DNA from: a virus
DNA: 64,000 nt
Virus record (IMG/VR): IMGVR_UViG_3300031754_000002
Location: 41,859-105,858 of that record
Strand: one strand, 5' to 3'
Positions 1 to 64,000 of this stretch are shown here, one piece after another. The notes under the pieces were generated by a model. The model saw only the letters and a list, made by a program, of their open reading frames with translations. It had not been told where the DNA came from and did not search any database. The translations under genes and the position numbers were made by a program. Positions within the stretch are counted from its first letter, which is position 1, and each line of letters opens with the position of its first letter.

Positions 1-784
1 TGCAGAATTTGATCGTCGCATTATCCGCCCCGATACCAACGAGGATTAGTTCACCGGGTTCCCATTCTTTGGCATCTTTGCGTTCCAGAGTAGCGACCAG
101 CTCGGGGAATTCTTTTTCTTTTGGTTCATACAATTCGGTGCCACTTGACACCGCGAGACATGTGTAAACGGCGGCTTTGGCGACCCCGCAGTCATACGCC
201 CAGGTCCGCACATGGCCGCTCACTGATTCAAAGACCATGTAGACCCGCAGTTTTTTCGCTTTCACCGGCACGACAAACAGCTCGTAATACACCTGCCACT
301 GGGTGGGAGCGAACGCGCCTATGACCTTTGCGTTACCCGTGATCTCTGGATAACAATGGCGGGTCATCGCCTCGATGCTCGACGGGCCGACTTCTCCCGT
401 GGTCCCTTTCGGCCCTTCCGGGCCAGTAGCGCCCGTTTCGCCCTTCCCGACAACCGCGAGGAATTTGCCTGCTTCCTTGGCGATGATCGTAACGATATAT
501 TCCTTTTCGCTGCCCGTCGCAAACGTCGGTTCCGTGCCGATCCAGGACAACCCTTCAAACGTCAGCGCATAGCCAGCAGCCCCCGTGTTGACGACCACCT
601 GTGCGATATATGGATAGCCTGGCGCATTTTCCGGGGCTGTGAACGTCAGCGCGCCAGTAGCTTTCGCCGTAAAGAAGTTGCCTTCGGCCAGGTTCAACGC
701 GTGCGAACCCGAGACATTCCCCAATGCCTTGAGACTCCGTTTTTCCACCGACACCGGCAGTTCGATCGGATTGCGGACAGCCAC
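1..784 (-). CDS. Collagen-like tail fibre or appendage protein, partial
   Basis: An open minus-strand frame starts at a GTG (784-782) behind a GGAGG ribosome site and runs off the left edge, giving at least 261 residues. It contains a short collagen-like stretch (GATGPEGPKGTTG), typical of phage fibres that trimerise and contact the host surface. Its first residues, MAVRNPIELPVSV, closely match the start of the protein encoded at 1025-2593, so the two share an N-terminal attachment segment. The fibre role is inferred; the C-terminus is outside the window. Confidence 0.7.
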   Translation of the reverse strand, partial: MAVRNPIELPVSVEKRSLKALGNVSGSHALNLAEGNFFTAKATGALTFTAPENAPGYPYIAQVVVNTGAAGYALTFEGLSWIGTEPTFATGSEKEYIVTIIAKEAGKFLAVVGKGETGATGPEGPKGTTGEVGPSSIEAMTRHCYPEITGNAKVIGAFAPTQWQVYYELFVVPVKAKKLRVYMVFESVSGHVRTWAYDCGVAKAAVYTCLAVSSGTELYEPKEKEFPELVATLERKDAKEWEPGELILVGIGADNATIKFC

Positions 785-785
785 C

Positions 786-1028
786 CTAGCCTCCCGCACG
801 CGCTTCGGCGCACGCCTCATCAACGAGCTGCGCCACCCGGCCAAAGTTCGCTCGGTAAATCGCCACGTCCCCCATAGGCTCCTCGCTGACTATCTCACCC
901 TCCGGGTTACGGCGCACGCCGATGAGCTGGCCCACGATCTTGAACGGCTCAAGCGGCATCTCCGCGACCGGGCTCTTAGCCTTGCGGGGCGACCGGGCGT
1001 TCGGCCTGCCCGTATGCGGCTGGCTCAT
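786..1028 (-). CDS. Small phage hypothetical protein (80 aa)
   Basis: This frame sits between two appendage genes, overlaps the stop of the upstream gene by four bases (ATGA) and ends just before the fibre gene start. The N-terminal third is basic (RPNARSPRKAK) and the rest is mixed with no transmembrane segment. I do not recognise a family. Position suggests a minor structural or chaperone-like role. Confidence 0.6.
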   Translation of the reverse strand: MSQPHTGRPNARSPRKAKSPVAEMPLEPFKIVGQLIGVRRNPEGEIVSEEPMGDVAIYRANFGRVAQLVDEACAEARAGG

Positions 1029-2593
1029 TCTGTTATTCCGATCCCTCTACTGTCGTTTATCAACGAATTGATGAGCTTTTTCAGCTCGTTGACCGCTTTG
1101 TTCGTCTTGTTCAGTTCAGTGTCGAGTTCTGTCACGAGGGCGACTGTGATCGTCGTCGAAAGTTCCGGTTCGGCATGGGTGCGGGCGGCCGTGGCGTACG
1201 TCTGTGTGTATTTCGCCGCACGTTCGACAGGTGCCACGCCAAACAGGCCGATGGCTTTTTCGCTAATCCTGAAAATGCTCGTCTTAGTCTGCGCTCCGAT
1301 GTGGAAGGTCTGGCCGGGCGTGAAGTTGAAGCCCGTGTCGCCTTTGACGGTGCCTGTGAGGAAGCCGCCCGTGGAGTTCGAGACGAACCACTTGGCGTTA
1401 CCGGTCACGTTGTGGATCTGCGCACTGAAGGCGCTGCTTTCCGCTGACCCGACCAGGAGGATCGGGTCGAGGTTGCGGACGCCGCCGAACAGTTCGAGCA
1501 GCGGCGTGACGGAGACCGGTGTTGCAGCCCCGATCACGACCTGTTGTTCCGTAGCTGGCGCTAGCCCCACGGCCTTTTCTGAGAGCCGCACGAGGGAGGT
1601 CTTAGTTTGCGCGCCGAAGTGGAACGTCTTCCCGGGCGTGAAGTTGATGCCCGTATCGCCCTGGACGGTCCCAACCAGGTATTGGTTGGCCGCGTTGCAC
1701 ACAAACAGCTTGAACTGGCCGCTCGCGTTACGCCAACGCGAAGAGTGCGAGGTCGAGGTGCCCGAGCCAACATCAAGGATCGGATCGATCGTCGAGGTCC
1801 CCGAGTAGACGACGAATAGCGGGCCCGCTTCTGGCGCTTCGAGCGCGCCGATCACGACCTGTCCCGCCCCCTGCGCGACGGCGAGCGACGCCGTCGAGTG
1901 CGTCCCGTTGACCTGTATCGAGGTCAGCGCTTCGGAGTCGTCACGAAAGCTCTGGCCGGTCACCGCTTCCTTATTGACGCCGATCCCGACCGCCCAGTGC
2001 GCAGCGGCGGTAGTATGGCCGATCTGTAGCCCGCAGCCAGAATCAGCTGTCCCGACCGGGTGCAGCCAGATACCACGGGTGCTAGACGCACCTTCTTTGT
2101 TGTAGATGCCGGCTGTTTCCGTCTCGTTGTCGCAGACCGTCTCGTTACCCACCGCGACACCTTCCGCAGATTCACGACGGCCGCTTGCGAAGATGCCCTG
2201 CCCCGACCGCGTGGATACCGCCGAGGATCGGCCGATGAAATAGCCACCAATCCCGTCAGCGTGTGACGCCGCCCCAACATACGTGCCATCCGTGGACGCG
2301 CCTCCAAACACGCCGATCGCCTGTGCTTGCGAGCCAGCTACCGCATGAGTGACCCCCGCGAGGGCCGCCAAACCATCGGCACCGTCCCCCGTAAACGCAG
2401 ATTCTAGGATTTTGGTGGTACGCGACGCCTTTGCCGCCGTCCCGAAAGCTTCATCAGGAGCCGCCGCTTTACCCAAGCTGATCGACAGATTGCGCTTAGG
2501 CGAAGCCTGGAAGATATGCACTTCTTCGCCCGTTTCAAGCTGACCACTAGTTATCACCGATGATGGCAGTTCAGCCGGGTTGCGCACCGCCAC
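1025..2593 (-). CDS. Putative tail or appendage protein with internal duplication (522 aa)
   Basis: The protein starts at a GTG behind GGAGGT. It is rich in Gly, Ala, Ser and Thr, as expected for a beta-rich fibre. Two copies of a block ending GAQTKTS and SEKA(V/I)GL lie roughly 100 residues apart in the C-terminal half, indicating an internal duplication. The last 60 residues form a heptad-like segment (ELDTELNKTNKAVNELKKL), a likely trimerising coiled coil. The first 13 residues resemble those of the fibre gene at 1-784. Receptor binding is an inference. Confidence 0.65.
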   Translation of the reverse strand: MAVRNPAELPSSVITSGQLETGEEVHIFQASPKRNLSISLGKAAAPDEAFGTAAKASRTTKILESAFTGDGADGLAALAGVTHAVAGSQAQAIGVFGGASTDGTYVGAASHADGIGGYFIGRSSAVSTRSGQGIFASGRRESAEGVAVGNETVCDNETETAGIYNKEGASSTRGIWLHPVGTADSGCGLQIGHTTAAAHWAVGIGVNKEAVTGQSFRDDSEALTSIQVNGTHSTASLAVAQGAGQVVIGALEAPEAGPLFVVYSGTSTIDPILDVGSGTSTSHSSRWRNASGQFKLFVCNAANQYLVGTVQGDTGINFTPGKTFHFGAQTKTSLVRLSEKAVGLAPATEQQVVIGAATPVSVTPLLELFGGVRNLDPILLVGSAESSAFSAQIHNVTGNAKWFVSNSTGGFLTGTVKGDTGFNFTPGQTFHIGAQTKTSIFRISEKAIGLFGVAPVERAAKYTQTYATAARTHAEPELSTTITVALVTELDTELNKTNKAVNELKKLINSLINDSRGIGITE

Positions 2594-2594
2594 C

Positions 2595-2894
2595 CTAAAC
2601 CTCCCTGACCGTCAACACGCTATTCGCCGCCGTAGCAATCGCGTTTACTGAGCCCGTCCACACCATCGGCCCCACCATCCCATTCCACGAGCCACCACCC
2701 GACGCCAAGAAAATCCCCTGTTTCAACACAGCCGCCCCACCAAGTTCCAGGTAGATCGACGCTGTAGACGCGTTCACGAGTTCCAGACCCTCACGAGCCA
2801 GGTTTTCAGCCACGACCGCCGTCGATGCTCCTTCCACTTCGACTTTCGGCCCCGCACTCGTCAGAATGTTGGCTTTGTTACCCGTGTCAGGCAT
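2595..2894 (-). CDS. Small head or tail structural protein (99 aa)
   Basis: The likely start is the ATG at 2894, just beyond the capsid stop. The sequence is a compact Ala/Gly/Val-rich fold with LELGGAAVLKQGIFL and WTGSVNAIATAANS, a pattern I associate with small beta-sandwich proteins encoded beside phage capsid and fibre genes. It probably decorates the head or plugs the tail, but no exact family is claimed. Confidence 0.6.
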   Translation of the reverse strand: MPDTGNKANILTSAGPKVEVEGASTAVVAENLAREGLELVNASTASIYLELGGAAVLKQGIFLASGGGSWNGMVGPMVWTGSVNAIATAANSVLTVREV

Positions 2895-2896
2895 GA

Positions 2897-4201
2897 CTAG
2901 TATTCCGCACTCACTTCTAGTCCACTGCCTTCCATATAGGCAAGGCCCGTCGGATAACGATGCAACGCTGCCGCATAGCCATGAAGCTGGAACCGTGCCT
3001 GCAACGTCCCGGACAGAACCTCCTTGAACACGCTCGTATGCTTCGGCGACTCGAACAACACACTGTCGGTCGGACGTGCGCACACAATCACGTCGCGGTT
3101 TTTCCCTGCCCCAAGAGTCGCAGGAATCGCATCTGACAAAAATGTCGGCCAGCCAAGGATCGGGGGAGCGACAGCAGGCCGCGAGTCATCGAACGTGTAC
3201 GCCACGGGAGGGAGCGCTTGATGCCCAGGAACCGCGAGAGGGAGGTTCTGCAAATCCTCAGCACCCCCGAGATAGCACCAGCGAGCGGTCCGCATCAACC
3301 ACACCTCCGGCGGACAGTTCCGTGCATCCCCCAGCTTTGCCGCGACCTGCGACAGCGCAGCGAACATTTCATAGCCCTGTTTACCCGTGTACTGCACTAC
3401 CGACACGCCACCCGCACCGGTAGTGAGATTCAGCACACCCGCGATTCGCTGGTTCGCTTTCCCCGTGCCAGTAAACAGCGACTCCTCAAGCCTGCGGTCA
3501 TAGGACTCCAACAGGTCCTTCAACACCACTACATCCAAGGCGGCAGTAGCCGGTGATTGTTCAAGCTGCTGCATCGAACAATCCGCCTGCCCCGCGAACG
3601 TCTCACACCACGATTCAACCGCCGCATCCGTGAAGTCCCGTTCCGGCGCAGGCGTGACATCAGATACTCCCGGCGCGTGAGTGCCTTCCACGATACGCGG
3701 CAGGTTCACTTCAACCACGCCCGTCGGCAAATCGAAAGTAGGGATCATGCTCGCGTAAACCCGCTTGGCCCTCGCGGCAGTGGCAAAATACTCATTGGCC
3801 CACCACGGCACCCCAAAAAACTCGCCACCAGTGACACGGCTAGGGTTCACACGAAACTCCGCGCCCTCAAGCCTCCGCTGCTGCAACCTTTCACTCTCAA
3901 CAGCAATCTCTTTGGCGTGACGCTCCAACCGTGCTCTCGCCCGCTGATCATTGCTGATCTGCGCACGCGCCACGTCCGCGAAGTAGCTTGCCTGCTCCTC
4001 GCGTGGAAGATGACCCTGAAAGCGTTCATACACCATCGGCTCACGACGTATCTCAACGCGCGGTGAAAGCCGCTGTAGCTCAGCATGGTACGCACGAGCG
4101 CTAACAACCGCTTCCGCCTCGATACGTGCCCGGACTTCGGCCGGGATCGCAGCGCCACGGTCCTCCTCGACAGTCTCGTCAAGCTCTAGCGTGTCGCTCA
4201 T
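2897..4201 (-). CDS. Major capsid protein, HK97 fold (434 aa)
   Basis: The gene follows the prohead protease with a 4-base overlap, the standard order for HK97-type heads. Residues 1-130 are helical and charged, like the delta or scaffold region removed by the protease. The rest matches the phage capsid pattern: a central acidic loop (EGTHAPGVSDVTPAPE), a helix LESYDRRLEESLFTGTG and a C-terminal beta-rich domain. Length is normal for the family. Assignment rests on order and overall pattern. Confidence 0.85.
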   Translation of the reverse strand: MSDTLELDETVEEDRGAAIPAEVRARIEAEAVVSARAYHAELQRLSPRVEIRREPMVYERFQGHLPREEQASYFADVARAQISNDQRARARLERHAKEIAVESERLQQRRLEGAEFRVNPSRVTGGEFFGVPWWANEYFATAARAKRVYASMIPTFDLPTGVVEVNLPRIVEGTHAPGVSDVTPAPERDFTDAAVESWCETFAGQADCSMQQLEQSPATAALDVVVLKDLLESYDRRLEESLFTGTGKANQRIAGVLNLTTGAGGVSVVQYTGKQGYEMFAALSQVAAKLGDARNCPPEVWLMRTARWCYLGGAEDLQNLPLAVPGHQALPPVAYTFDDSRPAVAPPILGWPTFLSDAIPATLGAGKNRDVIVCARPTDSVLFESPKHTSVFKEVLSGTLQARFQLHGYAAALHRYPTGLAYMEGSGLEVSAEY

Positions 4202-5979
4202 CGCGCCAACCTCAACATGTCCAGTTCCTGCTCAGCACGACGCGTCAGATCAACCACAACAGCCGAGCGACCGTTCGTCTCCTCACTGTCATCAGCACCC
4301 TGAGCCTCATCAGCCTTACCGAGCGCGGTAGCAGCCGCTTCCAAAGCCTTCGTGACCTTCTCGTCGGACGGACTGTCCATATCACCGGTCTGTTCGGCTA
4401 GCGCCTTAGCAACAGCCTCTTTCGCCTCGTCGATCGAGTCAGACACACCCTCGTCAGCATCGTCTCTGGCCTCAGCCTCATACTCGGCGCGTAGCTCACG
4501 CACGCGCTCCGTGTACTCCTCGCCCTTCGCCGCTGCCTTCGCTTCCAGGCCCTCCCAGAACGATGCAGGCTCAGACTCCGACGGCAGTAGACCCGAAAGC
4601 TCGTCTCCGGCCTCCGCGAGCTTATCCACCAAGCCCTGAATCAACTGTTCCTTCGCAGACGACAACGCTTTACCCGCACGGAACTCATACTCGCCATCCG
4701 TTGAGCGAATACTTGTCGTGCTACCCGTTGACGGTGATGCGCCGAATGTGACGGCACTCACATCTCCGCCGTGCAAGGTCACACCCTTCACTTTGCGGTC
4801 AGTTAGCTCATCATTCCAGTCATCATCGGTGCAGCGAAACGCGAAACTCATCTGATCCACGAGCCCGCGCTCCATCTTCAGCTTTAGCCTCTGTGCATCC
4901 ACGTCCCGCGGGTCAAAGGTCGCGTTCACGAGCAGCCCCTTGGATGTTTCCTCCAGCCTCAACGTGCCCGGAATGTCCGAGTCCTTACGTTCCGTTCGTG
5001 CAAGCGGCAAGCCTTCGTGTTCCACTCGAAACACGCAATCCGGTTCCTCTTTCAATGTGCGGCGAAAACTGCCACGGGAAATAGTCTCCGTGAAGCCACC
5101 AACCGAATATGGCACATCAAAAAGTGACGCATATCCTTCAAAATGGAACATGCCATCATCGTCTTCGCTGCCGTCCCGGAACTCACATTCACGCACCGAG
5201 AACTGCCGGTGCTCCAAGCCCTTCGCGTTACGCAGATTTTCGACCCGCCGCTTACGCAGCTCAAACTGTGCGGCGCTACGCGAATCCTTCTCGATTTCGC
5301 CCGTGCCATCACAATCCGGGCACTCCTTACCCTTCACCTTGCCACTACCATCACACGTCGGGCACGTTTCCATGTCCTCAGTGTCGTTTTCCACCGCACG
5401 CCGACCATTCGCCTCCGGCGCATATGTGGTGACACGCCGCACCTTCTTAGGCGTCCCCAACGTCACATTATCATCGGCGTCCACCATGTACGTCACCTGC
5501 CACAACACGTCTTCGCGTTCATACACCGCCCACTCGTCAGTCATGTCCGAGATGTAGACGTAGGAATATTCGCCCTTTTTAGGCTTCGGGAGCGATTCGA
5601 CTATCGCCTGCTGCACCATCTGGCGACGGTCATTGTAGGTTTCGCGCTCCTCAAGCGTTGACCACACCGACTTTTCTTCTTTCAGCGATCCATCACTAGA
5701 CCAATTGTCGGGTATGAGCGAACTGAGTTTCAGCGCCTTGGCACGCTTAATGATGTGCGCACGGATTGAGTCATGGCTCGCATCTCCACGTCCGACCGCT
5801 TTGATCGCTTTTTTTAGGTCGTCTTCGTCCCCGATCGGGTACGAGCCATCGGCCATTGCTTCGCCTTTTTTTGCCATTTCGTCACGGTCGGCCTTCTTGT
5901 ACTTCGCGCGCCACTCCCGCTCAAGTGACCGTTCGACCGTCACGATGTCAGTCTCGACCGGCTCAGTCTCAACACCCAT
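4198..5979 (-). CDS. Multidomain prohead protease (593 aa)
   Basis: The ATG at 5979 follows a strong AAGGAGG site and is preferred over an upstream in-frame ATG at 6036. Residues about 25-100 form a helical module (KKGEAMADGSYPIGDEDDL) common at the start of actinophage proteases. Around residue 205 there is a DnaJ-like zinc knuckle pair (CPTCDGSG, CPDCDGTG). The HK97 protease domain follows, with catalytic His in FRVEHEGLP and Ser in VDQMSFAFR. The acidic helical C-terminus (about 440-593) looks like built-in scaffold. The enzyme processes the capsid protein encoded next. Confidence 0.88.
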   Translation of the reverse strand: MGVETEPVETDIVTVERSLEREWRAKYKKADRDEMAKKGEAMADGSYPIGDEDDLKKAIKAVGRGDASHDSIRAHIIKRAKALKLSSLIPDNWSSDGSLKEEKSVWSTLEERETYNDRRQMVQQAIVESLPKPKKGEYSYVYISDMTDEWAVYEREDVLWQVTYMVDADDNVTLGTPKKVRRVTTYAPEANGRRAVENDTEDMETCPTCDGSGKVKGKECPDCDGTGEIEKDSRSAAQFELRKRRVENLRNAKGLEHRQFSVRECEFRDGSEDDDGMFHFEGYASLFDVPYSVGGFTETISRGSFRRTLKEEPDCVFRVEHEGLPLARTERKDSDIPGTLRLEETSKGLLVNATFDPRDVDAQRLKLKMERGLVDQMSFAFRCTDDDWNDELTDRKVKGVTLHGGDVSAVTFGASPSTGSTTSIRSTDGEYEFRAGKALSSAKEQLIQGLVDKLAEAGDELSGLLPSESEPASFWEGLEAKAAAKGEEYTERVRELRAEYEAEARDDADEGVSDSIDEAKEAVAKALAEQTGDMDSPSDEKVTKALEAAATALGKADEAQGADDSEETNGRSAVVVDLTRRAEQELDMLRLAR

Positions 5980-6038
5980 GCGGACCTCCTTCGGAAACGA
6001 AAAGCCCGCAATTTGCGGGAAGTGAGCACAACGCACCT

Positions 6039-6054
6039 GTTAGCGTGTGCTAAC
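6039..6054. promoter_or_regulatory. Palindromic operator candidate between divergent operons
   Basis: GTTAGC and GCTAAC flank four bases (GTGT), making a perfect 16-bp palindrome. It lies between the leftward head operon and the rightward RHH gene starting at 6067. Dimeric RHH repressors bind such sites, so autoregulation is a reasonable inference. A second hairpin, CCCGCA/TGCGGG, lies just to the left. Confidence 0.45.
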
Positions 6055-6066
6055 GTCTGCGCGAAT

Positions 6067-6228
6067 GTGAAACAAACTGGGCTTCGACTAGAAGATGATC
6101 TACTTGCGCGGGTAGAAGCTGCTCGTGGTGACGTGCCACGTGAAGTGTTCCTTCGTCGCGCAATCGAACTTATGCTCAACACTAAACGAGAGGACTCCGA
6201 TGGCAGCACGACCCGCACTGGTTCCTGA
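6067..6228 (+). CDS. Ribbon-helix-helix (CopG/Arc-like) regulator (53 aa)
   Basis: The GTG at 6067 is the start that gives the canonical RHH architecture: a beta strand (QTGLRLEDDLL) followed by two helices (ARVEAARG and PREVFLRRAIELML). Upstream in-frame codons give an unlikely Cys-rich leader. The gene opens the rightward accessory operon next to a palindromic operator. Confidence 0.65.
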   Translation: MKQTGLRLEDDLLARVEAARGDVPREVFLRRAIELMLNTKREDSDGSTTRTGS

Positions 6229-6730
6229 ATCCGGCCCGTATGAGATTCTGCAAGGACTCATAGCCGAGGTGCTAGCCAACGGTGACTTTGTACCTGCGGA
6301 GGAAGCCCTGCGTATCGACAGGCTCATGCGCGAGAAGCATCCAAGACAACATGCTGCGTTTTTGGAGGCCCAGTCCTATCGCCTTTACTACGAGATACTG
6401 CAAGGTGCCTACCAAAGCCAGCGGCAGCGTTCGCGTCACCACGCTCCCGCTAGTGAATTCGGCCGACGTGCTACCGGCAAGCACGATGATGTCTCAGTGT
6501 TTATAACGTGGCGCTGCAAGGTAGACGATGCCAACACTCAGCGAACGATCGGCGACATGACCGGAGCCGATCATCTCTATGTCGCCGACAGCTATCGCGG
6601 CGATAAGCAACGCGCAGCGATGCTAGAGGCATTTCACCGTGCAGTCGCAAAGAAGGCTGGTAGGCGCAAAACAAGCGAGGTCTTTTCAGAGGACCAGTTC
6701 CTCGCACTCTACGAAAGCATCGCTAAATAG
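6200..6730 (+). CDS. Phage hypothetical protein (176 aa)
   Basis: The ATG at 6200 is preceded by GAGAGGA and overlaps the end of the RHH gene in another frame, so the two are probably translationally coupled. The protein is soluble and mostly helical, with a C-terminal basic segment (VAKKAGRRKTS). No catalytic motif or known family was recognised. Confidence 0.65.
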   Translation: MAARPALVPESGPYEILQGLIAEVLANGDFVPAEEALRIDRLMREKHPRQHAAFLEAQSYRLYYEILQGAYQSQRQRSRHHAPASEFGRRATGKHDDVSVFITWRCKVDDANTQRTIGDMTGADHLYVADSYRGDKQRAAMLEAFHRAVAKKAGRRKTSEVFSEDQFLALYESIAK

Positions 6731-6913
6731 CACGACGGCCCTTGTTGACTGGCCCAGCCGTTGCACCTCCCCGCTGCCTTTCCGACTCCGCTGCCCACAC
6801 TGCTCCTGCCCCGCCCCACGCTCCCGACTCGTCATCACAGCTCCCAGCCGAACAGGCCTGCCCAATCCTCCCGACCTCCTGAACTATTACTAACCAAAAC
6901 ACGAAAGGCCAAC
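6731..6913 (+). promoter_or_regulatory. C-rich, G-poor untranslated leader
   Basis: About 180 bases with no good reading frame are strongly pyrimidine-rich on the plus strand, with C far exceeding G. Such stretches are typical of Rho utilisation sites. An AAAGG site close to the next ATG ends the region. Rho dependence is inferred from composition only. Confidence 0.35.
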
Positions 6914-7627
6914 ATGACCAGCATATTCGAGCCATACCGGCGCAAGAATTATCCGTATGTATTCGTCGCCTCGATCCACCTGCACACGATCGCGGGCGGC
7001 GTGCCCCTAAACGAGACAATTCTTGAGGGACACCTCAAGCGCAAGACCGCCGCACCCGATGACCTAATTCGCTCCGAGGTCGCCTCAATCATGGTCGAGG
7101 AGGGACTAAGTGCCGATGAGGCCATTGAGCGTGCCGCGAAACGCAAGGGCCTTGTGGGCTTTGCGAAGGACAGCAACGGCCTTTATGTGCGCGGCTTTCA
7201 AGTCAAGGCGATGCTTGTAGAATCGGCGTGCATCGCTGCCGCCGAGGGACGCATCCCGAAGAAATGGGGCCAAATGTCCGAGCAAGGAAAGGCACTCAAG
7301 AGTTGGTTTCCCGAGCATGTGTTTGTTCTCGATGACCGGATTCACCTCGGCGTGGACGAGCCCACCGAAATTCCACAGTCGTTTATACACAAGGTAGGCC
7401 CGAAGGGGCCGATGAGCGCTATCCAGTACACGGAGCTCGTCCGCGATGCCGACGTATCCTTCGCGGTCGAGACAGACCACGACTTTCCCGAGGATGTTTG
7501 GGCCGCGATTTGGCTCACAGCCGAGCGTAACGGCCTTGGCGCATCACGCAAGCTCGGCTATGGCACTTTTGAGAGCCGCAAATGGCAGAAAATGTCATCC
7601 CGTACCCGTAAACTTAAGGCCGCATAA
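6914..7627 (+). CDS. Phage protein with RAMP-like glycine-rich loop (237 aa)
   Basis: The ATG at 6914 follows CGAAAGG. The most distinctive part is near the C-terminus, where ERNGLGASRKLGYGTFE resembles the glycine-rich loop of RAMP (Cas6/Cas7-type) RNA-binding folds. The N-terminal segment (VFVASIHLHTIAG) could be the first beta strand of such a ferredoxin-like fold. No other CRISPR component or repeat array was found nearby, so a CRISPR role is not claimed; an RNA-binding role is only a suggestion. Confidence 0.6.
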   Translation: MTSIFEPYRRKNYPYVFVASIHLHTIAGGVPLNETILEGHLKRKTAAPDDLIRSEVASIMVEEGLSADEAIERAAKRKGLVGFAKDSNGLYVRGFQVKAMLVESACIAAAEGRIPKKWGQMSEQGKALKSWFPEHVFVLDDRIHLGVDEPTEIPQSFIHKVGPKGPMSAIQYTELVRDADVSFAVETDHDFPEDVWAAIWLTAERNGLGASRKLGYGTFESRKWQKMSSRTRKLKAA

Positions 7628-7883
7628 TCTCTCGACACCGCCCGCTCGAAACACCGCACGAACCTGTCAGCCCATCCGACCAGTCAAACCAATCCGTCGC
7701 GCCTCGATACTATGCGCCGCACCCGACATTCCTCCTCGTCGATACCCCTCGGCCCCGCCTATCTCCCCATCCCTTCCGACAGCCCCCCGTCGCCCTCGCC
7801 CTCACAGTACGCCCCCTCTCTCTCGACACCCCTGCCGCGACACTCCGCACCCCTCCGCTTCCGACTAACCGAAAGGACCACCG
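7628..7883 (+). promoter_or_regulatory. Second C-rich, G-poor leader
   Basis: About 255 bases dominated by C and T on the plus strand (runs such as CCCCCTCTCTCTC) separate two plus-strand genes. Short ORFs here have no ribosome site. It has the same character as the leader at 6731-6913 and may act through Rho or as a long 5' leader. It ends with GAAAGGACC before the next ATG. Confidence 0.35.
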
Positions 7884-8921
7884 ATGACCGATGAGCCGAG
7901 TCGAAGCGACGAGATCAAGCACGTAGAAGGAGAGCTAAAGTCCCTTGCGAACCAAGTGGGCGTTGCGATAGGGCGTCTCCGTGCATTGCTCGGGGACGAG
8001 TTCGTCAAGAAGGTCCATGCCGCCGTGACTGGACGAGTTGCCTTTGACGAGGCGCAGCCGCTCACAGATGCGGATGCACGGGCATGGAGCGAGGCGAACC
8101 CCGGCAAGCAGGTACGTTTTACGGTGGAGTCCGAGGTCAAGCCCACAGGCGCCCGAAAGTTGGATGACTGGCTGGACGTGAAGGCACCCAAGGGCACCGT
8201 CGAGATCCGCAGCAATGAGATCAAGGAACTGGAGAAACAGCTAAAGGCGATCCCCGGTAAACTCACCGTTGCGGAGCTAGGCTGGATTCACAATCGTCTT
8301 GGCGAACTCTATAGGATGCCGGTGAAGGGCAACGCGGCACAGCAATCCTTTGCGCAAGCCTTCGGTATGGCACCATCGGAAATACATACGATCGAGGACG
8401 CGATTGTTGAGCTAGCCGACAAGCTCGGCGAGATGCGCACGGACATTACATCGCTCCGTCAGACCGTGGGCGAGCTGCAAACCCCGTTTGAGCCATACGA
8501 GCCGCCAGTGCTCGCCAAGATACTTCGTCCGCATCTGCTCGCGCTAGACGATCACGGTGAGGACGAGTGGGCTGAGGGATCGTTCGGCTGGGGTGAGTGT
8601 TTGTGGGTGCCCGGCAAGGTGGGCATTGATGTGACGGAGATCAAGGTTGAGGCGCTGGCCGCCGGGACGGACAATATACACGGCGCGCAAGTGAAAACCT
8701 ACGCCACCTATCGTGAAGACCACCACGATACCACACAGCGCGAACTTGTTGAGTGCATCGCGCGGGAGGCAGCTAAGCGGAACGCAACTGTTGTGTATCT
8801 CAGTAAGCCGGCGCATCGCCATATCCACGGCGACTATCCTGGCGACACGCCGCGTTTCCTACAGCACTGGTGTTATGCGGCGTTTTTGAGTGCGGCCCGC
8901 GCCGCCGGAGACGAGCAGTGA
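7884..8921 (+). CDS. Phage hypothetical protein (345 aa)
   Basis: The ATG at 7884 follows GAAAGGACC. The N-terminal part is helical with alternating charges, including a coiled-coil candidate near residues 165-205 (VELADKLGEMRTDITSLRQ). The C-terminal third is globular with conserved-looking aromatic residues (GWGECLWVPGKVG). No family is recognised. It is co-directional and overlapping with the next gene. Confidence 0.65.
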   Translation: MTDEPSRSDEIKHVEGELKSLANQVGVAIGRLRALLGDEFVKKVHAAVTGRVAFDEAQPLTDADARAWSEANPGKQVRFTVESEVKPTGARKLDDWLDVKAPKGTVEIRSNEIKELEKQLKAIPGKLTVAELGWIHNRLGELYRMPVKGNAAQQSFAQAFGMAPSEIHTIEDAIVELADKLGEMRTDITSLRQTVGELQTPFEPYEPPVLAKILRPHLLALDDHGEDEWAEGSFGWGECLWVPGKVGIDVTEIKVEALAAGTDNIHGAQVKTYATYREDHHDTTQRELVECIAREAAKRNATVVYLSKPAHRHIHGDYPGDTPRFLQHWCYAAFLSAARAAGDEQ

Positions 8922-9205
8922 GTGACGACTTCGGCAAACTGCACCAAGCCGACAACTCCGCCAGCCTCAACGGTGTGACACTCCGCGACCTTACCGAGGC
9001 TTTCGACGCCGAGTTTGAGAATCGCCTCATCGCAGGCATCTATCATCTACGCGAAGGAGACACCATGACCACAACCCCGAACCCCTTGAAGCTGAAAGGT
9101 ATGCGCCAAATCGGTCCGCGACGCGGACTATGCCTTATCCCTCGCCACAACGGCGTAGGCGCCCTGCTCGGCGCAGACATAGAAATCACTACTACCGAAC
9201 CATGA
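8918..9205 (+). CDS. Phage hypothetical protein (95 aa)
   Basis: The GTG at 8918 overlaps the preceding stop (GTGA). The first half is acidic (DLTEAFDAEFENRL); the second half, after an internal Met, is Thr- and Pro-rich. No domain recognised. Confidence 0.5.
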   Translation: MSDDFGKLHQADNSASLNGVTLRDLTEAFDAEFENRLIAGIYHLREGDTMTTTPNPLKLKGMRQIGPRRGLCLIPRHNGVGALLGADIEITTTEP

Positions 9206-9239
9206 ACCTGAGCATGTTAGCCGTGCCGTCTATGAACTC

Positions 9240-9362
9240 GTGTGCGATTCGCTACTCGACAGACGGATAGATAATCCACACGACCCCGCTCAGCGCAAGG
9301 TATGGGTGCGCTGCATGACCGAGGAGCACGAGCAGGAAAGCAATCGTCTCGCCGGGTTCTGA
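9240..9362 (+). CDS. Possible microprotein (40 aa)
   Basis: A short frame from a GTG ends just before the convergent portal gene. Its codon pattern looks coding (PHDPAQRKVWVRCMTEEHEQE), but the start is unclear because the open frame extends further upstream without a good start codon. Reported with low confidence. Confidence 0.3.
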   Translation: MCDSLLDRRIDNPHDPAQRKVWVRCMTEEHEQESNRLAGF

Positions 9363-9367
9363 GGGGC

Positions 9368-11846
9368 CTACTTAGCTGGCGTCAACACCTTCCCGTCACC
9401 GTTCGATGACGGCACAGCCGGCTCCGGTGCATACTTCGCTTCGATGGCCTGTTCCGCTTCCGCCATCACTTTTTCAAGTAGCGTCGTGTTAATCGGCGAG
9501 TTCAGTTTATCGCCGTCCGGCAACGCCGGCAGGTCGAACAGTGCTCGTGCGTCGTTCGGCGTGAAGTAGCCTCCGAGCGTCCCGAGCGAGCCAGCGTTCG
9601 CGCGCTCAAGGGTATCCCCGCGCAGACGGTGGCTCATGTCGATCGCCACGAACTGCCCTGGCGGGTGGATCGCGGTCATCGCGGCTTCGTAACGGCCCGT
9701 ATAGTCCTGCAACGTGTTTTTCGTAAAGCCTAGCTCCTGCTGCTCGATCCCCCGATAATCGACCCCACGAGTTGTGAACAACCACGCCTTCGGCTAGGAA
9801 GGAGTGATTACCCGCAACCGCGAGGTCATAGACTGGCACCTCAACTTTCGAGCGGTCGATTTTGATTACACGCTGCAAGATAACGTCGTCGTACTCCCAA
9901 CCGTAGCTCGGGCTCTGCCGGCGACCATCCCAGCCGCCAACGTTGCCGCCCGTCCATCCCTCGTCATAGCGCCCTAGTCGTATTGCTGGTCGAGTGACGA
10001 GTCGCGCCCGCTTACGCGCGCTATTGGCACCGATACGACTATTGAAGAACACAGTCGAGAGAGCAAGTTGATACTTCTGGCCCGACCGCACACGACGGCC
10101 AGCAATCACCGCGTCACACGGCGGTCGTCCCAGGTGGACTCGTCCAGCCGGAACACCCACTTGGATGCACAAGTGGCGGATATCCTCTAGCAGGAGTCGG
10201 TTACACGATGCGAAGCTAATCGCCCCTGCCTTGTTGACACTCCCGTCTGCGTCGAGATATCCGCGCAGGAATGCTAGCTGTAGCTCCGGCTTGAGTTCGT
10301 ACACCCAACCCGGCACTCGCTTTGTATGCGCGTCGCCCGTGAACCCGCAGTCGTCAAGCAGTTCGCGTGCGTCGGCCGACGAGAAGCGCGTCCTCGTGCC
10401 TGTGCGTATCCCCCGATTGGGTGCGTTGTCTGTGTAGGGTTCTACGCCGAACTCATCGCGTACGACCTGGCAGTAGTGCTCCATGTGATCGGGCTTGCTC
10501 TCGTGGGCGAGCTCGAAACGGTTTTTGTCCTGTGAGCCATCGCCCGTGTAGAGTCCACAAAGCTCCATCGCGCCGACCGTAAGCTGGCGCCCATTGGGCG
10601 CATACTCATCACCCTGGTCCCCGAAGCCATGAGGCACGAGCAGGTAATCCTTGATCGTAACCTCATCGGCGCGAACCCAAACCGTTTCCCAGGCGCAGTC
10701 GCCACTCGCACGGCCCTCTGGCCGTCCAAAGTATCGGCGCACTGGCAAAACATGGTTTGCCGTCAACTTGACAGTGCGAGCCGATGTCTGGATGCTCAGG
10801 AGAGGCTTGTGGCCGGTTAGTTGCCGCGAGACGACCGTTGCAGGCTCGATCCCGCGCTCACCGAGCGACCAAACCTCCTCGCCAGCCTGAATCTCGCAGA
10901 TTGGCCGTGGTCCCTGCGTCGTGAACACCTGCGCTTCGGCGGGCAGACACGAAACTCGTTCAGTCAGTCCGATCATGTGCGGGGGGCACCGAAAGATCGT
11001 GGATGCGATCTCTGATGCCGACCATTGAAGCGATTCTAGGAATTGGGAGTCCTGCGGGGATATCGTGATCGGCTTGATTTCCGTGTCACCCGTCACGACG
11101 GCTGGAAGATGCGAGCTATTCAAGCCCTGGTGCGCCGCCATAAACGAGCGAACCATTTTCTTTGTCTGGTCCGGCGACAGGTCACCCTTGACCTGGATCA
11201 CGATCGACGGGTTCGCGCTATTGCGGAAGTACTGTAGCCCATAGGTGGACTGCGAAAGCGACTTGCTAAACGCCAAGCGCTGCGCCTCAATTGGGTTAAT
11301 GCCTTCCAACATTCCCGGAAGCCAGAGGAGCTTGACGTGAAATACATCTTGCCTTGGCACAACTTTATTGAAGAACCGATACTGGAGTTCTCCTTTACGC
11401 AGCCGTTCGACATGCGCACTGTCGGCCGGTATGGGCTTGATCTGCGTCGGGTAGAGCTGCTTGTCGCGGCTGATGATCTGGCCGAAGAAGTTGCCACGAA
11501 TGGCGAGGGACGCGACGAACTGGACGATCCAGTCGAAAAGCCCAATCTCGCAGTATGGTTCGGTGAGGAGGGGAGAGGGTTTTAGCTCTTTCGCCTTTCG
11601 TAGTACCCTGTTGTTGAGCAGCAGAACGGGGGAGTTCGCTACCGAGCTAGAAAGAAGGTTAGCGCATGAGTAGACGGTCGCTATCGAGAGCGCCGCCTCT
11701 TGGCTTACACCCATGCCTCCAGACCCACCGAATCCCCCGATTTCTGAGTTCGTAGGCTACGGGGGAACGCTGTTGCCCCATTCGGTGCCCGGCCGCGCCG
11801 CGCGTGCGTCCATTGTCTGTGACAGCGCGCGAAGGATCAACGACAT
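9368..11846 (-). CDS. Portal protein with class 1 intein, amber codon and frameshift
   Basis: The reading frame begins at ATG 11846 behind GGAGGTGGTTTAGGGGA. Codon 30 is TAG (11757-11759), after which the same frame continues through ATG 11714 into a clear portal N-terminal domain. Host-protein sequence stops after PPHMIGLTERVS, where an intein interrupts it. After the intein the frame reads SWGR; the rest of the portal (RGIEQQELGFTKNTL onward to 9368) needs one base fewer, near a GGGG or GGGGG run at 9751-9768. The portal forms the dodecameric DNA channel. With both lesions it may be non-functional, or the lesions may be sequencing errors. Confidence 0.8.
9771..10949 (-). other. Portal intein, class 1 with LAGLIDADG endonuclease (393 aa)
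   Basis: The intein starts with Cys (CLPAEAQVFTT) and ends HN followed by Ser. Block B shows TANHVLPV. Two LAGLIDADG-type motifs, LCGLYTGDGSQ and FLRGYLDADGSV, indicate a homing endonuclease domain. The insertion is in the conserved portal stretch after MIGLTERVS, which probably explains intein persistence there. Confidence 0.85.
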
Positions 11847-11874
11847 TCCCCTAAACCACCTCCCCCACTAATGC

Positions 11875-11880
11875 TATAAT
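11875..11880 (+). promoter_or_regulatory. Consensus -10 box of a leaderless promoter
   Basis: TATAAT lies exactly six bases before the ATG at 11887, so transcription would begin at or next to the start codon. No Shine-Dalgarno sequence is present. The same geometry recurs at 36644-36649 and 43391-43396. Confidence 0.55.
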
Positions 11881-11886
11881 GGGTTT

Positions 11887-12531
11887 ATGACCAAACCAAA
11901 GGATGACCAACGCTGTCCGCGATGCCTTATCCGCCCCAAGATACCTGGGGTCGGCCGCCGTGTTACGGCACTTGCCGCACATGTGGCAAGCCGGCGCCAA
12001 AAGAGGGTAAGTACTACCGAACCTACTGCCGTAGCTGCGAGCCTAAGCGCGAAAACTGCTCGCAATGTGGCAAGCCACGCGATGGCTCACATGCTTCATA
12101 TTGCGTCGCGTGCTTCAAAGAATATGAGCGAGACTGGGCGAAGGCGAATCCCGAGAAAGTCCGCCTCAAGGAAAGGGGATGGCGCAGCCGTAACGTAGAA
12201 GCACTTCAGCGCAAGGAACGCCGTCGGACTCTAGCCAAACATGATCTCACAACCGATGAGTTCGCCACGATGCTCGCCGCTCAAGACAGCCGATGTGCCA
12301 TCTGTCACCGAACGGCCGCAGAAGCTGGGCGGCCGTGGGACCCGTCTCCACGTCGATCATTGCCATGCGACGGGCGCGATTCGCGCATTGCTCTGCAATC
12401 ATTGCAATATCGGGCTCGGGTGTGCTGGCGATAGTCCCGAGCGTCTGCGTGCCATGGCTGACTACCTCGAACGGCACTCTAAGAAGCCTGTCGAGTCCGT
12501 CGCGCCTGACGTTCTACCCGTTTCAGCTTGA
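11887..12531 (+). pseudogene. Recombination endonuclease VII-like HNH gene, frameshifted
   Basis: Three reading frames must be joined to recover a full protein. The first gives MTKPKDDQRCPRCLIRPK, the second a Cys-rich zinc region (CRTCGKPAPKEG, CSQCGKP) and the helix LTTDEFATMLAAQ, and the third the catalytic core RLHVDHCHATGAIRALLC with NHCNIGLG, characteristic of Endonuclease_7. The shifts lie near 11950 and near 12340. Such enzymes resolve branched DNA or act as free-standing homing endonucleases. Confidence 0.65.
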
Positions 12532-12715
12532 TCTTCGCACGCAGGTCATGCTGCGCGGTCATAGCCAGCTTGATTGGATTCAGTCCCTCAACCGCTATGC
12601 CCACGATCACAAGCAGGAAGGCGGCGGCGATAAGCGCCCAGCCTCGGCCCGCAAGTTCGTAGATGCCGAGCGTAAAGGCGGCGATGGCTATGGCGTCGAT
12701 GAGATTTGAGAGCAT
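12479..12715 (-). CDS. Small two-helix membrane protein (78 aa)
   Basis: Start ATG 12715 overlaps the previous stop. Two hydrophobic helices (IDAIAIAAFTLGIYEL and WALIAAAFLLVIVGIAV) are followed by a strongly basic tail (RAKIKLKRVERQARRTRQ). The shape fits a small phage membrane protein such as a holin, but the lysis cassette lies elsewhere (55-57 kb), so the role is open. Confidence 0.55.
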   Translation of the reverse strand: MLSNLIDAIAIAAFTLGIYELAGRGWALIAAAFLLVIVGIAVEGLNPIKLAMTAQHDLRAKIKLKRVERQARRTRQAS

Positions 12716-12831
12716 CAGCACGCGCCTGTGTACTCGTGGCGTGTTCTTCCCGCGAAGCGGCACTCGATGCTGGGGCCGTCCTTCAAGTGCATACGGACCT
12801 TCTTGTGCTGCTTGTTTAGGCCCAACATCAT
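12715..12831 (-). CDS. Phage microprotein (38 aa)
   Basis: A short basic protein starting MMLGLNKQHKKVRMHLKDG overlaps the stop codons of its neighbours on both sides by four bases, which is the reason for calling it. No domain recognised. Confidence 0.45.
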   Translation of the reverse strand: MMLGLNKQHKKVRMHLKDGPSIECRFAGRTRHEYTGAC

Positions 12832-13020
12832 GCACTGACAACCTTGAACGGGCCATGCACATAAGGCGTTAGCTCCTCTACCGCACCGAGAGCAGTAAGG
12901 AGCTTTGCTTCCGGCGTCTGTTTGGTATCCCGCAACGCATAGAGCGCGTCCGTTGCTTCCTGCCGAGTCGCCGCCAACGTAGACCTTGCCATCGTGCTCG
13001 ATGCCCGCAATACAGGTCAT
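12828..13020 (-). pseudogene. Remnant of proteasome-like NTN hydrolase
   Basis: The N-terminal 20 residues, MTCIAGIEHDGKVYVGGDSA, match the start of phage and actinobacterial proteasome-beta-like NTN hydrolases, including Thr2 that would become the nucleophile. The remaining frame (DALYALRDTKQTPEAK to GPFKVVSA) matches only the C-terminal end of that family and lies in a different frame. The middle, more than 100 residues in intact relatives, is missing. An internal deletion with loss of frame is the simplest reading. Confidence 0.5.
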
Positions 13021-13265
13021 CGCTGCACCGTCTCTCGAGGCGCGAAGTCCCATACCGACTTGCCGATGACCGGCCCCATTACCTCATGGTGCCCTGTCTC
13101 CTGCGTCTCCGTCAAATACAACATGACGGTTTTCCAGCCCCGATCATCGTTCCATGTACGGTAGATGACGTTGCCTGCATCGTCGGTGACTTGTTGCCGA
13201 GGTCGCTCATCCGCGCACTTCTTTGGCTTTCGCCGGAGCGAATGGCTGATCGGGGGATTGCGCAA
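13017..13265 (-). CDS. Phage hypothetical protein (82 aa)
   Basis: The C-terminal 60 residues look coding (DDAGNVIYRTWNDDRGW, GPVIGKSVWDF). The only in-frame Met lies 55 bases inside the upstream gene, so the start is uncertain. The stop overlaps the NTN-hydrolase remnant start. Confidence 0.45.
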   Translation of the reverse strand: MRNPPISHSLRRKPKKCADERPRQQVTDDAGNVIYRTWNDDRGWKTVMLYLTETQETGHHEVMGPVIGKSVWDFAPRETVQR

Positions 13266-13662
13266 GCCGATGTTTGTCAGCCTTCGGCAGACGAGCGAAC
13301 CATGCTCGCATCACCTTCACTTCGTCGTTGCTCATAGTCCCACCAACCAACACGCCAGTCGGCGCCGCGTCAGGACCAAAGAAGCTCGTAGGGTACAACT
13401 CCGTGAGTACCTGGAGCTTGTCCACCGCAACGCCGAGGGCGACGGCTATGTCCTTGACTTCGCCGCTCTTGTATGGTCGCCCGGTCGATTCGTGGACGAC
13501 CGCTAGTTGCAGCGAGTGAACCACGGCCTCCTGTGCTGCGACTAGTTGCTCACGCCAGTCCTCGTCCCAGCCATAGTCCTTAGCCGCAGTCTTCCGCACG
13601 TGCGTTGTTTTACTGCCGCCTTCCAGTGTCACCTTTACAGCGCTTGTTTCGTGGCTTGCCAT
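13207..13662 (-). CDS. Phage hypothetical protein (151 aa)
   Basis: First gene of a leftward group, with AAGGACGAG before ATG 13662. The protein is soluble and helical with a basic C-terminus. Residues YGWDEDWREQLVAAQEAVV and GVAVDKLQVLTELYP suggest a helical bundle. No known family is claimed. Confidence 0.6.
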   Translation of the reverse strand: MASHETSAVKVTLEGGSKTTHVRKTAAKDYGWDEDWREQLVAAQEAVVHSLQLAVVHESTGRPYKSGEVKDIAVALGVAVDKLQVLTELYPTSFFGPDAAPTGVLVGGTMSNDEVKVMRAWFARLPKADKHRLAQSPDQPFAPAKAKEVRG

Positions 13663-13824
13663 CTCGTCCTTTCCTGCCCAAACGGGCGATTGTGTAACAC
13701 CGTCTCGCTATCTAGCGCGTTCACAAGACTGCAACTGAAGTTTTACCCTATCGGTCATTGTCCGCTAGTCCTCCTCCACTCGCTGTTATTTCTCGGTCAG
13801 CGAGAACCGTACTAATGAGTAAAT

Positions 13825-13915
13825 GCGCCAGATGGGACTCGAACCCACATCCGCCTCCTTGAAAGAGAGGTGCTGGGGACCGGGTTACGGTCTCTACCAA
13901 TTCAGCTACTGACGC
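13825..13915 (-). tRNA. tRNA-Glu (UUC) with an 18-base hairpin insertion in the D-loop
   Basis: Acceptor GCGTCAG/CTGGCGC, anticodon arm CCTCT-CTTTCAA-GGAGG and T-arm GTGGG-TTCGAGT-CCCAT are all well formed; the anticodon is TTC. The D-stem is GCTG/CAGC but the loop is 27 bases rather than the usual 8-11, and the extra bases form a hairpin GACCG/CGGTC. No CCA is encoded. Total length is 91 bases. The identity is secure; the insertion makes function uncertain. Confidence 0.75.
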
Positions 13916-14046
13916 AAGATGAGTAGGGCGGCTAAGAGCGAGTGGCCCTCACCGCGCCCGAAGAGAAGCGTTACTGCGAAGGGATGGCCGGGACTCCCGA
14001 TTCGCATGCTTACCTATTGATCGTTCGTTGCACCACACCCCCAATG

Positions 14047-14205
14047 CTACACCAGTGGCGTATGCTTTACCTTATAGCAGCGACCAAGCCACATCCACCA
14101 CCTGGAGAACATCGGCGTCCACTCAGTCTCAGGCTCCTCGCGGGTCTCATAGCCCGTGGCGAACTTAATGGGAATGAGCTGGCGAATACGACGAATGCAT
14201 TGCAT
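14047..14205 (-). CDS. Small basic phage protein (52 aa)
   Basis: ATG 14205 has a near-perfect GGAGGAG site seven bases upstream, the main reason for calling it. The N-terminus is basic (MQCIRRIRQLIPIK) and the C-terminus Trp-rich (WTPMFSRWWMWLG). Function unknown. Confidence 0.5.
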   Translation of the reverse strand: MQCIRRIRQLIPIKFATGYETREEPETEWTPMFSRWWMWLGRCYKVKHTPLV

Positions 14206-14276
14206 GGTTTCTCCTCCGGTCTAGAATAGTCCGGCTCGACCAGCCATTATCGAGGTACGCTCTAAGCTGGCCCATT

Positions 14277-14576
14277 TTACAAGCCTGATGCGATCAAGTC
14301 ACGCTCGATCGCCGCCCGGCGAGTGTTCGCCCGATTCTTCGGATAATAATACTTGTCCCAATGACACAGCATGCAACGTGCGTTGCCACAGCTATGAGGG
14401 GTGCGCTTGCGCATGAACCCCATACCGAGATAACAGTGACAGGAATCCTCATCCGCTGTTGGTGGTACTGGCGCGAGTGCGCAGTAAGAGTAGGCGCCGT
14501 CGAATGCCTCGTGCTTGGCGATCTCTTCCCGCCATCTACGGAGCATCAAGTCCCGCTCTGCGTGCCAGCGCTGCAT
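14277..14576 (-). CDS. Cys/His-rich phage protein (99 aa)
   Basis: The N-terminal half is a charged helix (ERDLMLRRWREEIAKHE). The C-terminal half carries spaced Cys and His residues (CHCYLGMG, CGNARCMLCHWDK) that probably bind zinc. A GAGGA site precedes ATG 14576. Not assigned to a family. Confidence 0.55.
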   Translation of the reverse strand: MQRWHAERDLMLRRWREEIAKHEAFDGAYSYCALAPVPPTADEDSCHCYLGMGFMRKRTPHSCGNARCMLCHWDKYYYPKNRANTRRAAIERDLIASGL

Positions 14577-14727
14577 ACCATCCTCACCTTAGAAACGCGC
14601 CCCGCTGCTTGCCTACCGGCTGCGATCCGGCTTCAGCGACTACCGGCTCGTAGGCTGGTCCTCTTTTTGCTCACCGCCTCACGACGGATCAATGCTTGGC
14701 GTCTGAGGTAGGGCCGCAACCCCCATG

Positions 14728-15057
14728 CTACCAGACCTGTTCGTACAGCGCAATCTCGCTTGACCGAACCGTGAACGTCTTCTCATCCAGCCCCGTCAGC
14801 TCGACGGCTTCGTCCTTCTCGAAGGCCACAACGACTGGCCTGATGTCCCGGACTTCACGGGCGAGCCCGCAGTGGAGCATGATGCGACCCGAGACGGGCT
14901 CCAGGGGTTCCGGTGCTGGTTCGGGAGCCGGGCTTGGCGTCGGTTCGCCTACGGGTTCCGGCGTCGGAGTCGATTCTGGGATAGGAGCAGGGCTCGGTTC
15001 CAGGGCTGGTTCCGTGGCCTCAGCGACCGGCTCCGCGAGTGCGGTTGATGCCTCCAT
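14728..15057 (-). CDS. Proline-rich linker protein (109 aa)
   Basis: The ATG at 15057 follows AAGGAAGG and is preferred to an upstream in-frame ATG at 15075. Residues 18-60 are a Pro/Glu repeat (PAPIPESTPTPEP), likely an extended spacer. The last 45 residues form a small beta-rich domain (VELTGLDEKTFTVRSSE). Unknown role. Confidence 0.55.
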   Translation of the reverse strand: MEASTALAEPVAEATEPALEPSPAPIPESTPTPEPVGEPTPSPAPEPAPEPLEPVSGRIMLHCGLAREVRDIRPVVVAFEKDEAVELTGLDEKTFTVRSSEIALYEQVW

Positions 15058-15095
15058 TGACAGCCTTCCTTTCATCGAGTAACGTATGTAAGTAC

Positions 15096-15157
15096 ATGGT
15101 CGAGCCGACCGTAGGACAACTCATGGGTATTGGTAGACGTGACCGGGAAGCCCGAAT
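15096..15157 (+). pseudogene. 5' part of a 41-aa gene split by the IS1-family element
   Basis: This frame (MVEPTVGQLMGIGRRDREA) breaks at the insertion point. Removing the element and one copy of the 8-bp duplication restores an open frame that ends with TAA at 18076-18078 (DLLRRHDEEAKELRIVEG). The restored length, 126 bases, is an exact multiple of three. The product is a short charged helix of unknown function, and an overlapping downstream frame competes for the 3' part, so coding is moderately supported. Confidence 0.4.
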
Positions 15158-15287
15158 GGTAGTGTCTCAGTTTGGGATTCGTCCCCACGGGACAGGTTGC
15201 GGGGTCTAGTGTCGCTGGCAACCAATCCAGCGGCCCCGGCGCGGACGGTAATCCAACGCCGGGGCCTTGACACCGGGAGGTCCCCCG

Positions 15288-15554
15288 ATGCCCGACGAGA
15301 ACCCTACCCCCGACGAGCCTGCGCGCGACTTCGGCAACCTCGAACGCGACGCGCTGTATCTGTTGACCGATCCCGGCCGTCTGCCGCCGCTCTGGGCGGT
15401 CCCGGACATGGGACGGGAGCTGAACTACTTCGACCCGGACTGCGTGATCGAACCCCTGCTCCGCGCCGGGTTGATCTACCGGACCTCGGATGGGTTCGTG
15501 TTCGCCACACCCGCCGCGTACCATCTGGTCGCGTTGACCGGCCACGTGATCTGA
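15288..15554 (+). CDS. Winged-helix-like passenger protein (88 aa)
   Basis: ATG 15288 follows GGGAGG. After a Pro/Glu-rich leader (MPDENPTPDEPARDFGN) the protein shows a helix-turn-wing pattern: LERDALYLLTDPG, VIEPLLRAGLIYRTSDG, FVFATPAAYHLVAL. The same leader occurs at the second copy of this element end (63588). It resembles in layout the passenger at 22307 in the unrelated IS1595 element. DNA binding is inferred. Confidence 0.55.
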   Translation: MPDENPTPDEPARDFGNLERDALYLLTDPGRLPPLWAVPDMGRELNYFDPDCVIEPLLRAGLIYRTSDGFVFATPAAYHLVALTGHVI

Positions 15555-15557
15555 CGG

Positions 15558-15788
15558 ATGCCTGCCAAGAAATCGGCGGCGATCCAGGCCGTCGGCGAGG
15601 CGATCCGGTCGGCTCGGCGAGAGCGCGGGTACGCACAAGAGGCGTTCGCGGCTCGCGTGGGGTTGGATCGCAGCTATCTCGGGGCGGTCGAGCGTGGCGA
15701 GTTCAACATCACCATCGACACGCTCTTGAAGATCACGGACGGCCTCGGCGTGTCCGCGAGCATGCTGCTTCGCCGAGCACGGCTCTGA
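15558..15788 (+). CDS. XRE-family HTH regulator, element cargo (76 aa)
   Basis: A compact Cro/C1-type domain fills the protein: AIRSARRERGYAQEAFA, then the recognition helix region RVGLDRSYLGAVERGEFN, then TLLKITDGLGVSASML. It starts four bases after the preceding gene. It may control transposase or neighbouring cargo expression. Confidence 0.8.
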   Translation: MPAKKSAAIQAVGEAIRSARRERGYAQEAFAARVGLDRSYLGAVERGEFNITIDTLLKITDGLGVSASMLLRRARL

Positions 15789-15915
15789 GCATCCCAGGGG
15801 CGCCATGCCGCAGGGCCGGGCGTGGCGCCGTACCGCTGGACATCACAGTACCTCGGAGTTCTAACAGATGGGCGTAGGCTGTGCCGCTTGCGATCAGCGA
15901 GCAAGGAGAAGCCAA

Positions 15916-16614
15916 ATGGCGCTGCTGTTTGACGAGTTTGGGACGAGGCGGATCGAGCTGGATGTCTTGATGTGGCCTGGATTCGACCATGGATTCAAGG
16001 AAGGCGAGCTGTCCGGTCTGTACGGAGCGCTCAACACCGATGATCTCTTCGAGTCCTGTGAGCTGCGCGCCAACATCGGAGCGGAGTTCGAGAGCGAGCA
16101 TTGGCGGTACGACATCTCCACGACTCGCATCCACGTGTCGAGTAAAGCCTTCCAGGACTTCAACCAGCTCGACAAGCGCGTTTTGGTCCTTCTTGAGGAA
16201 ACGAAGCGCTTTCTAACGCCAGCTCGGCTCCCATTCTTGACGGCGAATCGCGCTCTTGTGGCGGGTGTCATCCCCGAGGGAGACCCGGAGAAGGACGTGG
16301 CGGAGCGTGTCCGGGCGAAGCTCCTTTCACGACGTATCACGCAGGGAGCCGACGGGGAGCGCGCCATAGATGCCCTTCCTGGCGAGCTGGCCGGAGTTGG
16401 CCTAACGCTTGTCGGAGATACTGAGACCTATCACTGGCACGCCAACATCGGTCCAGTTCATTCTCCGACCTCAGACCTTACGATCAGCGCGGATCTGTAT
16501 TTTCCACCGCCAGATGAGCGTCCAGAGGAGGCCATGATCTCCGACAGGCTACGAACTGCCTACGACTTCCTCAGAACAAACCTATTGGAATTTGCCGAGA
16601 AGAGCCTAAGCTAG
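15916..16614 (+). CDS. Element cargo protein of unknown function (232 aa)
   Basis: ATG 15916 follows AAGGAGAAG. The layout (strand-rich start MALLFDEFGTRRIELDV, long middle helix LVLLEETKRFLTP, C-terminal DFLRTNLLEFAEKSL) is reminiscent of sporadic dimeric TIGR04255-like proteins, but this is only a resemblance. The adjacent XRE gene suggests a regulated pair, possibly toxin-antitoxin-like; no toxin motif was seen. Confidence 0.55.
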   Translation: MALLFDEFGTRRIELDVLMWPGFDHGFKEGELSGLYGALNTDDLFESCELRANIGAEFESEHWRYDISTTRIHVSSKAFQDFNQLDKRVLVLLEETKRFLTPARLPFLTANRALVAGVIPEGDPEKDVAERVRAKLLSRRITQGADGERAIDALPGELAGVGLTLVGDTETYHWHANIGPVHSPTSDLTISADLYFPPPDERPEEAMISDRLRTAYDFLRTNLLEFAEKSLS

Positions 16615-16631
16615 TCATCAGGAGCCGAACA

Positions 16632-16835
16632 ATGCCCGAACATCTCCGCAACGACGACCATCCCAGTGGCGAAAGCTCCCGCGTTGCTCGTGCCCGCCGA
16701 CGTGACGCTCGCAGGCATCATTGCGACGTTGCAGAGCCCGACCGAGCGACCGAGTTCGAGCGCTTCAAGACGCTCGCCGGACGCCGCACCGAAGCCCTGG
16801 AATCAGAGGAAGACGAGCCAAGCACAGACAGCTAG
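16632..16835 (+). CDS. Small element cargo protein (67 aa), frame uncertain
   Basis: GGAGC precedes ATG 16632. The end of the frame (FERFKTLAGRRTEALE) looks coding, but the middle looks more natural in the overlapping frame (LLVPADVTLAGIIATLQ), so there may be compensating indels. Function unknown. Confidence 0.35.
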   Translation: MPEHLRNDDHPSGESSRVARARRRDARRHHCDVAEPDRATEFERFKTLAGRRTEALESEEDEPSTDS

Positions 16836-16838
16836 GGA

Positions 16839-17084
16839 TCAGCGATGAGCTGCCTTGCTCCACCGCGCCTTCGCGGCGCGTTTGGCGGACTCGCTTCGCT
16901 CCTCGGCTGTCAAGGTTGCCGCGCGGGCCTTCCCGCCCTTCTGACCGCCCTTGCGCCCGCGTGCGATGGCTTTGGGGTCCTTCCCGGCATTCGGGTCGGG
17001 GTCCTCGACCTGCCCCGTGGCGATGTCCACGATGAGCTTTCCGAGCTGGTTCGGGTCGCGCGGCCGTCGTGGATGCGTGGTCAT
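16839..17084 (-). CDS. Small basic KGG-motif protein, element cargo (81 aa)
   Basis: An acidic spacer (DIATGQVEDPDPNAGKDP) is followed by GRKGGQKGGKARAATL and a helix TAEERSESAKRAAKARWSK, a lysine/alanine/glycine pattern found in small nucleic-acid-binding or stress proteins. The protein at 49555-49761, carried by the second IS1-type element, has the same motif. Convergent with the preceding cargo gene. Confidence 0.65.
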   Translation of the reverse strand: MTTHPRRPRDPNQLGKLIVDIATGQVEDPDPNAGKDPKAIARGRKGGQKGGKARAATLTAEERSESAKRAAKARWSKAAHR

Positions 17085-17151
17085 ACCGAGCATCGTAGCG
17101 CTGCTGTTGGAGGGAGTTTTTCCGTCCGACGTATCACGCATAATGTTCAGT

Positions 17152-17991
17152 ATGAACAGGTTGTCCACCGAGAAGCGCGCCGCGATCCTCGGAATGATGG
17201 TTGAGGGCAACAGCCTTCGCGCGACGACCCGCATGGCAGGCTGCTCGATCAACACCGTCTCGAAGCTGCTGCTGGACATTGGTGAGGCATGCGCCTCCTA
17301 CCAGGACGAGCATCTACGGGACCTGCCATGCAAGACGATCGAGGCAGACGAGATTTGGTCGTTCGTCGCCTACAAGGAGCGAAACAAGCCAGCCGAGATG
17401 AAGGGCACGTTCGGCACCGGCGATGTCTGGACATGGACGGCGCTCGACGCCGACTCCAAGCTCATCGTGTGCTGGTACGTGGGCGACCGGAAATACGAGG
17501 ACGCCGCCGCGTTCATGCTGGACCTCAAGGACCGTCTACGCGACCGCATCCAGCTCACGACGGACGGGCACGCCGCCTACCCGAATGCGGTCGGCCTGGC
17601 GTTCCGCCACAACATCGACTTTGCGCAGCTCATCAAGCAGTACGCAGCGGACCCACGCACCGGACAGGCTCGCTACAGCCCGCCAGTCTGCACAGGAGCG
17701 CGCGTCCGTGTCGATCGCGGCAACCCGGACCCCGCGAAGATCAGCACGTCCTACGTCGAGCGCCAGAACCTCACGATGCGGATGGGTATGCGCCGCTTCA
17801 CACGGCTGACCAACGGCTTCTCGAAGAAGCTCGACAACCACATGGCCTCCATCGCCCTGCACTTCATGCACTACAACTTCGGCCGTCCGCACACCAGCCT
17901 CAAGAACCCCTACCCGCGCACGCCAGCGATGGCCGCAGGCGTCGCCGACCACATCTGGACCCTGCAAGAGATCGCGGGGCTACTCGATTGA
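17152..17991 (+). CDS. IS1-family DDE transposase (279 aa)
   Basis: MNRLSTEKRAAILGM starts the N-terminal helix-turn-helix. Catalytic motifs are visible: IEADEIWSFV (first Asp), LTTDGHAAYPNA (second Asp) and STSYVERQNLTMRMG (Glu). The C-terminus EIAGLLD ends directly inside the right terminal repeat, the usual compact arrangement. A CATAAT box lies just upstream with no clear ribosome site. It is clearly related to the transposase at 47825-48667. Confidence 0.9.
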   Translation: MNRLSTEKRAAILGMMVEGNSLRATTRMAGCSINTVSKLLLDIGEACASYQDEHLRDLPCKTIEADEIWSFVAYKERNKPAEMKGTFGTGDVWTWTALDADSKLIVCWYVGDRKYEDAAAFMLDLKDRLRDRIQLTTDGHAAYPNAVGLAFRHNIDFAQLIKQYAADPRTGQARYSPPVCTGARVRVDRGNPDPAKISTSYVERQNLTMRMGMRRFTRLTNGFSKKLDNHMASIALHFMHYNFGRPHTSLKNPYPRTPAMAAGVADHIWTLQEIAGLLD

Positions 17992-18040
17992 AACTGAGGC
18001 ACTACCGCCCGAATACGCGGTGATCTTCTGCGCCGGCATG

Positions 18041-18202
18041 ATGAGGAGGCCAAAGAGCTTCGGATCGTTGAAGGCTAAGGATCTAAACGAGCGCAAGCTA
18101 ATCTTCGGATGCGATTGTGGTTGTCGTGGCGACTGGTCACTCGATGATGCGGGGCTATATGAGCGTCCGGCCCTCGACTCGCTGCTGGGGAAAGCGACGT
18201 GA
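18041..18202 (+). CDS. Phage hypothetical protein (53 aa)
   Basis: The chosen start is ATG 18041; a GTG at 18020 lies only six bases past the target duplication. The protein has a basic N-terminal half and a CDCGCRGDW cluster that may bind a metal. It overlaps the next gene by four bases (GTGA). Confidence 0.45.
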   Translation: MRRPKSFGSLKAKDLNERKLIFGCDCGCRGDWSLDDAGLYERPALDSLLGKAT

Positions 18203-18525
18203 GACGCAACCTAAGCATCAGCTTCGAGGAAGCCTTTATCGAACGCCTAGACTTGGAACGTGGCACTATCTCGCGGGGCCGCTGGATCGAAGGCGAGCGA
18301 GCAATCGCGCCAAATACTACCGCTGCCGAGATTGGCTCAATGGCCGCCAATGCCTTCGGTGCCATGGTTGCCGCCGAGAACGATAACCTCCGGGCAGCAC
18401 GCGCTCAACCATCACCGCTCGCCCATCCCGTCGAGACCCTTGGCGAGATCGATGAGCACGTCACCGTGGAAACCCGCAAGCCCTCCTCGGTATCCCCTAA
18501 GCTGAGCGCAGACATCAAACCCTAA
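18199..18525 (+). CDS. RHH-like N-terminal domain protein (108 aa)
   Basis: The GTG at 18199 overlaps the preceding stop. Residues 1-35 (RRNLSISFEEAFIERLDLE) resemble a ribbon-helix-helix strand and first helix; the rest is Ala/Pro/Ser-rich and low in predicted structure. A regulatory role is possible. Confidence 0.5.
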   Translation: MRRNLSISFEEAFIERLDLERGTISRGRWIEGERAIAPNTTAAEIGSMAANAFGAMVAAENDNLRAARAQPSPLAHPVETLGEIDEHVTVETRKPSSVSPKLSADIKP

Positions 18526-18563
18526 CCGAAGCAAACCAAACCCAAAACACGGAGACAAACACC

Positions 18564-19025
18564 ATGAGGCAGCTACAACGACAGGGCGACGTACTTCTAA
18601 TCCCTATCGACAGCATCCCCGCGAACGCAACAGCCGTCGCCCGGGACGCCCGCGGGCGAATTGTGCTCGCTGAGGGTGAGCGCACTGGGCACGCGCACTG
18701 TGTTCTCGACGATGCCGCGACACTATTTCGCCAGGATGATCTCGACGAGATGGCCGACCGTTTCCTACATGTGCAGGCCGAGTGCGGACTTATCGACGCT
18801 TGGCGGTGCCGTGACCGGCGGCGAGACATCGTATGCTGGATGCCCGCATACCAAAACACGGACCGCATCGAAGCGGCCGACTATGCAATTCTCGCCCGCG
18901 AAGACATACCTGGCGTCATTGTCGAGCACGAGGAGCACCTACATTTCGTCGTGCTGCCCGGGGACCACATCATCCGGCCGAAGCGTGAATACCAGCCAGA
19001 GGCCCCACGTCAGGTGATGGACTGA
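18564..19025 (+). CDS. Conserved unknown protein often paired with DUF6745 (153 aa)
   Basis: The start (RQLQRQGDVLLIPIDSI) and the core (RGRIVLAEGERTGHAH, VEHEEHLHFVVLPGD, REYQPEAPRQVMD) form a recognisable beta-rich protein that, from memory, is encoded next to DUF6745 genes in actinobacteria and cyanobacteria. That partner follows here. The biochemical role is unknown. An A-rich, G-poor leader with GGAGA precedes the ATG. Confidence 0.65.
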   Translation: MRQLQRQGDVLLIPIDSIPANATAVARDARGRIVLAEGERTGHAHCVLDDAATLFRQDDLDEMADRFLHVQAECGLIDAWRCRDRRRDIVCWMPAYQNTDRIEAADYAILAREDIPGVIVEHEEHLHFVVLPGDHIIRPKREYQPEAPRQVMD

Positions 19026-19059
19026 TGGCGGCTCTAATTGGTGACAGGATGCTTCGCTG

Positions 19060-20412
19060 ATGGGCAAGCTCACGAAACTAACCCCAAGCCAAACCAAGCA
19101 TCTCGCGGCGAGTTATGAGGAATGGCTATCCGTCGGCCGCTGCACCGAACCAGCCGATCGGCCAGCAATGGAGACAGCGGTCCGCGCGATGTACGCCGAG
19201 ATTGGCCAGCCTCCACCAGCAGTCGTCTGGCTGGACTCTCCGTTGGCTGGCGTGTGTGGCTCCTGGTTCCTATCAAACCTGTTGAAGACGTTGCGCAACG
19301 ACGCAAACCAGCTCGGGGACCAGCTCAGGGACCAGCTCAGGGACCAGCTCGGGGGCCAGCTCAGGGGCCAGCTTGGGGACCAGCTCAGGGGCCAGCTCGG
19401 GGACCAGCTCTGGGACCAGCTCTGGGGCCAGCTTGGGGGCCAGCTTGGGGACCAGCTCAGGGACCAGCTCAGGGGCCAGCTCAGGGACCAGCTCAGGGAC
19501 CAGCTCTGGGGCCAGCTCGGGGGCCAGCTCAGGGGCCAGCTTGGGGACCAGCTCAGGGACCAGCTCTGGGGCCAGCTTGGGGACCAGCTCAGGGGCCAGC
19601 TCGGGGGCCAGCTCAGGGGCCAGCTCGGGGGCCAGCTCAGGGGCCAGCTCGGGGGCCAGCTCAGGGACCAGCTCAGGGGCCAGCTCGGGGACCAGCTCTG
19701 GGACCAGCTCTGGGGCCAGCTTGGGGGCCAGCTTGGGGACCAGCTCAGGGACCAGCTCGCACAATGCTGGTGGGCACAGCATGAAGCCGCGTGGATCGCA
19801 TTTTACTTGTGGCCCGAGACGAACCTAGCCGTCAACTACAAGGAACAGGTAAGTCGGCGTCTCGCCCTTTGGGAGACAACCGCGCGGTCTAGCTCATGGT
19901 GGTGGCCGATGATCGGCTTGGTTGTCCTTACGGAGCGACCATCCAACGTGTCCGTAGATGGTGAGGGCCGGCTACATGACGAGCGAGGTCCAGCGCTCGG
20001 CTACCGGGATGGGTGGGGCGTATGGTCGATCCACGGTGTACGAGTGACACCAAAGATTGTCGAGCACCCAGAGAGCCTAACGGTGCAAGAGATCCGGGAC
20101 GAGCCGAACGTGGAGGTTCGACGGGTGATGCTCGAACGGTTCGGTGCGGACCGCTTCATGGCGGAAAGCAACGCTGAGCTTATCGGCGAGGATGATTGGG
20201 GGAAGCTGTGGCGGATACCCGACGCGCCAGATGAGCCAGACGGTAAGCCGCTGGTGCTCGTTGAGATGCTGAACTCAACCCCGGAGCCAGACGGCTCGGT
20301 ACGCACATACTATGAGCGTGCTCACCCTGACGTGCAGACACCTTTGGCGGCGTTGGCTTGGCAGGCGAACATGAGCGAGAGCGAGTACATGCAGATGGGG
20401 GCGCAAACGTGA
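19060..20412 (+). CDS. DUF6745-like protein with a 37-unit tetrapeptide repeat (450 aa)
   Basis: Residues 1-82 match the usual N-terminal part (EEWLSVGRCTEPADRPAM). Residues 84-231 are replaced by repeats of Gln-Leu-x-(Asp/Gly). The C-terminal half resumes the DUF6745-like pattern: WPMIGLVVLTERP, DERGPALGYRDGWGVWSIHG and PLVLVEMLNSTPEPDGS. The repeat may form a long amphipathic helix or beta solenoid. The frame is open across the whole repeat because units are 12 bp. Confidence 0.7.
   Translation: MGKLTKLTPSQTKHLAASYEEWLSVGRCTEPADRPAMETAVRAMYAEIGQPPPAVVWLDSPLAGVCGSWFLSNLLKTLRNDANQLGDQLRDQLRDQLGGQLRGQLGDQLRGQLGDQLWDQLWGQLGGQLGDQLRDQLRGQLRDQLRDQLWGQLGGQLRGQLGDQLRDQLWGQLGDQLRGQLGGQLRGQLGGQLRGQLGGQLRDQLRGQLGDQLWDQLWGQLGGQLGDQLRDQLAQCWWAQHEAAWIAFYLWPETNLAVNYKEQVSRRLALWETTARSSSWWWPMIGLVVLTERPSNVSVDGEGRLHDERGPALGYRDGWGVWSIHGVRVTPKIVEHPESLTVQEIRDEPNVEVRRVMLERFGADRFMAESNAELIGEDDWGKLWRIPDAPDEPDGKPLVLVEMLNSTPEPDGSVRTYYERAHPDVQTPLAALAWQANMSESEYMQMGAQT
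19309..19752 (+). repeat. 12-bp minisatellite, 37 units, inside the DUF6745-like gene
   Basis: The unit is CAGCTCNGGGRC with variants at the third and fourth codons (Gly, Arg or Trp; Asp or Gly). A six-unit block (Gly-Asp, Trp-Asp, Trp-Gly, Gly-Gly, Gly-Asp, Arg-Asp) occurs at units 8-13 and again at 32-37, showing higher-order duplication. Copy number should vary by slippage without breaking the frame. Confidence 0.9.
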
Positions 20413-20537
20413 ACCGCATCCTGAATGCGCCGGATGACTCGTTCGCTGGTGTAAGTGCGATGATACCCGCAGAGCTTGGCCGTGTCGGCTACTCTTTCAA
20501 CTCCGATATCCCCGTGCCGGCCGGCAGCACAGTCATC
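20409..20537 (+). pseudogene. 5' part of a 72-aa gene split by the IS1595-family element
   Basis: The GTG at 20409 overlaps the preceding stop region. The frame (NRILNAPDDSFAG, FNSDIPVPAGSTVI) is 43 codons long at the insertion point. After removing the element and one target copy it continues from 23610 as YIECANCVLGKHGLA to a TAA at 23694-23696. The restored product has a Cys-rich C-terminus (CDCNCHS) that may bind zinc. Confidence 0.65.
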
Positions 20538-20568
20538 GGGGATTATCCCCTTGACACAGGGTCGGATA

Positions 20569-20721
20569 TCAGCTAGAGTCCTTCTTAGTGGACTCTTTTG
20601 CCTTTGGTTTCCGGGCTTTTTGGGCCTCTGCGCGCACCGCTTCCCGTGCTTGCTTGGGGAACATTCGCTGCGCGACCTGCTCGTTTGTGAGGTCGTGGGC
20701 CTTGGGCTTCGCTCGTGGCAT
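20569..20721 (-). CDS. Small lysine-rich protein near the element end (50 aa)
   Basis: The frame MPRAKPKAHDLTNEQVAQRM is followed by a Lys/Ala-rich tail (AQKARKPKAKESTKK). It diverges from the transposase and lies close to the left terminus. In size and composition it parallels the KGG proteins carried by the IS1-type elements, though it lacks the KGG motif. Confidence 0.5.
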   Translation of the reverse strand: MPRAKPKAHDLTNEQVAQRMFPKQAREAVRAEAQKARKPKAKESTKKDSS

Positions 20722-20733
20722 GGTGGCTCTCTG

Positions 20734-21705
20734 ATGGAGTCTACGACGCTTGTGGGCCTGATCGAGGAGTTCGGCAGCGAGGAGAAGTGCCGCGCCTATC
20801 TTGAGGATCTGCGTTGGCCCGCTGGCCCCGAGTGCCCGCGCTGCGACGAGCCGACCACCGTTTCGCGGATCGCCTCGCGCAACCAGTTCGAGTGCGACAA
20901 GTGCCGCTACCAGTTCTCGGTCACGGCTGGGACGCTGTTCCACGACTCGCACCTGCCGTTGTGGAAGTGGTTCCTCGCGGTCTACCTGATGTGCGAGAGC
21001 AAGAAGGGCATCAGCGCCAAGCAGCTACACCGGATGCTCGGCGGCTCGTATAAGACGAGTTGGTATCTCTGCCACCGCGTCAGAGCGGCAATGGGCGAGG
21101 ACGAACAGCCGCTACTGACCGGCACGGTGGAGGTTGACGAGACCTACGTCGGCGGCAAACGCAAAGGCTACGGCGCCGGATATCGCGGGAACAAGGTCAT
21201 CGTGGCCGGTGCGATCGAGCGCGGCGGCGACATACGCCTACGGCTCGTCCCGAACACCCGCCGCCACAACCTGGAGCAGTTCATCGACTCCACCGTCTCA
21301 GACGACACGGAGGCGGTCTACACGGACGAGTTGAAGTCCTATGACGGCATCGCGGGCGAGAACCACCAGACCGTCGAGCACAAAGCCGAAGAATGGGTGC
21401 GGGGCGAGGTTCACACGAACAGCGTCGAGTCTGCCTGGAGCCTGCTCAAGCGCTCGATCGTGGGGACCTACCACCATATGAGCGTCAAGCACCTGCCCGC
21501 GTATCTGGCGGAGATGGAATGGCGCTTCAACCGCCGCGAGAACCCCTACCTATTCAGAGACACGCTGCTGGTGCTCCTCCACGGAGACGCGCTGCCCTAC
21601 AGCGTTCTGATCGAACGCGACGACCCCGGCGAGCGCCAGCGCGAGAACGACGCACTCATGCGGCGAGAGGCGAAGCGTCAGGCACGCCAGCAGCGCCCGT
21701 GCTAG
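20734..21705 (+). CDS. IS1595-family (ISXO2-like) transposase (323 aa)
   Basis: An N-terminal zinc ribbon (CPRCDEPTTV, CDKCRYQFSVTAGT) is followed by the ISXO2-like DDE domain: TVEVDETYVGGKRKG (first Asp), AVYTDELKSYDG (second Asp) and a C-terminal RGEVHTNSVESAWSLLKR block with Asn/Glu. ATG 20734 is used. The C-terminal 40 residues are highly charged. Confidence 0.93.
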   Translation: MESTTLVGLIEEFGSEEKCRAYLEDLRWPAGPECPRCDEPTTVSRIASRNQFECDKCRYQFSVTAGTLFHDSHLPLWKWFLAVYLMCESKKGISAKQLHRMLGGSYKTSWYLCHRVRAAMGEDEQPLLTGTVEVDETYVGGKRKGYGAGYRGNKVIVAGAIERGGDIRLRLVPNTRRHNLEQFIDSTVSDDTEAVYTDELKSYDGIAGENHQTVEHKAEEWVRGEVHTNSVESAWSLLKRSIVGTYHHMSVKHLPAYLAEMEWRFNRRENPYLFRDTLLVLLHGDALPYSVLIERDDPGERQRENDALMRREAKRQARQQRPC

Positions 21706-21938
21706 CGGCCTTCGCCGCGCTCGATCTCGGCCGCAAGGTCTGCGAGGGTCGCTCCGTAGCACCGTAGAAGGGCCATCATGGTCGGGTAGGCGATGCCTGC
21801 GCCATGCTCAACCGTGGATATGTGCCGTCCGCTGACGCTCACGGCTTCGGCCGCCTGCTCCTGCGTCTTGCCAGCCTTGCGTCTGATCGCCGCGAGCGCC
21901 CCGCCGAGAGCGAGGTAATCATCAGCGGCGCCCGTCAT
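21702..21938 (-). CDS. XRE-family HTH regulator, element cargo (78 aa)
   Basis: Cro/C1-type helices are clear: LAAIRRKAGKTQEQAAEAV, SVSGRHISTVEHGAG and PTMMALLRCYGATLADL. It is closely similar to the gene directly upstream at 21955-22185, so the pair arose by tandem duplication. It overlaps the transposase stop by four bases on the opposite strand. Confidence 0.8.
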   Translation of the reverse strand: MTGAADDYLALGGALAAIRRKAGKTQEQAAEAVSVSGRHISTVEHGAGIAYPTMMALLRCYGATLADLAAEIERGEGR

Positions 21939-21954
21939 GCGCAGCGCAGCGTAT

Positions 21955-22185
21955 CTAGCCGCGTTCGACCTCGGCGGCCAGCTCCGCGAGACTCGCCCGG
22001 TAGAACCTCAGCAGCGCCATCATCGTCGGGAAGGCGATCCCGGTCCGGCCCTTCTCGACCGTCGAGATATGACGGGCGCCAACATTGACGGCCGCGCCCG
22101 CTTCGGCCTGGGTGCGGCCTGCTCGGCGACGTAGCGCCGCGAGCGCTCTACCGAGCCGCACATAGTCGTCTGCGGGATCGATCAT
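21955..22185 (-). CDS. XRE-family HTH regulator, tandem paralogue (76 aa)
   Basis: The HTH core (LAALRRRAGRTQAEAGAAV, VGARHISTVEKGRTG, PTMMALLRFYRASLAEL) parallels its neighbour along its whole length. It begins divergently from the winged-helix gene at 22307; the 120 bp between them probably holds promoters for both. Confidence 0.8.
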   Translation of the reverse strand: MIDPADDYVRLGRALAALRRRAGRTQAEAGAAVNVGARHISTVEKGRTGIAFPTMMALLRFYRASLAELAAEVERG

Positions 22186-22306
22186 CTATCTGGACTCAAT
22201 GTGAGACATCAAATCTGCTACCGTTTGGCCGCTTGTACAAACGGCGGGACCGTTGGGAGGTTACCCCGACGGCCCCGCCTACATCGACAGAGAGCTTGCT
22301 CTGCCA

Positions 22307-22558
22307 ATGCCGAAGCAGGATACCGATGGGCTTGATTTTGACGCCGAGCGCGCGATAGTCGCGCGGCTCTTGGAGGACACGTCAAAGCTCGTTGCACGCG
22401 ACCGGCTCTACGCGACCGCTCCGAGCATCACACCCGAGCGACTGGACGCCGCCGTTGCGTCGCTGGCACGAGCGCGTGTCCTGTTGATCCAGCGCGACGG
22501 GCTGCGCGCTACCGGAACGCTCAAACGCTTGGCTGCTCTGCGCATGGTCGTCTTCTGA
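22307..22558 (+). CDS. Winged-helix-like element cargo protein (83 aa)
   Basis: The ATG at 22307 is preferred; a TTG at 22253 is possible. The pattern ERAIVARLLEDTSK, ERLDAAVASLARARVLLIQR, DGLRATGTLKRLAAL fits a winged helix and resembles the cargo gene at 15288. Its stop overlaps the next start. Confidence 0.5.
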   Translation: MPKQDTDGLDFDAERAIVARLLEDTSKLVARDRLYATAPSITPERLDAAVASLARARVLLIQRDGLRATGTLKRLAALRMVVF

Positions 22559-22776
22559 TGCACCGTCTCGAACTCAACGTGACCGCTGACGAGTTCCGCG
22601 AGCGCCTGGCCGCCGCCAAGCGCCAGAACCTCAGCATCAGCGACCACCTCCGCATCGCACTCGGGATGCAACCGTTCGGCGACCAGCCGCTATACGAGGT
22701 GGACCGCGAACCTCGCGGACGCCTGCAGCTCGTGCATAGCGAGCGGCAGGCACAGCGGCAGGCACAGCGGCGATAA
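22558..22776 (+). CDS. RHH-like small element protein (72 aa)
   Basis: The start LELNVTADEFRERLAAAK followed by LSISDHLRIALG resembles a strand-helix-helix DNA-binding fold. The C-terminus ends in a short repeat (RQAQRQAQRR). Coupled to the preceding gene by an ATGA overlap. Confidence 0.5.
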   Translation: MHRLELNVTADEFRERLAAAKRQNLSISDHLRIALGMQPFGDQPLYEVDREPRGRLQLVHSERQAQRQAQRR

Positions 22777-22809
22777 CATCGGCGATCGATTCACGCCACG
22801 GAGACGATC

Positions 22810-23553
22810 TTACGATTCGCCGAGGATCGCCTTCAGCACCTCCACGCGCTGCTCGATGTAACCCGCGAGTCGGTCAAAGTCGCCCTGCGTGGGGTCGGGA
22901 TGTGCGGGCGGAGGCTTGCCGTCGAACGCGTCCGACTTCAATGGCAATTCAGCGATCAGTCGGTGTTGCACCTTCACGGACCATGCCGCCGCCCGTTCGG
23001 TGAGGCGCCTGAGCATCGCAGTCGGATCGGGGGTAAACATCGACAACGAGTCGAGGATAAACGAGGATTCGCCTGCGAGCCGCCGCTTCTGCTTATTGAT
23101 TGAGATCCCGAACTCCGTCCCCCGCTCGCGCTCATGGGAAAGCCACGCCCGAAGCTCGGGGCTAAGCTGCTCGGCGCGTAGCTCGCCCGTCGCCTCATGC
23201 TTGCTCTGCTCGCGCTGCGCACCGGGAATGACCCGCGCGGGTATTTCGCGCGCAGGTCGATGCGACGGTGCGGAGACGGGGCGCTTGGGCGCCGCAGAAG
23301 GCGCGGGCGGTTGGCCGCGAGCAATAGCAGACCAGTGTTTGACGCGCTCCGGCCCAAGCGCCACCAAGCCCACGATGATCGTGGCGGTAGCCGCCAACAC
23401 CACCCCAAGCGTATGGGACTGTGTGATCCCAGCGTCCCTCAGCCATTTGACCGCACCCGGAGCGCCCTGAGCCGTCTCGATCAACCCAAGAACGAAGGTC
23501 AACGCCAACAGTCCTCGGAACGAGAGCCAGGAGATACGCAGGGCACGTGCCAC
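22810..23553 (-). CDS. Membrane-anchored element cargo protein (247 aa)
   Basis: Two N-terminal membrane helices (LSFRGLLALTFVLGLIE and LGVVLAATATIIVGLVAL) are followed by a Pro/Ala-rich basic linker and a soluble helical domain of about 130 residues (SPELRAWLSHERERG, GYIEQRVEVLKAIL). No family recognised. It lies at the right end of the element and faces left. Confidence 0.6.
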   Translation of the reverse strand: MARALRISWLSFRGLLALTFVLGLIETAQGAPGAVKWLRDAGITQSHTLGVVLAATATIIVGLVALGPERVKHWSAIARGQPPAPSAAPKRPVSAPSHRPAREIPARVIPGAQREQSKHEATGELRAEQLSPELRAWLSHERERGTEFGISINKQKRRLAGESSFILDSLSMFTPDPTAMLRRLTERAAAWSVKVQHRLIAELPLKSDAFDGKPPPAHPDPTQGDFDRLAGYIEQRVEVLKAILGES

Positions 23554-23609
23554 GATCGGCCCGACTCTAGCATGTGACCCTGCATCAACGGGATAGTCCC
23601 CCAGTCATC

Positions 23610-23696
23610 TACATTGAATGTGCTAACTGCGTCCTTGGCAAGCACGGACTTGCAAGTCACGTTTCGCCTCAGTGCGACTGCAACTGTCACTCGTAA
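23610..23696 (+). pseudogene. 3' part of the gene split by the IS1595-family element
   Basis: Continues in frame from 20409-20537 once the element and one target copy are removed. It encodes YIECANCVLGKHGLA and a Cys-rich tail, ending TAA, ten bases past the end of the convergent terminase gene. Confidence 0.6.
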
Positions 23697-26440
23697 GGCG
23701 AGGATACGTCTTCACCATTATCCAGCATTTCCTGATAGATCGCGTTTAGGTCGTATACTTCCGGGCTACTCGGCCGATAGGCCGCTGCGCGCTCAAAGGC
23801 CATAACAGACGCGACGGCAAGGTCGATCCGGCGCGGACTGTATTTCGCATCCTTAGAAAGCTGCGAGCCGGCCGATGTAACCTTCAAGACCGCGTTCTCG
23901 ACATGCCTAGCTAGGTCAGGGTTAGCCGAGTGCGTCAGACCACCGTTCGTGATTGCCTCGCCGAATCGTGTGGTAGCAGGGATCATGCGCGCTGGCCGCT
24001 GGGGAAAGTCGAGGACCGGCAGACCCTCCTTCTCAAGGATTTCGAGGCTCCGCGCCCATCGGTAAGAATCCGCGACGATCTCACGCACCTGCCAGCGTTT
24101 ACATGCCTCCCTGATTTCGTCCTCTACATCCTCGATCGGCACCTGCCAATCCGGCGGACTCATCGGTGTAGGCTCCCATGATTTCACTACGTCGAGATGC
24201 GCGGTCTCACCGAGCGCGACAACTACTAGGGCGGTCGCATCAAAGTTAAACGACCCGTCGAAGCCGAGAACCACCTCCGCGTGATCCTCGATCAGCCGGT
24301 CACTCTCGGACGCTTTCCATCGTTCCGCAGATATCCACCGCTCTGCACCGGCGGCAACGACTTCGTTTAGATAGTAGCGACGAGATTCCCACTCAGGAGT
24401 CGTTGGATCGGCGATCTCGTCAAGCAGCCGCTCAACATCAAGCCACGTCGAATCGCCGCGCACAATCAGCAACGCCTCGCGGATCGCAGACCTGTCGGTG
24501 ATGTCCTTGACTGCCGTCGCCTCGCGGCTATCGTAGTAAATGTCCTTGAGTTTGCCGGTACGCCACGCCTCAAAGGTTTCCTCAGCCGCCGACCCCTCAC
24601 CGGGAAGGTGTGCGTTGGTAATTTCCATCGCCCGCGCTTCGCCATCACGCGCCTTCGCAAGGTTGCGTTTGATGACTTTCGACATCTCGATACCGTCATT
24701 GTTTGTCAGCCACAGATGCGAATTGTGGGTGACATGGCCGCCCTCGCCTACGAGAAACAGATGATCCGACGCGTCCACCGCTACACAGCGGACTGGTACG
24801 GATTCAACTGCTTCAATCGCGCTGACAGTCACCCAGTCAGGCCCTCGACGATGTTGGTTGACGCGAGCGACCTTCCGGGGAAGGCTAAACGGCACGAGCC
24901 CTCCGCGCGGAGTAAAGGAAACACGATGAGAGCCACCCGTACGGCTCCGCGAGTCGGGCGCAAAGCTATGGCTAGCCACCTGCCCGAGAGTGCGGAGCAG
25001 GTATAGCACATCGCTAGCCAACTGATTAGTGCCGACAAAGATGCAGCCGCCATCTTTCGTTACGCACCCATCACTGTCCATCAGTCCACGTAGAAGCTCG
25101 CTCCGCTGCTCGATCGAACCTTCGAAGTAGCAGGTTGGCACATGCTTGTCGTAGAAACACGGCAGCGCGCGGAGTGCTTCCCCGAACTCTGTTCCCTTAT
25201 GAAAACCCGCGCGTCCTGACAGTGCTATCCGACAGGCGCGCCGTCGTTGAGGCACGCTCCGCGCCGCGACATCACGAGCAGCAAGTTGGGCCACGATCTC
25301 AGGGGCGTCATCATCGCTCGCCGTGAGATACGGCTGCCCCCTGTTACCGTCGCCGAGCCACAGTCCTAGCGCATACGGATCAACGAGGAACGTGGAAGGC
25401 GGGCGGTCCCAAGCACTAGGAGCCGGGATACGAAACTTACGGCCGTCAGCGACCATCTCGGCTGCGGATCGGACCCGAGGCTTAGCGCCCGATCCCGCCA
25501 ACCTTGTCGCCCATAGATGACCGTCGCTGGCTACAACGCTCGTCCCATCCTCAAAGCAAACCCGGAAGCAGGCGCGATCATACTGGACCGGCGTTGCCTT
25601 CAAGACCACAGTCGCTCGACCATTCCTACCGAGCAACTGGTCGCCCGGCTGAACATCGCCCATCGTCGTCCAGCCGCCGGGAGTCGGTAGCGGTGTATCG
25701 AGTGCCAGCGCCTCATTGGCGATCACGAATGTGGCCCTGTTGCCCTCCAGGGCCGTCGGACTCGATGTTACAGCCTGTATCTGCCCGACGCCGCGAGCGT
25801 AAATCTTCTCCTTGCCGACATCGATCGAGAACTCTTTGATCGCGTCTTTGCTGAACATGCCCGGAAACAGCAGCATCGTGTTCCGAGTCTGCTCAAGCGT
25901 CACGGCCGCGACCTGAATCCACGGCGCAGGGTGCTGAATCGCAATCGGCGAACCGTCCGATGCCCATCCACCGAACCTGCAAGGTCCGCATAGCTCAACA
26001 GCAGCGAGGGAGGCGAGGAATGGATCCTTCCCCCATCCCTTCATCCGCCGGAGAACACCACGACGATGAATGAGACGGCCCCTAGCGTCGATCTCATACC
26101 AGCGCAGGACCACCCGCGCCTGTTCATCGGTGTAAGCCCACAGTTGGCCCGCATCGGGACCGTCCGGTTGCTGGAGATATTCAGCAGTCCATTGCAAGAC
26201 GGCCCAGCCGAGAGTGCGGTTATCGGCTGGTGTCTTGTCGGGTAGCGACTGGATCGCCACAAGGGAGTGTGCCGGATGCGCTCGCCGCCAGTTCGTGTCT
26301 CCACAGCGCTTGGGCTTGGCACAGTAGCGCGCCCGAGCGGGACGGCCCTCGATCGACTCATTACAATGCAAACAGCGACGATCAGGCAACCCTAGCGCCC
26401 TTCCCCGAGTTGCAGCCCCGATGCGCCGCCGCAAGCTCAT
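23687..26440 (-). CDS. Terminase large subunit with class 3 intein (917 aa)
   Basis: A Cys-containing N-terminal extension (CLHCNESIEG) leads into the TerL ATPase. Walker A is MKGWGKDPFLAS and Walker B is split as FVIANE/SHLW by the intein. The C-extein carries the nuclease half, including EVVLGFDGSFNFDATAL and EIVADSYRWA. ATG 26440 overlaps the HNH gene by 59 bases; a TTG at 26389 behind GGAAGGG is an alternative start. TerL packages DNA through the portal. The order TerS, HNH, TerL is typical of actinophages. Confidence 0.93.
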   Translation of the reverse strand: MSLRRRIGAATRGRALGLPDRRCLHCNESIEGRPARARYCAKPKRCGDTNWRRAHPAHSLVAIQSLPDKTPADNRTLGWAVLQWTAEYLQQPDGPDAGQLWAYTDEQARVVLRWYEIDARGRLIHRRGVLRRMKGWGKDPFLASLAAVELCGPCRFGGWASDGSPIAIQHPAPWIQVAAVTLEQTRNTMLLFPGMFSKDAIKEFSIDVGKEKIYARGVGQIQAVTSSPTALEGNRATFVIANEALALDTPLPTPGGWTTMGDVQPGDQLLGRNGRATVVLKATPVQYDRACFRVCFEDGTSVVASDGHLWATRLAGSGAKPRVRSAAEMVADGRKFRIPAPSAWDRPPSTFLVDPYALGLWLGDGNRGQPYLTASDDDAPEIVAQLAARDVAARSVPQRRRACRIALSGRAGFHKGTEFGEALRALPCFYDKHVPTCYFEGSIEQRSELLRGLMDSDGCVTKDGGCIFVGTNQLASDVLYLLRTLGQVASHSFAPDSRSRTGGSHRVSFTPRGGLVPFSLPRKVARVNQHRRGPDWVTVSAIEAVESVPVRCVAVDASDHLFLVGEGGHVTHNSHLWLTNNDGIEMSKVIKRNLAKARDGEARAMEITNAHLPGEGSAAEETFEAWRTGKLKDIYYDSREATAVKDITDRSAIREALLIVRGDSTWLDVERLLDEIADPTTPEWESRRYYLNEVVAAGAERWISAERWKASESDRLIEDHAEVVLGFDGSFNFDATALVVVALGETAHLDVVKSWEPTPMSPPDWQVPIEDVEDEIREACKRWQVREIVADSYRWARSLEILEKEGLPVLDFPQRPARMIPATTRFGEAITNGGLTHSANPDLARHVENAVLKVTSAGSQLSKDAKYSPRRIDLAVASVMAFERAAAYRPSSPEVYDLNAIYQEMLDNGEDVSSPYE
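24722..25711 (-). other. Class 3 intein in TerL (330 aa)
   Basis: The intein starts with Ala (ALALDTPLPTPGGWTTMGD) rather than Cys or Ser, and ends VTHN before Ser. The class 3 triplet is visible: Trp in SDGHLWATR, Cys in VPVRCVAVD and Thr in HVTHN. LAGLIDADG motifs (YALGLWLGDGN and LLRGLMDSDGCV) show an endonuclease domain. It interrupts the catalytic Walker B motif, a known hot spot. Confidence 0.88.
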
Positions 26441-26693
26441 TCTTGTTCGCTTCGCGCATCTGGTGCTGACCGAAGCGCGGGATTAGGTGATCTGCGGTAT
26501 CGGCACCCGGTAGACCGCAGATATGGCAGATCCCGTGGTCGCGTTCGATCACTTCACGGCTGATCCGGCCCCAGTTCGGCCCAAACCGCTGCTTAGTGGT
26601 CCCCCGCTGGTTCTGTGGGTCACACCGCGAGCAGTAAGACCCCGAGCGAATCGGACCGCCGCAACCCAAACAAGGCCGGCGCAGACGGCTCAC
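26382..26693 (-). CDS. HNH endonuclease beside terminase (103 aa)
   Basis: N-terminal zinc pairs (CLGCGGPIRSG, CSRCDPQN) precede the HNH core: REVIERDHGICHICGLPG, ADTADHLIPRF and AAAHRGCNSGKG. Small HNH proteins next to TerL are required for packaging in several HK97-type phages. The stop overlaps the alternative TerL start. Confidence 0.85.
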   Translation of the reverse strand: MSRLRRPCLGCGGPIRSGSYCSRCDPQNQRGTTKQRFGPNWGRISREVIERDHGICHICGLPGADTADHLIPRFGQHQMREANKNELAAAHRGCNSGKGARVA

Positions 26694-27115
26694 CGCTTAG
26701 CGGCCTTCCTGTACTTCGCCATTAGCGCAACCGCTGGCGGCTCCTCCGCTGCGTCGCTGTGCTCCAAGATCAACCGGGCACGCCGACGATCACCCTCCGT
26801 CGCCAGCAGACAGCTCATCATGTTCATAACGACCGCAATAGCGTTCGCGTTGAGCTTATCGCCATTCAACTGACGCGACAGCAACTCGCACGCCACGCCA
26901 GCCATCTCACGGTCCGAAGGCTCGTAGAACACCGCCTGGCCCGACATCATTAGCGAGTCATACAGCGCTTTCGCGCGCGGATGCCAGCTATCGTCGGCCG
27001 GTGGAGCTAGCTCCGCGTCGGGCGCACGAGGGATCTCAACCACCTGCGGAATCGACTCTTTGTTGCGTCTACGTCGTTCAGACGGCCGCTTGGGAATTGG
27101 TCCATCGCCCGGCAT
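26690..27115 (-). CDS. Terminase small subunit (141 aa)
   Basis: GGAGGT precedes ATG 27115. The basic start PIPKRPSERRRRNKE and the helical remainder (WHPRAKALYDSLMMSGQ, EMAGVACELLSRQL) match actinophage TerS proteins, which recognise the packaging site. It overlaps the HNH gene by four bases. Confidence 0.8.
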   Translation of the reverse strand: MPGDGPIPKRPSERRRRNKESIPQVVEIPRAPDAELAPPADDSWHPRAKALYDSLMMSGQAVFYEPSDREMAGVACELLSRQLNGDKLNANAIAVVMNMMSCLLATEGDRRRARLILEHSDAAEEPPAVALMAKYRKAAKR

Positions 27116-27325
27116 TTTACCTCCAAAGCCGGGACCCGTACCGACCCCCGCGCGACTGCGGGCGGGTCAGGTAGGACACGCCACACCTTTCCGACCCGGC
27201 GTGTGAGGAATAGGCAGAGGACCACGACTCCGACTCTCAGCCTCCAGCGCGGCCGGGATCGCATAGCTTCGCCGCTCAATCAGGACCGGACGGTCTGCTT
27301 CCATCGCTGCTGCTCCCTTCGCCTC
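27116..27325 (-). other. Spacer upstream of the terminase genes
   Basis: About 210 bases hold the TerS ribosome site and two modest inverted repeats, including ACACGCC/GGCGTGT. A frame crossing it at 27007-27279 overlaps TerS and is judged a shadow. A promoter or packaging-site element is possible but not shown. Confidence 0.3.
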
Positions 27326-27601
27326 TCAGGCTGCTGCTCGTTTCGCTGGCCGAACCTGCCACGGCTGAGCCATCCTAGAAGCACGTTTAGGCTCAGCGGA
27401 GTTCGGACCACAACCACAGACGCAGCCGTTCTGATACCCGTGACAGACGATCGCTCGGCGTAGTTCGCCGTCGATAGCCACTAGGCGAGCAGGCTGGAAA
27501 CCTGCATGCGCTAGGCCGCGAGCGATCAACGCCTCATCCGCGGGTCCGTGGGGTTGGCCTTCGCTACATCGCTTGCATGAGCAGCCGAGACTCGGTGACA
27601 T
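27326..27601 (-). CDS. Cys-rich phage protein (91 aa)
   Basis: A strong TAGGAGG site precedes ATG 27601. Two Cys clusters (CSCKRCSEG and CVCGCG) suggest zinc binding. The C-terminus is basic. Family unknown. Confidence 0.6.
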   Translation of the reverse strand: MSPSLGCSCKRCSEGQPHGPADEALIARGLAHAGFQPARLVAIDGELRRAIVCHGYQNGCVCGCGPNSAEPKRASRMAQPWQVRPAKRAAA

Positions 27602-27656
27602 TGGCCTCCTACCATAGGAGCAGTAGATTGACGACCGCGAGCGAGTAGCAGGCTAG

Positions 27657-27740
27657 CTATTCCTTGCCGCGACGGGGCCCGTCAAGGATGGCTATACCGA
27701 GCAAAGCAACCGTGAGGCAGCCGAGAAACGCGTACTTCAA
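27657..27740 (-). CDS. Possible single-pass membrane micropeptide (27 aa)
   Basis: A TTG start overlaps the stop of the upstream gene (TTGA). The peptide MKYAFLGCLTVALLGIAIL plus a short basic tail is a clean membrane anchor with one Cys. Too short for family assignment. Confidence 0.4.
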   Translation of the reverse strand: MKYAFLGCLTVALLGIAILDGPRRGKE

Positions 27741-27976
27741 CGGCTCTTTGCGTCGCCCAAGACGCGGGCAGCCTCATTGACCGGCTTGAATGCCCCCAAA
27801 CCCGTCGAGAACACGTCCTCGCCCACGATCCACAATGGCCCGTCGTTGACCGGATACTCGATTGCGGCCTGCCTGAGCAGCTTCTCGTCTTCGAGCATCG
27901 CCGTCAATTCCTCGACCTTGCCGTGAAGCTGCTGTGCTCGTTTAGCCCACACTGCGGCTATAGCTATTGCGCTCAT
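27737..27976 (-). CDS. Phage hypothetical protein with N-terminal helix (79 aa)
   Basis: A short hydrophobic start (MSAIAIAAVWAKRA) runs into a heptad-like helix (LHGKVEELTAMLEDEKLL) and a small C-terminal domain. Possibly membrane-associated. Confidence 0.5.
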   Translation of the reverse strand: MSAIAIAAVWAKRAQQLHGKVEELTAMLEDEKLLRQAAIEYPVNDGPLWIVGEDVFSTGLGAFKPVNEAARVLGDAKSR

Positions 27977-28188
27977 CGCCGCTCCAGCAAGTCCAGAATC
28001 CAGTCCACATCCTCAGACGCAAAGCCGCACAACCGGCGTACATCGCTCCTTGAGAGCTTGCCTTCGTTGAGGGCAGCGAGAACGCGATCCTGCCGAGAAA
28101 CGAAGGTCGCTAGCATCTCCTGGGCCTCGTCTTCGACCTCGCGCCCGTATTCGGGGTCGGTCGGGCGCCGTTTCTGAACCGGCATCAT
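27973..28188 (-). CDS. Phage hypothetical protein, helical (71 aa)
   Basis: A charged all-helical protein (EVEDEAQEMLATFVSRQ) with a C-terminal HTH-like stretch (LSRSDVRRLCGFASEDVDW). It overlaps genes on both sides by four bases. Confidence 0.55.
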   Translation of the reverse strand: MMPVQKRRPTDPEYGREVEDEAQEMLATFVSRQDRVLAALNEGKLSRSDVRRLCGFASEDVDWILDLLERR

Positions 28189-28703
28189 AGCAAAGCCTCT
28201 CGGACAGATCGCCGGCGATACTGATTGCCGTCACCGCCACCCGCGAATCGGGAGTTGAAGCCAGCCGCCTCAATCCCCGCGTTCCAGGTGCCAAACTCCG
28301 CCACGACAGTGGTCGCGTAGGGCCATCGGTCATCGTTTTCCCAGCGGATAGCCCGCTCATCGTCATTGTTTGCCCGAGCGCGCGCTGGAGCCCAATCGGG
28401 GAAGGCTGGCGGCTCATCATGAAGCGCAGCCCATCGACGAATCGCATCAACCAGTGCTTCGCGAGTCCATACCTTGCGTTCCGCGCCATTGTGTCTCGCT
28501 GAACAAACCACGCAGCGAATCGGCGCGTTTGGACCACGGCCATCGGAGCCATTCAGCGAAGCGCCACAGTCAACGCAAGGGATCGAATAGAGAGTCCGCT
28601 TCCGACAGCGGTCTGAGCACCACTTCGGAGCCCTGCCACGCCTTTGTACTCGCTCGAAAGACGCGCCGCAGCCAGCGCAACGAAACAAACGCACGCCAGT
28701 CAT
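28185..28703 (-). CDS. Zinc-finger/HTH DNA-binding protein (172 aa)
   Basis: Two zinc knuckles (CAGCGASFER with CSDRCRKR, and CVDCGASLNG with CVVCSARH) are followed by a helical DNA-binding segment WTREALVDAIRRWA and a terminal FGTWNAGIEAAGF repeat. This layout is common in phage DNA-binding or homing-associated proteins. Confidence 0.6.
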   Translation of the reverse strand: MTGVRLFRCAGCGASFERVQRRGRAPKWCSDRCRKRTLYSIPCVDCGASLNGSDGRGPNAPIRCVVCSARHNGAERKVWTREALVDAIRRWAALHDEPPAFPDWAPARARANNDDERAIRWENDDRWPYATTVVAEFGTWNAGIEAAGFNSRFAGGGDGNQYRRRSVREALL

Positions 28704-29365
28704 CGCCCGCGCACCCCATAGGTGTTTCGGCCGAGAAGACGCCTAACAACACCCTGGCTCAAGCCCGTCGAGAAGCAGATTTGGCGCTCAGTCAAGTGTT
28801 TCCCGGCCAACTCCGAGACCCGTGCTCGCTGCTCGTCAGTGCCCTCGTCGTCCGATCCGTTTACACGCTCCTTGGCAGCAGCAACGATCGCGTTCGTCTC
28901 GACTTTCCGGCAGAACCGCGGTGTTGTCCGGAGCGCCTTAGCGACCTCATCAACCGTCCAGCCCTTCTTCAACTCGGCTACAACGCGTTTTTCAAGCTGC
29001 TCGGCGGTCTCTTCGGTGATCTCGACCATCGGGCGCTTGCGCCAATGTTCTAGATCCGCCTCAGCCGCGTCCTTCACGGCCTTCCTGCCACCGAGCCCCA
29101 CTTTGCGGTTCCCCCGAGCACACAAAACACACGACTCAGGCTCCCGTGGGATATGGAACGTGTGATTCCATCGTTCCTGCCAAAACTCGTGGGGAAGCTG
29201 CTCTGAAGCACCATCCAGGCGCACTCCTGGGGGCATCTTCGAGTCTGGTGGAGCAGCACCGCCGGACGAGTTGAACTGCGATGTGGTGCCCCACGGCAGG
29301 AGATACTTCATCTCGAAGAGGATGCGCTGCATCTCGCTCGCTAGCTTCTCGGGATCGTCGGTCAT
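28700..29365 (-). CDS. Phage HTH-containing protein (221 aa)
   Basis: The middle region carries CVLCARGNRK and a run of basic residues. Two HTH-like repeats follow: GWTVDEVAKALRTTPRFCRK and LTERQICFSTGLSQGVVRRL. A DNA-binding regulator is likely; the exact family is unknown. Confidence 0.6.
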   Translation of the reverse strand: MTDDPEKLASEMQRILFEMKYLLPWGTTSQFNSSGGAAPPDSKMPPGVRLDGASEQLPHEFWQERWNHTFHIPREPESCVLCARGNRKVGLGGRKAVKDAAEADLEHWRKRPMVEITEETAEQLEKRVVAELKKGWTVDEVAKALRTTPRFCRKVETNAIVAAAKERVNGSDDEGTDEQRARVSELAGKHLTERQICFSTGLSQGVVRRLLGRNTYGVRGR

Positions 29366-29672
29366 GCCCTCGGCTCACAGACATAGACCTTGACCGCGGC
29401 GGGATGCTCGCGCTCGCAGAACTTCCAGGCGGGGTCATCCTCATCGGCTTCCCAATCAGCGGGCGGCCGCTTTGGTGGCTCAAATTCATCTAGCTTTGCT
29501 TTAGGATGCGCCTCGATCTGCTCACCGGTCCACGCATCTGCCCCCCAGTCTTCCCATTGCTCCTGCCGACGTACTTGCAGTCGCAGGTGGTAGACCAGTC
29601 GAACACCGAGTAGGAGCAGAGTTTGATGCCGATCCGCTGGACCGCCTGCATCATCTGTTCGCGCTCGCTCAT
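29362..29672 (-). pseudogene. Frameshifted phage protein with TCDCKY motif
   Basis: The N-terminal frame (MSEREQMMQAVQRIGIK, SVFDWSTTCDCKYVG) breaks near 29570, and the C-terminal frame (EQWEDWGADAWTGEQ, DWEADEDDPAWKF) continues one base out of phase to 29362. Together they form a plausible 100-residue protein of a type common in actinophages. Confidence 0.5.
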
Positions 29673-29784
29673 GCGGTTGCCTGCGTAGGTTCAACGCCAA
29701 TCCGTATACGCTCCGCGCGCAAAGAGCCGTAGTGCTTGGACGCGCACTCAAAGCAGCGATCTGCATGGCGAAGCCGGTCATCAT
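29669..29784 (-). CDS. Short Cys protein with CFECASKHYG motif, start unclear
   Basis: The frame ends RCFECASKHYGSLRAERI, which matches CLECAAKHYGPLRAERL in the gene at 59758, so it is coding. No good start codon is visible in frame; an indel or a non-standard start is likely. Confidence 0.35.
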
Positions 29785-30095
29785 GCCCGCAACCTCCGCT
29801 GCTCGCAATGCTCAGCCGCTTCCTCCGATGTCTCCTCATGCTCAAAGGATACATCCGGCCTGCCATCGCCGTCAATCGTGATCTCCACACGGTAGTTCCC
29901 AACACGCATCCACCAGTGCCGCTCGCTCATCTGCTCGATATGCAGCCAGTGATCGACTACAAGCTCATCGAACTCAACCGGCGCAACATACTGCTCTGAC
30001 GATATGGCGATAGGGTGCGGCACATCCTGCCGGTGTGCGAGGAACCGCCACTGGTAGCCGGGCTTGAACCGTCCTTTGCGCCAACGCGCACTCAT
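29781..30095 (-). CDS. Phage hypothetical protein (104 aa)
   Basis: Start ATG 30095 overlaps the preceding stop. A basic N-terminus (MSARWRKGRFKPGYQW) leads to a beta-rich centre (WWMRVGNYRVEITIDGDG) and an acidic helix. No family. Confidence 0.55.
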   Translation of the reverse strand: MSARWRKGRFKPGYQWRFLAHRQDVPHPIAISSEQYVAPVEFDELVVDHWLHIEQMSERHWWMRVGNYRVEITIDGDGRPDVSFEHEETSEEAAEHCEQRRLRA

Positions 30096-30283
30096 CGGAC
30101 GAGCCCGCGACCATAACATGCCTTGCACGTTTCAGTGCCGCCAGACGAGCTAAAGACTTTAACCTGCGTGCTGAGATAGAAGCCCTGCATAACAAGCCCA
30201 CGGCCGACACAGACGGGACAGGTCTGGAGTACGCCGTGGATCAACTCGACTTCGGGCTTGCCGCTTTCCTCCTTGAAGCTCAT
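30092..30283 (-). CDS. DnaJ-type zinc knuckle miniprotein (63 aa)
   Basis: Two CxxCxGxG knuckles (CPVCVGRG and CKACYGRG) are spaced by a short strand-rich segment, as in the DnaJ central domain, but no J domain is present. Probably a free-standing zinc protein. Confidence 0.6.
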   Translation of the reverse strand: MSFKEESGKPEVELIHGVLQTCPVCVGRGLVMQGFYLSTQVKVFSSSGGTETCKACYGRGLVR

Positions 30284-30570
30284 GCTGCAAACCTATCCAG
30301 TTCGGCGTTCAAGTCCTCGCAGATAACCCCTGCAACCAAGCCCAGCGATGACGCATGTTCGACAAGCTGCCGTGCGATATCAACGAAGGCCCATTTGTCC
30401 CCTCGCCAAGCGACCACACGCCCATACTCATAGCCTATCGGCTGGTCGGGTTCTCTAAACTCCTCCAGTATGTCGGCTCGCTTCTCGTAGAACTCCAGAC
30501 GGTCGCAGGTGATCTTACCGTCCTTGCGGGCTTTGGCGAGTGCGATACGGAGATCCACAGCTCGACTCAC
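30280..30570 (-). CDS. Phage hypothetical protein (96 aa)
   Basis: A helical N-terminus (RIALAKARKDGKITCDRLEF) and a WRGDKWAFVDIARQLVEH segment are visible. No motif recognised. Confidence 0.5.
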   Translation of the reverse strand: MSRAVDLRIALAKARKDGKITCDRLEFYEKRADILEEFREPDQPIGYEYGRVVAWRGDKWAFVDIARQLVEHASSLGLVAGVICEDLNAELDRFAA

Positions 30571-30836
30571 GGGCCGACCAGCCGCGCAATCCAGTACGAC
30601 TCGATGGTATGCGCCTTCGTCGGGTTGCCGTCAAGTGCTGCTTGTGAGGCTTCGTCCTGCCAGTCCTCGATCAAGCGCACATGATCTTCGAGCGCCATCG
30701 CCATATGCGCTGGGGGTTCGACCGTAAGATCGGGACGTAGACGGCTTGCCGCGCCACGTGTCCGGTGCAGCAGATGCCAGCTAGCGGTCGGCACGCGGCC
30801 GCTCCACGGGAGAGTTAGCGCCTGCTGCTTGCTCAA
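30567..30836 (-). CDS. Phage hypothetical protein (89 aa)
   Basis: The C-terminal half is acidic and helical (LEDHVRLIEDWQDEASQ). The N-terminus carries a basic patch. No family recognised. Confidence 0.5.
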   Translation of the reverse strand: MSKQQALTLPWSGRVPTASWHLLHRTRGAASRLRPDLTVEPPAHMAMALEDHVRLIEDWQDEASQAALDGNPTKAHTIESYWIARLVGP

Positions 30837-31108
30837 GCCTCCGCCCCCACCGCGCGAGTGACCTCAGCCTCAGCCTGCACACCCTCGCCTACATGCTCCC
30901 CGTCACACAACACCCTGAGTGTGGCTGACTGGCCTCCATCCGCATGCACCGTGATACCGGGCCAAAGCGTCTCGCCCTCATCGAAGCCCAAGCGTTGCAT
31001 GTCGAAGTGCGATAGGCCAATGCCGTACGCTTTGTGGGTCGGGTTCAGTTCGTCATGGCGGTAGACGGCCTCACGAAAGCGTCGCAGGTTCTTTCCGATG
31101 GCACTCAT
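30833..31108 (-). CDS. Phage hypothetical protein (91 aa)
   Basis: The start MSAIGKNLRRFREAVYRHDE is basic and the C-terminus beta-rich (ITVHADGGQSATLRVLCDG). No family. Confidence 0.5.
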   Translation of the reverse strand: MSAIGKNLRRFREAVYRHDELNPTHKAYGIGLSHFDMQRLGFDEGETLWPGITVHADGGQSATLRVLCDGEHVGEGVQAEAEVTRAVGAEA

Positions 31109-31119
31109 TAGAACACCGT

Positions 31120-31272
31120 CTAATCACGGCAGCGATGGGCAGAGTCAGGACAGTTGCCGAGCGGGTCCGAGCCTTTATCGCATATGCCGTCGCCGCCGCA
31201 GTGCGTGCAGTCGCGCTCGGGGTCCCATTCCTCCTCGTGCTCGGCAAAGTCCCCGAAGACAGCGTTGCTCAC
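31120..31272 (-). CDS. Cys-rich microprotein (50 aa)
   Basis: A GTG start overlaps the upstream stop by four bases. The sequence EHEEEWDPERDCTHCGGDG with further Cys and His residues is a plausible single zinc site. Confidence 0.5.
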   Translation of the reverse strand: MSNAVFGDFAEHEEEWDPERDCTHCGGDGICDKGSDPLGNCPDSAHRCRD

Positions 31273-31511
31273 TTCGCCGCCGCCTTTTCAAGGCGCTTAC
31301 GCCGCTTACGCAACGCCAACAACGTACGTTCAATCTGCCGATGCTTCGGTGAGTGCGCGTCCACTTCGCCCAGCATATCTTCCGCTCGCGTCTCCTGTGA
31401 ACGCAAACGCTCAACCTCGCGGTTGCCCGAGCGGCGTTTCGCTGAGGCTACAACATCGCCCTTGCGACGACCTGCTGTGCCGGCAATTGGTTTGGGCGTC
31501 CAGCCAGTCAC
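31269..31511 (-). CDS. Basic coiled-coil protein (80 aa)
   Basis: A GTG start overlaps the upstream gene. Nearly the whole protein is charged helix (NREVERLRSQETRAEDML, LLALRKRRKRLEKAAAK). May bind nucleic acid. Confidence 0.5.
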   Translation of the reverse strand: MTGWTPKPIAGTAGRRKGDVVASAKRRSGNREVERLRSQETRAEDMLGEVDAHSPKHRQIERTLLALRKRRKRLEKAAAK

Positions 31512-31672
31512 GACGGCCTGTCTCCACGGGACTCTTCAAGCAGATAGTCGTGGACTTCCACCTGCCAATCCGGCGGTGCACCCGGCAGATTGCGCATCTT
31601 CTGCTCTTGATCCGGCTGACGAGCCAACGTAACGCCGGCCACCGCCGTCTTTGGTTCATCTCGGATGATCAC
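31508..31672 (-). CDS. Phage microprotein (54 aa)
   Basis: A GTG start overlaps the preceding stop and the stop overlaps the next GTG, a tight chain that supports coding. The sequence includes PGAPPDWQVEVHDYLLEES. Two alternative frames here lack any coupling. Confidence 0.45.
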   Translation of the reverse strand: MIIRDEPKTAVAGVTLARQPDQEQKMRNLPGAPPDWQVEVHDYLLEESRGDRPS

Positions 31673-32061
31673 GCCATCGCCTCAGCCAACTCGACATACT
31701 CCTCAACGGACCGTGCCAACTCCACCAACGGAGCTATCCTCGCCTGCCTACGATCCTCCAACCGATCCATGATGTTGACCTGGTCCTTCCCCAACCGACA
31801 CAAACGCGACAAGCGTTCTGCTGGATTCATCTGCGGGATAGGACACGACAAGCAATCCTGACCCCCATCCTTCAACTCGCACACAAGGCCGCGGTCGAAC
31901 AGTTGACTCTCGACCCTCAAAGTCGCTTTCAACGCGGCTTCCAGCTCATGCTCATCGCCCGTCAAGTCAATCACCAAGCCAGAACTATAGACCACCGTGT
32001 CGAACGGGTCGTCTTGTGCATCCATGAAGTCCTGAAGATGCCACACGGCGCGGACGGTCAT
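31669..32061 (-). CDS. Phage protein with CLSCP motif (130 aa)
   Basis: ATG 32061 gives a compact protein with CELKDGGQDCLSCPIPQM and a following helix PAERLSRLCRLGKDQV, a pattern seen in actinophage early proteins. Possible metal site; function unknown. Confidence 0.55.
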   Translation of the reverse strand: MTVRAVWHLQDFMDAQDDPFDTVVYSSGLVIDLTGDEHELEAALKATLRVESQLFDRGLVCELKDGGQDCLSCPIPQMNPAERLSRLCRLGKDQVNIMDRLEDRRQARIAPLVELARSVEEYVELAEAMA

Positions 32062-32527
32062 TGCGCCCCCGTTTGTATCGCGTCGGGAGAAGTGGCGAGC
32101 GCAACACGGGCGAGCTTCCATGCCTCCGTTTTCAAGCGTGCCAGCGTCTCGGGTGGCGGCCCAAGATGTGGTGCGACACGCCCGTCGCTCATCTCGTCCT
32201 TTAGCTTCTTAGCGTGCACCAACGCTTCCAGTGCGTCACGTAGAACCTGCTCGCGCTGATGGCGATGCGTGATCTCCTCCTGATACATGCGTCTTTCGCG
32301 GTCCGACTGCTCGCGCAGTCGCTCGACTTCCCCATCGCTTGGCGTGTCGGGACGGTAGAACACGCGGGCCGCAAACCAGCCGTCAAAATAGTCTGGGCGA
32401 GCGCCAGAGTGATTCTCGGGCAGCTCATCGAGTCCTCGCTGCATCGCCTCTCGCTCCTCTTCGCTCCAGCATCTTCCAGCAACGCTCGCAACAACCACCG
32501 CGTCGCCTTCTCCGGTAGATCGGTCAC
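32058..32527 (-). pseudogene. Frameshifted phage protein
   Basis: The GTG at 32527 overlaps the upstream stop and begins MTDLPEKATRWLLRALLEDA. Near 32470 the frame must shift by one base to continue as WSEEEREAMQRGLDEL, then a coiled coil to 32058. The joined product is a helical protein of about 155 residues. Confidence 0.5.
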
Positions 32528-32741
32528 CGCAGCGCCTCATCCGGGATCTCTGCTCGACGCACTTCCTCCGCTCTGCGCTCAAGCTCGGCTCGGATGACTG
32601 CTCCGGCTCATACACGGCCGCGACTGCTACGCCTAGGCCCGGGAGCTGCTTGTCAAGCGCCGCCTGGACACACATTGCATGAGCATCGAGTGCCTGGCGT
32701 GATGGAGCGCCCGTCTCCACGGTGAGATAGCCAGCGCTCAT
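32524..32741 (-). pseudogene. Frameshifted phage protein
   Basis: MSAGYLTVETGAPSRQALD and a helix are followed near 32580 by a one-base shift to LERRAEEVRRAEIPDEALR, whose TGA overlaps the next GTG. Only the shifted frame restores the coupling seen throughout this operon. Confidence 0.5.
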
Positions 32742-32980
32742 GCCATTGCCCGATCTATAAGCTCAAGCGCCCCTACCGTCGAATGCCCCACATAGCCACA
32801 GCCGAGACAGCGATGCACGCCGACACTTTGGAAGTGACCTCGGCCATGCTCCCTACCGCAGTCGCAACGCCAGCGGCGCGGTGGATAGCCAGCGGCCAGG
32901 TCTGCTGCCTCGGACTCTTGTTCCTCGGCTCGGACCTCGCTATCGACGGTCCCGGTTGGTTGTGTATGCAACGACCTCAT
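32738..32980 (-). CDS. Zinc-ribbon phage protein (80 aa)
   Basis: GGAGGAGACG precedes ATG 32980, which fixes the start. A CxC/CxxC ribbon (WRCDCGREHG and HRCLGCGYVG) fills the C-terminal half. Confidence 0.6.
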   Translation of the reverse strand: MRSLHTQPTGTVDSEVRAEEQESEAADLAAGYPPRRWRCDCGREHGRGHFQSVGVHRCLGCGYVGHSTVGALELIDRAMA

Positions 32981-33293
32981 CGTCTCCTCCGGCCAGCATG
33001 GACACCTCATATCGCGCTTCGAGGACCAGAGATTCTAGGCGTTCCCGGTCCTTAACCCCGCACCAAAGGGTATCACGAACCCGGCCTCGAAGGCAAGCAT
33101 CCAGACGCAATCTTTGCGCTAGATCCGAGGATACGACGAGCGTCCAGCCCCCGGCTAGCTCGAAGCGGAAACGCCCCTCAAAGCAGTACATCGTCTCTGG
33201 GGTGTTAAGCAGCGAGCCGACGAACCGCAGCGTCTCCGCCAGCTCGCGGATGCTCATTGCCCGACCGGGCGCGGCGAGCGTTTGATTGCGCAT
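32940..33293 (-). CDS. Phage hypothetical protein (117 aa)
   Basis: The core alternates strands and helices (MYCFEGRFRFELAGGWTLVV). Its C-terminus overlaps the next gene by 41 bases. No family recognised. Confidence 0.5.
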   Translation of the reverse strand: MRNQTLAAPGRAMSIRELAETLRFVGSLLNTPETMYCFEGRFRFELAGGWTLVVSSDLAQRLRLDACLRGRVRDTLWCGVKDRERLESLVLEARYEVSMLAGGDDEVVAYTTNRDRR

Positions 33294-33361
33294 ACAACGT
33301 CATCTTACACATACGCATGACGGAAGTTACGCGCGCTCCGTCGCCTTGGCGTAATCGATGC

Positions 33362-33619
33362 TCAGTGACGACTCGGCATCGAGGGCTTTGACGAGTTTGT
33401 CGAAGCGCATGGGGACCGGAGCCACCAGCAGATCGCGAGCCATGCCGGGCGCACATCGAGGCCAGCGGCGATTCGCTCCACAATGGCGATGCTCAGATTC
33501 GTGTCGTCATGCTCCGCGCGCACCAAATATGCCTTGGTCACGCCACACCGCTTAGACAATGCAGCGAGGCTAAGTTCTTTGGCCTCGCGCGCCAATAGTA
33601 GGCGTGCCCTGAGGCTCAT
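33362..33619 (-). CDS. XRE-family HTH regulator (85 aa)
   Basis: The HTH domain is clear (RLLLAREAKELSLAALSKR, GVTKAYLVRAEHDD, SIAIVERIAAGLDV). After RPAWLA the frame becomes implausible, while a one-base shift gives PVPMRFDKLVKALDAE down to a TAA at 33327-33329. The true C-terminus may lie there. Confidence 0.6.
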   Translation of the reverse strand: MSLRARLLLAREAKELSLAALSKRCGVTKAYLVRAEHDDTNLSIAIVERIAAGLDVRPAWLAICWWLRSPCASTNSSKPSMPSRH

Positions 33620-33783
33620 CGCGCGGCCTTTTCGACGCCCATGATTGCCACGACATCTGTGTTCCACACATCCCGCCCGTCATGGTCCTCGGCTTCGGCC
33701 TTGCGCTTAGCCTGCGCCTCCGAGCGAGCCTCGACTTCATATGTCGCCTGGGTGCTCTCCATCACATGCACCAAGTATCTCAT
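33616..33783 (-). CDS. Small conserved-type phage protein (55 aa)
   Basis: GGGAGAG precedes ATG 33783 and the stop overlaps the XRE start (ATGA). The sequence MRYLVHVMESTQATYEVEA with a following charged helix is a typical short beta-alpha microdomain. Confidence 0.55.
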   Translation of the reverse strand: MRYLVHVMESTQATYEVEARSEAQAKRKAEAEDHDGRDVWNTDVVAIMGVEKAAR

Positions 33784-34226
33784 TGACTCTCCCTCCTAAG
33801 CATGAGCCTTCTCGTCTCATAGAACACGAACACATTAGCCCCCTCAAAGAAGAACCACCGCCCACACTCGCAGCGCACCATCGCCAACGCCTCACACACC
33901 ACATCTCCACGACACTGGCAAGCTACTTCAGCGCACGGAAACCCATCCCCGATGACGCTCAAGCTCCAGAAGTTTGACGGCACCTCCTTATAGCCTACGC
34001 CCCATTCGCTCGCGCTCACCGCGTAACGCAATGCGCCCATCCGACGGAGTTCCGGTCTACCCAAACGATCTAGCGCCGGAAGCGTGTCCGCATATTCGGG
34101 TCTAAGGTCCGCTGTCCTTACTAGCCGTCTTGACTCGACGCGGTTGATATACGCCAGCACGGCTTGTGGATTGTCGTGGCCTTCCAGGCGTTCGCGCCAG
34201 CCCTCGCGGTCTGGGTCGTCGGTCAT
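33780..34226 (-). CDS. Phage hypothetical protein (148 aa)
   Basis: ATG 34226 overlaps the methyltransferase stop. The protein has a Cys cluster (CAEVACQCRGDVVC, MVRCECGRWFFF) in its C-terminal half suggesting a zinc ribbon. Unknown role. Confidence 0.55.
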   Translation of the reverse strand: MTDDPDREGWRERLEGHDNPQAVLAYINRVESRRLVRTADLRPEYADTLPALDRLGRPELRRMGALRYAVSASEWGVGYKEVPSNFWSLSVIGDGFPCAEVACQCRGDVVCEALAMVRCECGRWFFFEGANVFVFYETRRLMLRRESQ

Positions 34227-34834
34227 GCGGGCATCTCGGCGGTTCCAAGGCTCTCGTCGCCCCACGAATCCCATCCAAGCCGCGCGGTACGCGCGAACAA
34301 CTCGACACGCGGAGCTGGCGAGACGCGCTGAACAAGGTCCATGAACGCTCCGGGCTTCTCGGAATGTTTACCGCGGGGCGCCGTTATCACGTTGGACTGG
34401 CGCAGCGTGGCGGGGATGCCCAGCCCGCCACGCGTGCCAAACAACACGTGCTCGGTCATCCCCCGGAAGTAGAAGCCGAGCCCAGGTGCGCCCGTCTTGA
34501 CCCAGGTGAGCATCGTCTTGTATTCAAACCCCCAGCTGCGCATAATGTCAAAGGCGCTTACCGGCTCAGCTTTGTAGCCCTGGAACAGGCGTGGGTTCGT
34601 CACCCAGAGATAGAGATGCGCCTCCTCTGCTGCCATCTTGCCCACGGGAAGCTCCCGAATCGCAGCGCTCGTCATCGTGTCATAGCGGGCCTCTGCCGGT
34701 GCGCCACGCCGATCATCCTGCTCAGCCTCGGCATTGTGAGCGAGCCGGGAGCCGGTATACTTCCATGGCGGGTCGCAAACAATCGTACGGTATTTCTTTG
34801 GGCTACTCGACGGCGAAGGGGGACTCGTAGTCAT
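34223..34834 (-). CDS. MT-A70 family adenine N6-methyltransferase (203 aa)
   Basis: The catalytic DPPW motif is near the start (YRTIVCDPPWKY). Further conserved elements are HLYLWVTNPRL, TMLTWVKTG, GFYFRGMTEHVLFGTRG and SEKPGAFMDLVQRVSP, all typical of bacterial MT-A70 enzymes that methylate adenine in DNA. Probably protects phage DNA from restriction or marks replication. Confidence 0.9.
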   Translation of the reverse strand: MTTSPPSPSSSPKKYRTIVCDPPWKYTGSRLAHNAEAEQDDRRGAPAEARYDTMTSAAIRELPVGKMAAEEAHLYLWVTNPRLFQGYKAEPVSAFDIMRSWGFEYKTMLTWVKTGAPGLGFYFRGMTEHVLFGTRGGLGIPATLRQSNVITAPRGKHSEKPGAFMDLVQRVSPAPRVELFARTARLGWDSWGDESLGTAEMPA

Positions 34835-34935
34835 CGAGATGCCTCCCCGTGAGCGCTCGACGACTGCCCGTGTTCACGTAGGCTCGTCCACGGCTGTCGT
34901 GTGCCGACATCACACCGGGATAGAAGTCCGCTCAC
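34831..34935 (-). CDS. Microprotein upstream of MT-A70 (34 aa)
   Basis: GTG 34935 overlaps the stop of the preceding microgene, and the TGA overlaps the MT-A70 start by four bases. Sequence begins VSGLLSRCDVGTRQPW. Called because the chain of overlaps is exact. Confidence 0.4.
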   Translation of the reverse strand: MSGLLSRCDVGTRQPWTSLREHGQSSSAHGEASR

Positions 34936-35030
34936 CCGGCTTCACCGCGCACCCAGACAGCATGGCCTTTACATGACCCCGCGCATCTATGGCAGCCAGC
35001 AATGCGAGCGATGATCCACCAGCCGCTCAT
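34932..35030 (-). CDS. Cys-containing microprotein (32 aa)
   Basis: ATG 35030 overlaps the stop of the upstream gene and its stop overlaps the next GTG. The sequence MSGWWIIARIAGCHRCAGSC carries a likely half zinc site. Confidence 0.4.
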   Translation of the reverse strand: MSGWWIIARIAGCHRCAGSCKGHAVWVRGEAG

Positions 35031-35311
35031 GGCTTCTTCCTCGTCCGGTCACGAGCCGCGTTCCGGCGTCGTGCTTCCTGCTCACGCGCAAGAAAGCCCT
35101 TCGCTGTCGTGATACGTGCCCCGAGCTCCCGGTGTAGCTCCACCGCATGCTTCACGTCCATTCTCACGAAAACCTCGCCACCACCTCCCGACGGCCACGG
35201 ATACACGGACACACGCATGTCGATAAAGCCGTCCTCGTCGCCGACGCTCGTCCGTTTCGTTACTTCCTGCGTCCGCGATGTGGTGCTCGATTGCACAGCG
35301 CGGCCCTTCAT
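35027..35311 (-). CDS. Phage hypothetical protein (94 aa)
   Basis: A beta-rich N-terminal half (FIDMRVSVYPWPSGGGGEV) and a basic helical C-terminus (EQEARRRNAARDRTRKK). Coupled to the ASCH gene. Confidence 0.5.
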   Translation of the reverse strand: MKGRAVQSSTTSRTQEVTKRTSVGDEDGFIDMRVSVYPWPSGGGGEVFVRMDVKHAVELHRELGARITTAKGFLAREQEARRRNAARDRTRKKP

Positions 35312-35649
35312 GGGAGTACCCTAAACTCGACGCGCCACACGAGCTTGCCCAGCGGCAGGGAGCCATTGATCGCCTGGAACGCGATGGCGAACTGCTCCAC
35401 GCTCGGGAAGCCCTCCTTGCGGGCCTCGGCCTTGCTCATGTCGAGCATCTGTTCCTGCGTGCAGGACACCACGCGCGCGCGTCCGATCGACGGCTTGCCG
35501 CGTCCCGGCTGCACGGCGAACTCCTTACCCTTGATGTAAATGCAGCGCTCGCACCACCATGGCGAGCGCTCATTAGCGGAGCACAGACGACGCGTGACAG
35601 TCTTTTCACCCGCGACCACCTTCGCTGCTAGCTCCGGCCGGAAGATCAC
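35308..35649 (-). CDS. ASCH-domain protein (113 aa)
   Basis: The protein starts MIFRPELAAKVVAGEKTVTR, the characteristic ASCH opening, and continues with PGRGKPSIGRARVVS and a C-terminal strand KLVWRVEFRVL. ASCH domains resemble PUA and are thought to bind RNA. Confidence 0.75.
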   Translation of the reverse strand: MIFRPELAAKVVAGEKTVTRRLCSANERSPWWCERCIYIKGKEFAVQPGRGKPSIGRARVVSCTQEQMLDMSKAEARKEGFPSVEQFAIAFQAINGSLPLGKLVWRVEFRVLP

Positions 35650-36350
35650 GCCAGCCGCTCCAGCGCAAGCAGCCGGTCAAGGTCACGTTCGGCTTCCTCG
35701 CGCGTGATCTCGCGGCCTTCATACTTCCACGCGTACCATCCTGCTGCGTAGGGCTTCATCCACTCGCTGTGCTCAAAGATAAACGCGCGCTCCATCTGCA
35801 CCTTCCCCTGAATGGCGAGATGACATACCTGACAAAGCGCTGCCAAGTTCCACCATCGCATATCACGCTTAGCCTCGGTTGTGTTTCCCCAGCAGCCCGT
35901 TAGATGGTGAACTGTGAGCATGCGCCAGCGAGCTTCGACCTTGACACCGCGATCCAGCCGGTAGTCTTGCGGACCTACCTCACCTTCCTCGATCTCTGTC
36001 GAATCGCCCGCTACCTCGATTCGGATTGGCGTAAAGTGAACGCACCGCGCATCACATGGACTCCACTCGCCCCTCGCGCTGATCCGCTTGTCCCCAGCCC
36101 GATAGGGATGCAGACAGCGTACGCAACGATAGTCCGCCATTGCTCGCACCACATCCTTGACACCCCGCTCGCCCTTCCCGCCGCACGCTGGACATCGTAG
36201 CTCTCGAACCTCAGTGCTCCCCTTCTCGACGGCATCCGCTGCGCCGAGTCCGTGGCAAAGATCGCAGGGGAAGCGATGCCAGACGATCGGATAGCCGTCC
36301 TTGCCGCACTCGTCAGGCTCATATAGACGAAACAGCGTTAGGTCCGTCAC
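35646..36350 (-). CDS. HNH-type endonuclease with zinc knuckles (234 aa)
   Basis: The N-terminal half has a DnaJ-like knuckle pair (CDLCHGLG, CPACGGKG) and another CVRCLHPYRAGD. The C-terminal half holds an HNH-like core: LTVHHLTGCWGN, RWWNLAALCQVCHLAIQG. Likely a nicking or homing nuclease. Confidence 0.7.
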   Translation of the reverse strand: MTDLTLFRLYEPDECGKDGYPIVWHRFPCDLCHGLGAADAVEKGSTEVRELRCPACGGKGERGVKDVVRAMADYRCVRCLHPYRAGDKRISARGEWSPCDARCVHFTPIRIEVAGDSTEIEEGEVGPQDYRLDRGVKVEARWRMLTVHHLTGCWGNTTEAKRDMRWWNLAALCQVCHLAIQGKVQMERAFIFEHSEWMKPYAAGWYAWKYEGREITREEAERDLDRLLALERLA

Positions 36351-36637
36351 CGCAAACTCCCCACGAACAGCGCGGCGGCGACCAAGTCACCTGCAACCCG
36401 CGCCCACCGTGGCTGCCGAGAACGCAACAAACGTGCGGCCCACCGCTCATCGCACCCTTGCGGGAAGGGTAGCTCTCGGCCCTTGCACCAGACAGTGCCG
36501 GTGATCGATTTGCCGAGCTGACGGTACGCCTCAAAATCCGCGTTGAACGCTATCCACGCCAGATGCACGGATGTTAGACGACGCGGCGAACGCTCCAGAA
36601 CATAGTCGCAGAGCGCTTCGAGCTTTGGGGGGAGCAC
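36347..36637 (-). CDS. Panacea (DUF4065)-like protein, short (96 aa)
   Basis: The N-terminal half (KLEALCDYVLERSPRRL, VHLAWIAFNADFEAYRQLG, SITGTVW) follows the Panacea pattern found in antitoxins. It is shorter than usual and the C-terminal 40 residues do not continue the pattern. GTG 36637 lies six bases after a TATAAT box. The Fic-like gene is just upstream on the same strand. Confidence 0.5.
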   Translation of the reverse strand: MLPPKLEALCDYVLERSPRRLTSVHLAWIAFNADFEAYRQLGKSITGTVWCKGRELPFPQGCDERWAARLLRSRQPRWARVAGDLVAAALFVGSLR

Positions 36638-36643
36638 CCGCCC

Positions 36644-36649
36644 ATTATA
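36644..36649 (-). promoter_or_regulatory. -10 box of a leaderless promoter
   Basis: TATAAT on the minus strand, six bases (GGGCGG) before GTG 36637. Same spacing as at 11875-11880. This gives the Panacea-like gene its own promoter inside the long leftward operon. Confidence 0.5.
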
Positions 36650-36655
36650 CGCCCC

Positions 36656-36745
36656 TCAGCCCATCGAGGCAAGCCTGCTAGCCCGCTGTTTGCGAAGGTT
36701 TGCGCCCGACCCGAAGCACATCGAGAAGCATCCGCCGGGCGCCAC
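36656..36745 (-). CDS. Possible microprotein between Fic and Panacea genes (29 aa)
   Basis: A GTG frame with two Cys residues (APGGCFSMCFGSG) and a basic tail. Only its spacing supports it, and it overlaps the Panacea promoter. Confidence 0.25.
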   Translation of the reverse strand: MAPGGCFSMCFGSGANLRKQRASRLASMG

Positions 36746-36752
36746 TGGAGCC

Positions 36753-37046
36753 TTACACGTCGAGCGGACGGCTAGCGCCCAACGCTTCATAGTACGCTCG
36801 ATGAAGGAATGGCAGCGCGAAAGGGTCACGCCCAAGCTGCAGCATATGCCAAGCCCACAGGACTCGGCCCGAACGGCCATTGCCATCTCGGAATGGATGC
36901 AGTCGCTCATAGCGATAGTGGATATCCCACGGTGTGGCATTCAGGTTCCCGTCCACTGCTTCGTCCAGCGCAGTAAGAAGCTCCCGTAGCTCCGAGACGA
37001 TCGCTCGGCCACCAAGCACCTTGGCGTCTGTCAAGCACCTTCGCAA
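36753..37046 (-). CDS. Fic-domain protein, short (97 aa)
   Basis: The AMP-transferase signature HPFRDGNGRSGRVLW is intact, preceded by IHYRYERL and followed by a helix and ALPFLHRAYYEALG. Intact phage or bacterial Fic proteins are longer at the N-terminus, so this may be truncated or start further upstream inside the neighbouring gene. It could act as toxin to the adjacent Panacea-like protein. Confidence 0.7.
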   Translation of the reverse strand: MRRCLTDAKVLGGRAIVSELRELLTALDEAVDGNLNATPWDIHYRYERLHPFRDGNGRSGRVLWAWHMLQLGRDPFALPFLHRAYYEALGASRPLDV

Positions 37047-37360
37047 TTTTTATGTTGCTCTAGCTCGACCCGTCGCAGCAACCCAGCAACCAAACCCTCC
37101 AATCCAGACACGCGCTCAAGCAATCCATCCTTGGCGTAGAGCATGAACGAGCGGCCATGCTCCCGGCTCACATGCTCGCGTACGGTCACGTCAACCATTT
37201 GGCCGACGGGCAATGAGGAGAAACAGCGCAGCTTCTCGTTGACTCGCTCGCCGGTCTCCTTCTCCGCTTGTATATCGTAAATCGTATAGCGCCGGTCCTT
37301 GTCCTGGTATGCAGGGACGCAGGCGAGGATACGCAGGCGGGTATCCCAAGCGTCGGCCAC
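37031..37360 (-). CDS. Phage hypothetical protein (109 aa)
   Basis: The N-terminal 70 residues are beta-rich (RLRILACVPAYQDKDRRYT, VGQMVDVTVREHVS) and the C-terminus is a helix (LEGLVAGLLRRVELEQ). No family. Confidence 0.5.
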   Translation of the reverse strand: MADAWDTRLRILACVPAYQDKDRRYTIYDIQAEKETGERVNEKLRCFSSLPVGQMVDVTVREHVSREHGRSFMLYAKDGLLERVSGLEGLVAGLLRRVELEQHKNCEGA

Positions 37361-37375
37361 CGAACGCGTGAACGC

Positions 37376-37918
37376 TTAGGACTCTGCGGGCGCGGGACCA
37401 GGCGGCTTAACGAAGGTAGTCGGCTCAATGTCGAGTCCTAGCTTCAGGTCACTGGCGAGTACGGCGTCCGCACCAACATTCTCCGCTTCCATCTCCAAGC
37501 CGTTCGGCTGGACAGTACCGAACATGCGAGCACGCGCAAGATAGTGACGCCGACGCTCGGCTTGGACTGCCTCGACTTTCGCTACTGCGTCTGCCTGCCA
37601 GTCGCCAAAATAGATGGCCTCCGGGTCATGGCGATAATCCCAGCAGCCCGAGAATCGCACGGAGCCGGGTGGTGCAAGCTCGTTTGTTACCGCCTCCGCA
37701 AGGATCGTAAATACGGCGTCTGCGTCTGCGCCGATTCCGGCCGCGCCTGCCTTCGCAAGTGCCGCGTAAATCCGTTTACGAAGCGGCGTGTCACCACCCT
37801 CATCGACGCTTGTTAGCTCCAGCGCCAAGCCGTGAGGATGGAAGAACTGGCGATTACACTCCTGCAAATAGCCTAGCTCTTTGAACTCCTTCGCGTCCAT
37901 ATACTTTATATCTGCCAT
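37376..37918 (-). CDS. Phage early protein (180 aa)
   Basis: The N-terminus (MDAKEFKELGYLQECNRQF) and FHPHGLALEL form a segment I have seen in actinophage early proteins; the centre has FSGCWDYRHDPEAIYFGDW. Function unknown. Next to the DnaB helicase gene. Confidence 0.55.
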   Translation of the reverse strand: MADIKYMDAKEFKELGYLQECNRQFFHPHGLALELTSVDEGGDTPLRKRIYAALAKAGAAGIGADADAVFTILAEAVTNELAPPGSVRFSGCWDYRHDPEAIYFGDWQADAVAKVEAVQAERRRHYLARARMFGTVQPNGLEMEAENVGADAVLASDLKLGLDIEPTTFVKPPGPAPAES

Positions 37919-37935
37919 GTTCCCTCCATAGTGAG

Positions 37936-40763
<2,828 letters not shown>

Positions 40764-41135
40764 TCACCGCAACGTCGCTTCAACGCTCGACCAATCGCTC
40801 GGCCTCCAGACGAACACTTCGACGTGCTCATTGCCCAGTGCGACCCGTAGCAATGCTTCCTGCCATGCTTGCTGCGCCTCGGTGAGCTTTCTGCGCCCAG
40901 TCTTCAACTCCGCAAAGATGAGTCGGTCGCCTCTCGCCATTGTCAAATCCGGGAAGCCAGCCGAATCCTTGTCCCCAATAATGAGACGGTGGCCGCTTTT
41001 CCGCACCACTTCTCGGCGACTATCGTGGAAATGGGCAACCTTCCAACCCCTGTGATGAGCGTACTCAACCACCGCCATCTGGAATTGTTTCTCTGACTGC
41101 TCTAGCTTGTGTGGGAAGGCTGGCGCACCAGTCAT
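40764..41135 (-). CDS. VRR-NUC type nuclease (123 aa)
   Basis: ATG 41135 is the likely start. Catalytic elements are GDKDSAGFPDLTMA, LIFAELKTGRRKLTEAQQ and a terminal VEVFVWRPSDW, matching the PD-(D/E)XK core of VRR-NUC domains. Such phage enzymes process branched or flap DNA. Confidence 0.8.
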   Translation of the reverse strand: MTGAPAFPHKLEQSEKQFQMAVVEYAHHRGWKVAHFHDSRREVVRKSGHRLIIGDKDSAGFPDLTMARGDRLIFAELKTGRRKLTEAQQAWQEALLRVALGNEHVEVFVWRPSDWSSVEATLR

Positions 41136-41506
41136 GCCGGAAACTCCGTGTGATCCTCGCCACAACCTGAGCACATTACGCCCGGTCCGGATGTACGCGC
41201 GCCAACCGGCGACGTAGAGCTGGCGTGGTGCTTCAAGTGCCGTAAGCGCCTATTACATGAGTGGACGATCCTTCGGGATGGTGAACTGGGCTGGGACGTG
41301 TAGCGCACCTTGCCGCAGAACACCCGCTCAGGGCTCTCGCGTCTCGCACGCTTGCGCTCGCGTGCCTCAGCGATACGCACTGCTTTGCGCTCCTGCTTAC
41401 GCTGCTCCGAGGCAATGAGTTGGTCATGGGCTCTCGCAAGCCTTGGTGCTACCTCGGCGAACGTGGACGGACGATGCCTGGGGCACCAGCAAGTCACGAC
41501 GGCCAC
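41132..41506 (-). CDS. Phage hypothetical protein with Cys pairs (124 aa)
   Basis: The N-terminus has CWCPRHRP, the middle a basic helix (ASEQRKQERKAVRIAEARE) and the end MCSGCGEDHTEF. The segment between looks less natural than its neighbours, so an indel is possible. Confidence 0.45.
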   Translation of the reverse strand: MAVVTCWCPRHRPSTFAEVAPRLARAHDQLIASEQRKQERKAVRIAEARERKRARRESPERVFCGKVRYTSQPSSPSRRIVHSCNRRLRHLKHHASSTSPVGARTSGPGVMCSGCGEDHTEFPA

Positions 41507-42000
41507 AGTTGCGGTTGTGTGTCAGCAGGAATATACAGCGGGTGGCGAGGGGCACCGTCTTTTGTCTCACCAAGGCAATAGAGCGTCTGCGGATGAACCA
41601 CCCCGGCAATTATTGACGGCCGCAACTCATATGGCTTGACCTTCGTCCCCCAGCTACCCCATGCGGCGATGATGATGACGGCATCGCTTGAACACCTCAG
41701 CAGCCAGTCATTGTTGGCTGGGCCGATTGGATCGGCCGCCGTCAGCAAGCCCTTTGGGTCTGTCGAGCGAAACGCGTACAGGTTCGTCATCAACAGGCCA
41801 CCGCAACCCCAATCCCGTGCGAAACGAATGCAGCGCCTAATGGTCGGGTCGTCCTGCGTCTCATCCGCTGTTGAGGGATTGAGCCCAATGAACATCGCCG
41901 GGGGTCGGTCGTCCCATATCCGGCGCAGGACATAGCGCCAAGTGCGGCACGGCGAGAACTCGGCCGAACGGTCCATGTCGAGCTGTAGTTGGCCCGTCAT
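41494..42000 (-). CDS. DUF1643-family protein (168 aa)
   Basis: ATG 42000 overlaps the preceding stop. The conserved DUF1643 blocks are present: SPCRTWRYVLRRIWD, MFIGLNPSTADETQDDPT and GGLLMTNLYAFRSTDP, with GPANNDWL. These proteins are widespread in phages; their activity is not established. Confidence 0.85.
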   Translation of the reverse strand: MTGQLQLDMDRSAEFSPCRTWRYVLRRIWDDRPPAMFIGLNPSTADETQDDPTIRRCIRFARDWGCGGLLMTNLYAFRSTDPKGLLTAADPIGPANNDWLLRCSSDAVIIIAAWGSWGTKVKPYELRPSIIAGVVHPQTLYCLGETKDGAPRHPLYIPADTQPQLWPS

Positions 42001-42152
42001 CGACGCTCCCGCAACACAACTCGCAGAAGGCGTTCTAGCGGCGGTCCCACGGCCGCCCAGAATGCGGCGCGTAGGTCCGCTAGCGCATAAGGCATGCCCA
42101 CCGTGAACGCGATATATCGCCCAGTACGGTAGGAGCCGCGTTTCAGGACCAC
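41997..42152 (-). CDS. Small phage protein (51 aa)
   Basis: GTG 42152 gives a continuous frame (VLKRGSYRTGRYIAFTVG, a helix and a basic end) whose TGA overlaps the DUF1643 start. Unknown role. Confidence 0.4.
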   Translation of the reverse strand: MVLKRGSYRTGRYIAFTVGMPYALADLRAAFWAAVGPPLERLLRVVLRERR

Positions 42153-42270
42153 GCCACAAGCCCTTCGTCCTGACACCTTAGCGCTACTGGAAGCTCTCCA
42201 AGTCTAAAGCAGCGGTAACGGCTCCGTATCGAGCCCTGCGTCCCTCCGAGGGCCTTGGACATGCCTGGGC

Positions 42271-43050
42271 TCACGTTGAGCCCTCAATTCGTCTTAGCGC
42301 GTCTCCCTGGCCCTCCAGGAGCTCAACCTTGAACCGCGCCCTCAACTCCAGCACGCTCTGTTCTCCTGTGGACCGTAGGGTTGGGTGCTCGGGCTTCTCG
42401 CGCATGCGGTTGATGGCGTTCACGTGGTTCCAGACGGTTTCTCGGGTCAACGGGGTCATGTTGGCTACGAAGTCCTGCACCGACATTGAGCCCGACGGAG
42501 AGCCTTGGCGTGGCGCTTTCTCGGCCATTTTGTCAATTCGCTCATCGTCGCCTTCCTTACCGATACCCGACAATGCGTATCGGATATCCAAGTACTTTTT
42601 GCGACGATCGTTCTGGCCGTTGTGATGCGGCGATGACGCGAGTCCGTCAATAGCTTCGCAGCACTGCTGCTCTGAGCGAGCGGCCAGCGCTTTGCTGATG
42701 ATCCGCCTGCGCTTCGCTTCAAGCGTCCTGGCATGAGCACCAGGGATTACGCGCTGGTAGTGGTCCCAGACTCGTGATACCTCGGGCATAATCGCGCGCG
42801 TACGCGCATGTGCGCGCGGTGTTGTCCCTGATCGCTTTTCTAGTGGAGACTCTATGCCTTGCTCTGAGTTAAGCGCATCAGCTACAAGCGATTGCTGTCT
42901 CTCGCTCATACTCCCTTCCGCCCGCCCCCACGCTATCACGTGGAGAGCAAAAGTCAAGGACTTAATTCTGCCGACTACGTTTCCCCTGCTATCGAGCAGA
43001 TTTCCGTGGTCGTCTAGCGTGAGCGTCACTAGCTCGCTCGTATGGATCAT
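42271..43050 (-). CDS. Putative replisome organiser or initiator (259 aa)
   Basis: The central region (VWDHYQRVIPGAH, KRRRIISKALAAR, ASSPHHNG and KKYLDIRYALSG) resembles the C-terminal domain of phage replication initiators that load DnaB. A long Ser/Gly-rich linker follows. It lies one group upstream of DnaB. The role is inferred. Confidence 0.5.
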   Translation of the reverse strand: MIHTSELVTLTLDDHGNLLDSRGNVVGRIKSLTFALHVIAWGRAEGSMSERQQSLVADALNSEQGIESPLEKRSGTTPRAHARTRAIMPEVSRVWDHYQRVIPGAHARTLEAKRRRIISKALAARSEQQCCEAIDGLASSPHHNGQNDRRKKYLDIRYALSGIGKEGDDERIDKMAEKAPRQGSPSGSMSVQDFVANMTPLTRETVWNHVNAINRMREKPEHPTLRSTGEQSVLELRARFKVELLEGQGDALRRIEGST

Positions 43051-43059
43051 GCCCCCATC

Positions 43060-43366
43060 CTACTCGCTCAGCCACCCTGAATCTACCCCCCGCAACCCGC
43101 AAACTCCGGGTGTTTTCAGCCCACCGTCCACTTCTCGCAGCACTCCACGACGGTCGATAACGAACATGGCATCTCCGAAGTCCACGACTGGGCCTCTCCG
43201 GTGCTCGTCCCAAGCTACGATTCGGGCGTCATGGTGCTCGTCGGCGAGCTTGTCGAGCTTTGAGTGCTGTCGCGCGGTAAGGGCATTGTGCGGGTCAGGA
43301 TGCCATGAGGACCGGATATCCCCAGTGCTCCACCCCGGAATCTGCGGTCTTTTCGTAGCCGGGCAC
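43060..43366 (-). pseudogene. Frameshifted phage protein
   Basis: GTG 43366 starts VPGYEKTADSG; the remainder (GWSTGDIRSSWHPDPHNAL, FGDAMFVIDRRGVLREV) lies one base out of frame and runs to a TAG at 43060. The span is not a multiple of three, consistent with a single indel. Confidence 0.45.
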
Positions 43367-43390
43367 TAGACGCCAGTACTGGGAGTTGGG

Positions 43391-43396
43391 TAGACT
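43391..43396 (+). promoter_or_regulatory. -10-like box, leaderless geometry
   Basis: TAGACT lies six bases (GAAGTG) before ATG 43403, matching the spacing at 11875 and 36644. It would drive the plus-strand GroES pair. Confidence 0.4.
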
Positions 43397-43402
43397 GAAG
43401 TG

Positions 43403-43504
43403 ATGGCTCGACCCAAAGTCAAACACGCCGCGAGGACCCTACACGCTGATTCAAGCATCGGAGAGAGAACTCACGCCAACGACAGGAGACTAGATGGCCG
43501 CTAA
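43403..43504 (+). CDS. Basic leader microprotein (33 aa)
   Basis: The frame MARPKVKHAARTLHADSSIG overlaps the start of the next gene. It may be a leader peptide coupling translation. Confidence 0.35.
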   Translation: MARPKVKHAARTLHADSSIGERTHANDRRLDGR

Positions 43505-43814
43505 AAAAGCAGACGACTTCGACGACCGCTTCCAAGTGCGCTCGGGCTTCGACGGGACCGTGATGCTTCACCACTGGTTCCGGGCAAAGGACGGGCAGCA
43601 GTATGACGTTCTCGCCGGCAACATACGAGTCCTCGCAGCTAACGTGGTCGTCGGGTTTGATCTTCTTACCGACAAAAACGCGAACTGGGTCGCACTGATC
43701 GTGGGGGAGACTGATCAAATCACTATAGCGGGTTGTCAGGTGATGGGGGTCACAGCGTGCGACCTATCCAGCATCACATATGAAGCTAGCCGTACGATCT
43801 ATCGGGTGCCGTGA
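43494..43814 (+). CDS. Phage hypothetical protein beside groES (106 aa)
   Basis: CAGGAGA precedes ATG 43494. The protein is beta-rich (SGFDGTVMLHHWFRAKDGQQ, NWVALIVGETDQITIAG). Its pairing with GroES suggests a common function in folding of a phage protein, but no family is recognised. Confidence 0.55.
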   Translation: MAAKKADDFDDRFQVRSGFDGTVMLHHWFRAKDGQQYDVLAGNIRVLAANVVVGFDLLTDKNANWVALIVGETDQITIAGCQVMGVTACDLSSITYEASRTIYRVP

Positions 43815-44101
43815 TGCAGCTCAAACCCTTGGGTGACCGGCTGATCGTGCAAGCCATTCACGAGTCCGCTGTGCGCGCGAGTGGGCTCATTGTGCCCGCT
43901 ACGGCACAGGAGAGACCGCAGAACGGACGCATGCTCGCTATCGGTGATGGAAGGATCAGCGACAAGGGCCTCCGTGTCCCACCGGATGTGAAAGAGGGTG
44001 ACGAAGTGCTGTACAGCAAGTACGGTGCGACAGAGATCAAACTCAACGGTGAGGACTTGCTGATACTGCGGGAGTCAGACGTGCTCGCTATCGTCACCTA
44101 A
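43814..44101 (+). CDS. groES: GroES-type co-chaperonin (95 aa)
   Basis: The Cpn10 signature is plain: LKPLGDRLIVQAI at the start, SGLIVPATAQERPQNGRMLA (mobile loop and strand) and VKEGDEVLYSKYGATEIK with ESDVLAIV at the end. ATG 43814 overlaps the upstream TGA. No GroEL is encoded here, so it would act with host GroEL, as phage T4 gp31 does. Confidence 0.93.
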   Translation: MQLKPLGDRLIVQAIHESAVRASGLIVPATAQERPQNGRMLAIGDGRISDKGLRVPPDVKEGDEVLYSKYGATEIKLNGEDLLILRESDVLAIVT

Positions 44102-44316
44102 GCTTCACGCACAAGCCGAGACCGTCGGCGCAGCCGGCAATCATCACACGGGCTTAAGCACTGCGGCTTGCCGCGTCCAGCGGTCACGTTTGCACACTTC
44201 AACCCTGGATCAACCCACCACTCGAAAGCGCCCTCAACGCCATCTAGCGTTCGGTGCTCGCTGTAGTAGCGGTTACAAAACGCCTGCCACACGTGCTCTT
44301 TAGCGGGCGTGTTCAC
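44098..44316 (-). CDS. Cys-rich phage protein (72 aa)
   Basis: Convergent with groES, ending within its stop. The C-terminal half (LKCANVTAG, CLSPCDDCRLRRR) probably binds zinc; the N-terminus is a helix (EHVWQAFCNRYYSE). Confidence 0.55.
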   Translation of the reverse strand: MNTPAKEHVWQAFCNRYYSEHRTLDGVEGAFEWWVDPGLKCANVTAGRGKPQCLSPCDDCRLRRRSRLVREA

Positions 44317-44319
44317 GTG

Positions 44320-44685
44320 TCAACACCGAACATCGCGCAAGTCCACTGGTGGCGTCCAACCTATCGGCATAACCCACACGTGCCGTAGATTGCAGTTGTC
44401 CACAACTGCAACGAGGGGCGGGAACACCTCGATAGCCCAGCGCTGCGCACCATCCGGCGCGATCCGGTCCTTGATGCGCAGGAGATCATGCCACGGGATT
44501 TCTGTTCCCTCGTCGTGCCGGCGCACGCAAAGATGGTCAATGCCGGGATGCGTGGGGTGCTGAAATAGCTGCACGCTGTAGGTCTCGTTGAGCCATCCGC
44601 CGACTGCTGCCGGGTTCGGGTGCCTCGCTTGGACTAGCATGGAGCGATTCTCCCACGGGCCTTCCGCTCCCGTCCCGAGCTTCAC
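44320..44685 (-). CDS. DUF7694-like phage protein (121 aa)
   Basis: The segments WHDLLRIKDRIAPDG, WAIEVFPPLVAVVDN and NLRHVWVMPIGW follow the pattern I recall for DUF7694 proteins of phages. Function unknown. Confidence 0.6.
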   Translation of the reverse strand: MKLGTGAEGPWENRSMLVQARHPNPAAVGGWLNETYSVQLFQHPTHPGIDHLCVRRHDEGTEIPWHDLLRIKDRIAPDGAQRWAIEVFPPLVAVVDNCNLRHVWVMPIGWTPPVDLRDVRC

Positions 44686-45302
44686 TCGCGCTCCTTCACC
44701 ACAACCTTGACCCGTCGGCTCGGTGTCGCTGTCACCTTAGCGCGATCCAACGCCGCAGTAGTTCCGCTCACCTTGCGGAGCGCCACTATCCCCGCCTTCA
44801 CCGCGCTAGCCGTATAATTCACCTTCACCACCGGCAACACGTTCTCCCCCAACGATAGCACTATCCGCTTCAACCCCTCGGCCGTCTCTTTCAATGACAG
44901 GTTCAACGGAACATCCAACACGAGTGTTATCTGCCGCTTCAATGCTTTACCAGCAGCATCGGGGGTGATAGTGCCACGCTCGATTAGTGCGCGTAGCTCG
45001 GTTTCCAGTGCATCGGGTGGGTAGCTGTCGGTGCCTGCTGTTGGGGATGGCGCGGAAAGCTCGTACTGGAGTGTCTGCGGGTCGCCCACACGGACCGTCC
45101 AAACGGCGCCCCGGTCCAATCTCTCAAGCAGGGCGCTATTTACGATGGCTTCGGCGTCTGCGAGTTCGCCGCGCAACTGCTGCTGGTGAACCATGAACGC
45201 TGCGAGTGTTTCCGTGTCGGCGTCACGGACTGCCAGCCGCTCGCCGGTCACACGGTCGAGAACGCTCAGCGTAATTGGTTGAAGGTCTATATGCTCAGCC
45301 AT
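44682..45302 (-). CDS. Phage early protein (206 aa)
   Basis: ATG 45302 is chosen because it overlaps the upstream gene by eight bases and gives a natural start (MAEHIDLQPITL). Helical N-terminal half; C-terminal basic strand (TPSRRVKVVVKE). Next to the recombination-type gene. Confidence 0.5.
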   Translation of the reverse strand: MAEHIDLQPITLSVLDRVTGERLAVRDADTETLAAFMVHQQQLRGELADAEAIVNSALLERLDRGAVWTVRVGDPQTLQYELSAPSPTAGTDSYPPDALETELRALIERGTITPDAAGKALKRQITLVLDVPLNLSLKETAEGLKRIVLSLGENVLPVVKVNYTASAVKAGIVALRKVSGTTAALDRAKVTATPSRRVKVVVKERE

Positions 45303-45708
45303 GTCTCGCTCCGAATGTTGTGGGTCGCTCCTGCGGCGGCAAGGCATCCAAGAACGCCGCCCGCTTACTCCAATCGAGCAGCACATCCAATCCACGCCGA
45401 TCCGCCGTGTGCCTCCAGATTGATTGTGCCGCGGCATCCCGCAACCCTTCGGCGACATCCCGCTCATACCGTAGAGTCGCCACATGCTTGTCGCCTCGCG
45501 CGAGATCCTGAGCGACACTGATCGCGACCCCCTCAGCCTTCAAGCGAGTGATTGCCTGCGCGAGCGCTTCCCTATAGGCTCTCTCCGCGTCAGCGTAATG
45601 ACGCCCCTTTTGTGCGTACCACCGCTCAGCGTTCTGTTGTGCTTCGGAGGCCGCGCGATTCGCAGCAACGGCGGCAGCAAAATCAAACGGCTCGCTCTGC
45701 GTTACCAT
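45295..45708 (-). CDS. Coiled-coil early protein (137 aa)
   Basis: Almost entirely helical (ANRAASEAQQNAERWYAQ, YADAERAYREALAQAI, VATLRYERDVAEGLRDAA). This looks like phage early proteins that accompany single-strand annealing proteins. The overlap with 45708 supports co-translation. Confidence 0.55.
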   Translation of the reverse strand: MVTQSEPFDFAAAVAANRAASEAQQNAERWYAQKGRHYADAERAYREALAQAITRLKAEGVAISVAQDLARGDKHVATLRYERDVAEGLRDAAAQSIWRHTADRRGLDVLLDWSKRAAFLDALPPQERPTTFGARHG

Positions 45709-46721
45709 CAGAAAGGCACATCATCGACCGGACTCTCGGCATCCACAAGCGACGATCGGTCGGGCTCCTGCACCGTTGCTGCAGGGTCTCCATCGGCCGA
45801 CGGTTCGCTCGCCGCTGTTTTCGCCTGTGCCTCGGCTGCCTGCTCACGTTCCCGTGCCTGCTCATCACGCATTTCTTTGAGCGTCTTAGCGAACAAGCCG
45901 ATACACCGCGTCAACACGTAGGGATAGTAGTCGGGTTTCACTTGGCAGCAAACATCGACCGCCTTGCGTGCGCGCTCATCACCGGCCGGTAGGTTGAGCA
46001 TGAACGCCATCGCGCGGTAGGCTTGCCCCAACTGCTCGGCGGACGCGGCAACACCATACTCCAACGCGGGCTGGGCGGGCATCTCTTCGGCTGGTGTAGG
46101 GTTGTATCCTGCAATAGCGACTATCCAACCCAACGCCGCACGGAAGGCGCGAGAGGCAGCTCGCGTTTCGGCCTGACTTCTGAGCATCGGGTCGGGCTTT
46201 GGCATCCACTGGTGCTCCGCCCGAGAACACATCCCCGAGGCTCGTCCGATAACCACGCCGCCAGCAGTCTTGACCTCCACGGTTGCTTCCCAATCCTGGC
46301 CCTCAACGTCATACTCGATTTCCTTCTCAAGCACCCGGCTGCCCTTCGGCCCCGAGTACTTCTTCTCAAGCACATGGTAGGTGGTCTTCTCGCCTACGGG
46401 TTTGACGCTGCCGGGGATTGTCTCCGCATGCAACGCCTCGCCACCCAATGCTCCTGTCAAAGCGCCAAGAGCCTGCCATGCGCCGATTTCAAGGTGTGGC
46501 TTGCGGCCACCCATCGCCACCGCGAAGCCTTGGGCTTTCACGAGTCGGTCGAGCGAGTTCGCTATTTCCGTCGCGTGTGCGATCACCTCATCGGCAGTAG
46601 CGCCAGTCACAACACGACCACTCACTAGTGCGCCGTGTGAGTGGACCTCTAGCTCGGTGCTTGGCTCGTCGGGATCGGGCACGACCTCGGCGTCCTGAAT
46701 CGGCGGCTCGGTGTCGGTCAT
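45708..46721 (-). CDS. Recombination-type phage protein with SSB-like tail (337 aa)
   Basis: The core (PHLEIGAWQALGALTGAL, GVVIGRASGMCSRAEHQW, LRSQAETRAASRAFRAAL) is a widespread actinophage early protein, thought to take part in recombination or single-strand DNA handling. After an acidic, Ala-rich linker it ends SPVDDVPF, like the DDDIPF tip of SSB that docks partner enzymes. Exact activity not proven. Confidence 0.6.
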   Translation of the reverse strand: MTDTEPPIQDAEVVPDPDEPSTELEVHSHGALVSGRVVTGATADEVIAHATEIANSLDRLVKAQGFAVAMGGRKPHLEIGAWQALGALTGALGGEALHAETIPGSVKPVGEKTTYHVLEKKYSGPKGSRVLEKEIEYDVEGQDWEATVEVKTAGGVVIGRASGMCSRAEHQWMPKPDPMLRSQAETRAASRAFRAALGWIVAIAGYNPTPAEEMPAQPALEYGVAASAEQLGQAYRAMAFMLNLPAGDERARKAVDVCCQVKPDYYPYVLTRCIGLFAKTLKEMRDEQAREREQAAEAQAKTAASEPSADGDPAATVQEPDRSSLVDAESPVDDVPF

Positions 46722-46990
46722 GCGAACAGCACTTGCTCGCCGCAGTCAGGACACTCGCGCACCTGCACGATAAGCGGAAGCCCCGTCTCCTGGTGCGCCC
46801 GGTACGCTGGAGCGCCTTCTGGCGGGTACATAACGTAGTGCGCCTCATGTGCGTCTATCGCCGCGATAACGTCGGCTGCTGTTTCTCGCACATCGTCAGC
46901 GAGTTTGACCTGCGTGTGGTGCAGTAGCTCGGGGTTAGCTGAGCATGGCTCCCGGTGCGTTGCGTAGATGCGCTTCTCCGGTACCCTCAT
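46718..46990 (-). CDS. Phage hypothetical protein with CxxC (90 aa)
   Basis: A soluble protein with a C-terminal CPDCGEQVL ribbon half-site and a VMYPPEGAPAYRAHQE segment. No family. Confidence 0.5.
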   Translation of the reverse strand: MRVPEKRIYATHREPCSANPELLHHTQVKLADDVRETAADVIAAIDAHEAHYVMYPPEGAPAYRAHQETGLPLIVQVRECPDCGEQVLFA

Positions 46991-47199
46991 GCGCTGGCGC
47001 CCTGCGCAGCCCTATGCAGTCGCCTTAGCGCTTCTACATAGCTCGCTTGCCGTGCTGGATTCCAATGCTCCGGTGGCCTGTTCCCGTACTCCTCGCCGAG
47101 TGCGTCAAGCAGCGCCAAGGCGTGCTCGGGGTCCAGGGGCACGTAATGGATGCCAGCTATACGTACGGGATCGCCGTACTCGACAATCTCGACGCTCAC
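46987..47199 (-). CDS. Phage hypothetical protein (70 aa)
   Basis: VEIVEYGDPVRIAGIHYVPL is a beta hairpin followed by helices (PEHALALLDALGEEYG). Second gene of the leftward early operon. Confidence 0.5.
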   Translation of the reverse strand: MSVEIVEYGDPVRIAGIHYVPLDPEHALALLDALGEEYGNRPPEHWNPARQASYVEALRRLHRAAQGASA

Positions 47200-47348
47200 G
47201 CCGCCGCCCTGTCTACATGCGGCCCGGCGTTATGCCGCTCAATGATCGCAGCCTTGAGTGCTTCGCCCGGAGGGATAACGATGTGTGTCGGTGGCTCGTG
47301 CTCCCGTGATATACACCGGATGTTACCGGAACCACCCGTGTCTGTCAA
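47196..47348 (-). CDS. First gene of the early operon (50 aa, TTG start)
   Basis: The frame to a TTG at 47348 reads MTDTGGSGNIRCISRE, then IPPGEALKAAIIERHNAG. The TTG coincides with the -35 hexamer of a candidate promoter, so both calls cannot be right as stated. No other in-frame start is present. Confidence 0.35.
   Translation of the reverse strand: MTDTGGSGNIRCISREHEPPTHIVIPPGEALKAAIIERHNAGPHVDRAAA
47320..47348 (-). promoter_or_regulatory. Candidate sigma70-type early promoter
   Basis: On the minus strand TTGACA (47343-47348) and TAACAT (47320-47325) are separated by exactly 17 bases. It sits directly after a terminator and before the long leftward gene series, as an early promoter should. 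Confidence 0.5.
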
Positions 47349-47360
47349 GAGCCCCGGAAC

Positions 47361-47392
47361 AAAAGAACGGGACGCCCCGAAGGACGCCCCGT
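47361..47392 (-). terminator. Intrinsic terminator with UUCG tetraloop
   Basis: On the minus strand an 11-bp stem (ACGGGGCGTCC, two G-U pairs) closes on TTCG and is followed by TCTTTT. It would stop leftward transcripts arriving from the Ro60/RtcB side before the early promoter. Confidence 0.75.
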
Positions 47393-47457
47393 GACCACAA
47401 GCGATTGCAAACCACAACGCCCCAGGATGGGACGCGCCGCGAAGCCTACCACAAAAA

Positions 47458-47468
47458 AGCTCGCCGTG
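47458..47468 (-). terminator. Left arm of a terminator hairpin split by the IS element
   Basis: AGCTCGCCGTG here and CACGGCGAGCT at 50640-50650 are perfect complements. Without the element they would be 13 bases apart, followed on the minus strand by TTTTTT. The insertion put 3.15 kb into the loop. Confidence 0.7.
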
Positions 47469-47492
47469 AGATTGGTGGTAGTGGGTCAGTTT

Positions 47493-47824
47493 CAATCGAG
47501 TAGCCCCGCGATCTCGCACTTCACGATCTTTTATGCCCGACCGCTTCTAACGAAAACCCCCTGCAATTCTAAGGGTTAAAATCCGTCATCCGGCGGGTAG
47601 GCTAGCTTTCCACGTAGATAGGGCCTGGTCCGACGGAGGCAGGAATCCTGACTTCTGCGCCAAGCGTTCGGTCCACACCAAAGCTAGACCCTTCGGTGTG
47701 GTGGGACTTTCTTCCCGCTGGGACCTACCGCCACTTCTGCACGCCTACCGGGCTGAGCCTATAGGCTAGAGGCCCGACAGGCGGAAGTTTCGTCTTTAGC
47801 ACAATTTCCCCTGCAAAGCCCCGA
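47493..47824. other. Non-coding, hairpin-rich region inside the second IS1 element
   Basis: The first 30 bases repeat the transposase 3' end of the first element (ending Leu-Leu-Asp-stop), so the present transposase is displaced from the terminus. The rest has no good frame but has hairpins CCACACC/GGTGTGG (47673-47701), AGCC/GGCT near 47757 and two copies each of ACTTCTGC and CCTACCG. A structured RNA is possible. Confidence 0.45.
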
Positions 47825-48667
47825 CTAACCGTCCAGCAATGCGGCGATCTCGCGCAGGCTCCAAATGTGATCTGCGACGCCAGCAGCCATCGCGGGCGTC
47901 CGAGGATAGGGGTTGGCGAGCGTCGAGTGGACCCGCGCGAAGTTGTAGTGCATGTAGTGGAGGCTGACGGCGTGCGCGAAGTTCTCGGCCTTCTTTGAGA
48001 ACGCGTTGGTCAGGCGTGTGCAGCGCCTCATCCCCATTCGCATCGTCAAGTTCTGCCGCTCGACGTAGCTTGTGCTGATCTTCGCCGGGTCCGGGTCGCC
48101 GCGCTTCACGTCGATGTCGATGCCCGTGCAGACTGCAGGGCTATAGCGGCGTTCCCCGGACGGGTCACGGCCGTAGAGCTTCTGTAGGACGGCCCAGTCC
48201 ACTTCGGTTCCGAATGAGAACCCGATCGCCGCCGCGTACGCCTTCAACCCATCCGTCGTGAGCTGCACATGGCTATCCCGCAGCCGGTGCTTCAAGTCCA
48301 TCATGAACAGGAAGCCGTCTTCCGCGTTGCGCTGGCCCACGTACCAGCTCGGCACGAGCTTCGTGTCCGCGTCTATGGCGATCCACGTCCACACGTTGCC
48401 GTAGCCGTACTTGCCCTTGTGCTGCTCCGGCACGTTCTTCTGCTTGCTGTAGACGAAGTTCCATATCTCATCGCATTGGAGCGTCTTGCACGGCAGGTTG
48501 ACGAGCGTTCGGTCTTGGTAGCTCTCGCAAGCCTCTCCGAGGTCTACGACCAGTTTCGTGATCGTGTTCTTCGCGGCCCCCGTGATCCTCACGGTGCTTC
48601 GGATACTCATGCCCTCGACCAAGCAGCCGATGACCTGCGCGCGCTTCTCTGTGCTCAAGCGATTCAT
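47825..48667 (-). CDS. IS1-family DDE transposase (280 aa)
   Basis: It parallels the transposase at 17152-17991 throughout: MNRLSTEKRAQVIG start, LQCDEIWNFV, LTTDGLKAYAAA and STSYVERQNLTMRMG catalytic blocks, and NPYPRTPAMAAGVADHIW near the end. The pair are related but clearly diverged, so the two elements are not recent copies. Confidence 0.9.
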   Translation of the reverse strand: MNRLSTEKRAQVIGCLVEGMSIRSTVRITGAAKNTITKLVVDLGEACESYQDRTLVNLPCKTLQCDEIWNFVYSKQKNVPEQHKGKYGYGNVWTWIAIDADTKLVPSWYVGQRNAEDGFLFMMDLKHRLRDSHVQLTTDGLKAYAAAIGFSFGTEVDWAVLQKLYGRDPSGERRYSPAVCTGIDIDVKRGDPDPAKISTSYVERQNLTMRMGMRRCTRLTNAFSKKAENFAHAVSLHYMHYNFARVHSTLANPYPRTPAMAAGVADHIWSLREIAALLDG

Positions 48668-48807
48668 CCTGACCTATTATGCTTGAGCTATCGGACGGAA
48701 CCGTCGGAGGGCGGAGGACGCACCTTCGCGGCACCACAAAGGCGAAATAGGAGCACCTTCGGCATCCTTCGGGGTCTTCCGTTTGGCGATGCGCTATCCT
48801 AACCCGC

Positions 48808-49416
48808 ATGGCCGATTTGCATATGACGGTGGACCTTGCGAACCCGCAGGATGTTCGGTCGAAGATGCCCGAGATCGAGAGCCTGCTCGCCACCGCGCGG
48901 CAGCAACTTGCCGACGTGGAGGCGCAAGTTGATCTGCTGGAGCGCCTTGTGGGGCAGCCCCCCGCATCGCAGGCTACGTCTACAACGGGTTCCGGCAAGC
49001 GCGCCCGAAGCAAGACGGCGCGGAAAGCGCGGCCCACTCGCAAAGCGGCGCCCGCCCAGGAACGGGCCGTCGAGGCGATCGAAGTGGCTGGCCGTGCTAT
49101 GGGTCCGGCTGAGCTGTTCCGCTTCATGAACGAACACGCACTACCCGGCGCGAACACCGTCGAGCGTCTAGGCTCGATCTTGTGGGCCGCAGCGGGGTCC
49201 GGCCGTCTTGTGAGGACGGACGGCAAGTACGCCCCCACGGGCGGATTCCGTGCCCATCGCGCGCCCGCCGCCGCCGCGTCAAACGGGCAGATGTCCGTGT
49301 CCGCGCAACTGCCTGGACCCAATGGTTCTGGGTCGCCTACGGCAGTTCTACAGACTTCCCCCCAATCCCTATCCCAAGGAGGCGGTGGAGGGCCGAGAGA
49401 GTCGGAGGAAGATTAG
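48808..49416 (+). CDS. Coiled-coil plus winged-helix-like cargo protein (202 aa)
   Basis: Residues 15-55 form a helix (LLATARQQLADVEAQVDL), a Lys/Arg/Ala-rich linker follows, and residues 95-155 look like a winged helix (ERAVEAIEVAGRAMGPAEL, SGRLVRTDGKYAPTG). The C-terminus is disordered. Divergent from the transposase, so it may regulate it. Confidence 0.6.
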   Translation: MADLHMTVDLANPQDVRSKMPEIESLLATARQQLADVEAQVDLLERLVGQPPASQATSTTGSGKRARSKTARKARPTRKAAPAQERAVEAIEVAGRAMGPAELFRFMNEHALPGANTVERLGSILWAAAGSGRLVRTDGKYAPTGGFRAHRAPAAAASNGQMSVSAQLPGPNGSGSPTAVLQTSPQSLSQGGGGGPRESEED

Positions 49417-49440
49417 GCCGCTGCCTGGGTGCCTTCCTCT

Positions 49441-49468
49441 GGGAATGGGTCGGGCCCGACCCATTCCC
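49441..49468. terminator. Perfect 28-bp palindrome, bidirectional terminator candidate
   Basis: GGGAATGGGTCGGG is followed directly by its exact reverse complement, between the convergent genes ending at 49416 and 49555. No long T-run follows, so termination is likely but not certain. Confidence 0.55.
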
Positions 49469-49554
49469 CTCTCGTGCAGCTATGTTCGACATCTAGTCTA
49501 TCGGTTCCTGCGGCGCTTGACTACGCCTGCGCGGACTGTGAGTCAGCAGGCGCG

Positions 49555-49761
49555 CTAGCCCTGTGTCTGCCAGCGCGCCTGCGCGGCCTTCCGGGCGATC
49601 TCCGAACGCCGCTCGGCCGTGAGCTTCGCTGCACGCGCCGGACCACCCTTCTTACCGCCGTTGCGGCCGTTGACCTGCGCGGGCGTCTCCTGCGGCACCG
49701 GCTGATCGCGCTCGATGGTCGCCTGGACGACCTTGTACGCGAGCTGGTTGAAGTCAGCCAC
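49555..49761 (-). CDS. Small basic KGG-motif protein, element cargo (68 aa)
   Basis: The C-terminal half (NGGKKGGPARAAKLTAERR, EIARKAAQARW) matches the cargo protein at 16839-17084; the N-terminus (FNQLAYKVVQATIE) also parallels it. Possibly a nucleoid- or RNA-binding accessory. Confidence 0.65.
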   Translation of the reverse strand: MADFNQLAYKVVQATIERDQPVPQETPAQVNGRNGGKKGGPARAAKLTAERRSEIARKAAQARWQTQG

Positions 49762-49780
49762 GTCCTCAATGCTACTCCGG

Positions 49781-49993
49781 TCAGGGGATGCCGTCCCACA
49801 AGCGTCCAGCGGGCACCTTGAACGCCTTGGCGAGGATCACAACCGTCGGGAAGCGTGGTGCCCGTGCGCCGCGCTCCATCTTCGATATCGCCGTGTAATG
49901 CAGCCCGCTGACCCTGGATAGCTCCTCTTGGGACCAGCCACGCTCGGCGCGCAGCTCCTTCATGTTCGCGGCGAAACGCTCGATCGGGCTCAC
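49781..49993 (-). CDS. XRE-family HTH regulator, element cargo (70 aa)
   Basis: The GTG at 49993 gives a compact HTH protein (MKELRAERGWSQEELSRV, GLHYTAISKMERGAR, VVILAKAFKVPAGRL). A start further upstream (50089) would run into the divergent lipoprotein promoter. Confidence 0.8.
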   Translation of the reverse strand: MSPIERFAANMKELRAERGWSQEELSRVSGLHYTAISKMERGARAPRFPTVVILAKAFKVPAGRLWDGIP

Positions 49994-50130
49994 GATCCCG
50001 TGAGCTTCAACCGCCCGACCTAGAAAGCCAAGAGACAGACCGTCAAGATTCGTGTAGGCTGACCCTCGACAGCGCCCCCGCACGAGCACAAATCGCCGGG
50101 GGCATGGCCGAACCTAACCGGAGGTCCGAC

Positions 50131-50601
50131 ATGCGGAATAATAGCCCGTGGGTTCTGTTCCTGCGTCTTCTTGCTAGCGGCGCCGTCCTGCTCACTATAG
50201 GCGGCTGTGCCAACAGCTCCGCGCAGGTGTCATCAACCCCCACAGCGTCTACAGAACCCACGTATGTCCAGGAGGAACATGCCGAGACAGCCTTCGAGAC
50301 ACGTTTCCGCTCCGAATTCATGGAGGGCAAGAACCAGGGCTATCTACGCTCTAACACGGTACGCTTCAGGACACCATGCCACAGTGACGGGAACGACAAA
50401 TGGACCTGCGAAGGCTGGGGCATGGAAGCCATCGCAGGCAGCGAAAACTGCGTTCTCGTGACCGCCTCCGTGACTGCGAGCGGCGTTGAAGGCGAACTCC
50501 ATGCCGAAACCGAGTCGCCACAGCAAGAAGGATTCAACGTCTGCCGAGAAGGAGCCAAAGAAGGCCAGCCACTCGGCAACCTAAACGCCGAAAGCGGCTA
50601 G
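50131..50601 (+). CDS. Lipoprotein, element cargo (156 aa)
   Basis: GGAGG precedes ATG 50131. A signal peptide (VLFLRLLASGAVLL) ends in the lipobox LTIGGC. The mature part is acidic with four Cys residues (including FRTPCHSD and WTCEGWG), likely disulfide-bonded outside the cell. Family unknown. It ends nine bases before the right terminus. Confidence 0.65.
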   Translation: MRNNSPWVLFLRLLASGAVLLTIGGCANSSAQVSSTPTASTEPTYVQEEHAETAFETRFRSEFMEGKNQGYLRSNTVRFRTPCHSDGNDKWTCEGWGMEAIAGSENCVLVTASVTASGVEGELHAETESPQQEGFNVCREGAKEGQPLGNLNAESG

Positions 50602-50639
50602 CCCCGAATCAAACTGACCCACTACCAGATTGGTGGTCC

Positions 50640-50650
50640 CACGGCGAGCT
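50640..50650 (-). terminator. Right arm of the split terminator hairpin
   Basis: CACGGCGAGCT, complementary to 47458-47468. See the left arm for the reconstruction. Confidence 0.7.
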
Positions 50651-50704
50651 AGCAGTGACAAACGAACGAAGGGCCAGCTACTTCACTTGGCGAGCGAAGC
50701 ATAT

Positions 50705-50727
50705 CACGCCGGGCTCACCCCGGCGTG
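50705..50727. other. Strong hairpin downstream of the Rpf-like gene
   Basis: CACGCCGGG and CCCGGCGTG form a 9-bp GC-rich stem with a 5-base loop. No T-run follows on either strand, so it may protect the transcript 3' end rather than terminate. Confidence 0.4.
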
Positions 50728-50774
50728 GCTACATGCCCTGGGTTCCATATTGCCGCTGTTTGCGGGCGATTTCC

Positions 50775-51207
50775 TCAAGGCTCATTGCGCATCACCCCCC
50801 CACACGCAGGCACCGACAACGGCCACGAAGTCCGGTGGCTCGGCTCATAGCTGTTGAAGATGATCGTCTGCTGTTCGGGGGTCGCCGAGGACGCCGAGCC
50901 GTAACGGCCACCACCGGCAGCTTCCCAAGTTGCGGGCATCCATTGGTATGCCCCTTCATAAGGTAAGTCCACGATGTGCCAGTTTACTGTGGACGCTGAC
51001 TCGGAGCCCGGTTCCCCGCTCTCTCGATTCGCTACACACAAGTCGAAGGCGCTCATCTTACCTTCAACTTGAGGCTTATGGTGATGCTTCCACCAGAGTC
51101 GTCCACAACGGACGGTCCGGCAAACATGATGATGATGATGTGTCCTATGCTCCGGCTGGCTGAATCCCAGCGTCACGATCAGTAGGGCAGAAAGAAGAAT
51201 GTCTCAT
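50775..51207 (-). pseudogene. Rpf/lysozyme-like secreted wall enzyme, frameshifted near its start
   Basis: The domain reads CVANRESGE (catalytic Glu), WHIVDLPYEGAYQWMPATW and TIIFNSYEPSH with WPLSVPACGG, the transglycosylase-like fold of resuscitation factors. A His-rich linker precedes it. GGGAGG and ATG 51207 are out of frame by one base; dropping a C near 51200 gives a clean signal peptide (ILLSALLIVTLGFS). Function: peptidoglycan cleavage. Confidence 0.65.
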
Positions 51208-51460
51208 GGGCCTCCCGCTAGTTTGCATGGTGCCCACCAGTGCGGCACGGGCCTTCTCGGCATCATCCGCCGAGGCGAAGTCGCGAAGCCTAGCAATACC
51301 TTCAGATAGCAGTCGGGTCGAGCCGGTCCCCGAAGGGATAACCCTACCCGACCCTAACTCGACGGCGCGCTAGCGAGGCGCCCCCTAGGGCAGCCCACAC
51401 CGTCGAACCTAGATGTAGCCTACCGGCGTCCCGCGTGTGCCGAAGTCTCGCAGCCATGTG
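51208..51460 (-). other. Structured spacer between rtcB and the Rpf-like gene
   Basis: About 250 bases contain nested inverted repeats on the minus strand: GTCGAG/CTCGAC, GGGTT-based pairs and a CCC-TTCG-GGG tetraloop hairpin, plus GGCGC/GCGCC. No well-supported gene. A regulatory or processed RNA is possible. Confidence 0.35.
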
Positions 51461-51467
51461 TGCGTGC

Positions 51468-52754
51468 CTAATCCCTGAACGGGTCCATGGTATCCGGCCC
51501 AGCCATCGCTACCCCCAGCGGTCTAAGAGTATGGACGACTCGTATGCTATCCGCGTGAGCCGCAAGCACCTGATCCAACCGCTTGTAGGCTCCGGGTGCC
51601 TCATCTGCCGCCGCGCCGCGTAGCTCGATATGGCGCGCGGCAAGATCGGCCTTCGCCGCAGCCCAGTCAATCTTGCCGCCGCCTTCCGACACTGGACGCT
51701 TCACCATCTTCACCTGACCGCATTTAGGGCAGCATTCGGGTTTTTGTGTGCCCTTCGGCGCTATCCAGTCACAGTCACGGTTGCAGCACTGTAGACGCCA
51801 GCGCATTTTGCCTGCCGCCTCGTTGCGGGACATCACCCTTCCCGCGCCGTGGACGGTCGAATGCAGGAGTTCTTTCGCTGCCGGCGTGTCCAAACCTTCA
51901 AGGATCACTGAATCCTCCCCCATCGTGCTACCAACGAACCCGCGCTGTCCGGGCCATGCCGGCGTGGCGCCCTTGCGGACCACCCACACCACATTGCCGT
52001 CGTGAACCTCGCGGTAGCAGTGATTGTGGTGGTTGTGGACCGTCGCCACGGTCCAAGTTTCGAGGATGTCGTGACACACCTTCTCGACCACTACATCACG
52101 GCCCGCATAGGCGTACTCGCCTGCGAGCGTTATTGCGGACAGATACGCTTGTCCAAGCTCGGAGTCCTCGCGCAGCAGAACGGGCTCACCATCCTGCTTT
52201 TCCGGTGGCGCCTTGTCTGTGAACTTGCCGCCTTTAGCCATCGCCAGAAACCCGCTCGCGGTCTTATGGCCGAAGCCACGCGAGCCGAAATGAACGCCAA
52301 CCCACAGCCAGCCGTCCTCGTCAGAGAACAAGTCAACGTAATGATTACCGCCCCCGATAGTGCCGAGTTGACTACGGGCAAGTGGCGCGAGTGCGCGTTG
52401 CGGCTCAAAGTCAGCGTTAGCGATCTTGTCGAGTACCGGATGATCTACGGGTTCGGCGTTGGGGCGCCCCATTCCAAAGCTGATCCGCGCGGCGATCTCA
52501 TCCATGATGCGCGGCACGTCGATATCGTCGGCCCTGAGGTTCGTGCGCGATGCTCGGTTTCCACAACTCAAGTCGAACCCGGCGCCGGATACTGACAGGT
52601 GTTCACGATAAGCGACAACGCCGCCCACGGGCTGACTATACCCAAGGTGCCCGTCCGCCATTAGTGCCGCGCCGTACACGTCTTCTCCTTCGGCGCAGCG
52701 TTGTAGCTGCTCGATCGCGTTGGGGTCCACATCACCCCGGACGGGGAAGCCCAC
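51468..52754 (-). CDS. rtcB: RtcB RNA ligase with zinc-ribbon insertion (428 aa)
   Basis: All RtcB metal and guanylylation sites are visible: FDLSCGN (Asp, Cys), TIGGGNHYVDL, VHFGSRGFG, TVHNHHNHC, RKGATPAW and STVHGAGRVMSR with the nucleophilic His region, then HTLRPLGVAMAG. A Cys4 ribbon (CNRDCDWI, CCPKCGQV) is inserted before the last third. GTG 52754 lies five bases after the Ro60 stop. RtcB joins 2',3'-cyclic phosphate and 5'-OH RNA ends, for example in cleaved tRNAs. Confidence 0.93.
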   Translation of the reverse strand: MGFPVRGDVDPNAIEQLQRCAEGEDVYGAALMADGHLGYSQPVGGVVAYREHLSVSGAGFDLSCGNRASRTNLRADDIDVPRIMDEIAARISFGMGRPNAEPVDHPVLDKIANADFEPQRALAPLARSQLGTIGGGNHYVDLFSDEDGWLWVGVHFGSRGFGHKTASGFLAMAKGGKFTDKAPPEKQDGEPVLLREDSELGQAYLSAITLAGEYAYAGRDVVVEKVCHDILETWTVATVHNHHNHCYREVHDGNVVWVVRKGATPAWPGQRGFVGSTMGEDSVILEGLDTPAAKELLHSTVHGAGRVMSRNEAAGKMRWRLQCCNRDCDWIAPKGTQKPECCPKCGQVKMVKRPVSEGGGKIDWAAAKADLAARHIELRGAAADEAPGAYKRLDQVLAAHADSIRVVHTLRPLGVAMAGPDTMDPFRD

Positions 52755-52758
52755 GGCC

Positions 52759-54360
52759 TTACCAGCGTGCGGCCGAGAAGTCCGCGATCAGGTTCGGGGT
52801 AGCGCTGTCGAAGCCCACCACGTCCAACATTCCGGGATCGTCCGGACTGGCGATAGTGAACCCATTAGACACCATCCCCACTACGACAAGCCGTGCATTG
52901 ATGCCACTCTGACGACGATACTCCATTAGAGCCTGCGCGGGATGAACACGGCCCGCGAAAGTCTCGCTGTCGGTATATACAAGGAACGTGTCTACTTCTA
53001 GTCCCGCATGCAGTGCGTAGACCATCGGTAGCGCACAGTCCGTGCGGCCAAAGGGCATACCGTTCGTACGGCGAAGCACATCGTCTAGCCGCTCACGCGG
53101 AGAGAAGTCCAGCGGCGTGAACGTGTCTGAGAACGCCATGATCTGATGACGCGGCTCAACCGCTGCCGTAACAAGCGCCATCGCGGTAGCTCCCACTCGC
53201 GGGGTAATGCCGGGCATCGCCGCGATCGGTGGCCCAGCCATCGAGCCGGACACGTCCAACCCAAGAAGCGTCCGCTTGCCGGTAGACTCAACGTTTCCGA
53301 AGGCAGTGTAAAACGTGGCATCGAGTGCATCCACGATCTCGCGCAGTGGCTCCCACGAGTTCGTTCCCCGCGCAGAATGACCGGACGCATAGGTCACGAG
53401 CGCGCCGAGCACTGAGAGCGGGTGTACGCGAGCCTTGCGAATAGTCTCCACGTCTGCCAACTGGTCGGTCACGAGCTTCGTGTTGTCGCCCATTGGCTTG
53501 AGCACGCCGATACGTGTCATCGTCGCAAGGTTGCGGATCATGGCCGTCATCGGCATACCCGCGTTCAACAGTGCGGCCCAGACCTCCACGGAGTTCAAGT
53601 GCTCCGTGTGCAACGCCTCACGCGGGAGCGTCGAGCCATACTGTTCGATGAGCTTCGCGGTGTCGCGGGGCTTCTCCGCAGCCTGCGCAGCGTTGAACGC
53701 CTCGACGGCCTTCGGCGTCTCCTTGGTGCGAGCGCGAAGCCAGTCGAACGCGCCCGAGTCCGAGCGGGCGTGAGCGAACGTCAGCCCCGCTGGATGGCAG
53801 AGACGGAGAAGATCCAAGTGGGTCCAGTTGTCTCGCTGCCTGTACTTGACCATTTGGTATGCAAGCTGGTTCGGCTCCTTGTCCGTGTACCAGCGAGCGA
53901 CACCCTTCGCCAACGCTGGCCCCCAGCCGCGCTGTGTCTCCACGAACTCGGCGAAGTGGAACAGGTGCGTTCCGGTGCGCGCAACCTCGGGGATCGCTTC
54001 GCACGCGGCCCTACGGACCTGCTCGTCCTTGTGCGCACATGCGATAGCCAGCGCGTAAAGACAGGGGTCATTCTTCGGTGCCCGACCGTCCTTGGAGATA
54101 GCGACGATCTCCGCTACGGCATCGGTCTTGTGCTCATCCAGTGCCGCCCGAACACCCTCAATGTTTGCGCGGGTCAAGTCCCGCTCCGTGGCGTAGTAGC
54201 AGCCCCCCTCGCTGCTGAGCACAAGCCAGCGCCTCAAACGGTCCATCGAGCCGATCTTCCACGCAAACCCTCCCGCGTGGTTTTCGACTTGCGTGGAGCC
54301 AGGGATAGCCTCGGACTGCGGGGTCGCCAACGGCGACGCGGCACGAGTCAGATACGACAT
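52759..54360 (-). CDS. rsr: Ro60-like RNA-binding protein (TROVE plus vWA, 533 aa)
   Basis: GGAG precedes ATG 54360. The TROVE ring occupies about residues 1-340 (GGFAWKIGSMDRLRRWLVL, NPCLYA-type HEAT repeats, LPREALHTEHL, MPMTAMIRNLATMTRIGVL). The vWA domain follows with the MIDAS motif LGLDVSGSMAG and FGRTDCALPM. Ro60 binds Y RNAs and misfolded RNA ends. The operon with RtcB and upstream Y RNA candidates supports an RNA-repair or surveillance role. Confidence 0.93.
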   Translation of the reverse strand: MSYLTRAASPLATPQSEAIPGSTQVENHAGGFAWKIGSMDRLRRWLVLSSEGGCYYATERDLTRANIEGVRAALDEHKTDAVAEIVAISKDGRAPKNDPCLYALAIACAHKDEQVRRAACEAIPEVARTGTHLFHFAEFVETQRGWGPALAKGVARWYTDKEPNQLAYQMVKYRQRDNWTHLDLLRLCHPAGLTFAHARSDSGAFDWLRARTKETPKAVEAFNAAQAAEKPRDTAKLIEQYGSTLPREALHTEHLNSVEVWAALLNAGMPMTAMIRNLATMTRIGVLKPMGDNTKLVTDQLADVETIRKARVHPLSVLGALVTYASGHSARGTNSWEPLREIVDALDATFYTAFGNVESTGKRTLLGLDVSGSMAGPPIAAMPGITPRVGATAMALVTAAVEPRHQIMAFSDTFTPLDFSPRERLDDVLRRTNGMPFGRTDCALPMVYALHAGLEVDTFLVYTDSETFAGRVHPAQALMEYRRQSGINARLVVVGMVSNGFTIASPDDPGMLDVVGFDSATPNLIADFSAARW

Positions 54361-54499
54361 GGGGGTGCTCCTATCGGTTGCGTTCCGGGGTGAAACGACG
54401 GGCATTGAGTGGGAGTCCGATCGGGGCGGCAACAGCCCCTGTGCCCTATCCAGATAACGGACCTAGCCCTCCGGCTCGTCGCCTCAAAAACCACATCAG

Positions 54500-54625
54500 A
54501 TACGGAGGGCATGTGTTGCTGAGTCCGGTTTAGCGCTCTGCCGTTGAGCTACCCCGAAAGGCCGGGACTCGAACCCGGATCACTCTCTTATGAAGGAGAA
54601 CAGACTCTGCTCCGGCTCCCCGCGC
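54500..54625 (-). ncRNA. Y RNA candidate 2 (YrlA-like tRNA mimic)
   Basis: On the minus strand the order is: 5' strand GAGCCGG, hairpin TTCTC/GAGAG, T-arm CCGGG-TTCGAGT-CCCGG (54562-54578), short closed acceptor-like loop CCTTTCGGGG, TA, D-arm GCTC-AACGGCA-GAGC (54535-54549), then CCGGACTC pairing with the 5' strand around one bulged A. This is a circularly permuted tRNA fold without a free CCA end, as in YrlA RNAs. A T5 run lies downstream. Confidence 0.6.
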
Positions 54626-54644
54626 TGCGGAGCGTATCAGATGC

Positions 54645-54760
54645 GAGGGCATTTTGTGCGGATCGGATGTCTTGCCAATGAGTCCCCCGCATCCCAAGGG
54701 AGCAAAGGACCAGGAATCGAACCTGGGTAACCGATACCAGCTCCGGCTCTCCCACCCGAG
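54645..54760 (-). ncRNA. Y RNA candidate 1 (YrlA-like tRNA mimic)
   Basis: Minus-strand order: GGTATCGG pairs with CCGATCC (54660-54666) leaving one bulged U; between them lie the T-arm CCAGG-TTCGATT-CCTGG (54710-54726), an 8-bp acceptor-like stem TCCTTTGC/GCGGGGGA closed by TCCC-TT-GGGA, and a weak D-arm around ATTGGCAA. It shares flanking repeats with candidate 2, so the two are tandem duplicates upstream of ro60. Confidence 0.55.
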
Positions 54761-54829
54761 CAGTTCCATCGCGCCGTCAAGATTAGCAGACTGCGGGCAT
54801 TTGATTAGCCACGGAGGTATCGTCTGAAG

Positions 54830-55204
54830 ATGATCCGTGGCCTCCGGCTCGCGGTCGAACGCGGAACGCAATCTGCGCCTGAAACTATAGCGAAGGGGCA
54901 ATGGGTGCAGTTCGGGGGTTTACGGCCAAGGCCGCCCACCCCCAAATCCACCAAGCCAGAGTCCGAACTGGAGCGAGATAACCGAGCCTGCGTCGGCTCC
55001 TTCAACGAGCATCTTACATACATAGGCGCTGCTCGTCAAGCCCCTAACGACGGAAAGCCCCAGCTACCGAGCTTTTCAGCGGTGGCAGCCAGGGCTTTCC
55101 GGGTTCCTACGAGGGTGGAGAGTGGACCGCCAGGATATGGGGACCATCCACGGGGCCAGCGTATACGACCGAGCGGCGGAACGTTTCACGGCAAACGCAG
55201 CTAA
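54830..55204 (+). CDS. Doubtful ORF overlapping a structured region (124 aa)
   Basis: A frame from ATG 54830 with GGAGG 12 bases upstream. The start lies within an inverted repeat (CCACGGA/TCCGTGG, 54810-54841) and a long hairpin falls inside (55052-55100). The composition is low in clear domains. It may be a chance frame over non-coding RNA. Confidence 0.3.
   Translation: MIRGLRLAVERGTQSAPETIAKGQWVQFGGLRPRPPTPKSTKPESELERDNRACVGSFNEHLTYIGAARQAPNDGKPQLPSFSAVAARAFRVPTRVESGPPGYGDHPRGQRIRPSGGTFHGKRS
55052..55100. other. Long extended hairpin
   Basis: GGAAAGCCC and GGGCTTTCC pair over 9 bases, and inside them GCTACCG and CGGTGGC pair over 7 bases with one G-T. Such a two-part stem suggests a structured RNA near the Ro60 module. 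Strand unknown. Confidence 0.4.
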
Positions 55205-55290
55205 TCGTCAACTGGAGGGTTAGCTGGCTCGACCAGCTGGATGTCTATATCGACTCGTTGGGATGACGGGCGTCGTCGCACGCTAGCCAT
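55201..55290 (-). CDS. Microprotein downstream of the lysin (29 aa)
   Basis: ATG 55290 overlaps the stop of the preceding microgene. Sequence MASVRRRPSSQRVDIDIQLV with an acidic end. Low confidence. Confidence 0.3.
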   Translation of the reverse strand: MASVRRRPSSQRVDIDIQLVEPANPPVDD

Positions 55291-55396
55291 GATCGAAACG
55301 GCACAACTCACCTTCCTCGATGCTGTCGATGCGTATCGCTGAGGCGTCTGGAACCTCGTGGAGGATGAGTGGGAGATAGCTCGCCGGGTCGTCCAT
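55283..55396 (-). CDS. Microprotein downstream of the lysin (37 aa)
   Basis: Acidic short protein (MDDPASYLPLILHEVPDA) directly after the lysin gene and overlapping the next microgene. Possible small regulator or antiholin; unproven. Confidence 0.35.
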   Translation of the reverse strand: MDDPASYLPLILHEVPDASAIRIDSIEEGELCRFDHG

Positions 55397-55408
55397 GGGG
55401 GATAGAGG

Positions 55409-56311
55409 CTAGCGCAGTTCTCGGTTCACCCGCTGCCCCGCAGCAAGCCAAACCCGGCATACCCGCTGATACGGTCGCCGTCCATGCACTATCGGGGTAG
55501 AACGCAATGGCCGTGAGCGGCAGTTGTGGCGAGCCAAGTCTCGGCGTAGGGTGGTGCGCTCGGCGAGCAGCTTCTTACGGTCAGGTTTAGGTTTAGGTTT
55601 CGGGCGTGGCTTAGGTTTAGGCTGAGGTTTAGGTTCAGCTAGCGGCGGATGCGCGATCACCAGGAACGAGCGGAGCACAAGCGACTGGTCAAGGTTGCGC
55701 CCTAGCGCGCGGTCAGTCCACTGCGTCCCGTCAAACCCAACGTCGATGTGTGGTGTGCCCGTGTAGTCAGCGTCCCACTCGAAGACTTGGCTCTTGCTGA
55801 TACCAGCGCGTGCGAGCGCAGGCTGCACCTGTTCGTGAAACTCATACCAGTCCGAGTACAAACATGGCCGTGACCAGCCGAGCCGTTTCTCCGCCCACAC
55901 CCAGCTAGGAGCTTGGTTAGGGCTCGCGTCCCCAGGCTCTATGTCGAGACAGTCAGCATGGTCGCTTGCTCTTATGGCGATCGAGACGACATGCGCGCGC
56001 GGGTAGGAGCGATGCAACGGGTTGAACGTGGGCCAGAACCCCGCCGTGTACCCTGCAAGCGCGAATGGGTTAGACGGCACTGAGGAGAGCGTGATCGTGT
56101 CGTACATCGCTGCTGTCTTTTGCGGCGCCAAGGCGAATAGCTGCACTCCTCGCGGAGCGGGCCGACCCCAACCCGACGGGTGGACAGACCCTCCAGCCGT
56201 TTGAGAAGTCGTCGGACTGACGCTCTCGGCTGGAGGAGGGGATGAGCCGCAAGCCACCAGCCCGACGATCGTAAATGCCGCTAGGGCGGCCAAGATTAGA
56301 GTTCTGCGCAT
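55409..56311 (-). CDS. GH25-like glycoside hydrolase with lipoprotein signal (300 aa)
   Basis: GGAGGAGAAC precedes ATG 56311. A lipobox signal (AFTIVGLVACGSS) opens the protein. The catalytic-like core includes VVSIAIRASDHADCLDIEP, LYSDWYEFHEQV, FEWDADYTGTPHID and TQWTDRALGRNLDQSL, a TIM-barrel hydrolase pattern seen in actinobacterial wall enzymes. A Lys-Pro repeat and a basic tail follow. Position near holins makes it the likely endolysin. Confidence 0.65.
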   Translation of the reverse strand: MRRTLILAALAAFTIVGLVACGSSPPPAESVSPTTSQTAGGSVHPSGWGRPAPRGVQLFALAPQKTAAMYDTITLSSVPSNPFALAGYTAGFWPTFNPLHRSYPRAHVVSIAIRASDHADCLDIEPGDASPNQAPSWVWAEKRLGWSRPCLYSDWYEFHEQVQPALARAGISKSQVFEWDADYTGTPHIDVGFDGTQWTDRALGRNLDQSLVLRSFLVIAHPPLAEPKPQPKPKPRPKPKPKPDRKKLLAERTTLRRDLARHNCRSRPLRSTPIVHGRRPYQRVCRVWLAAGQRVNRELR

Positions 56312-56581
56312 GTTCTCCTCCTGCTTTGGGGTATGATTCGCGGTTCGGCAGTGGTGAAGCGGGATCACATCAGAGGCACTAGCGAAACTAGCATCGCTAG
56401 TGTTCATGCGGGTTTGTAGGTCTGCTCGCATGGTCTGTACCTCACTTCTCACGGGAATCTACCCCACCGTGTCTGTCACGTCTTTGTGACCTGCTAGAAG
56501 TTGTGGCGTCGCAGACGCTTAGGCATCGTCCGTTTGGACAGGGCCGGTTGTCCGCGATGGCCCGCGCGAATCGGCATAAGT

Positions 56582-56653
56582 GGACCTGACCTGGGTCGAA
56601 CAGGCAACCTCCTGCGTGCAAAGCGGGTGCTCCCCCAGTTGAGCTACAGGCCC
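56582..56653 (-). tRNA. tRNA-Ala (UGC)
   Basis: Acceptor GGGCCTG/CAGGTCC, D-arm GCTC-AACTGGGG-GAGC, anticodon arm CCCGC-TTTGCAC-GCAGG (one C-A mismatch) and T-arm GCCTG-TTCGACC-CAGGT form a full cloverleaf. The anticodon is TGC. No CCA is encoded. Confidence 0.87.
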
Positions 56654-56666
56654 ACCGGGAAGGATA

Positions 56667-57065
56667 TCAGGCCGGTGGCTCAACAGGCGTCTGAGGCGCG
56701 ACGTGTTCCCCCGCTGCGGGATGCCCGACCGCAACCGTGATGTTAGCCAGCAAACCCTGGACCTTCGCCTCAACTAGCTGCTCGATCTGCTTCAACAGTG
56801 CGGGGTCGGCCTGCGCCACAACATGAGCGACTTTCTGCACGTCTCTCGCTGCTTCATCCGCCCGTTTTTCCCACTGCTGATGGCCGTGAAGCCATGACAG
56901 CGCGCCACCCAAAGCAGCGGTAGCACCCGTAACCTCAAGTGCGATGATCTCGGGTTCAGAGACAGGCAGGCCAGGGAAGTGCTTCGCCAGCCATGCTGAG
57001 CCCACCGCGGCGACAGCGGCGAACATGGGTGCGAGTGCGGCGACGATCCTATTTGGTGCTGGCAT
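56667..57065 (-). CDS. Holin-like membrane protein (132 aa)
   Basis: AGGAGGAG precedes the ATG. Two N-terminal membrane helices (VAALAPMFAAVAAVGSAWL and ALEVTGATAALGGALSWL) are followed by a charged helix and a Pro-rich tail, a usual actinophage holin layout. It lies beside the lysin gene. Confidence 0.6.
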   Translation of the reverse strand: MPAPNRIVAALAPMFAAVAAVGSAWLAKHFPGLPVSEPEIIALEVTGATAALGGALSWLHGHQQWEKRADEAARDVQKVAHVVAQADPALLKQIEQLVEAKVQGLLANITVAVGHPAAGEHVAPQTPVEPPA

Positions 57066-57120
57066 TTTTAGCTCCTCCTGGTTTGCGTTTCGTTACCTTC
57101 GATGCGTCCGCCTTCTCGTG

Positions 57121-57507
57121 CTACTCGGCTACGGACTTGCCGAGCATGTCTATGCGCCCCACAACCACCTGCAAGCCGCCTGGTGTGTCTACGCTAAGTT
57201 CGTTCTTGATCTCGGCGATAGCCGCGTGAACGTCCGCGATACCGCCATCTCTCTCTGGGTCGAGTAGGTCGAGCGCCTTCTTCATGTGCTCAGCTAGCTC
57301 ATCGTGGCGTTTGGCTTGTGCATCGAGCTTCCGATGCAACTCTCCGACCGCGCCCTTGTGCCAGAGCCAGCCGAGCACGGCGACGACGGCGAGGGGGAGC
57401 ACGGCGACGACGTTGCCCCAGACCGCCGATTCGTAAAAGTGCTTGCCTGGTTCCGCGAAAAAGAACTCCCAGAAGTGCGCCGAGAAGATGAAGAACGTGG
57501 CGAGCAT
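57121..57507 (-). CDS. Membrane protein of the lysis cassette (128 aa)
   Basis: GGGAGG fixes ATG 57507. One or two hydrophobic segments (MLATFFIFSAHFWEFF and VVAVLPLAVVAVLGWLW) lead into a coiled coil (LHRKLDAQAKRHDELAEHM). Likely a second holin or accessory lysis protein. Confidence 0.6.
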   Translation of the reverse strand: MLATFFIFSAHFWEFFFAEPGKHFYESAVWGNVVAVLPLAVVAVLGWLWHKGAVGELHRKLDAQAKRHDELAEHMKKALDLLDPERDGGIADVHAAIAEIKNELSVDTPGGLQVVVGRIDMLGKSVAE

Positions 57508-57610
57508 TGTGCCTCCGATCCCGCAATTTGCGCCGTGTTTCTCGCCGCGTGACTGTGACGAAGCGTGATAGGGTGTGACCAACGAAGCCCCCAAATCAAC
57601 GGGAGGATCA

Positions 57611-57817
57611 ATGACCAAGGACGAAGTGCTGCTCGCGCTCAGGTACCATGGCCCCACGACAGCGAAAGCGCTAGGCTCCCACCCGCAGACACTGAAACGG
57701 CTAGTTGTCGAAGAACTGGTGCGTATCGTCACACAGAAGCCGACGGGTGGCAAGTCCGCCAGTGTGTACGCATTGACACGCCGCGGCGCGGCGCGTGCCC
57801 GGAAGCTAGCGAAATGA
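57611..57817 (+). CDS. Winged-helix regulator (68 aa)
   Basis: GGGAGG precedes ATG 57611. The pattern KDEVLLALRYHGPTTAKAL, TLKRLVVEELVRIV and SVYALTRRGAARAR is a typical small winged helix. First gene of the rightward operon, divergent from the lysis genes. Confidence 0.65.
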   Translation: MTKDEVLLALRYHGPTTAKALGSHPQTLKRLVVEELVRIVTQKPTGGKSASVYALTRRGAARARKLAK

Positions 57818-58107
57818 CTGAGCCCACAACGCAAACCCCCGAGCCGACGGGCCAGAAGCGTCCGAAGAACCCAACGTACCATGTCTTCGAGGCGGAAGAC
57901 GACCAGAACTATCGTCACCTAACACACGAGCGAGCGGTACGCGCATCGAATCGTAAGGAGGCGATCAAGGAAGCCGTCAAGGCTGACGAACAGGCTAACC
58001 CCGAGATGGAAGACGCGAAGGGAGAGCGGACGTTCCTTGTGATCGCGGAGAAGGAGTTCCGTACCTTCACCCCTACTATCAGCAACAAGCCTGTCTGGAG
58101 CTTCTAA
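57814..58107 (+). CDS. Phage hypothetical protein (97 aa)
   Basis: ATG 57814 overlaps the regulator stop. After a Thr/Pro-rich start comes TYHVFEAEDDQNYRHLTHE and a beta end (ERTFLVIAEKEFRTFTP). Unknown. Confidence 0.55.
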   Translation: MTEPTTQTPEPTGQKRPKNPTYHVFEAEDDQNYRHLTHERAVRASNRKEAIKEAVKADEQANPEMEDAKGERTFLVIAEKEFRTFTPTISNKPVWSF

Positions 58108-58304
58108 ATGCGCGACTAGGACTCTGGGGTGGGCTGTTGACGCTGCACGGATTCAGTAGCTACCAGCGCGCGATCGAACACCGCCAGCTACGCCAACTCG
58201 GGGCGCGCCCACGTTACCGAGTTGCTTCGGATGCGGACAGTTTGCGAACGCGACCGTTCTGCCAACGGACACGCGCGACTCAGCCGGATAAACCGTCTCA
58301 TTGA
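58108..58304 (+). pseudogene. Frameshifted small membrane-type protein
   Basis: ATG 58108 meets a stop after three codons, but skipping two bases of a CGCG run gives a good N-terminal anchor (RLGLWGGLLTLHGFSSYQ) and a frame open to 58304. Reported because the shifted frame is clearly more protein-like. The rest of the gap to 58418 holds nothing recognised. Confidence 0.35.
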
Positions 58305-58418
58305 CCAAGCGCGGGGAGAGTCGGCTCGCCGAAAAGGCGCATCCGGACACAATGCTGGACTCGATCGAGGCACATCTTTCTGACGCGGCTAATTGCCGAG
58401 CACCAGCAAAGACAAGAG

Positions 58419-58811
58419 CTACGGCCGCGTTAGTTCCCTAACCCTCACGGCACAGTCATAGCTAGGAACCAACGCATTCACGAATGCGTTGATCTCTTCA
58501 CGCTGTCTCCTGACGGTCGCAAGCCCCTCAGCGCGGGGTGATGTCACCCTTCTCGCGAGTGCTTCGATACCGGTCTGTGCCGTCGCATGGCGTTCATTCG
58601 CTTCACGGCAAGTACGCTCCGTGGCTTCTATGCGGCTCTTCTTGACAGTCTGGATCGCGATATGGGCATCATGCGCGGCATGCAGGGCTACGGTAAACAA
58701 CACAATTATCGCCACCGTGAGACCAACCACTAGACCAACCAAGGCCGCCACGAGATGTTTCGAGCGAACGTCCACCGGGCCGCCCTCGACAAGGATTCGC
58801 GGACTCGACAT
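58419..58811 (-). CDS. Single-pass membrane protein with coiled coil (130 aa)
   Basis: A membrane helix (LVAALVGLVVGLTVAIIVLF) is followed by a long charged helix (KKSRIEATERTCREANERH). Resembles spanin-like or phage membrane accessory proteins. It overlaps nothing but follows the next gene closely. Confidence 0.55.
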   Translation of the reverse strand: MSSPRILVEGGPVDVRSKHLVAALVGLVVGLTVAIIVLFTVALHAAHDAHIAIQTVKKSRIEATERTCREANERHATAQTGIEALARRVTSPRAEGLATVRRQREEINAFVNALVPSYDCAVRVRELTRP

Positions 58812-59126
58812 TCAATGACCTCCCGCAAGAAGGGCGCCAATGACAGCTATGCCACCCCCCAGGACCGCCGAGCTACAGGCAATGATGAGACCGTTGCGTA
58901 GAGTGCGTGAGCGCGTCAATGGCTCGACGCGTGCATCCTCGAACTGCTTGGTAACGGCGTTCAAGCTTTTAGTGTTCGCCTCTAGTTCGCGTGAGAGGGT
59001 GCGTATCTCTACACGCAGCTCTCCAACACTGTTGACCACTGGCGTGTGCTGATTGACGACGGACTGGAGATCGTCCAACCTATCGTCGTTCCAGCGGCGC
59101 AGCGGTGATACCGAACCCGGCTCCAT
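58812..59126 (-). CDS. Coiled-coil protein with C-terminal membrane anchor (104 aa)
   Basis: ATG 59126 follows GGAGG. A heptad-rich middle (ELRVEIRTLSRELEANTKS) ends in a hydrophobic segment (LIIACSSAVLGGGIAVIG). Coupled with the membrane protein downstream. Confidence 0.55.
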   Translation of the reverse strand: MEPGSVSPLRRWNDDRLDDLQSVVNQHTPVVNSVGELRVEIRTLSRELEANTKSLNAVTKQFEDARVEPLTRSRTLRNGLIIACSSAVLGGGIAVIGALLAGGH

Positions 59127-59339
59127 AGAACCTCCACTGCTCGATGATTGTACACGCAACTAAAGTTAGGGCGTTTCGCTGCCGATACGCCTGAATCGAC
59201 CTACTGCGCTTGATCCTCGAAACCTCGCCACTCAACACCACATGCCCAATCTGCCATGCGGCACGCGATGAGCCATGCACTGGGGGCAATGGGTTCCACA
59301 CGGCGCGTGAACTGCTCCGCGTGGTCGAACTCGAAGCGG

Positions 59340-59368
59340 TTGACTTGCCTGCTGATCCGTGCTAAGCT
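59340..59368 (+). promoter_or_regulatory. Candidate sigma70-type promoter
   Basis: TTGACT and TAAGCT are separated by 17 bases, upstream of the plus-strand gene series that begins at 59443. The surrounding 280 bp (59160-59442) has no well-supported gene. Confidence 0.5.
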
Positions 59369-59442
59369 TGAGCGTAAATCGGGCCGCGACGCCCTCTACC
59401 TAGCGCCCGGCCCGTTGACCGAACCCTGGAAGGGGGTCCGAT

Positions 59443-59751
59443 ATGGCACAAGATAGCAAGCAACAGGACAGGCCCTCGGAGGTCGAGCGCATCATGCAGC
59501 AGACAGGCAAGCGAGCCACGTACCCGATCACCCGCGCCGAGGCGAAGTCGGGTATGACGTTCATGTCCAGTCACGGCTACCGACTCACCATCACGGCAGT
59601 CAGGGACGACGCCCCCAATCGCATATCGAATCGCCATGTGGAAATTGTGGGGCATCTTCACGGCAATCCCGAGGCGCCAACGCGAAACGAGCGTTACCCC
59701 GCGAACTCAGTGATCTACGTTGAGTGCGGCTCTGCGGGACAGGAGGGCTGA
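59443..59751 (+). CDS. Phage hypothetical protein (102 aa)
   Basis: GAAGGGGG precedes ATG 59443. Beta-rich centre (AKSGMTFMSSHGYRLTITAV) and YPANSVIYVECGS end. First gene after the promoter. No family. Confidence 0.55.
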   Translation: MAQDSKQQDRPSEVERIMQQTGKRATYPITRAEAKSGMTFMSSHGYRLTITAVRDDAPNRISNRHVEIVGHLHGNPEAPTRNERYPANSVIYVECGSAGQEG

Positions 59752-59757
59752 GCCGTG

Positions 59758-60069
59758 ATGGCTGTTGGCGACTGCGAAGTGGTGGGGATCAGCGAGATCG
59801 ACGAGGACCGCTGCCTTGAGTGCGCCGCCAAGCACTATGGTCCCCTGCGCGCGGAGCGGCTACGAAGCGGCCTTGAGGACCACTCGCGCAGTTGGTGGGA
59901 CGGTCCTCAGCGCTACTACCAGTGGCAGGCCGACGATGACGCCGGCGAGCGAGATTGCCAGTGCGAGCCTTTCGTGCGCGGCATAGGGGAATGCCCGCGC
60001 TGCTGCGAGACGCTGTGCGTGGACTGTGGCAAGCGCCTAGATCGCGTGCCGGCCGCACCGGAGGGTTGA
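59758..60069 (+). CDS. Zinc-knuckle protein with CxECAxKHYG motif (103 aa)
   Basis: RCLECAAKHYGPLRAERL near residue 20 matches the fragment at 29669-29784. A second cluster (GECPRCCETLCVDCG) ends the protein. Probably a zinc-binding adaptor. Confidence 0.6.
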   Translation: MAVGDCEVVGISEIDEDRCLECAAKHYGPLRAERLRSGLEDHSRSWWDGPQRYYQWQADDDAGERDCQCEPFVRGIGECPRCCETLCVDCGKRLDRVPAAPEG

Positions 60070-60080
60070 GGGATGGACAG

Positions 60081-60470
60081 ATGGAGGCCACTTGGAGTCG
60101 CCACGCCTACGCGCTCGAACGCACGCACCGGCCAGCGAATCGCCGTGACTATGACGTGGGCTGGCGGGCGGCCCGCGATTACTTCACCGAAAAGGACTAC
60201 ACACCCCATTCAGTACTGCGTCCCCAAACGGGAAGTGTAGTATCTGTGGTCCGCCTAGACCCAAATGGCAAACGTATAGCTGGGACGACGATGAAGATCG
60301 AGCCAATCTGGCTATCCCTCGATGACGTGAACCAAATCCTCGGGTGGGGGTCGATGGCGCAGATCCACAGCAGCCCACCGCAAGGCGACTTGGCCCCACG
60401 GCTCATAGCGTTGCAGCGAAGCCTAGCCGAGGACTATGATGACGACCCCGGTTTCACTGTCGATGGGTGA
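60081..60470 (+). CDS. Phage hypothetical protein (129 aa)
   Basis: GAGGG lies eight bases before ATG 60081. The frame reads RRDYDVGWRAARDYFTEKD and PIWLSLDDVNQILGWGS. A competing frame from 60073 covers only the first half and is judged less likely. Confidence 0.5.
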   Translation: MEATWSRHAYALERTHRPANRRDYDVGWRAARDYFTEKDYTPHSVLRPQTGSVVSVVRLDPNGKRIAGTTMKIEPIWLSLDDVNQILGWGSMAQIHSSPPQGDLAPRLIALQRSLAEDYDDDPGFTVDG

Positions 60471-60626
60471 GCCGTACGGCTTTACGCTGTCGTCGCAGAA
60501 GGTCAGCGGCCTACTAGGACGGTCTCGCCATCTTGCCTCGCCGCCGATCGAGGCGCGGGGACATATGGCTGTGGCGAGAGTATCGAGTTACTGGCTTCGG
60601 TCGGCTTTGGCTGTCTAACCTCAGCG

Positions 60627-61109
60627 ATGACCGGCATGGTGCTATCCACTGCTCTAGGTGCGCGGGCTATGCCTGAGCCATCCAGTCATGTCAAGGCGAA
60701 CGTCACGCCCATCCCCAAGCCGGAGCGCAAGAAGAAAGCACCGGAGTTGAAACGCACTGCCATGACGTGTAAGCCAAGCAAACTAAAACGGACCCCGCTC
60801 GGCCACTGCACTGACGCCCAGCGCGAGCGAGTTGCCAATCAAGTCTGTGTTGTCTGCGGCAAACACTTCAACGAATGCGAGCCGATGCACTTCGTCGATC
60901 GAGCCCATCCCAAGATGAGCCAAGTGGCCGCCGACGACGAGCGCGCAGTCGTACCCGGTTGCCACTGGTGCCATATCGAAGTACACGAAGGCAAGATCGA
61001 TCTACTGCCCTGTCTTGAGCCAGCGTGGAGAGATAGCCAGGAATGGGCTGCCGGCGCGGTCGGCCTTGCGTCTGCGATACGCTCAATCACGGGAGAACGC
61101 TCGGGATGA
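60627..61109 (+). CDS. HNH-like endonuclease (160 aa)
   Basis: After a basic region (PIPKPERKKKAPELKRT) comes a CVVCGKHFNEC knuckle, HFVDRAHPKM and CHWCHIEVHEG, an HNH/treble-clef arrangement. The start is uncertain; ATG 60669 is an alternative. The 150 bases before it show no clear gene. Confidence 0.6.
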   Translation: MTGMVLSTALGARAMPEPSSHVKANVTPIPKPERKKKAPELKRTAMTCKPSKLKRTPLGHCTDAQRERVANQVCVVCGKHFNECEPMHFVDRAHPKMSQVAADDERAVVPGCHWCHIEVHEGKIDLLPCLEPAWRDSQEWAAGAVGLASAIRSITGERSG

Positions 61110-61351
61110 CTAAGCCCCTGACAGAGTCGCAGCTTCGCGCCCTCCGAGAGGTAGCTGAGGGTCGCGTGCGCTATTACCGTGGTGAGCTTCGCTATCGTTC
61201 CACGGAGTTCCCGCCAGCAATCCGTAACGATGTTGCTATGCGACTCCGCAATGAGGGCCTAATTCGTCTTGAAAGGGGCGAGCTTGGGAAATCCTGGCAG
61301 CCGGTTGTCCTTACCGAGTCCGGCCAGATGCGTTTGGTGGCTGGCGCATGA
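61106..61351 (+). CDS. Winged-helix-like protein (81 aa)
   Basis: ATG 61106 overlaps the HNH stop. LTESQLRALREVAEGRV, NDVAMRLRNEGLIRLE and PVVLTESGQMRLVAG fit a winged helix. Confidence 0.55.
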   Translation: MTKPLTESQLRALREVAEGRVRYYRGELRYRSTEFPPAIRNDVAMRLRNEGLIRLERGELGKSWQPVVLTESGQMRLVAGA

Positions 61352-61635
61352 GAATCATAGTTTGTGGTGGCCGTGACTATTCTGGCGCGGGCAATGCCGC
61401 CAAGATGCGTAGCTTTATGGCAACGCTTGATTCCGGCGTGGGCTTCGATCCGCCCACAATCGTTCACGGGGACGCACCCGGCGCCGACACGCTCGCTAAG
61501 CTCGCTGCGATTGAGGCTGGTTATCCGGTCGAGGATCAGCCGACCCTAGGAGGTTCATCCGATGAAATCAACAATGGGAAGCAACGCTCACGCGAGCGCA
61601 AAGCCGCCGCCGATGCCATAGGGATTAGAGCCTGA
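61348..61635 (+). CDS. SLOG/YspA-like (DUF2493) protein, C-terminus diverged (95 aa)
   Basis: MRIIVCGGRDYSGAGNAAKM and IVHGDAPGADTLAKLAAIEAG are the nucleotide-binding signatures of YspA-type SLOG proteins. The expected C-terminal part (Arg-Asn containing) is missing or replaced. An AGGAGG followed by ATG 61561 inside its 3' end hints at a recent truncation. Confidence 0.7.
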   Translation: MRIIVCGGRDYSGAGNAAKMRSFMATLDSGVGFDPPTIVHGDAPGADTLAKLAAIEAGYPVEDQPTLGGSSDEINNGKQRSRERKAAADAIGIRA

Positions 61636-61757
61636 TGCACCCGATCCTCAAGCCAGGAAAGCCCGGTATCTGTCCTGCACTGCTGTCGTATCGTGAGAAT
61701 ACGCGGCGCAACGCGGCAGAAGCGCGTCGGCCCCCGAGAAGGCCACGCAATGCCTGA
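61635..61757 (+). CDS. Basic microprotein (40 aa)
   Basis: ATG 61635 overlaps the SLOG stop. MHPILKPGKPGICPALLSYR with an Arg/Pro tail. Overlaps the next start. Confidence 0.4.
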   Translation: MHPILKPGKPGICPALLSYRENTRRNAAEARRPPRRPRNA

Positions 61758-62031
61758 GCCGTGGTCAGCAAACATCTCGTTGTGTACCGATCATCTGGCG
61801 TTCGTTGACACGCCCGCACCACGCGGAGGGATCAAGGTCATTGAGGCCGAGCCCGTGCTCGCCGTCGTCAAGCAGCTACGAAACGCGTTGGACTATGCAC
61901 GCGAGCAGGAGGTAGGCGGACGGCATGACTGGTGCGATGACCAGCATGTTCTCGACGCACTCGAAGCCGGACGGCATCTCCTGGTAGCTAATGGTGGCGT
62001 GGCCTATGCTAAGCAGCAGATGTCCAAATGA
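61750..62031 (+). CDS. Phage hypothetical protein (93 aa)
   Basis: Helical protein (VLAVVKQLRNALDYAREQ, DDQHVLDALEAGRHLL). No family. Confidence 0.5.
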   Translation: MPEPWSANISLCTDHLAFVDTPAPRGGIKVIEAEPVLAVVKQLRNALDYAREQEVGGRHDWCDDQHVLDALEAGRHLLVANGGVAYAKQQMSK

Positions 62032-62195
62032 GTGAGCTATGCGCTAACCCTCGATGCCTAAGCGCGGCGCTGGAGATTGGCGAGCAAGCTATCGACGTAA
62101 CGGCGTTCCGTCCGGCAGTCGCAGGTTTGCGCGAGGCGTTGTCGCAGATTCGAGTAGTTCTCGGCATCGATGACATTCCCAAGGAGGAGAAATGA
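62028..62195 (+). CDS. Small helical phage protein (55 aa)
   Basis: Overlaps genes on both sides by four bases. CANPRCLSAALEIGEQAID and LREALSQIRVVLGI. The next ribosome site (AAGGAGG) lies in its last codons. Confidence 0.5.
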   Translation: MSELCANPRCLSAALEIGEQAIDVTAFRPAVAGLREALSQIRVVLGIDDIPKEEK

Positions 62196-62380
62196 GCCAA
62201 CCGGACTTCAACAGCGAGACACACCGAAATCTCGTGAAACTCGCAATCGCCGCCGCCTTTGCTGATAACGAGCCAGTAGAGAATGCCGTGGCCGTGATCC
62301 TCCGACAGTGGATGCTGCCGCCGACTCTGGATGTGAGCAAGCTGACGGCCTCCGAAAAGCGACGCTATGGGCTATCGTGA
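62192..62380 (+). CDS. Phage hypothetical protein (62 aa)
   Basis: AAGGAGG precedes ATG 62192. HRNLVKLAIAAAFADNEPV and a basic end. Unknown. Confidence 0.55.
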   Translation: MSQPDFNSETHRNLVKLAIAAAFADNEPVENAVAVILRQWMLPPTLDVSKLTASEKRRYGLS

Positions 62381-62532
62381 GCCAGCCACTACGTAACCTT
62401 GCTTGTAAACTATGGTCAAGCCATGAGTGGGGTGAGTGGGACCCTAGGCCATGGCAAAACCTGCTTGGCTTGAGCTACCGGGTGCGCTGGTGCCGTAAGT
62501 GTGGTGCTCGGGATATAGCGAGTTGGTTCTGA
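62377..62532 (+). CDS. DUF1660-like small phage protein (51 aa)
   Basis: GTG 62377 overlaps the upstream stop. CKLWSSHEWGEWDPRPW and WCRKCGARD match the C-H-C-C spacing of DUF1660-type phage proteins, a single zinc site. Confidence 0.5.
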   Translation: MSQPLRNLACKLWSSHEWGEWDPRPWQNLLGLSYRVRWCRKCGARDIASWF

Positions 62533-62918
62533 TGAGCGAGAAGCTATCATCCTGCTGCAAGGCGCAGGTCCGCATCATGGGCGACGTTACGCAGTATTAC
62601 GTCTGCTCGGCCTGCAAGAAAGCATGTGACACGCACCGAGAAGCCAAGGTGAGCAAATCCCCTCCCGTGACGAGCCGGTTCCTTGTCGAGCCGATCCGTG
62701 CCGACGAAGCCCATAAGGGCGACGACATCGTTATCGTAGAGTCCAGTGGCATACTCGACGGTATCCGGCCCGTGTCGATGGACAACCGCTGCCTCTCGCT
62801 TGAGGGCGTCGGGGTAGCGGAGCTATCGAATGACAGTGTGGTCCTACGGGTGGTTAGAGACACCGGACAGGAACAGGTTGACCCAGCGGTGATTGAGCGC
62901 TACCGTGAACAACCATGA
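62532..62918 (+). CDS. Zinc-ribbon phage protein (128 aa)
   Basis: SSCCKAQVRIMGDVTQYY and VCSACKKACD form an N-terminal ribbon; the rest is beta-rich (DDIVIVESSGILDGIR). ATG 62532 overlaps the previous stop. Confidence 0.55.
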   Translation: MSEKLSSCCKAQVRIMGDVTQYYVCSACKKACDTHREAKVSKSPPVTSRFLVEPIRADEAHKGDDIVIVESSGILDGIRPVSMDNRCLSLEGVGVAELSNDSVVLRVVRDTGQEQVDPAVIERYREQP

Positions 62919-63130
62919 CAGTGGTCCGGCTCAAGGGTGGCCCGTTCGCTGGCGAGATCGTTCGCCTACCAGCAACCCGCGTGCATTACCACAACGGTGA
63001 GCGGGTACCGGAGGGCCATGTTGCCGTATATAAAGCCCGACACCAGCGGCCGAAGACCCTGCGCTTCGACGGCTTCCGCAAAGTGCTCACTGACGATCTA
63101 GCGCGCGCCGCGGTTATGCTTGATCCATGA
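62915..63130 (+). CDS. Phage hypothetical protein (71 aa)
   Basis: VVRLKGGPFAGEIVRLPA is a two-strand opening often seen in small phage beta proteins. No family. Confidence 0.5.
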   Translation: MTVVRLKGGPFAGEIVRLPATRVHYHNGERVPEGHVAVYKARHQRPKTLRFDGFRKVLTDDLARAAVMLDP

Positions 63131-63246
63131 TGAGGACCCATGCCCGCACACATGTCCGCTGGTCCCTTACTGACCGCTTCTATCATGGCCGGAGCCGAGT
63201 CGAGTGCAAACAACCGCACCCATGCACGAGGGGCAAGCGGCGATGA
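63127..63246 (+). CDS. Basic microprotein (39 aa)
   Basis: ATG 63127 overlaps the upstream stop and its TGA overlaps the next ATG. MMRTHARTHVRWSLTDRFY. Low support beyond coupling. Confidence 0.35.
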   Translation: MMRTHARTHVRWSLTDRFYHGRSRVECKQPHPCTRGKRR

Positions 63247-63461
63247 TCGTCTGGCTGCCTGTGGGATGGCTCGCCCTCAACGCGCTCATCGTCCTGCTCG
63301 GCTATCGAGCACACAGTCACCGGAGAGCGTTTGTTGTGCGCCAACAGATACGGGAAGCGACTTGGCTTGCTGGCGATAGGAGGCTAAGACGAATGCCGGA
63401 TGGTGCAAATGGTGAGTACGCCCAGCTTAAGACTGGGAGGTCGAGGTTCGAGTCCTGGTAG
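63243..63461 (+). CDS. Small membrane protein running into the element end (72 aa)
   Basis: A membrane helix (MIVWLPVGWLALNALIVLL) is followed by a basic region. The frame stops only at a TAG formed by the element terminus, and its last part overlaps a tRNA-like sequence, so the true end is unclear. Confidence 0.45.
   Translation: MIVWLPVGWLALNALIVLLGYRAHSHRRAFVVRQQIREATWLAGDRRLRRMPDGANGEYAQLKTGRSRFESW
63394..63456 (+). tRNA. tRNA-like gene cut by the element end (anticodon UAA)
   Basis: Acceptor 5' strand TGCCGGA, D-arm GTGC-AAATGGTGA-GTAC, anticodon arm CCCAG-CTTAAGA-CTGGG and the T-arm CGAGG-TTCGAGT-CCT are in order. The element begins after the third base of the 3' T-stem, so the 3' acceptor strand is missing. 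The variable loop is short although UAA would be tRNA-Leu, so identity is uncertain. Confidence 0.5.
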
Positions 63462-63587
63462 TGGGTCAGTTTGGGATTCGTCCCCACGGGACAGGTTGCG
63501 GGGTCTAGTGTCGCTGGCAATCAGCCAAGCGGCCCCGGCGCGGATGGTAGTCCGACACCGGGGCCTTGACACGGAGGTGAAGCTCCA

Positions 63588-64000
63588 TGCCCGACGAGAA
63601 CCCTACCCCCGACGAGCCTGCGCGCGACTTCGGCAACGTCGACCCCGACCGCGACCACGACCGCGACCACGACCCGAGGACAGCCGTGCCGGTCACGACG
63701 ACCACGACCACGACCACGACCGCGACCACGACCACGACCACGACCCCGACCCCGACCGCGACCACGACCGCGACCGCGACCACGACCCCGACCGCGACCA
63801 CGACCGCGACCGCGACCACGACCACGACCGCGATCCCGACCACGACCACGACCCGAGGACAGCCGTGCCGGTCACGACGACCACGACCACGACCACGACC
63901 GCGATCCCGACCACGACCACGACCCCGACCCCGACCGCGACCACGACCGCGACCGCGACCACGACCCCGACCGCGACCTCGACCGCGACCGCGACCACGA
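63588..64000 (+). CDS. Cargo ORF dissolving into low-complexity repeat, partial
   Basis: It begins with the same 17 residues as the cargo gene at 15288 (MPDENPTPDEPARDFGN). Then it becomes Asp-Arg-Asp-His, then Thr-rich, then Arg-Pro repeats, because the same GACCNC units are read in different frames. Real gene or assembly artefact cannot be decided here. Confidence 0.35.
63640..64000. repeat. GACC(A/G)CGACC-type tandem repeat at the window edge
   Basis: Six-base units GACCAC, GACCGC and GACCCC alternate to the end. A distinct segment, CGAGGACAGCCGTGCCGGTC, occurs twice 179 bases apart, a spacing not divisible by three. Confidence 0.8.

Follow-up and report, generated by a model that had tools for sequence, protein, structure and literature searches.

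The locus described here, from a soil phage, lies on a 105,858-bp IMG/VR virus record (IMGVR_UViG_3300031754_000002), of which the final 64 kb, hereafter the window, were studied. Portal, terminase, major head, head protease and DnaB genes are present in the record, bearing out the phage origin claimed in the original prediction, with head, packaging and replication genes found in its first 41 kb; other tRNA genes are also present, as had been claimed. On the minus strand of the window a predicted promoter is followed by an array of Y-RNA-type units, a Ro60 gene and an RtcB gene, listed here in window coordinates (R1 and R2 are covariance models of short units and of tRNA modules, and L014 is the closest phage, all described below):

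51468..52754, minus strand: RtcB RNA ligase, GTG start (PF01139, 3.9e-61; phrog_1075; alignments with PDB RtcB)
52759..54360, minus strand: Ro60, TROVE plus vWA (Pfam; PDB Ro60 1.7e-114, Rsr 1.4e-111)
54396..54481, minus strand: Y RNA unit D, without tRNA module (R1, 23 bits; box and stem scan)
54503..54622, minus strand: Y RNA unit C, Ro60-binding stem and permuted tRNA module (Rfam YrlA, 32.2 bits; R2)
54588..54595, minus strand: anticodon-type loop CUUCAUAA of unit C, 8 nt (sequence; R2 alignment)
54643..54753, minus strand: Y RNA unit B, 5' and 3' boxes and T-arm (box and stem scan; L014 alignment)
54791..54854, minus strand: Y RNA unit A, short type, without tRNA module (R1, 54.4 bits, E=5.2e-10; fold)
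54892..55003, minus strand: Y RNA unit E, long type, degenerate tRNA-like part (box and stem scan, 8/8 outer stem; L014 ortholog)
55011..55039, minus strand: predicted sigma-70-like promoter, TTGACG-17-TAAGAT (consensus scan)

The Ro60 and RtcB genes

The two protein-coding genes are those originally predicted, a Ro60 orthologue and an RtcB ligase, separated by four bases rather than the five that had been stated. The Ro60 protein contains TROVE (6.4e-39) plus a Ro60-type vWA domain (Pfam vWA_Ro60, 1.8e-61) and aligns with solved Ro60 and Rsr structures along its length. Its likely start is the ATG at 54360, which has AGGAG ahead of it, and for which a TTG at 54432 was set aside. The counterparts of human K170, R174 and H187, which we take to be Y-RNA-contact residues, are K172, R176 and H189; these aligned residues are conserved in twelve phage Ro60 proteins, and the window Ro60 is predicted to bind Y RNA. 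In RtcB, the catalytic Asp/Cys and histidines are kept in alignments with PDB RtcB and are invariant in the alignment, and a zinc-ribbon-like insert (CCNRDC...CCPKCG) lies close to the C-terminus.

Ro60 is present in 341 of 50,697 phage records, mostly of Mycobacterium and Streptomyces phages, where the gene is annotated as Ro-like protein; phage TROVE proteins have been reported previously (PMC7824862). Phages and bacteria are mixed in the Ro60 tree, with 9 label changes, at least 5 of them forced, and the window Ro60 is placed among phages (95/94). Given this placement we rejected, for Ro60, the idea that a Thermoleophilia-type host carrying RtcB (locus L100) had recently donated it.

Five Y RNA units ahead of Ro60

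The five units stand in tandem (55003-54396) upstream of Ro60. Both tRNA-like RNAs that had been predicted here are real and correspond to units B and C, but three further units, E, A and D, had been missed. All five follow a shared plan (GAGCCGRMG, a second stem, a head, and a 3' box ending in UGCCC), and sequence and covariation show that each Y RNA has a basal stem with a conserved Ro60-type internal loop, a stem with strong covariation across phages. The outer stem varies in sequence between units, but its pairing is preserved around an A-C mismatch common to all of them. The heads are of three kinds: a plain hairpin in A and D, which are Y RNAs in the wide sense (a covarying Ro60-binding stem without a tRNA module); a degenerate tRNA-like head in B and E, which belong to the same wide class by both boxes and the outer stem; and a permuted tRNA with an anticodon arm in C.

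That the upstream RNAs are Y RNAs, as originally proposed, is supported by unit D, which was found independently by R1, a model from related loci (E=0.0061 over 64 kb, both strands), and which has 8/8 of the outer stem including the conserved A-C mismatch. R1 also recovers unit A and part of unit B; unit A is a member of the model, so that its score is not independent, and on unit B the match (20 bits) covers the 5' part only, with a different 3' partner (54696). Under the same loose criteria resampled sequence yields about 11 units per 64 kb, against five in 0.6 kb here, and the window's three perfect outer stems all fall within the array. The 3' box alone is no evidence, being equally frequent in shuffles. 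A first stem-and-motif scan, superseded by the covariance models, gave only ~3.5-fold enrichment over controls, and most single-unit thermodynamic folds are no better than shuffles (z-scores -2.3 to +0.4).

The closest phage, L014 (71% Ro60 identity), has orthologs of E, A and B in corresponding places. Unit B has a clear T-arm and a degenerate D-arm and is without an anticodon arm; we considered it as a selenocysteine-type tRNA (tRNA-Sec, 21 bits, E=0.17) and as an ordinary tRNA (no ARAGORN call), and rejected both, its L014 ortholog being a tRNA-type Y unit. The predicted +1 of the sigma-70-like promoter falls on the 5' end of unit E. The consensus scan found 2 candidate promoters in the region against a mean of 0.3 in shuffles, and a -10-like box is similarly placed ahead of the L014 array, the predicted promoter position being kept there.

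A Y RNA family in phages and bacteria

We sampled 97 phage Ro60 loci (some near-duplicates among them) and 80 bacterial loci, and R1 was built from 28 short units. In its basal and second stems 16 of 17 pairs show two-sided changes, with covariation of 0.72 against 0.233 when shuffled and no more than 0.18 when slid. As the unit-picking rule rewards the outer stem, cleaner evidence comes from the second stem. Every R1 match is on the Ro60 strand (92/92 in 54 phage loci, 67/67 in 57 bacterial loci), the member units having been taken from that strand and most matches lying outside the membership, and nearly all matches are close to Ro60, mostly upstream. Among the short units, loops of 7 bases are the most frequent (11/28), but they are not convincing as anticodon-like loops.

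A phage Ro60 with Y RNAs is an already known kind of locus, and bacterial Ro60 loci carry such units too. Y RNAs near Ro60 have been reported in mycobacteriophages (Chen 2014, as cited in PMC12282133), and at the Rsr locus of Listeria phage CKA15 highly transcribed short regions upstream have been proposed to be Y RNAs (PMC12282133). CKA15 thus shares with the window a Ro60-like phage gene with proposed Y RNAs upstream, whereas tRNA-like heads and anticodon arms are not described for it in the accessible text of that source.

A split anticodon arm in a rotated tRNA-like head

That YrlA mimics a tRNA in circularly permuted form is known (PMC11472068), and a review limits its account to the D, T and acceptor arms (PMC8394870). 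The order in the tRNA-type units is 5' Ro60 stem, bases 29-43, variable loop, T-arm, acceptor, cap, acceptor, D-arm, bases 26-28, 3' Ro60 stem. Such units number 114 (56 phage, 58 bacterial), and 49 of them accommodate a complete anticodon stem of 5 bp around a 7-base loop, the stem being split so that bases 27-28 come after the D-arm and 29-43 before the T-arm, with compensatory changes across the gap. Control loops of 5, 6, 8, 9 or 11 bases gave 4-6 fits, and those of 4 and 10 bases gave 13 and 26, which we take for register effects; exchanging the 26-28 triplets between units left 13.6 ± 2.8 fits. When 48 units were selected by the loop and inner stem alone, bases 27 and 43 paired in 44 of them (shuffled 28.2 ± 2.5, maximum 37 in 2000 shuffles) and bases 28 and 42 likewise in 44 (22.1 ± 2.8, maximum 32), counts that may be inflated by kinship, although the pairs are of several types (CG, GC, UA) and from many phyla. 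When units are chosen on pairing only, the loop retains C32 (39/49), U33 (45/49), R37 (46/49) and A38 (42/49), and positions 34-36 are variable, giving many different anticodons. An alignment of 30 tRNA modules with the window left out, from which R2 was made, has two-sided changes in 17 of 21 pairs and covariation of 0.678 against 0.178.

Rejoined in tRNA order, 46 of 48 units are called tRNA by ARAGORN, against 13-25 of about 47 with halves exchanged and 4 of 50 as encoded. The acceptor is sealed by loops of 3-5 nt, often UUCG or GNRA, in 69/113 units; because acceptor ends are mostly sealed by tetraloops, the anticodon-bearing units look like mimics and are probably not tRNA genes. In 12/114 units CCA comes exactly after the discriminator, so that descent from tRNA genes is likely. 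Twelve of the 49 anticodons correspond to Ser, Leu, Tyr or stop in units that have no long variable arm. The anticodon class is equally common in bacterial (26/58) and phage (23/56) tRNA-type units, and among annotated laboratory phages such RNAs are carried by LinStu, Sparky, BearBQ and FuzzBuster. Outside the primary papers (Chen 2014), the literature searched gave no mention of an anticodon arm in Y RNAs; there is a substantial, though less than even, chance that earlier literature has already noted it.

Unit C is the only one of the five matched by the Rfam YrlA model. This check, suggested with the original prediction, gave a match over 54500-54622 (E=4.9e-5 over 721 bases) whose 32.2 bits do not reach the gathering score of 69; phage relatives score 33-40 bits. 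R2, which contains no window sequence, matches unit C at 55.1 bits (E=1.4e-14, 54532-54598), in further support of the Y RNA claim, and the second-best match that it gives in the window (30.7 bits) falls in a region of ordinary tRNA. As a YrlA, unit C would be expected to carry tRNA-type modifications (dihydrouridine, pseudouridine). It lies beside Ro60, has the Ro60-binding basal stem, and carries a module in the YrlA order of T-arm, capped acceptor and D-arm, together with an anticodon arm whose 5-bp stem is complete (C27-G43, U28-A42, CUC/GAG), bases 27-28 being at 54533-54532. Its 8-base loop and short acceptor stem (2-3 bp) make it an imperfect member, and the rejoined unit yields neither a complete canonical tRNA nor an ARAGORN call.

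RtcB is not a general partner

The original prediction joined Ro60, Y RNAs and RtcB in a three-part system, and as a rule for Ro60 loci this is not supported. RtcB adjoins Ro60 in 0/97 other phage loci and in 7/80 bacterial loci (fetched flanks searched in both), and occurs nowhere in 51 Ro60-phage records, by a search that was positive in 9/14 control genomes. These counts led us to reject a dependence of phage Y RNAs on RtcB, and because of them tRNA repair is not the general purpose of Ro60 loci. The nearest phage RtcB is 61% identical and lies on the only phage contig that turned up with a close relative of the enzyme, with neither Ro60 nor Y RNAs found nearby. RtcA and RtcR gave no match in the record, which may be incomplete, and the locus as recorded is without these parts of an RNA repair operon (rtcBA, RtcR). 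RtcB may have joined an already existing phage Ro60-Y RNA locus.

Possible function of the locus

If many Y RNAs present a genuine anticodon arm, in which positions 32, 33, 37 and 38 are conserved and 34-36 vary, their function probably includes being read by an anticodon reader. Such an arm would narrow the candidate partners, and would also account for these genes being overlooked by tRNA finders and by the Rfam model. We favour, with a probability of roughly 0.6, a phage Ro60 ribonucleoprotein locus in which Y RNAs act as gate and adaptors and their tRNA-like heads dock tRNA-reading proteins. A single promoter would drive transcription of the five-unit Y RNA array followed by the Ro60 and RtcB genes; Ro60 would bind the basal stems, and the Y RNAs would gate the Ro60 ring and serve as exchangeable adaptors, their heads docking host PNPase, tRNA-modifying enzymes or anticodon nucleases. 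The resulting particle may steer or shield structured RNA during infection, with RtcB an add-on of one phage lineage, able to seal cleaved tRNA and not part of the core. Covariation, strand bias, the unit C match, the conserved Y-RNA-binding residues, the L014 array and the role known from Deinococcus radiodurans favour this reading; the imperfection of unit C, the degeneracy of units B and E and the weak folds count against it. What had been observed at the locus is confirmed and its interpretation partly supported; the proposed link to defence is putative, and the anticodon arms make it easier to test.

Known systems share parts of this arrangement. Bacterial YrlA and Y RNAs (Rfam RF02553; Chen 2014, Wang 2018) likewise have a basal Ro60-binding stem and lie beside Ro60, and YrlA has the tRNA-like module in the same rotated order, but nearly half of the tRNA-type units here have an anticodon arm in contrast to YrlA as reviewed (PMC8394870), and the window array consists of five mixed units with an Rfam score under the cut-off. 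The D. radiodurans Rsr-Y RNA-PNPase complex (RYPER) shares the Ro60 ortholog (PDB 2nvo, E=1.4e-111), and there the Y RNA is both gate and tether to PNPase (PMC4726728, PMC8394870), whereas the window locus is phage-borne, has several Y RNAs with different heads, and its PNPase partner is putative. The Salmonella rsr-yrlBA-rtcBA RNA repair operon also brings Ro60, Y RNAs and RtcB together; in contrast, the phage record is without RtcA and RtcR, and RtcB is not common to other Ro60 phages. Permuted tRNA genes of algae and archaea (PMC3978253) also place the 3' half before the 5' half and give a complete tRNA when rejoined, but the Y units mostly have sealed acceptor loops and a Ro60-type stem at the opening.

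The closest competitor to the ribonucleoprotein reading, and a possible if less probable one, is plain RNA quality control or decay, in which Y RNAs tether Ro60 to PNPase, structured host RNA is degraded and the heads matter as shape only. It overlaps with the reading we favour and differs by giving the anticodon arm no role. Rsr, Y RNA and PNPase of D. radiodurans are known to act in this way (PMC8394870, PMC4726728), and a clear anticodon arm is missing from every short unit and from half of the tRNA-type ones; retention of the 7-base anticodon-type loop and split 5-bp stem is left unexplained. That arm is instead central if anticodon-bearing Y RNAs are bait, bound or cut by anticodon nucleases of the host in place of real tRNAs, which we consider unlikely. 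Cutting could also open the Ro60 gate, with RtcB here resealing tRNAs. Complete anticodon arms that vary at 34-36 while keeping 32, 33, 37 and 38, the many different anticodons, an acceptor sealed and hence not for decoding, and the competitive-inhibitor role suggested for Salmonella YrlA (PMC7790460) all fit bait, but the class is not phage-specific, many phage loci are without an anticodon unit, no other Ro60-phage record searched has RtcB, and Salmonella YrlA, the sole one examined for cleavage, is uncut (PMC7790460). It is doubtful that sealed permuted tRNAs with a readable anticodon loop, among the Ro60-bound Y RNAs of phages and bacteria, are nuclease baits or tripwires with anticodons differing by locus.

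Working tRNAs could arise from such units as permuted tRNA genes, in the way known from algae and archaea, if an endonuclease removed the Ro60-binding stem, which places base 28 next to base 29, RtcB ligated the ends, and RNase P/Z opened the acceptor loop. The ARAGORN calls on rejoined units, the CCA after the discriminator and the adjoining RtcB in the window suit this scheme, yet closed acceptors, Ser/Leu/Tyr or stop anticodons without a long variable arm, the absence of RtcB from other Ro60 phages and the too-short acceptor of unit C make it the least credible of these explanations. Hardly more credible is cis-regulation only, with the units as 5' leader elements through which Ro60 represses its own mRNA. 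Unit D does end 36 nt before the start codon, and in several phages the last unit lies ~30-60 nt ahead of it, but tRNA heads, and arrays that can reach five units or more, exceed the needs of such a leader, and in phages L048, L050, L062, L066 and L093 Y units lie downstream of Ro60.

Features flanking and within the window locus

47825-48667, minus strand: candidate IS1-type transposase (match to PF03400 with E=1.4e-4, marginally below the cut-off)
51620-51800, minus strand: RtcB insert resembling a zinc ribbon, located between the motifs HGAGR and DEAPGAYK
55039-55100, minus strand: strong hairpin, GGAAAGCCC...GGGGCUUUCC, directly 5' of the promoter

The transposase candidate lies about 3 kb past RtcB, and a terminator scan of the window region made no terminator call at the hairpin. 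The RtcB comparison found inserts related to the zinc-ribbon-like one in L184 and L100 (the latter from a Thermoleophilia-type host), and none in Tunturi_5.

tRNA-like elements at other Ro60 loci

At one of the compared loci (L002, 2750-2848) there is a tRNA body arranged in native order, but the place of its anticodon arm is taken by the Ro60-binding stem, with both of its strands and an AGUUU closing loop; this element reads as a YrlA-type Y RNA in circularly permuted form. At another (L085, about 1900-2000), a Ro60-type stem encloses a native-order tRNA-like body in which a GAAA tetraloop hairpin takes the position of the anticodon loop. Permuted tRNA units occur 5' of Ro60 in L110, L114, L148, L155 and L158, which are from Verrucomicrobia and the like, and in phage locus L059, and in each of them the discriminator and CCA come exactly behind the acceptor strand, with the 5' strand following after a short spacer; these CCA-bearing units are possibly real permuted tRNA genes. 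In Rhodococcus phage Trina (L095), a 209-base 'tRNA-OTHER' pseudogene in the existing annotation (2146-2354) lies within the Y RNA region before Ro60.
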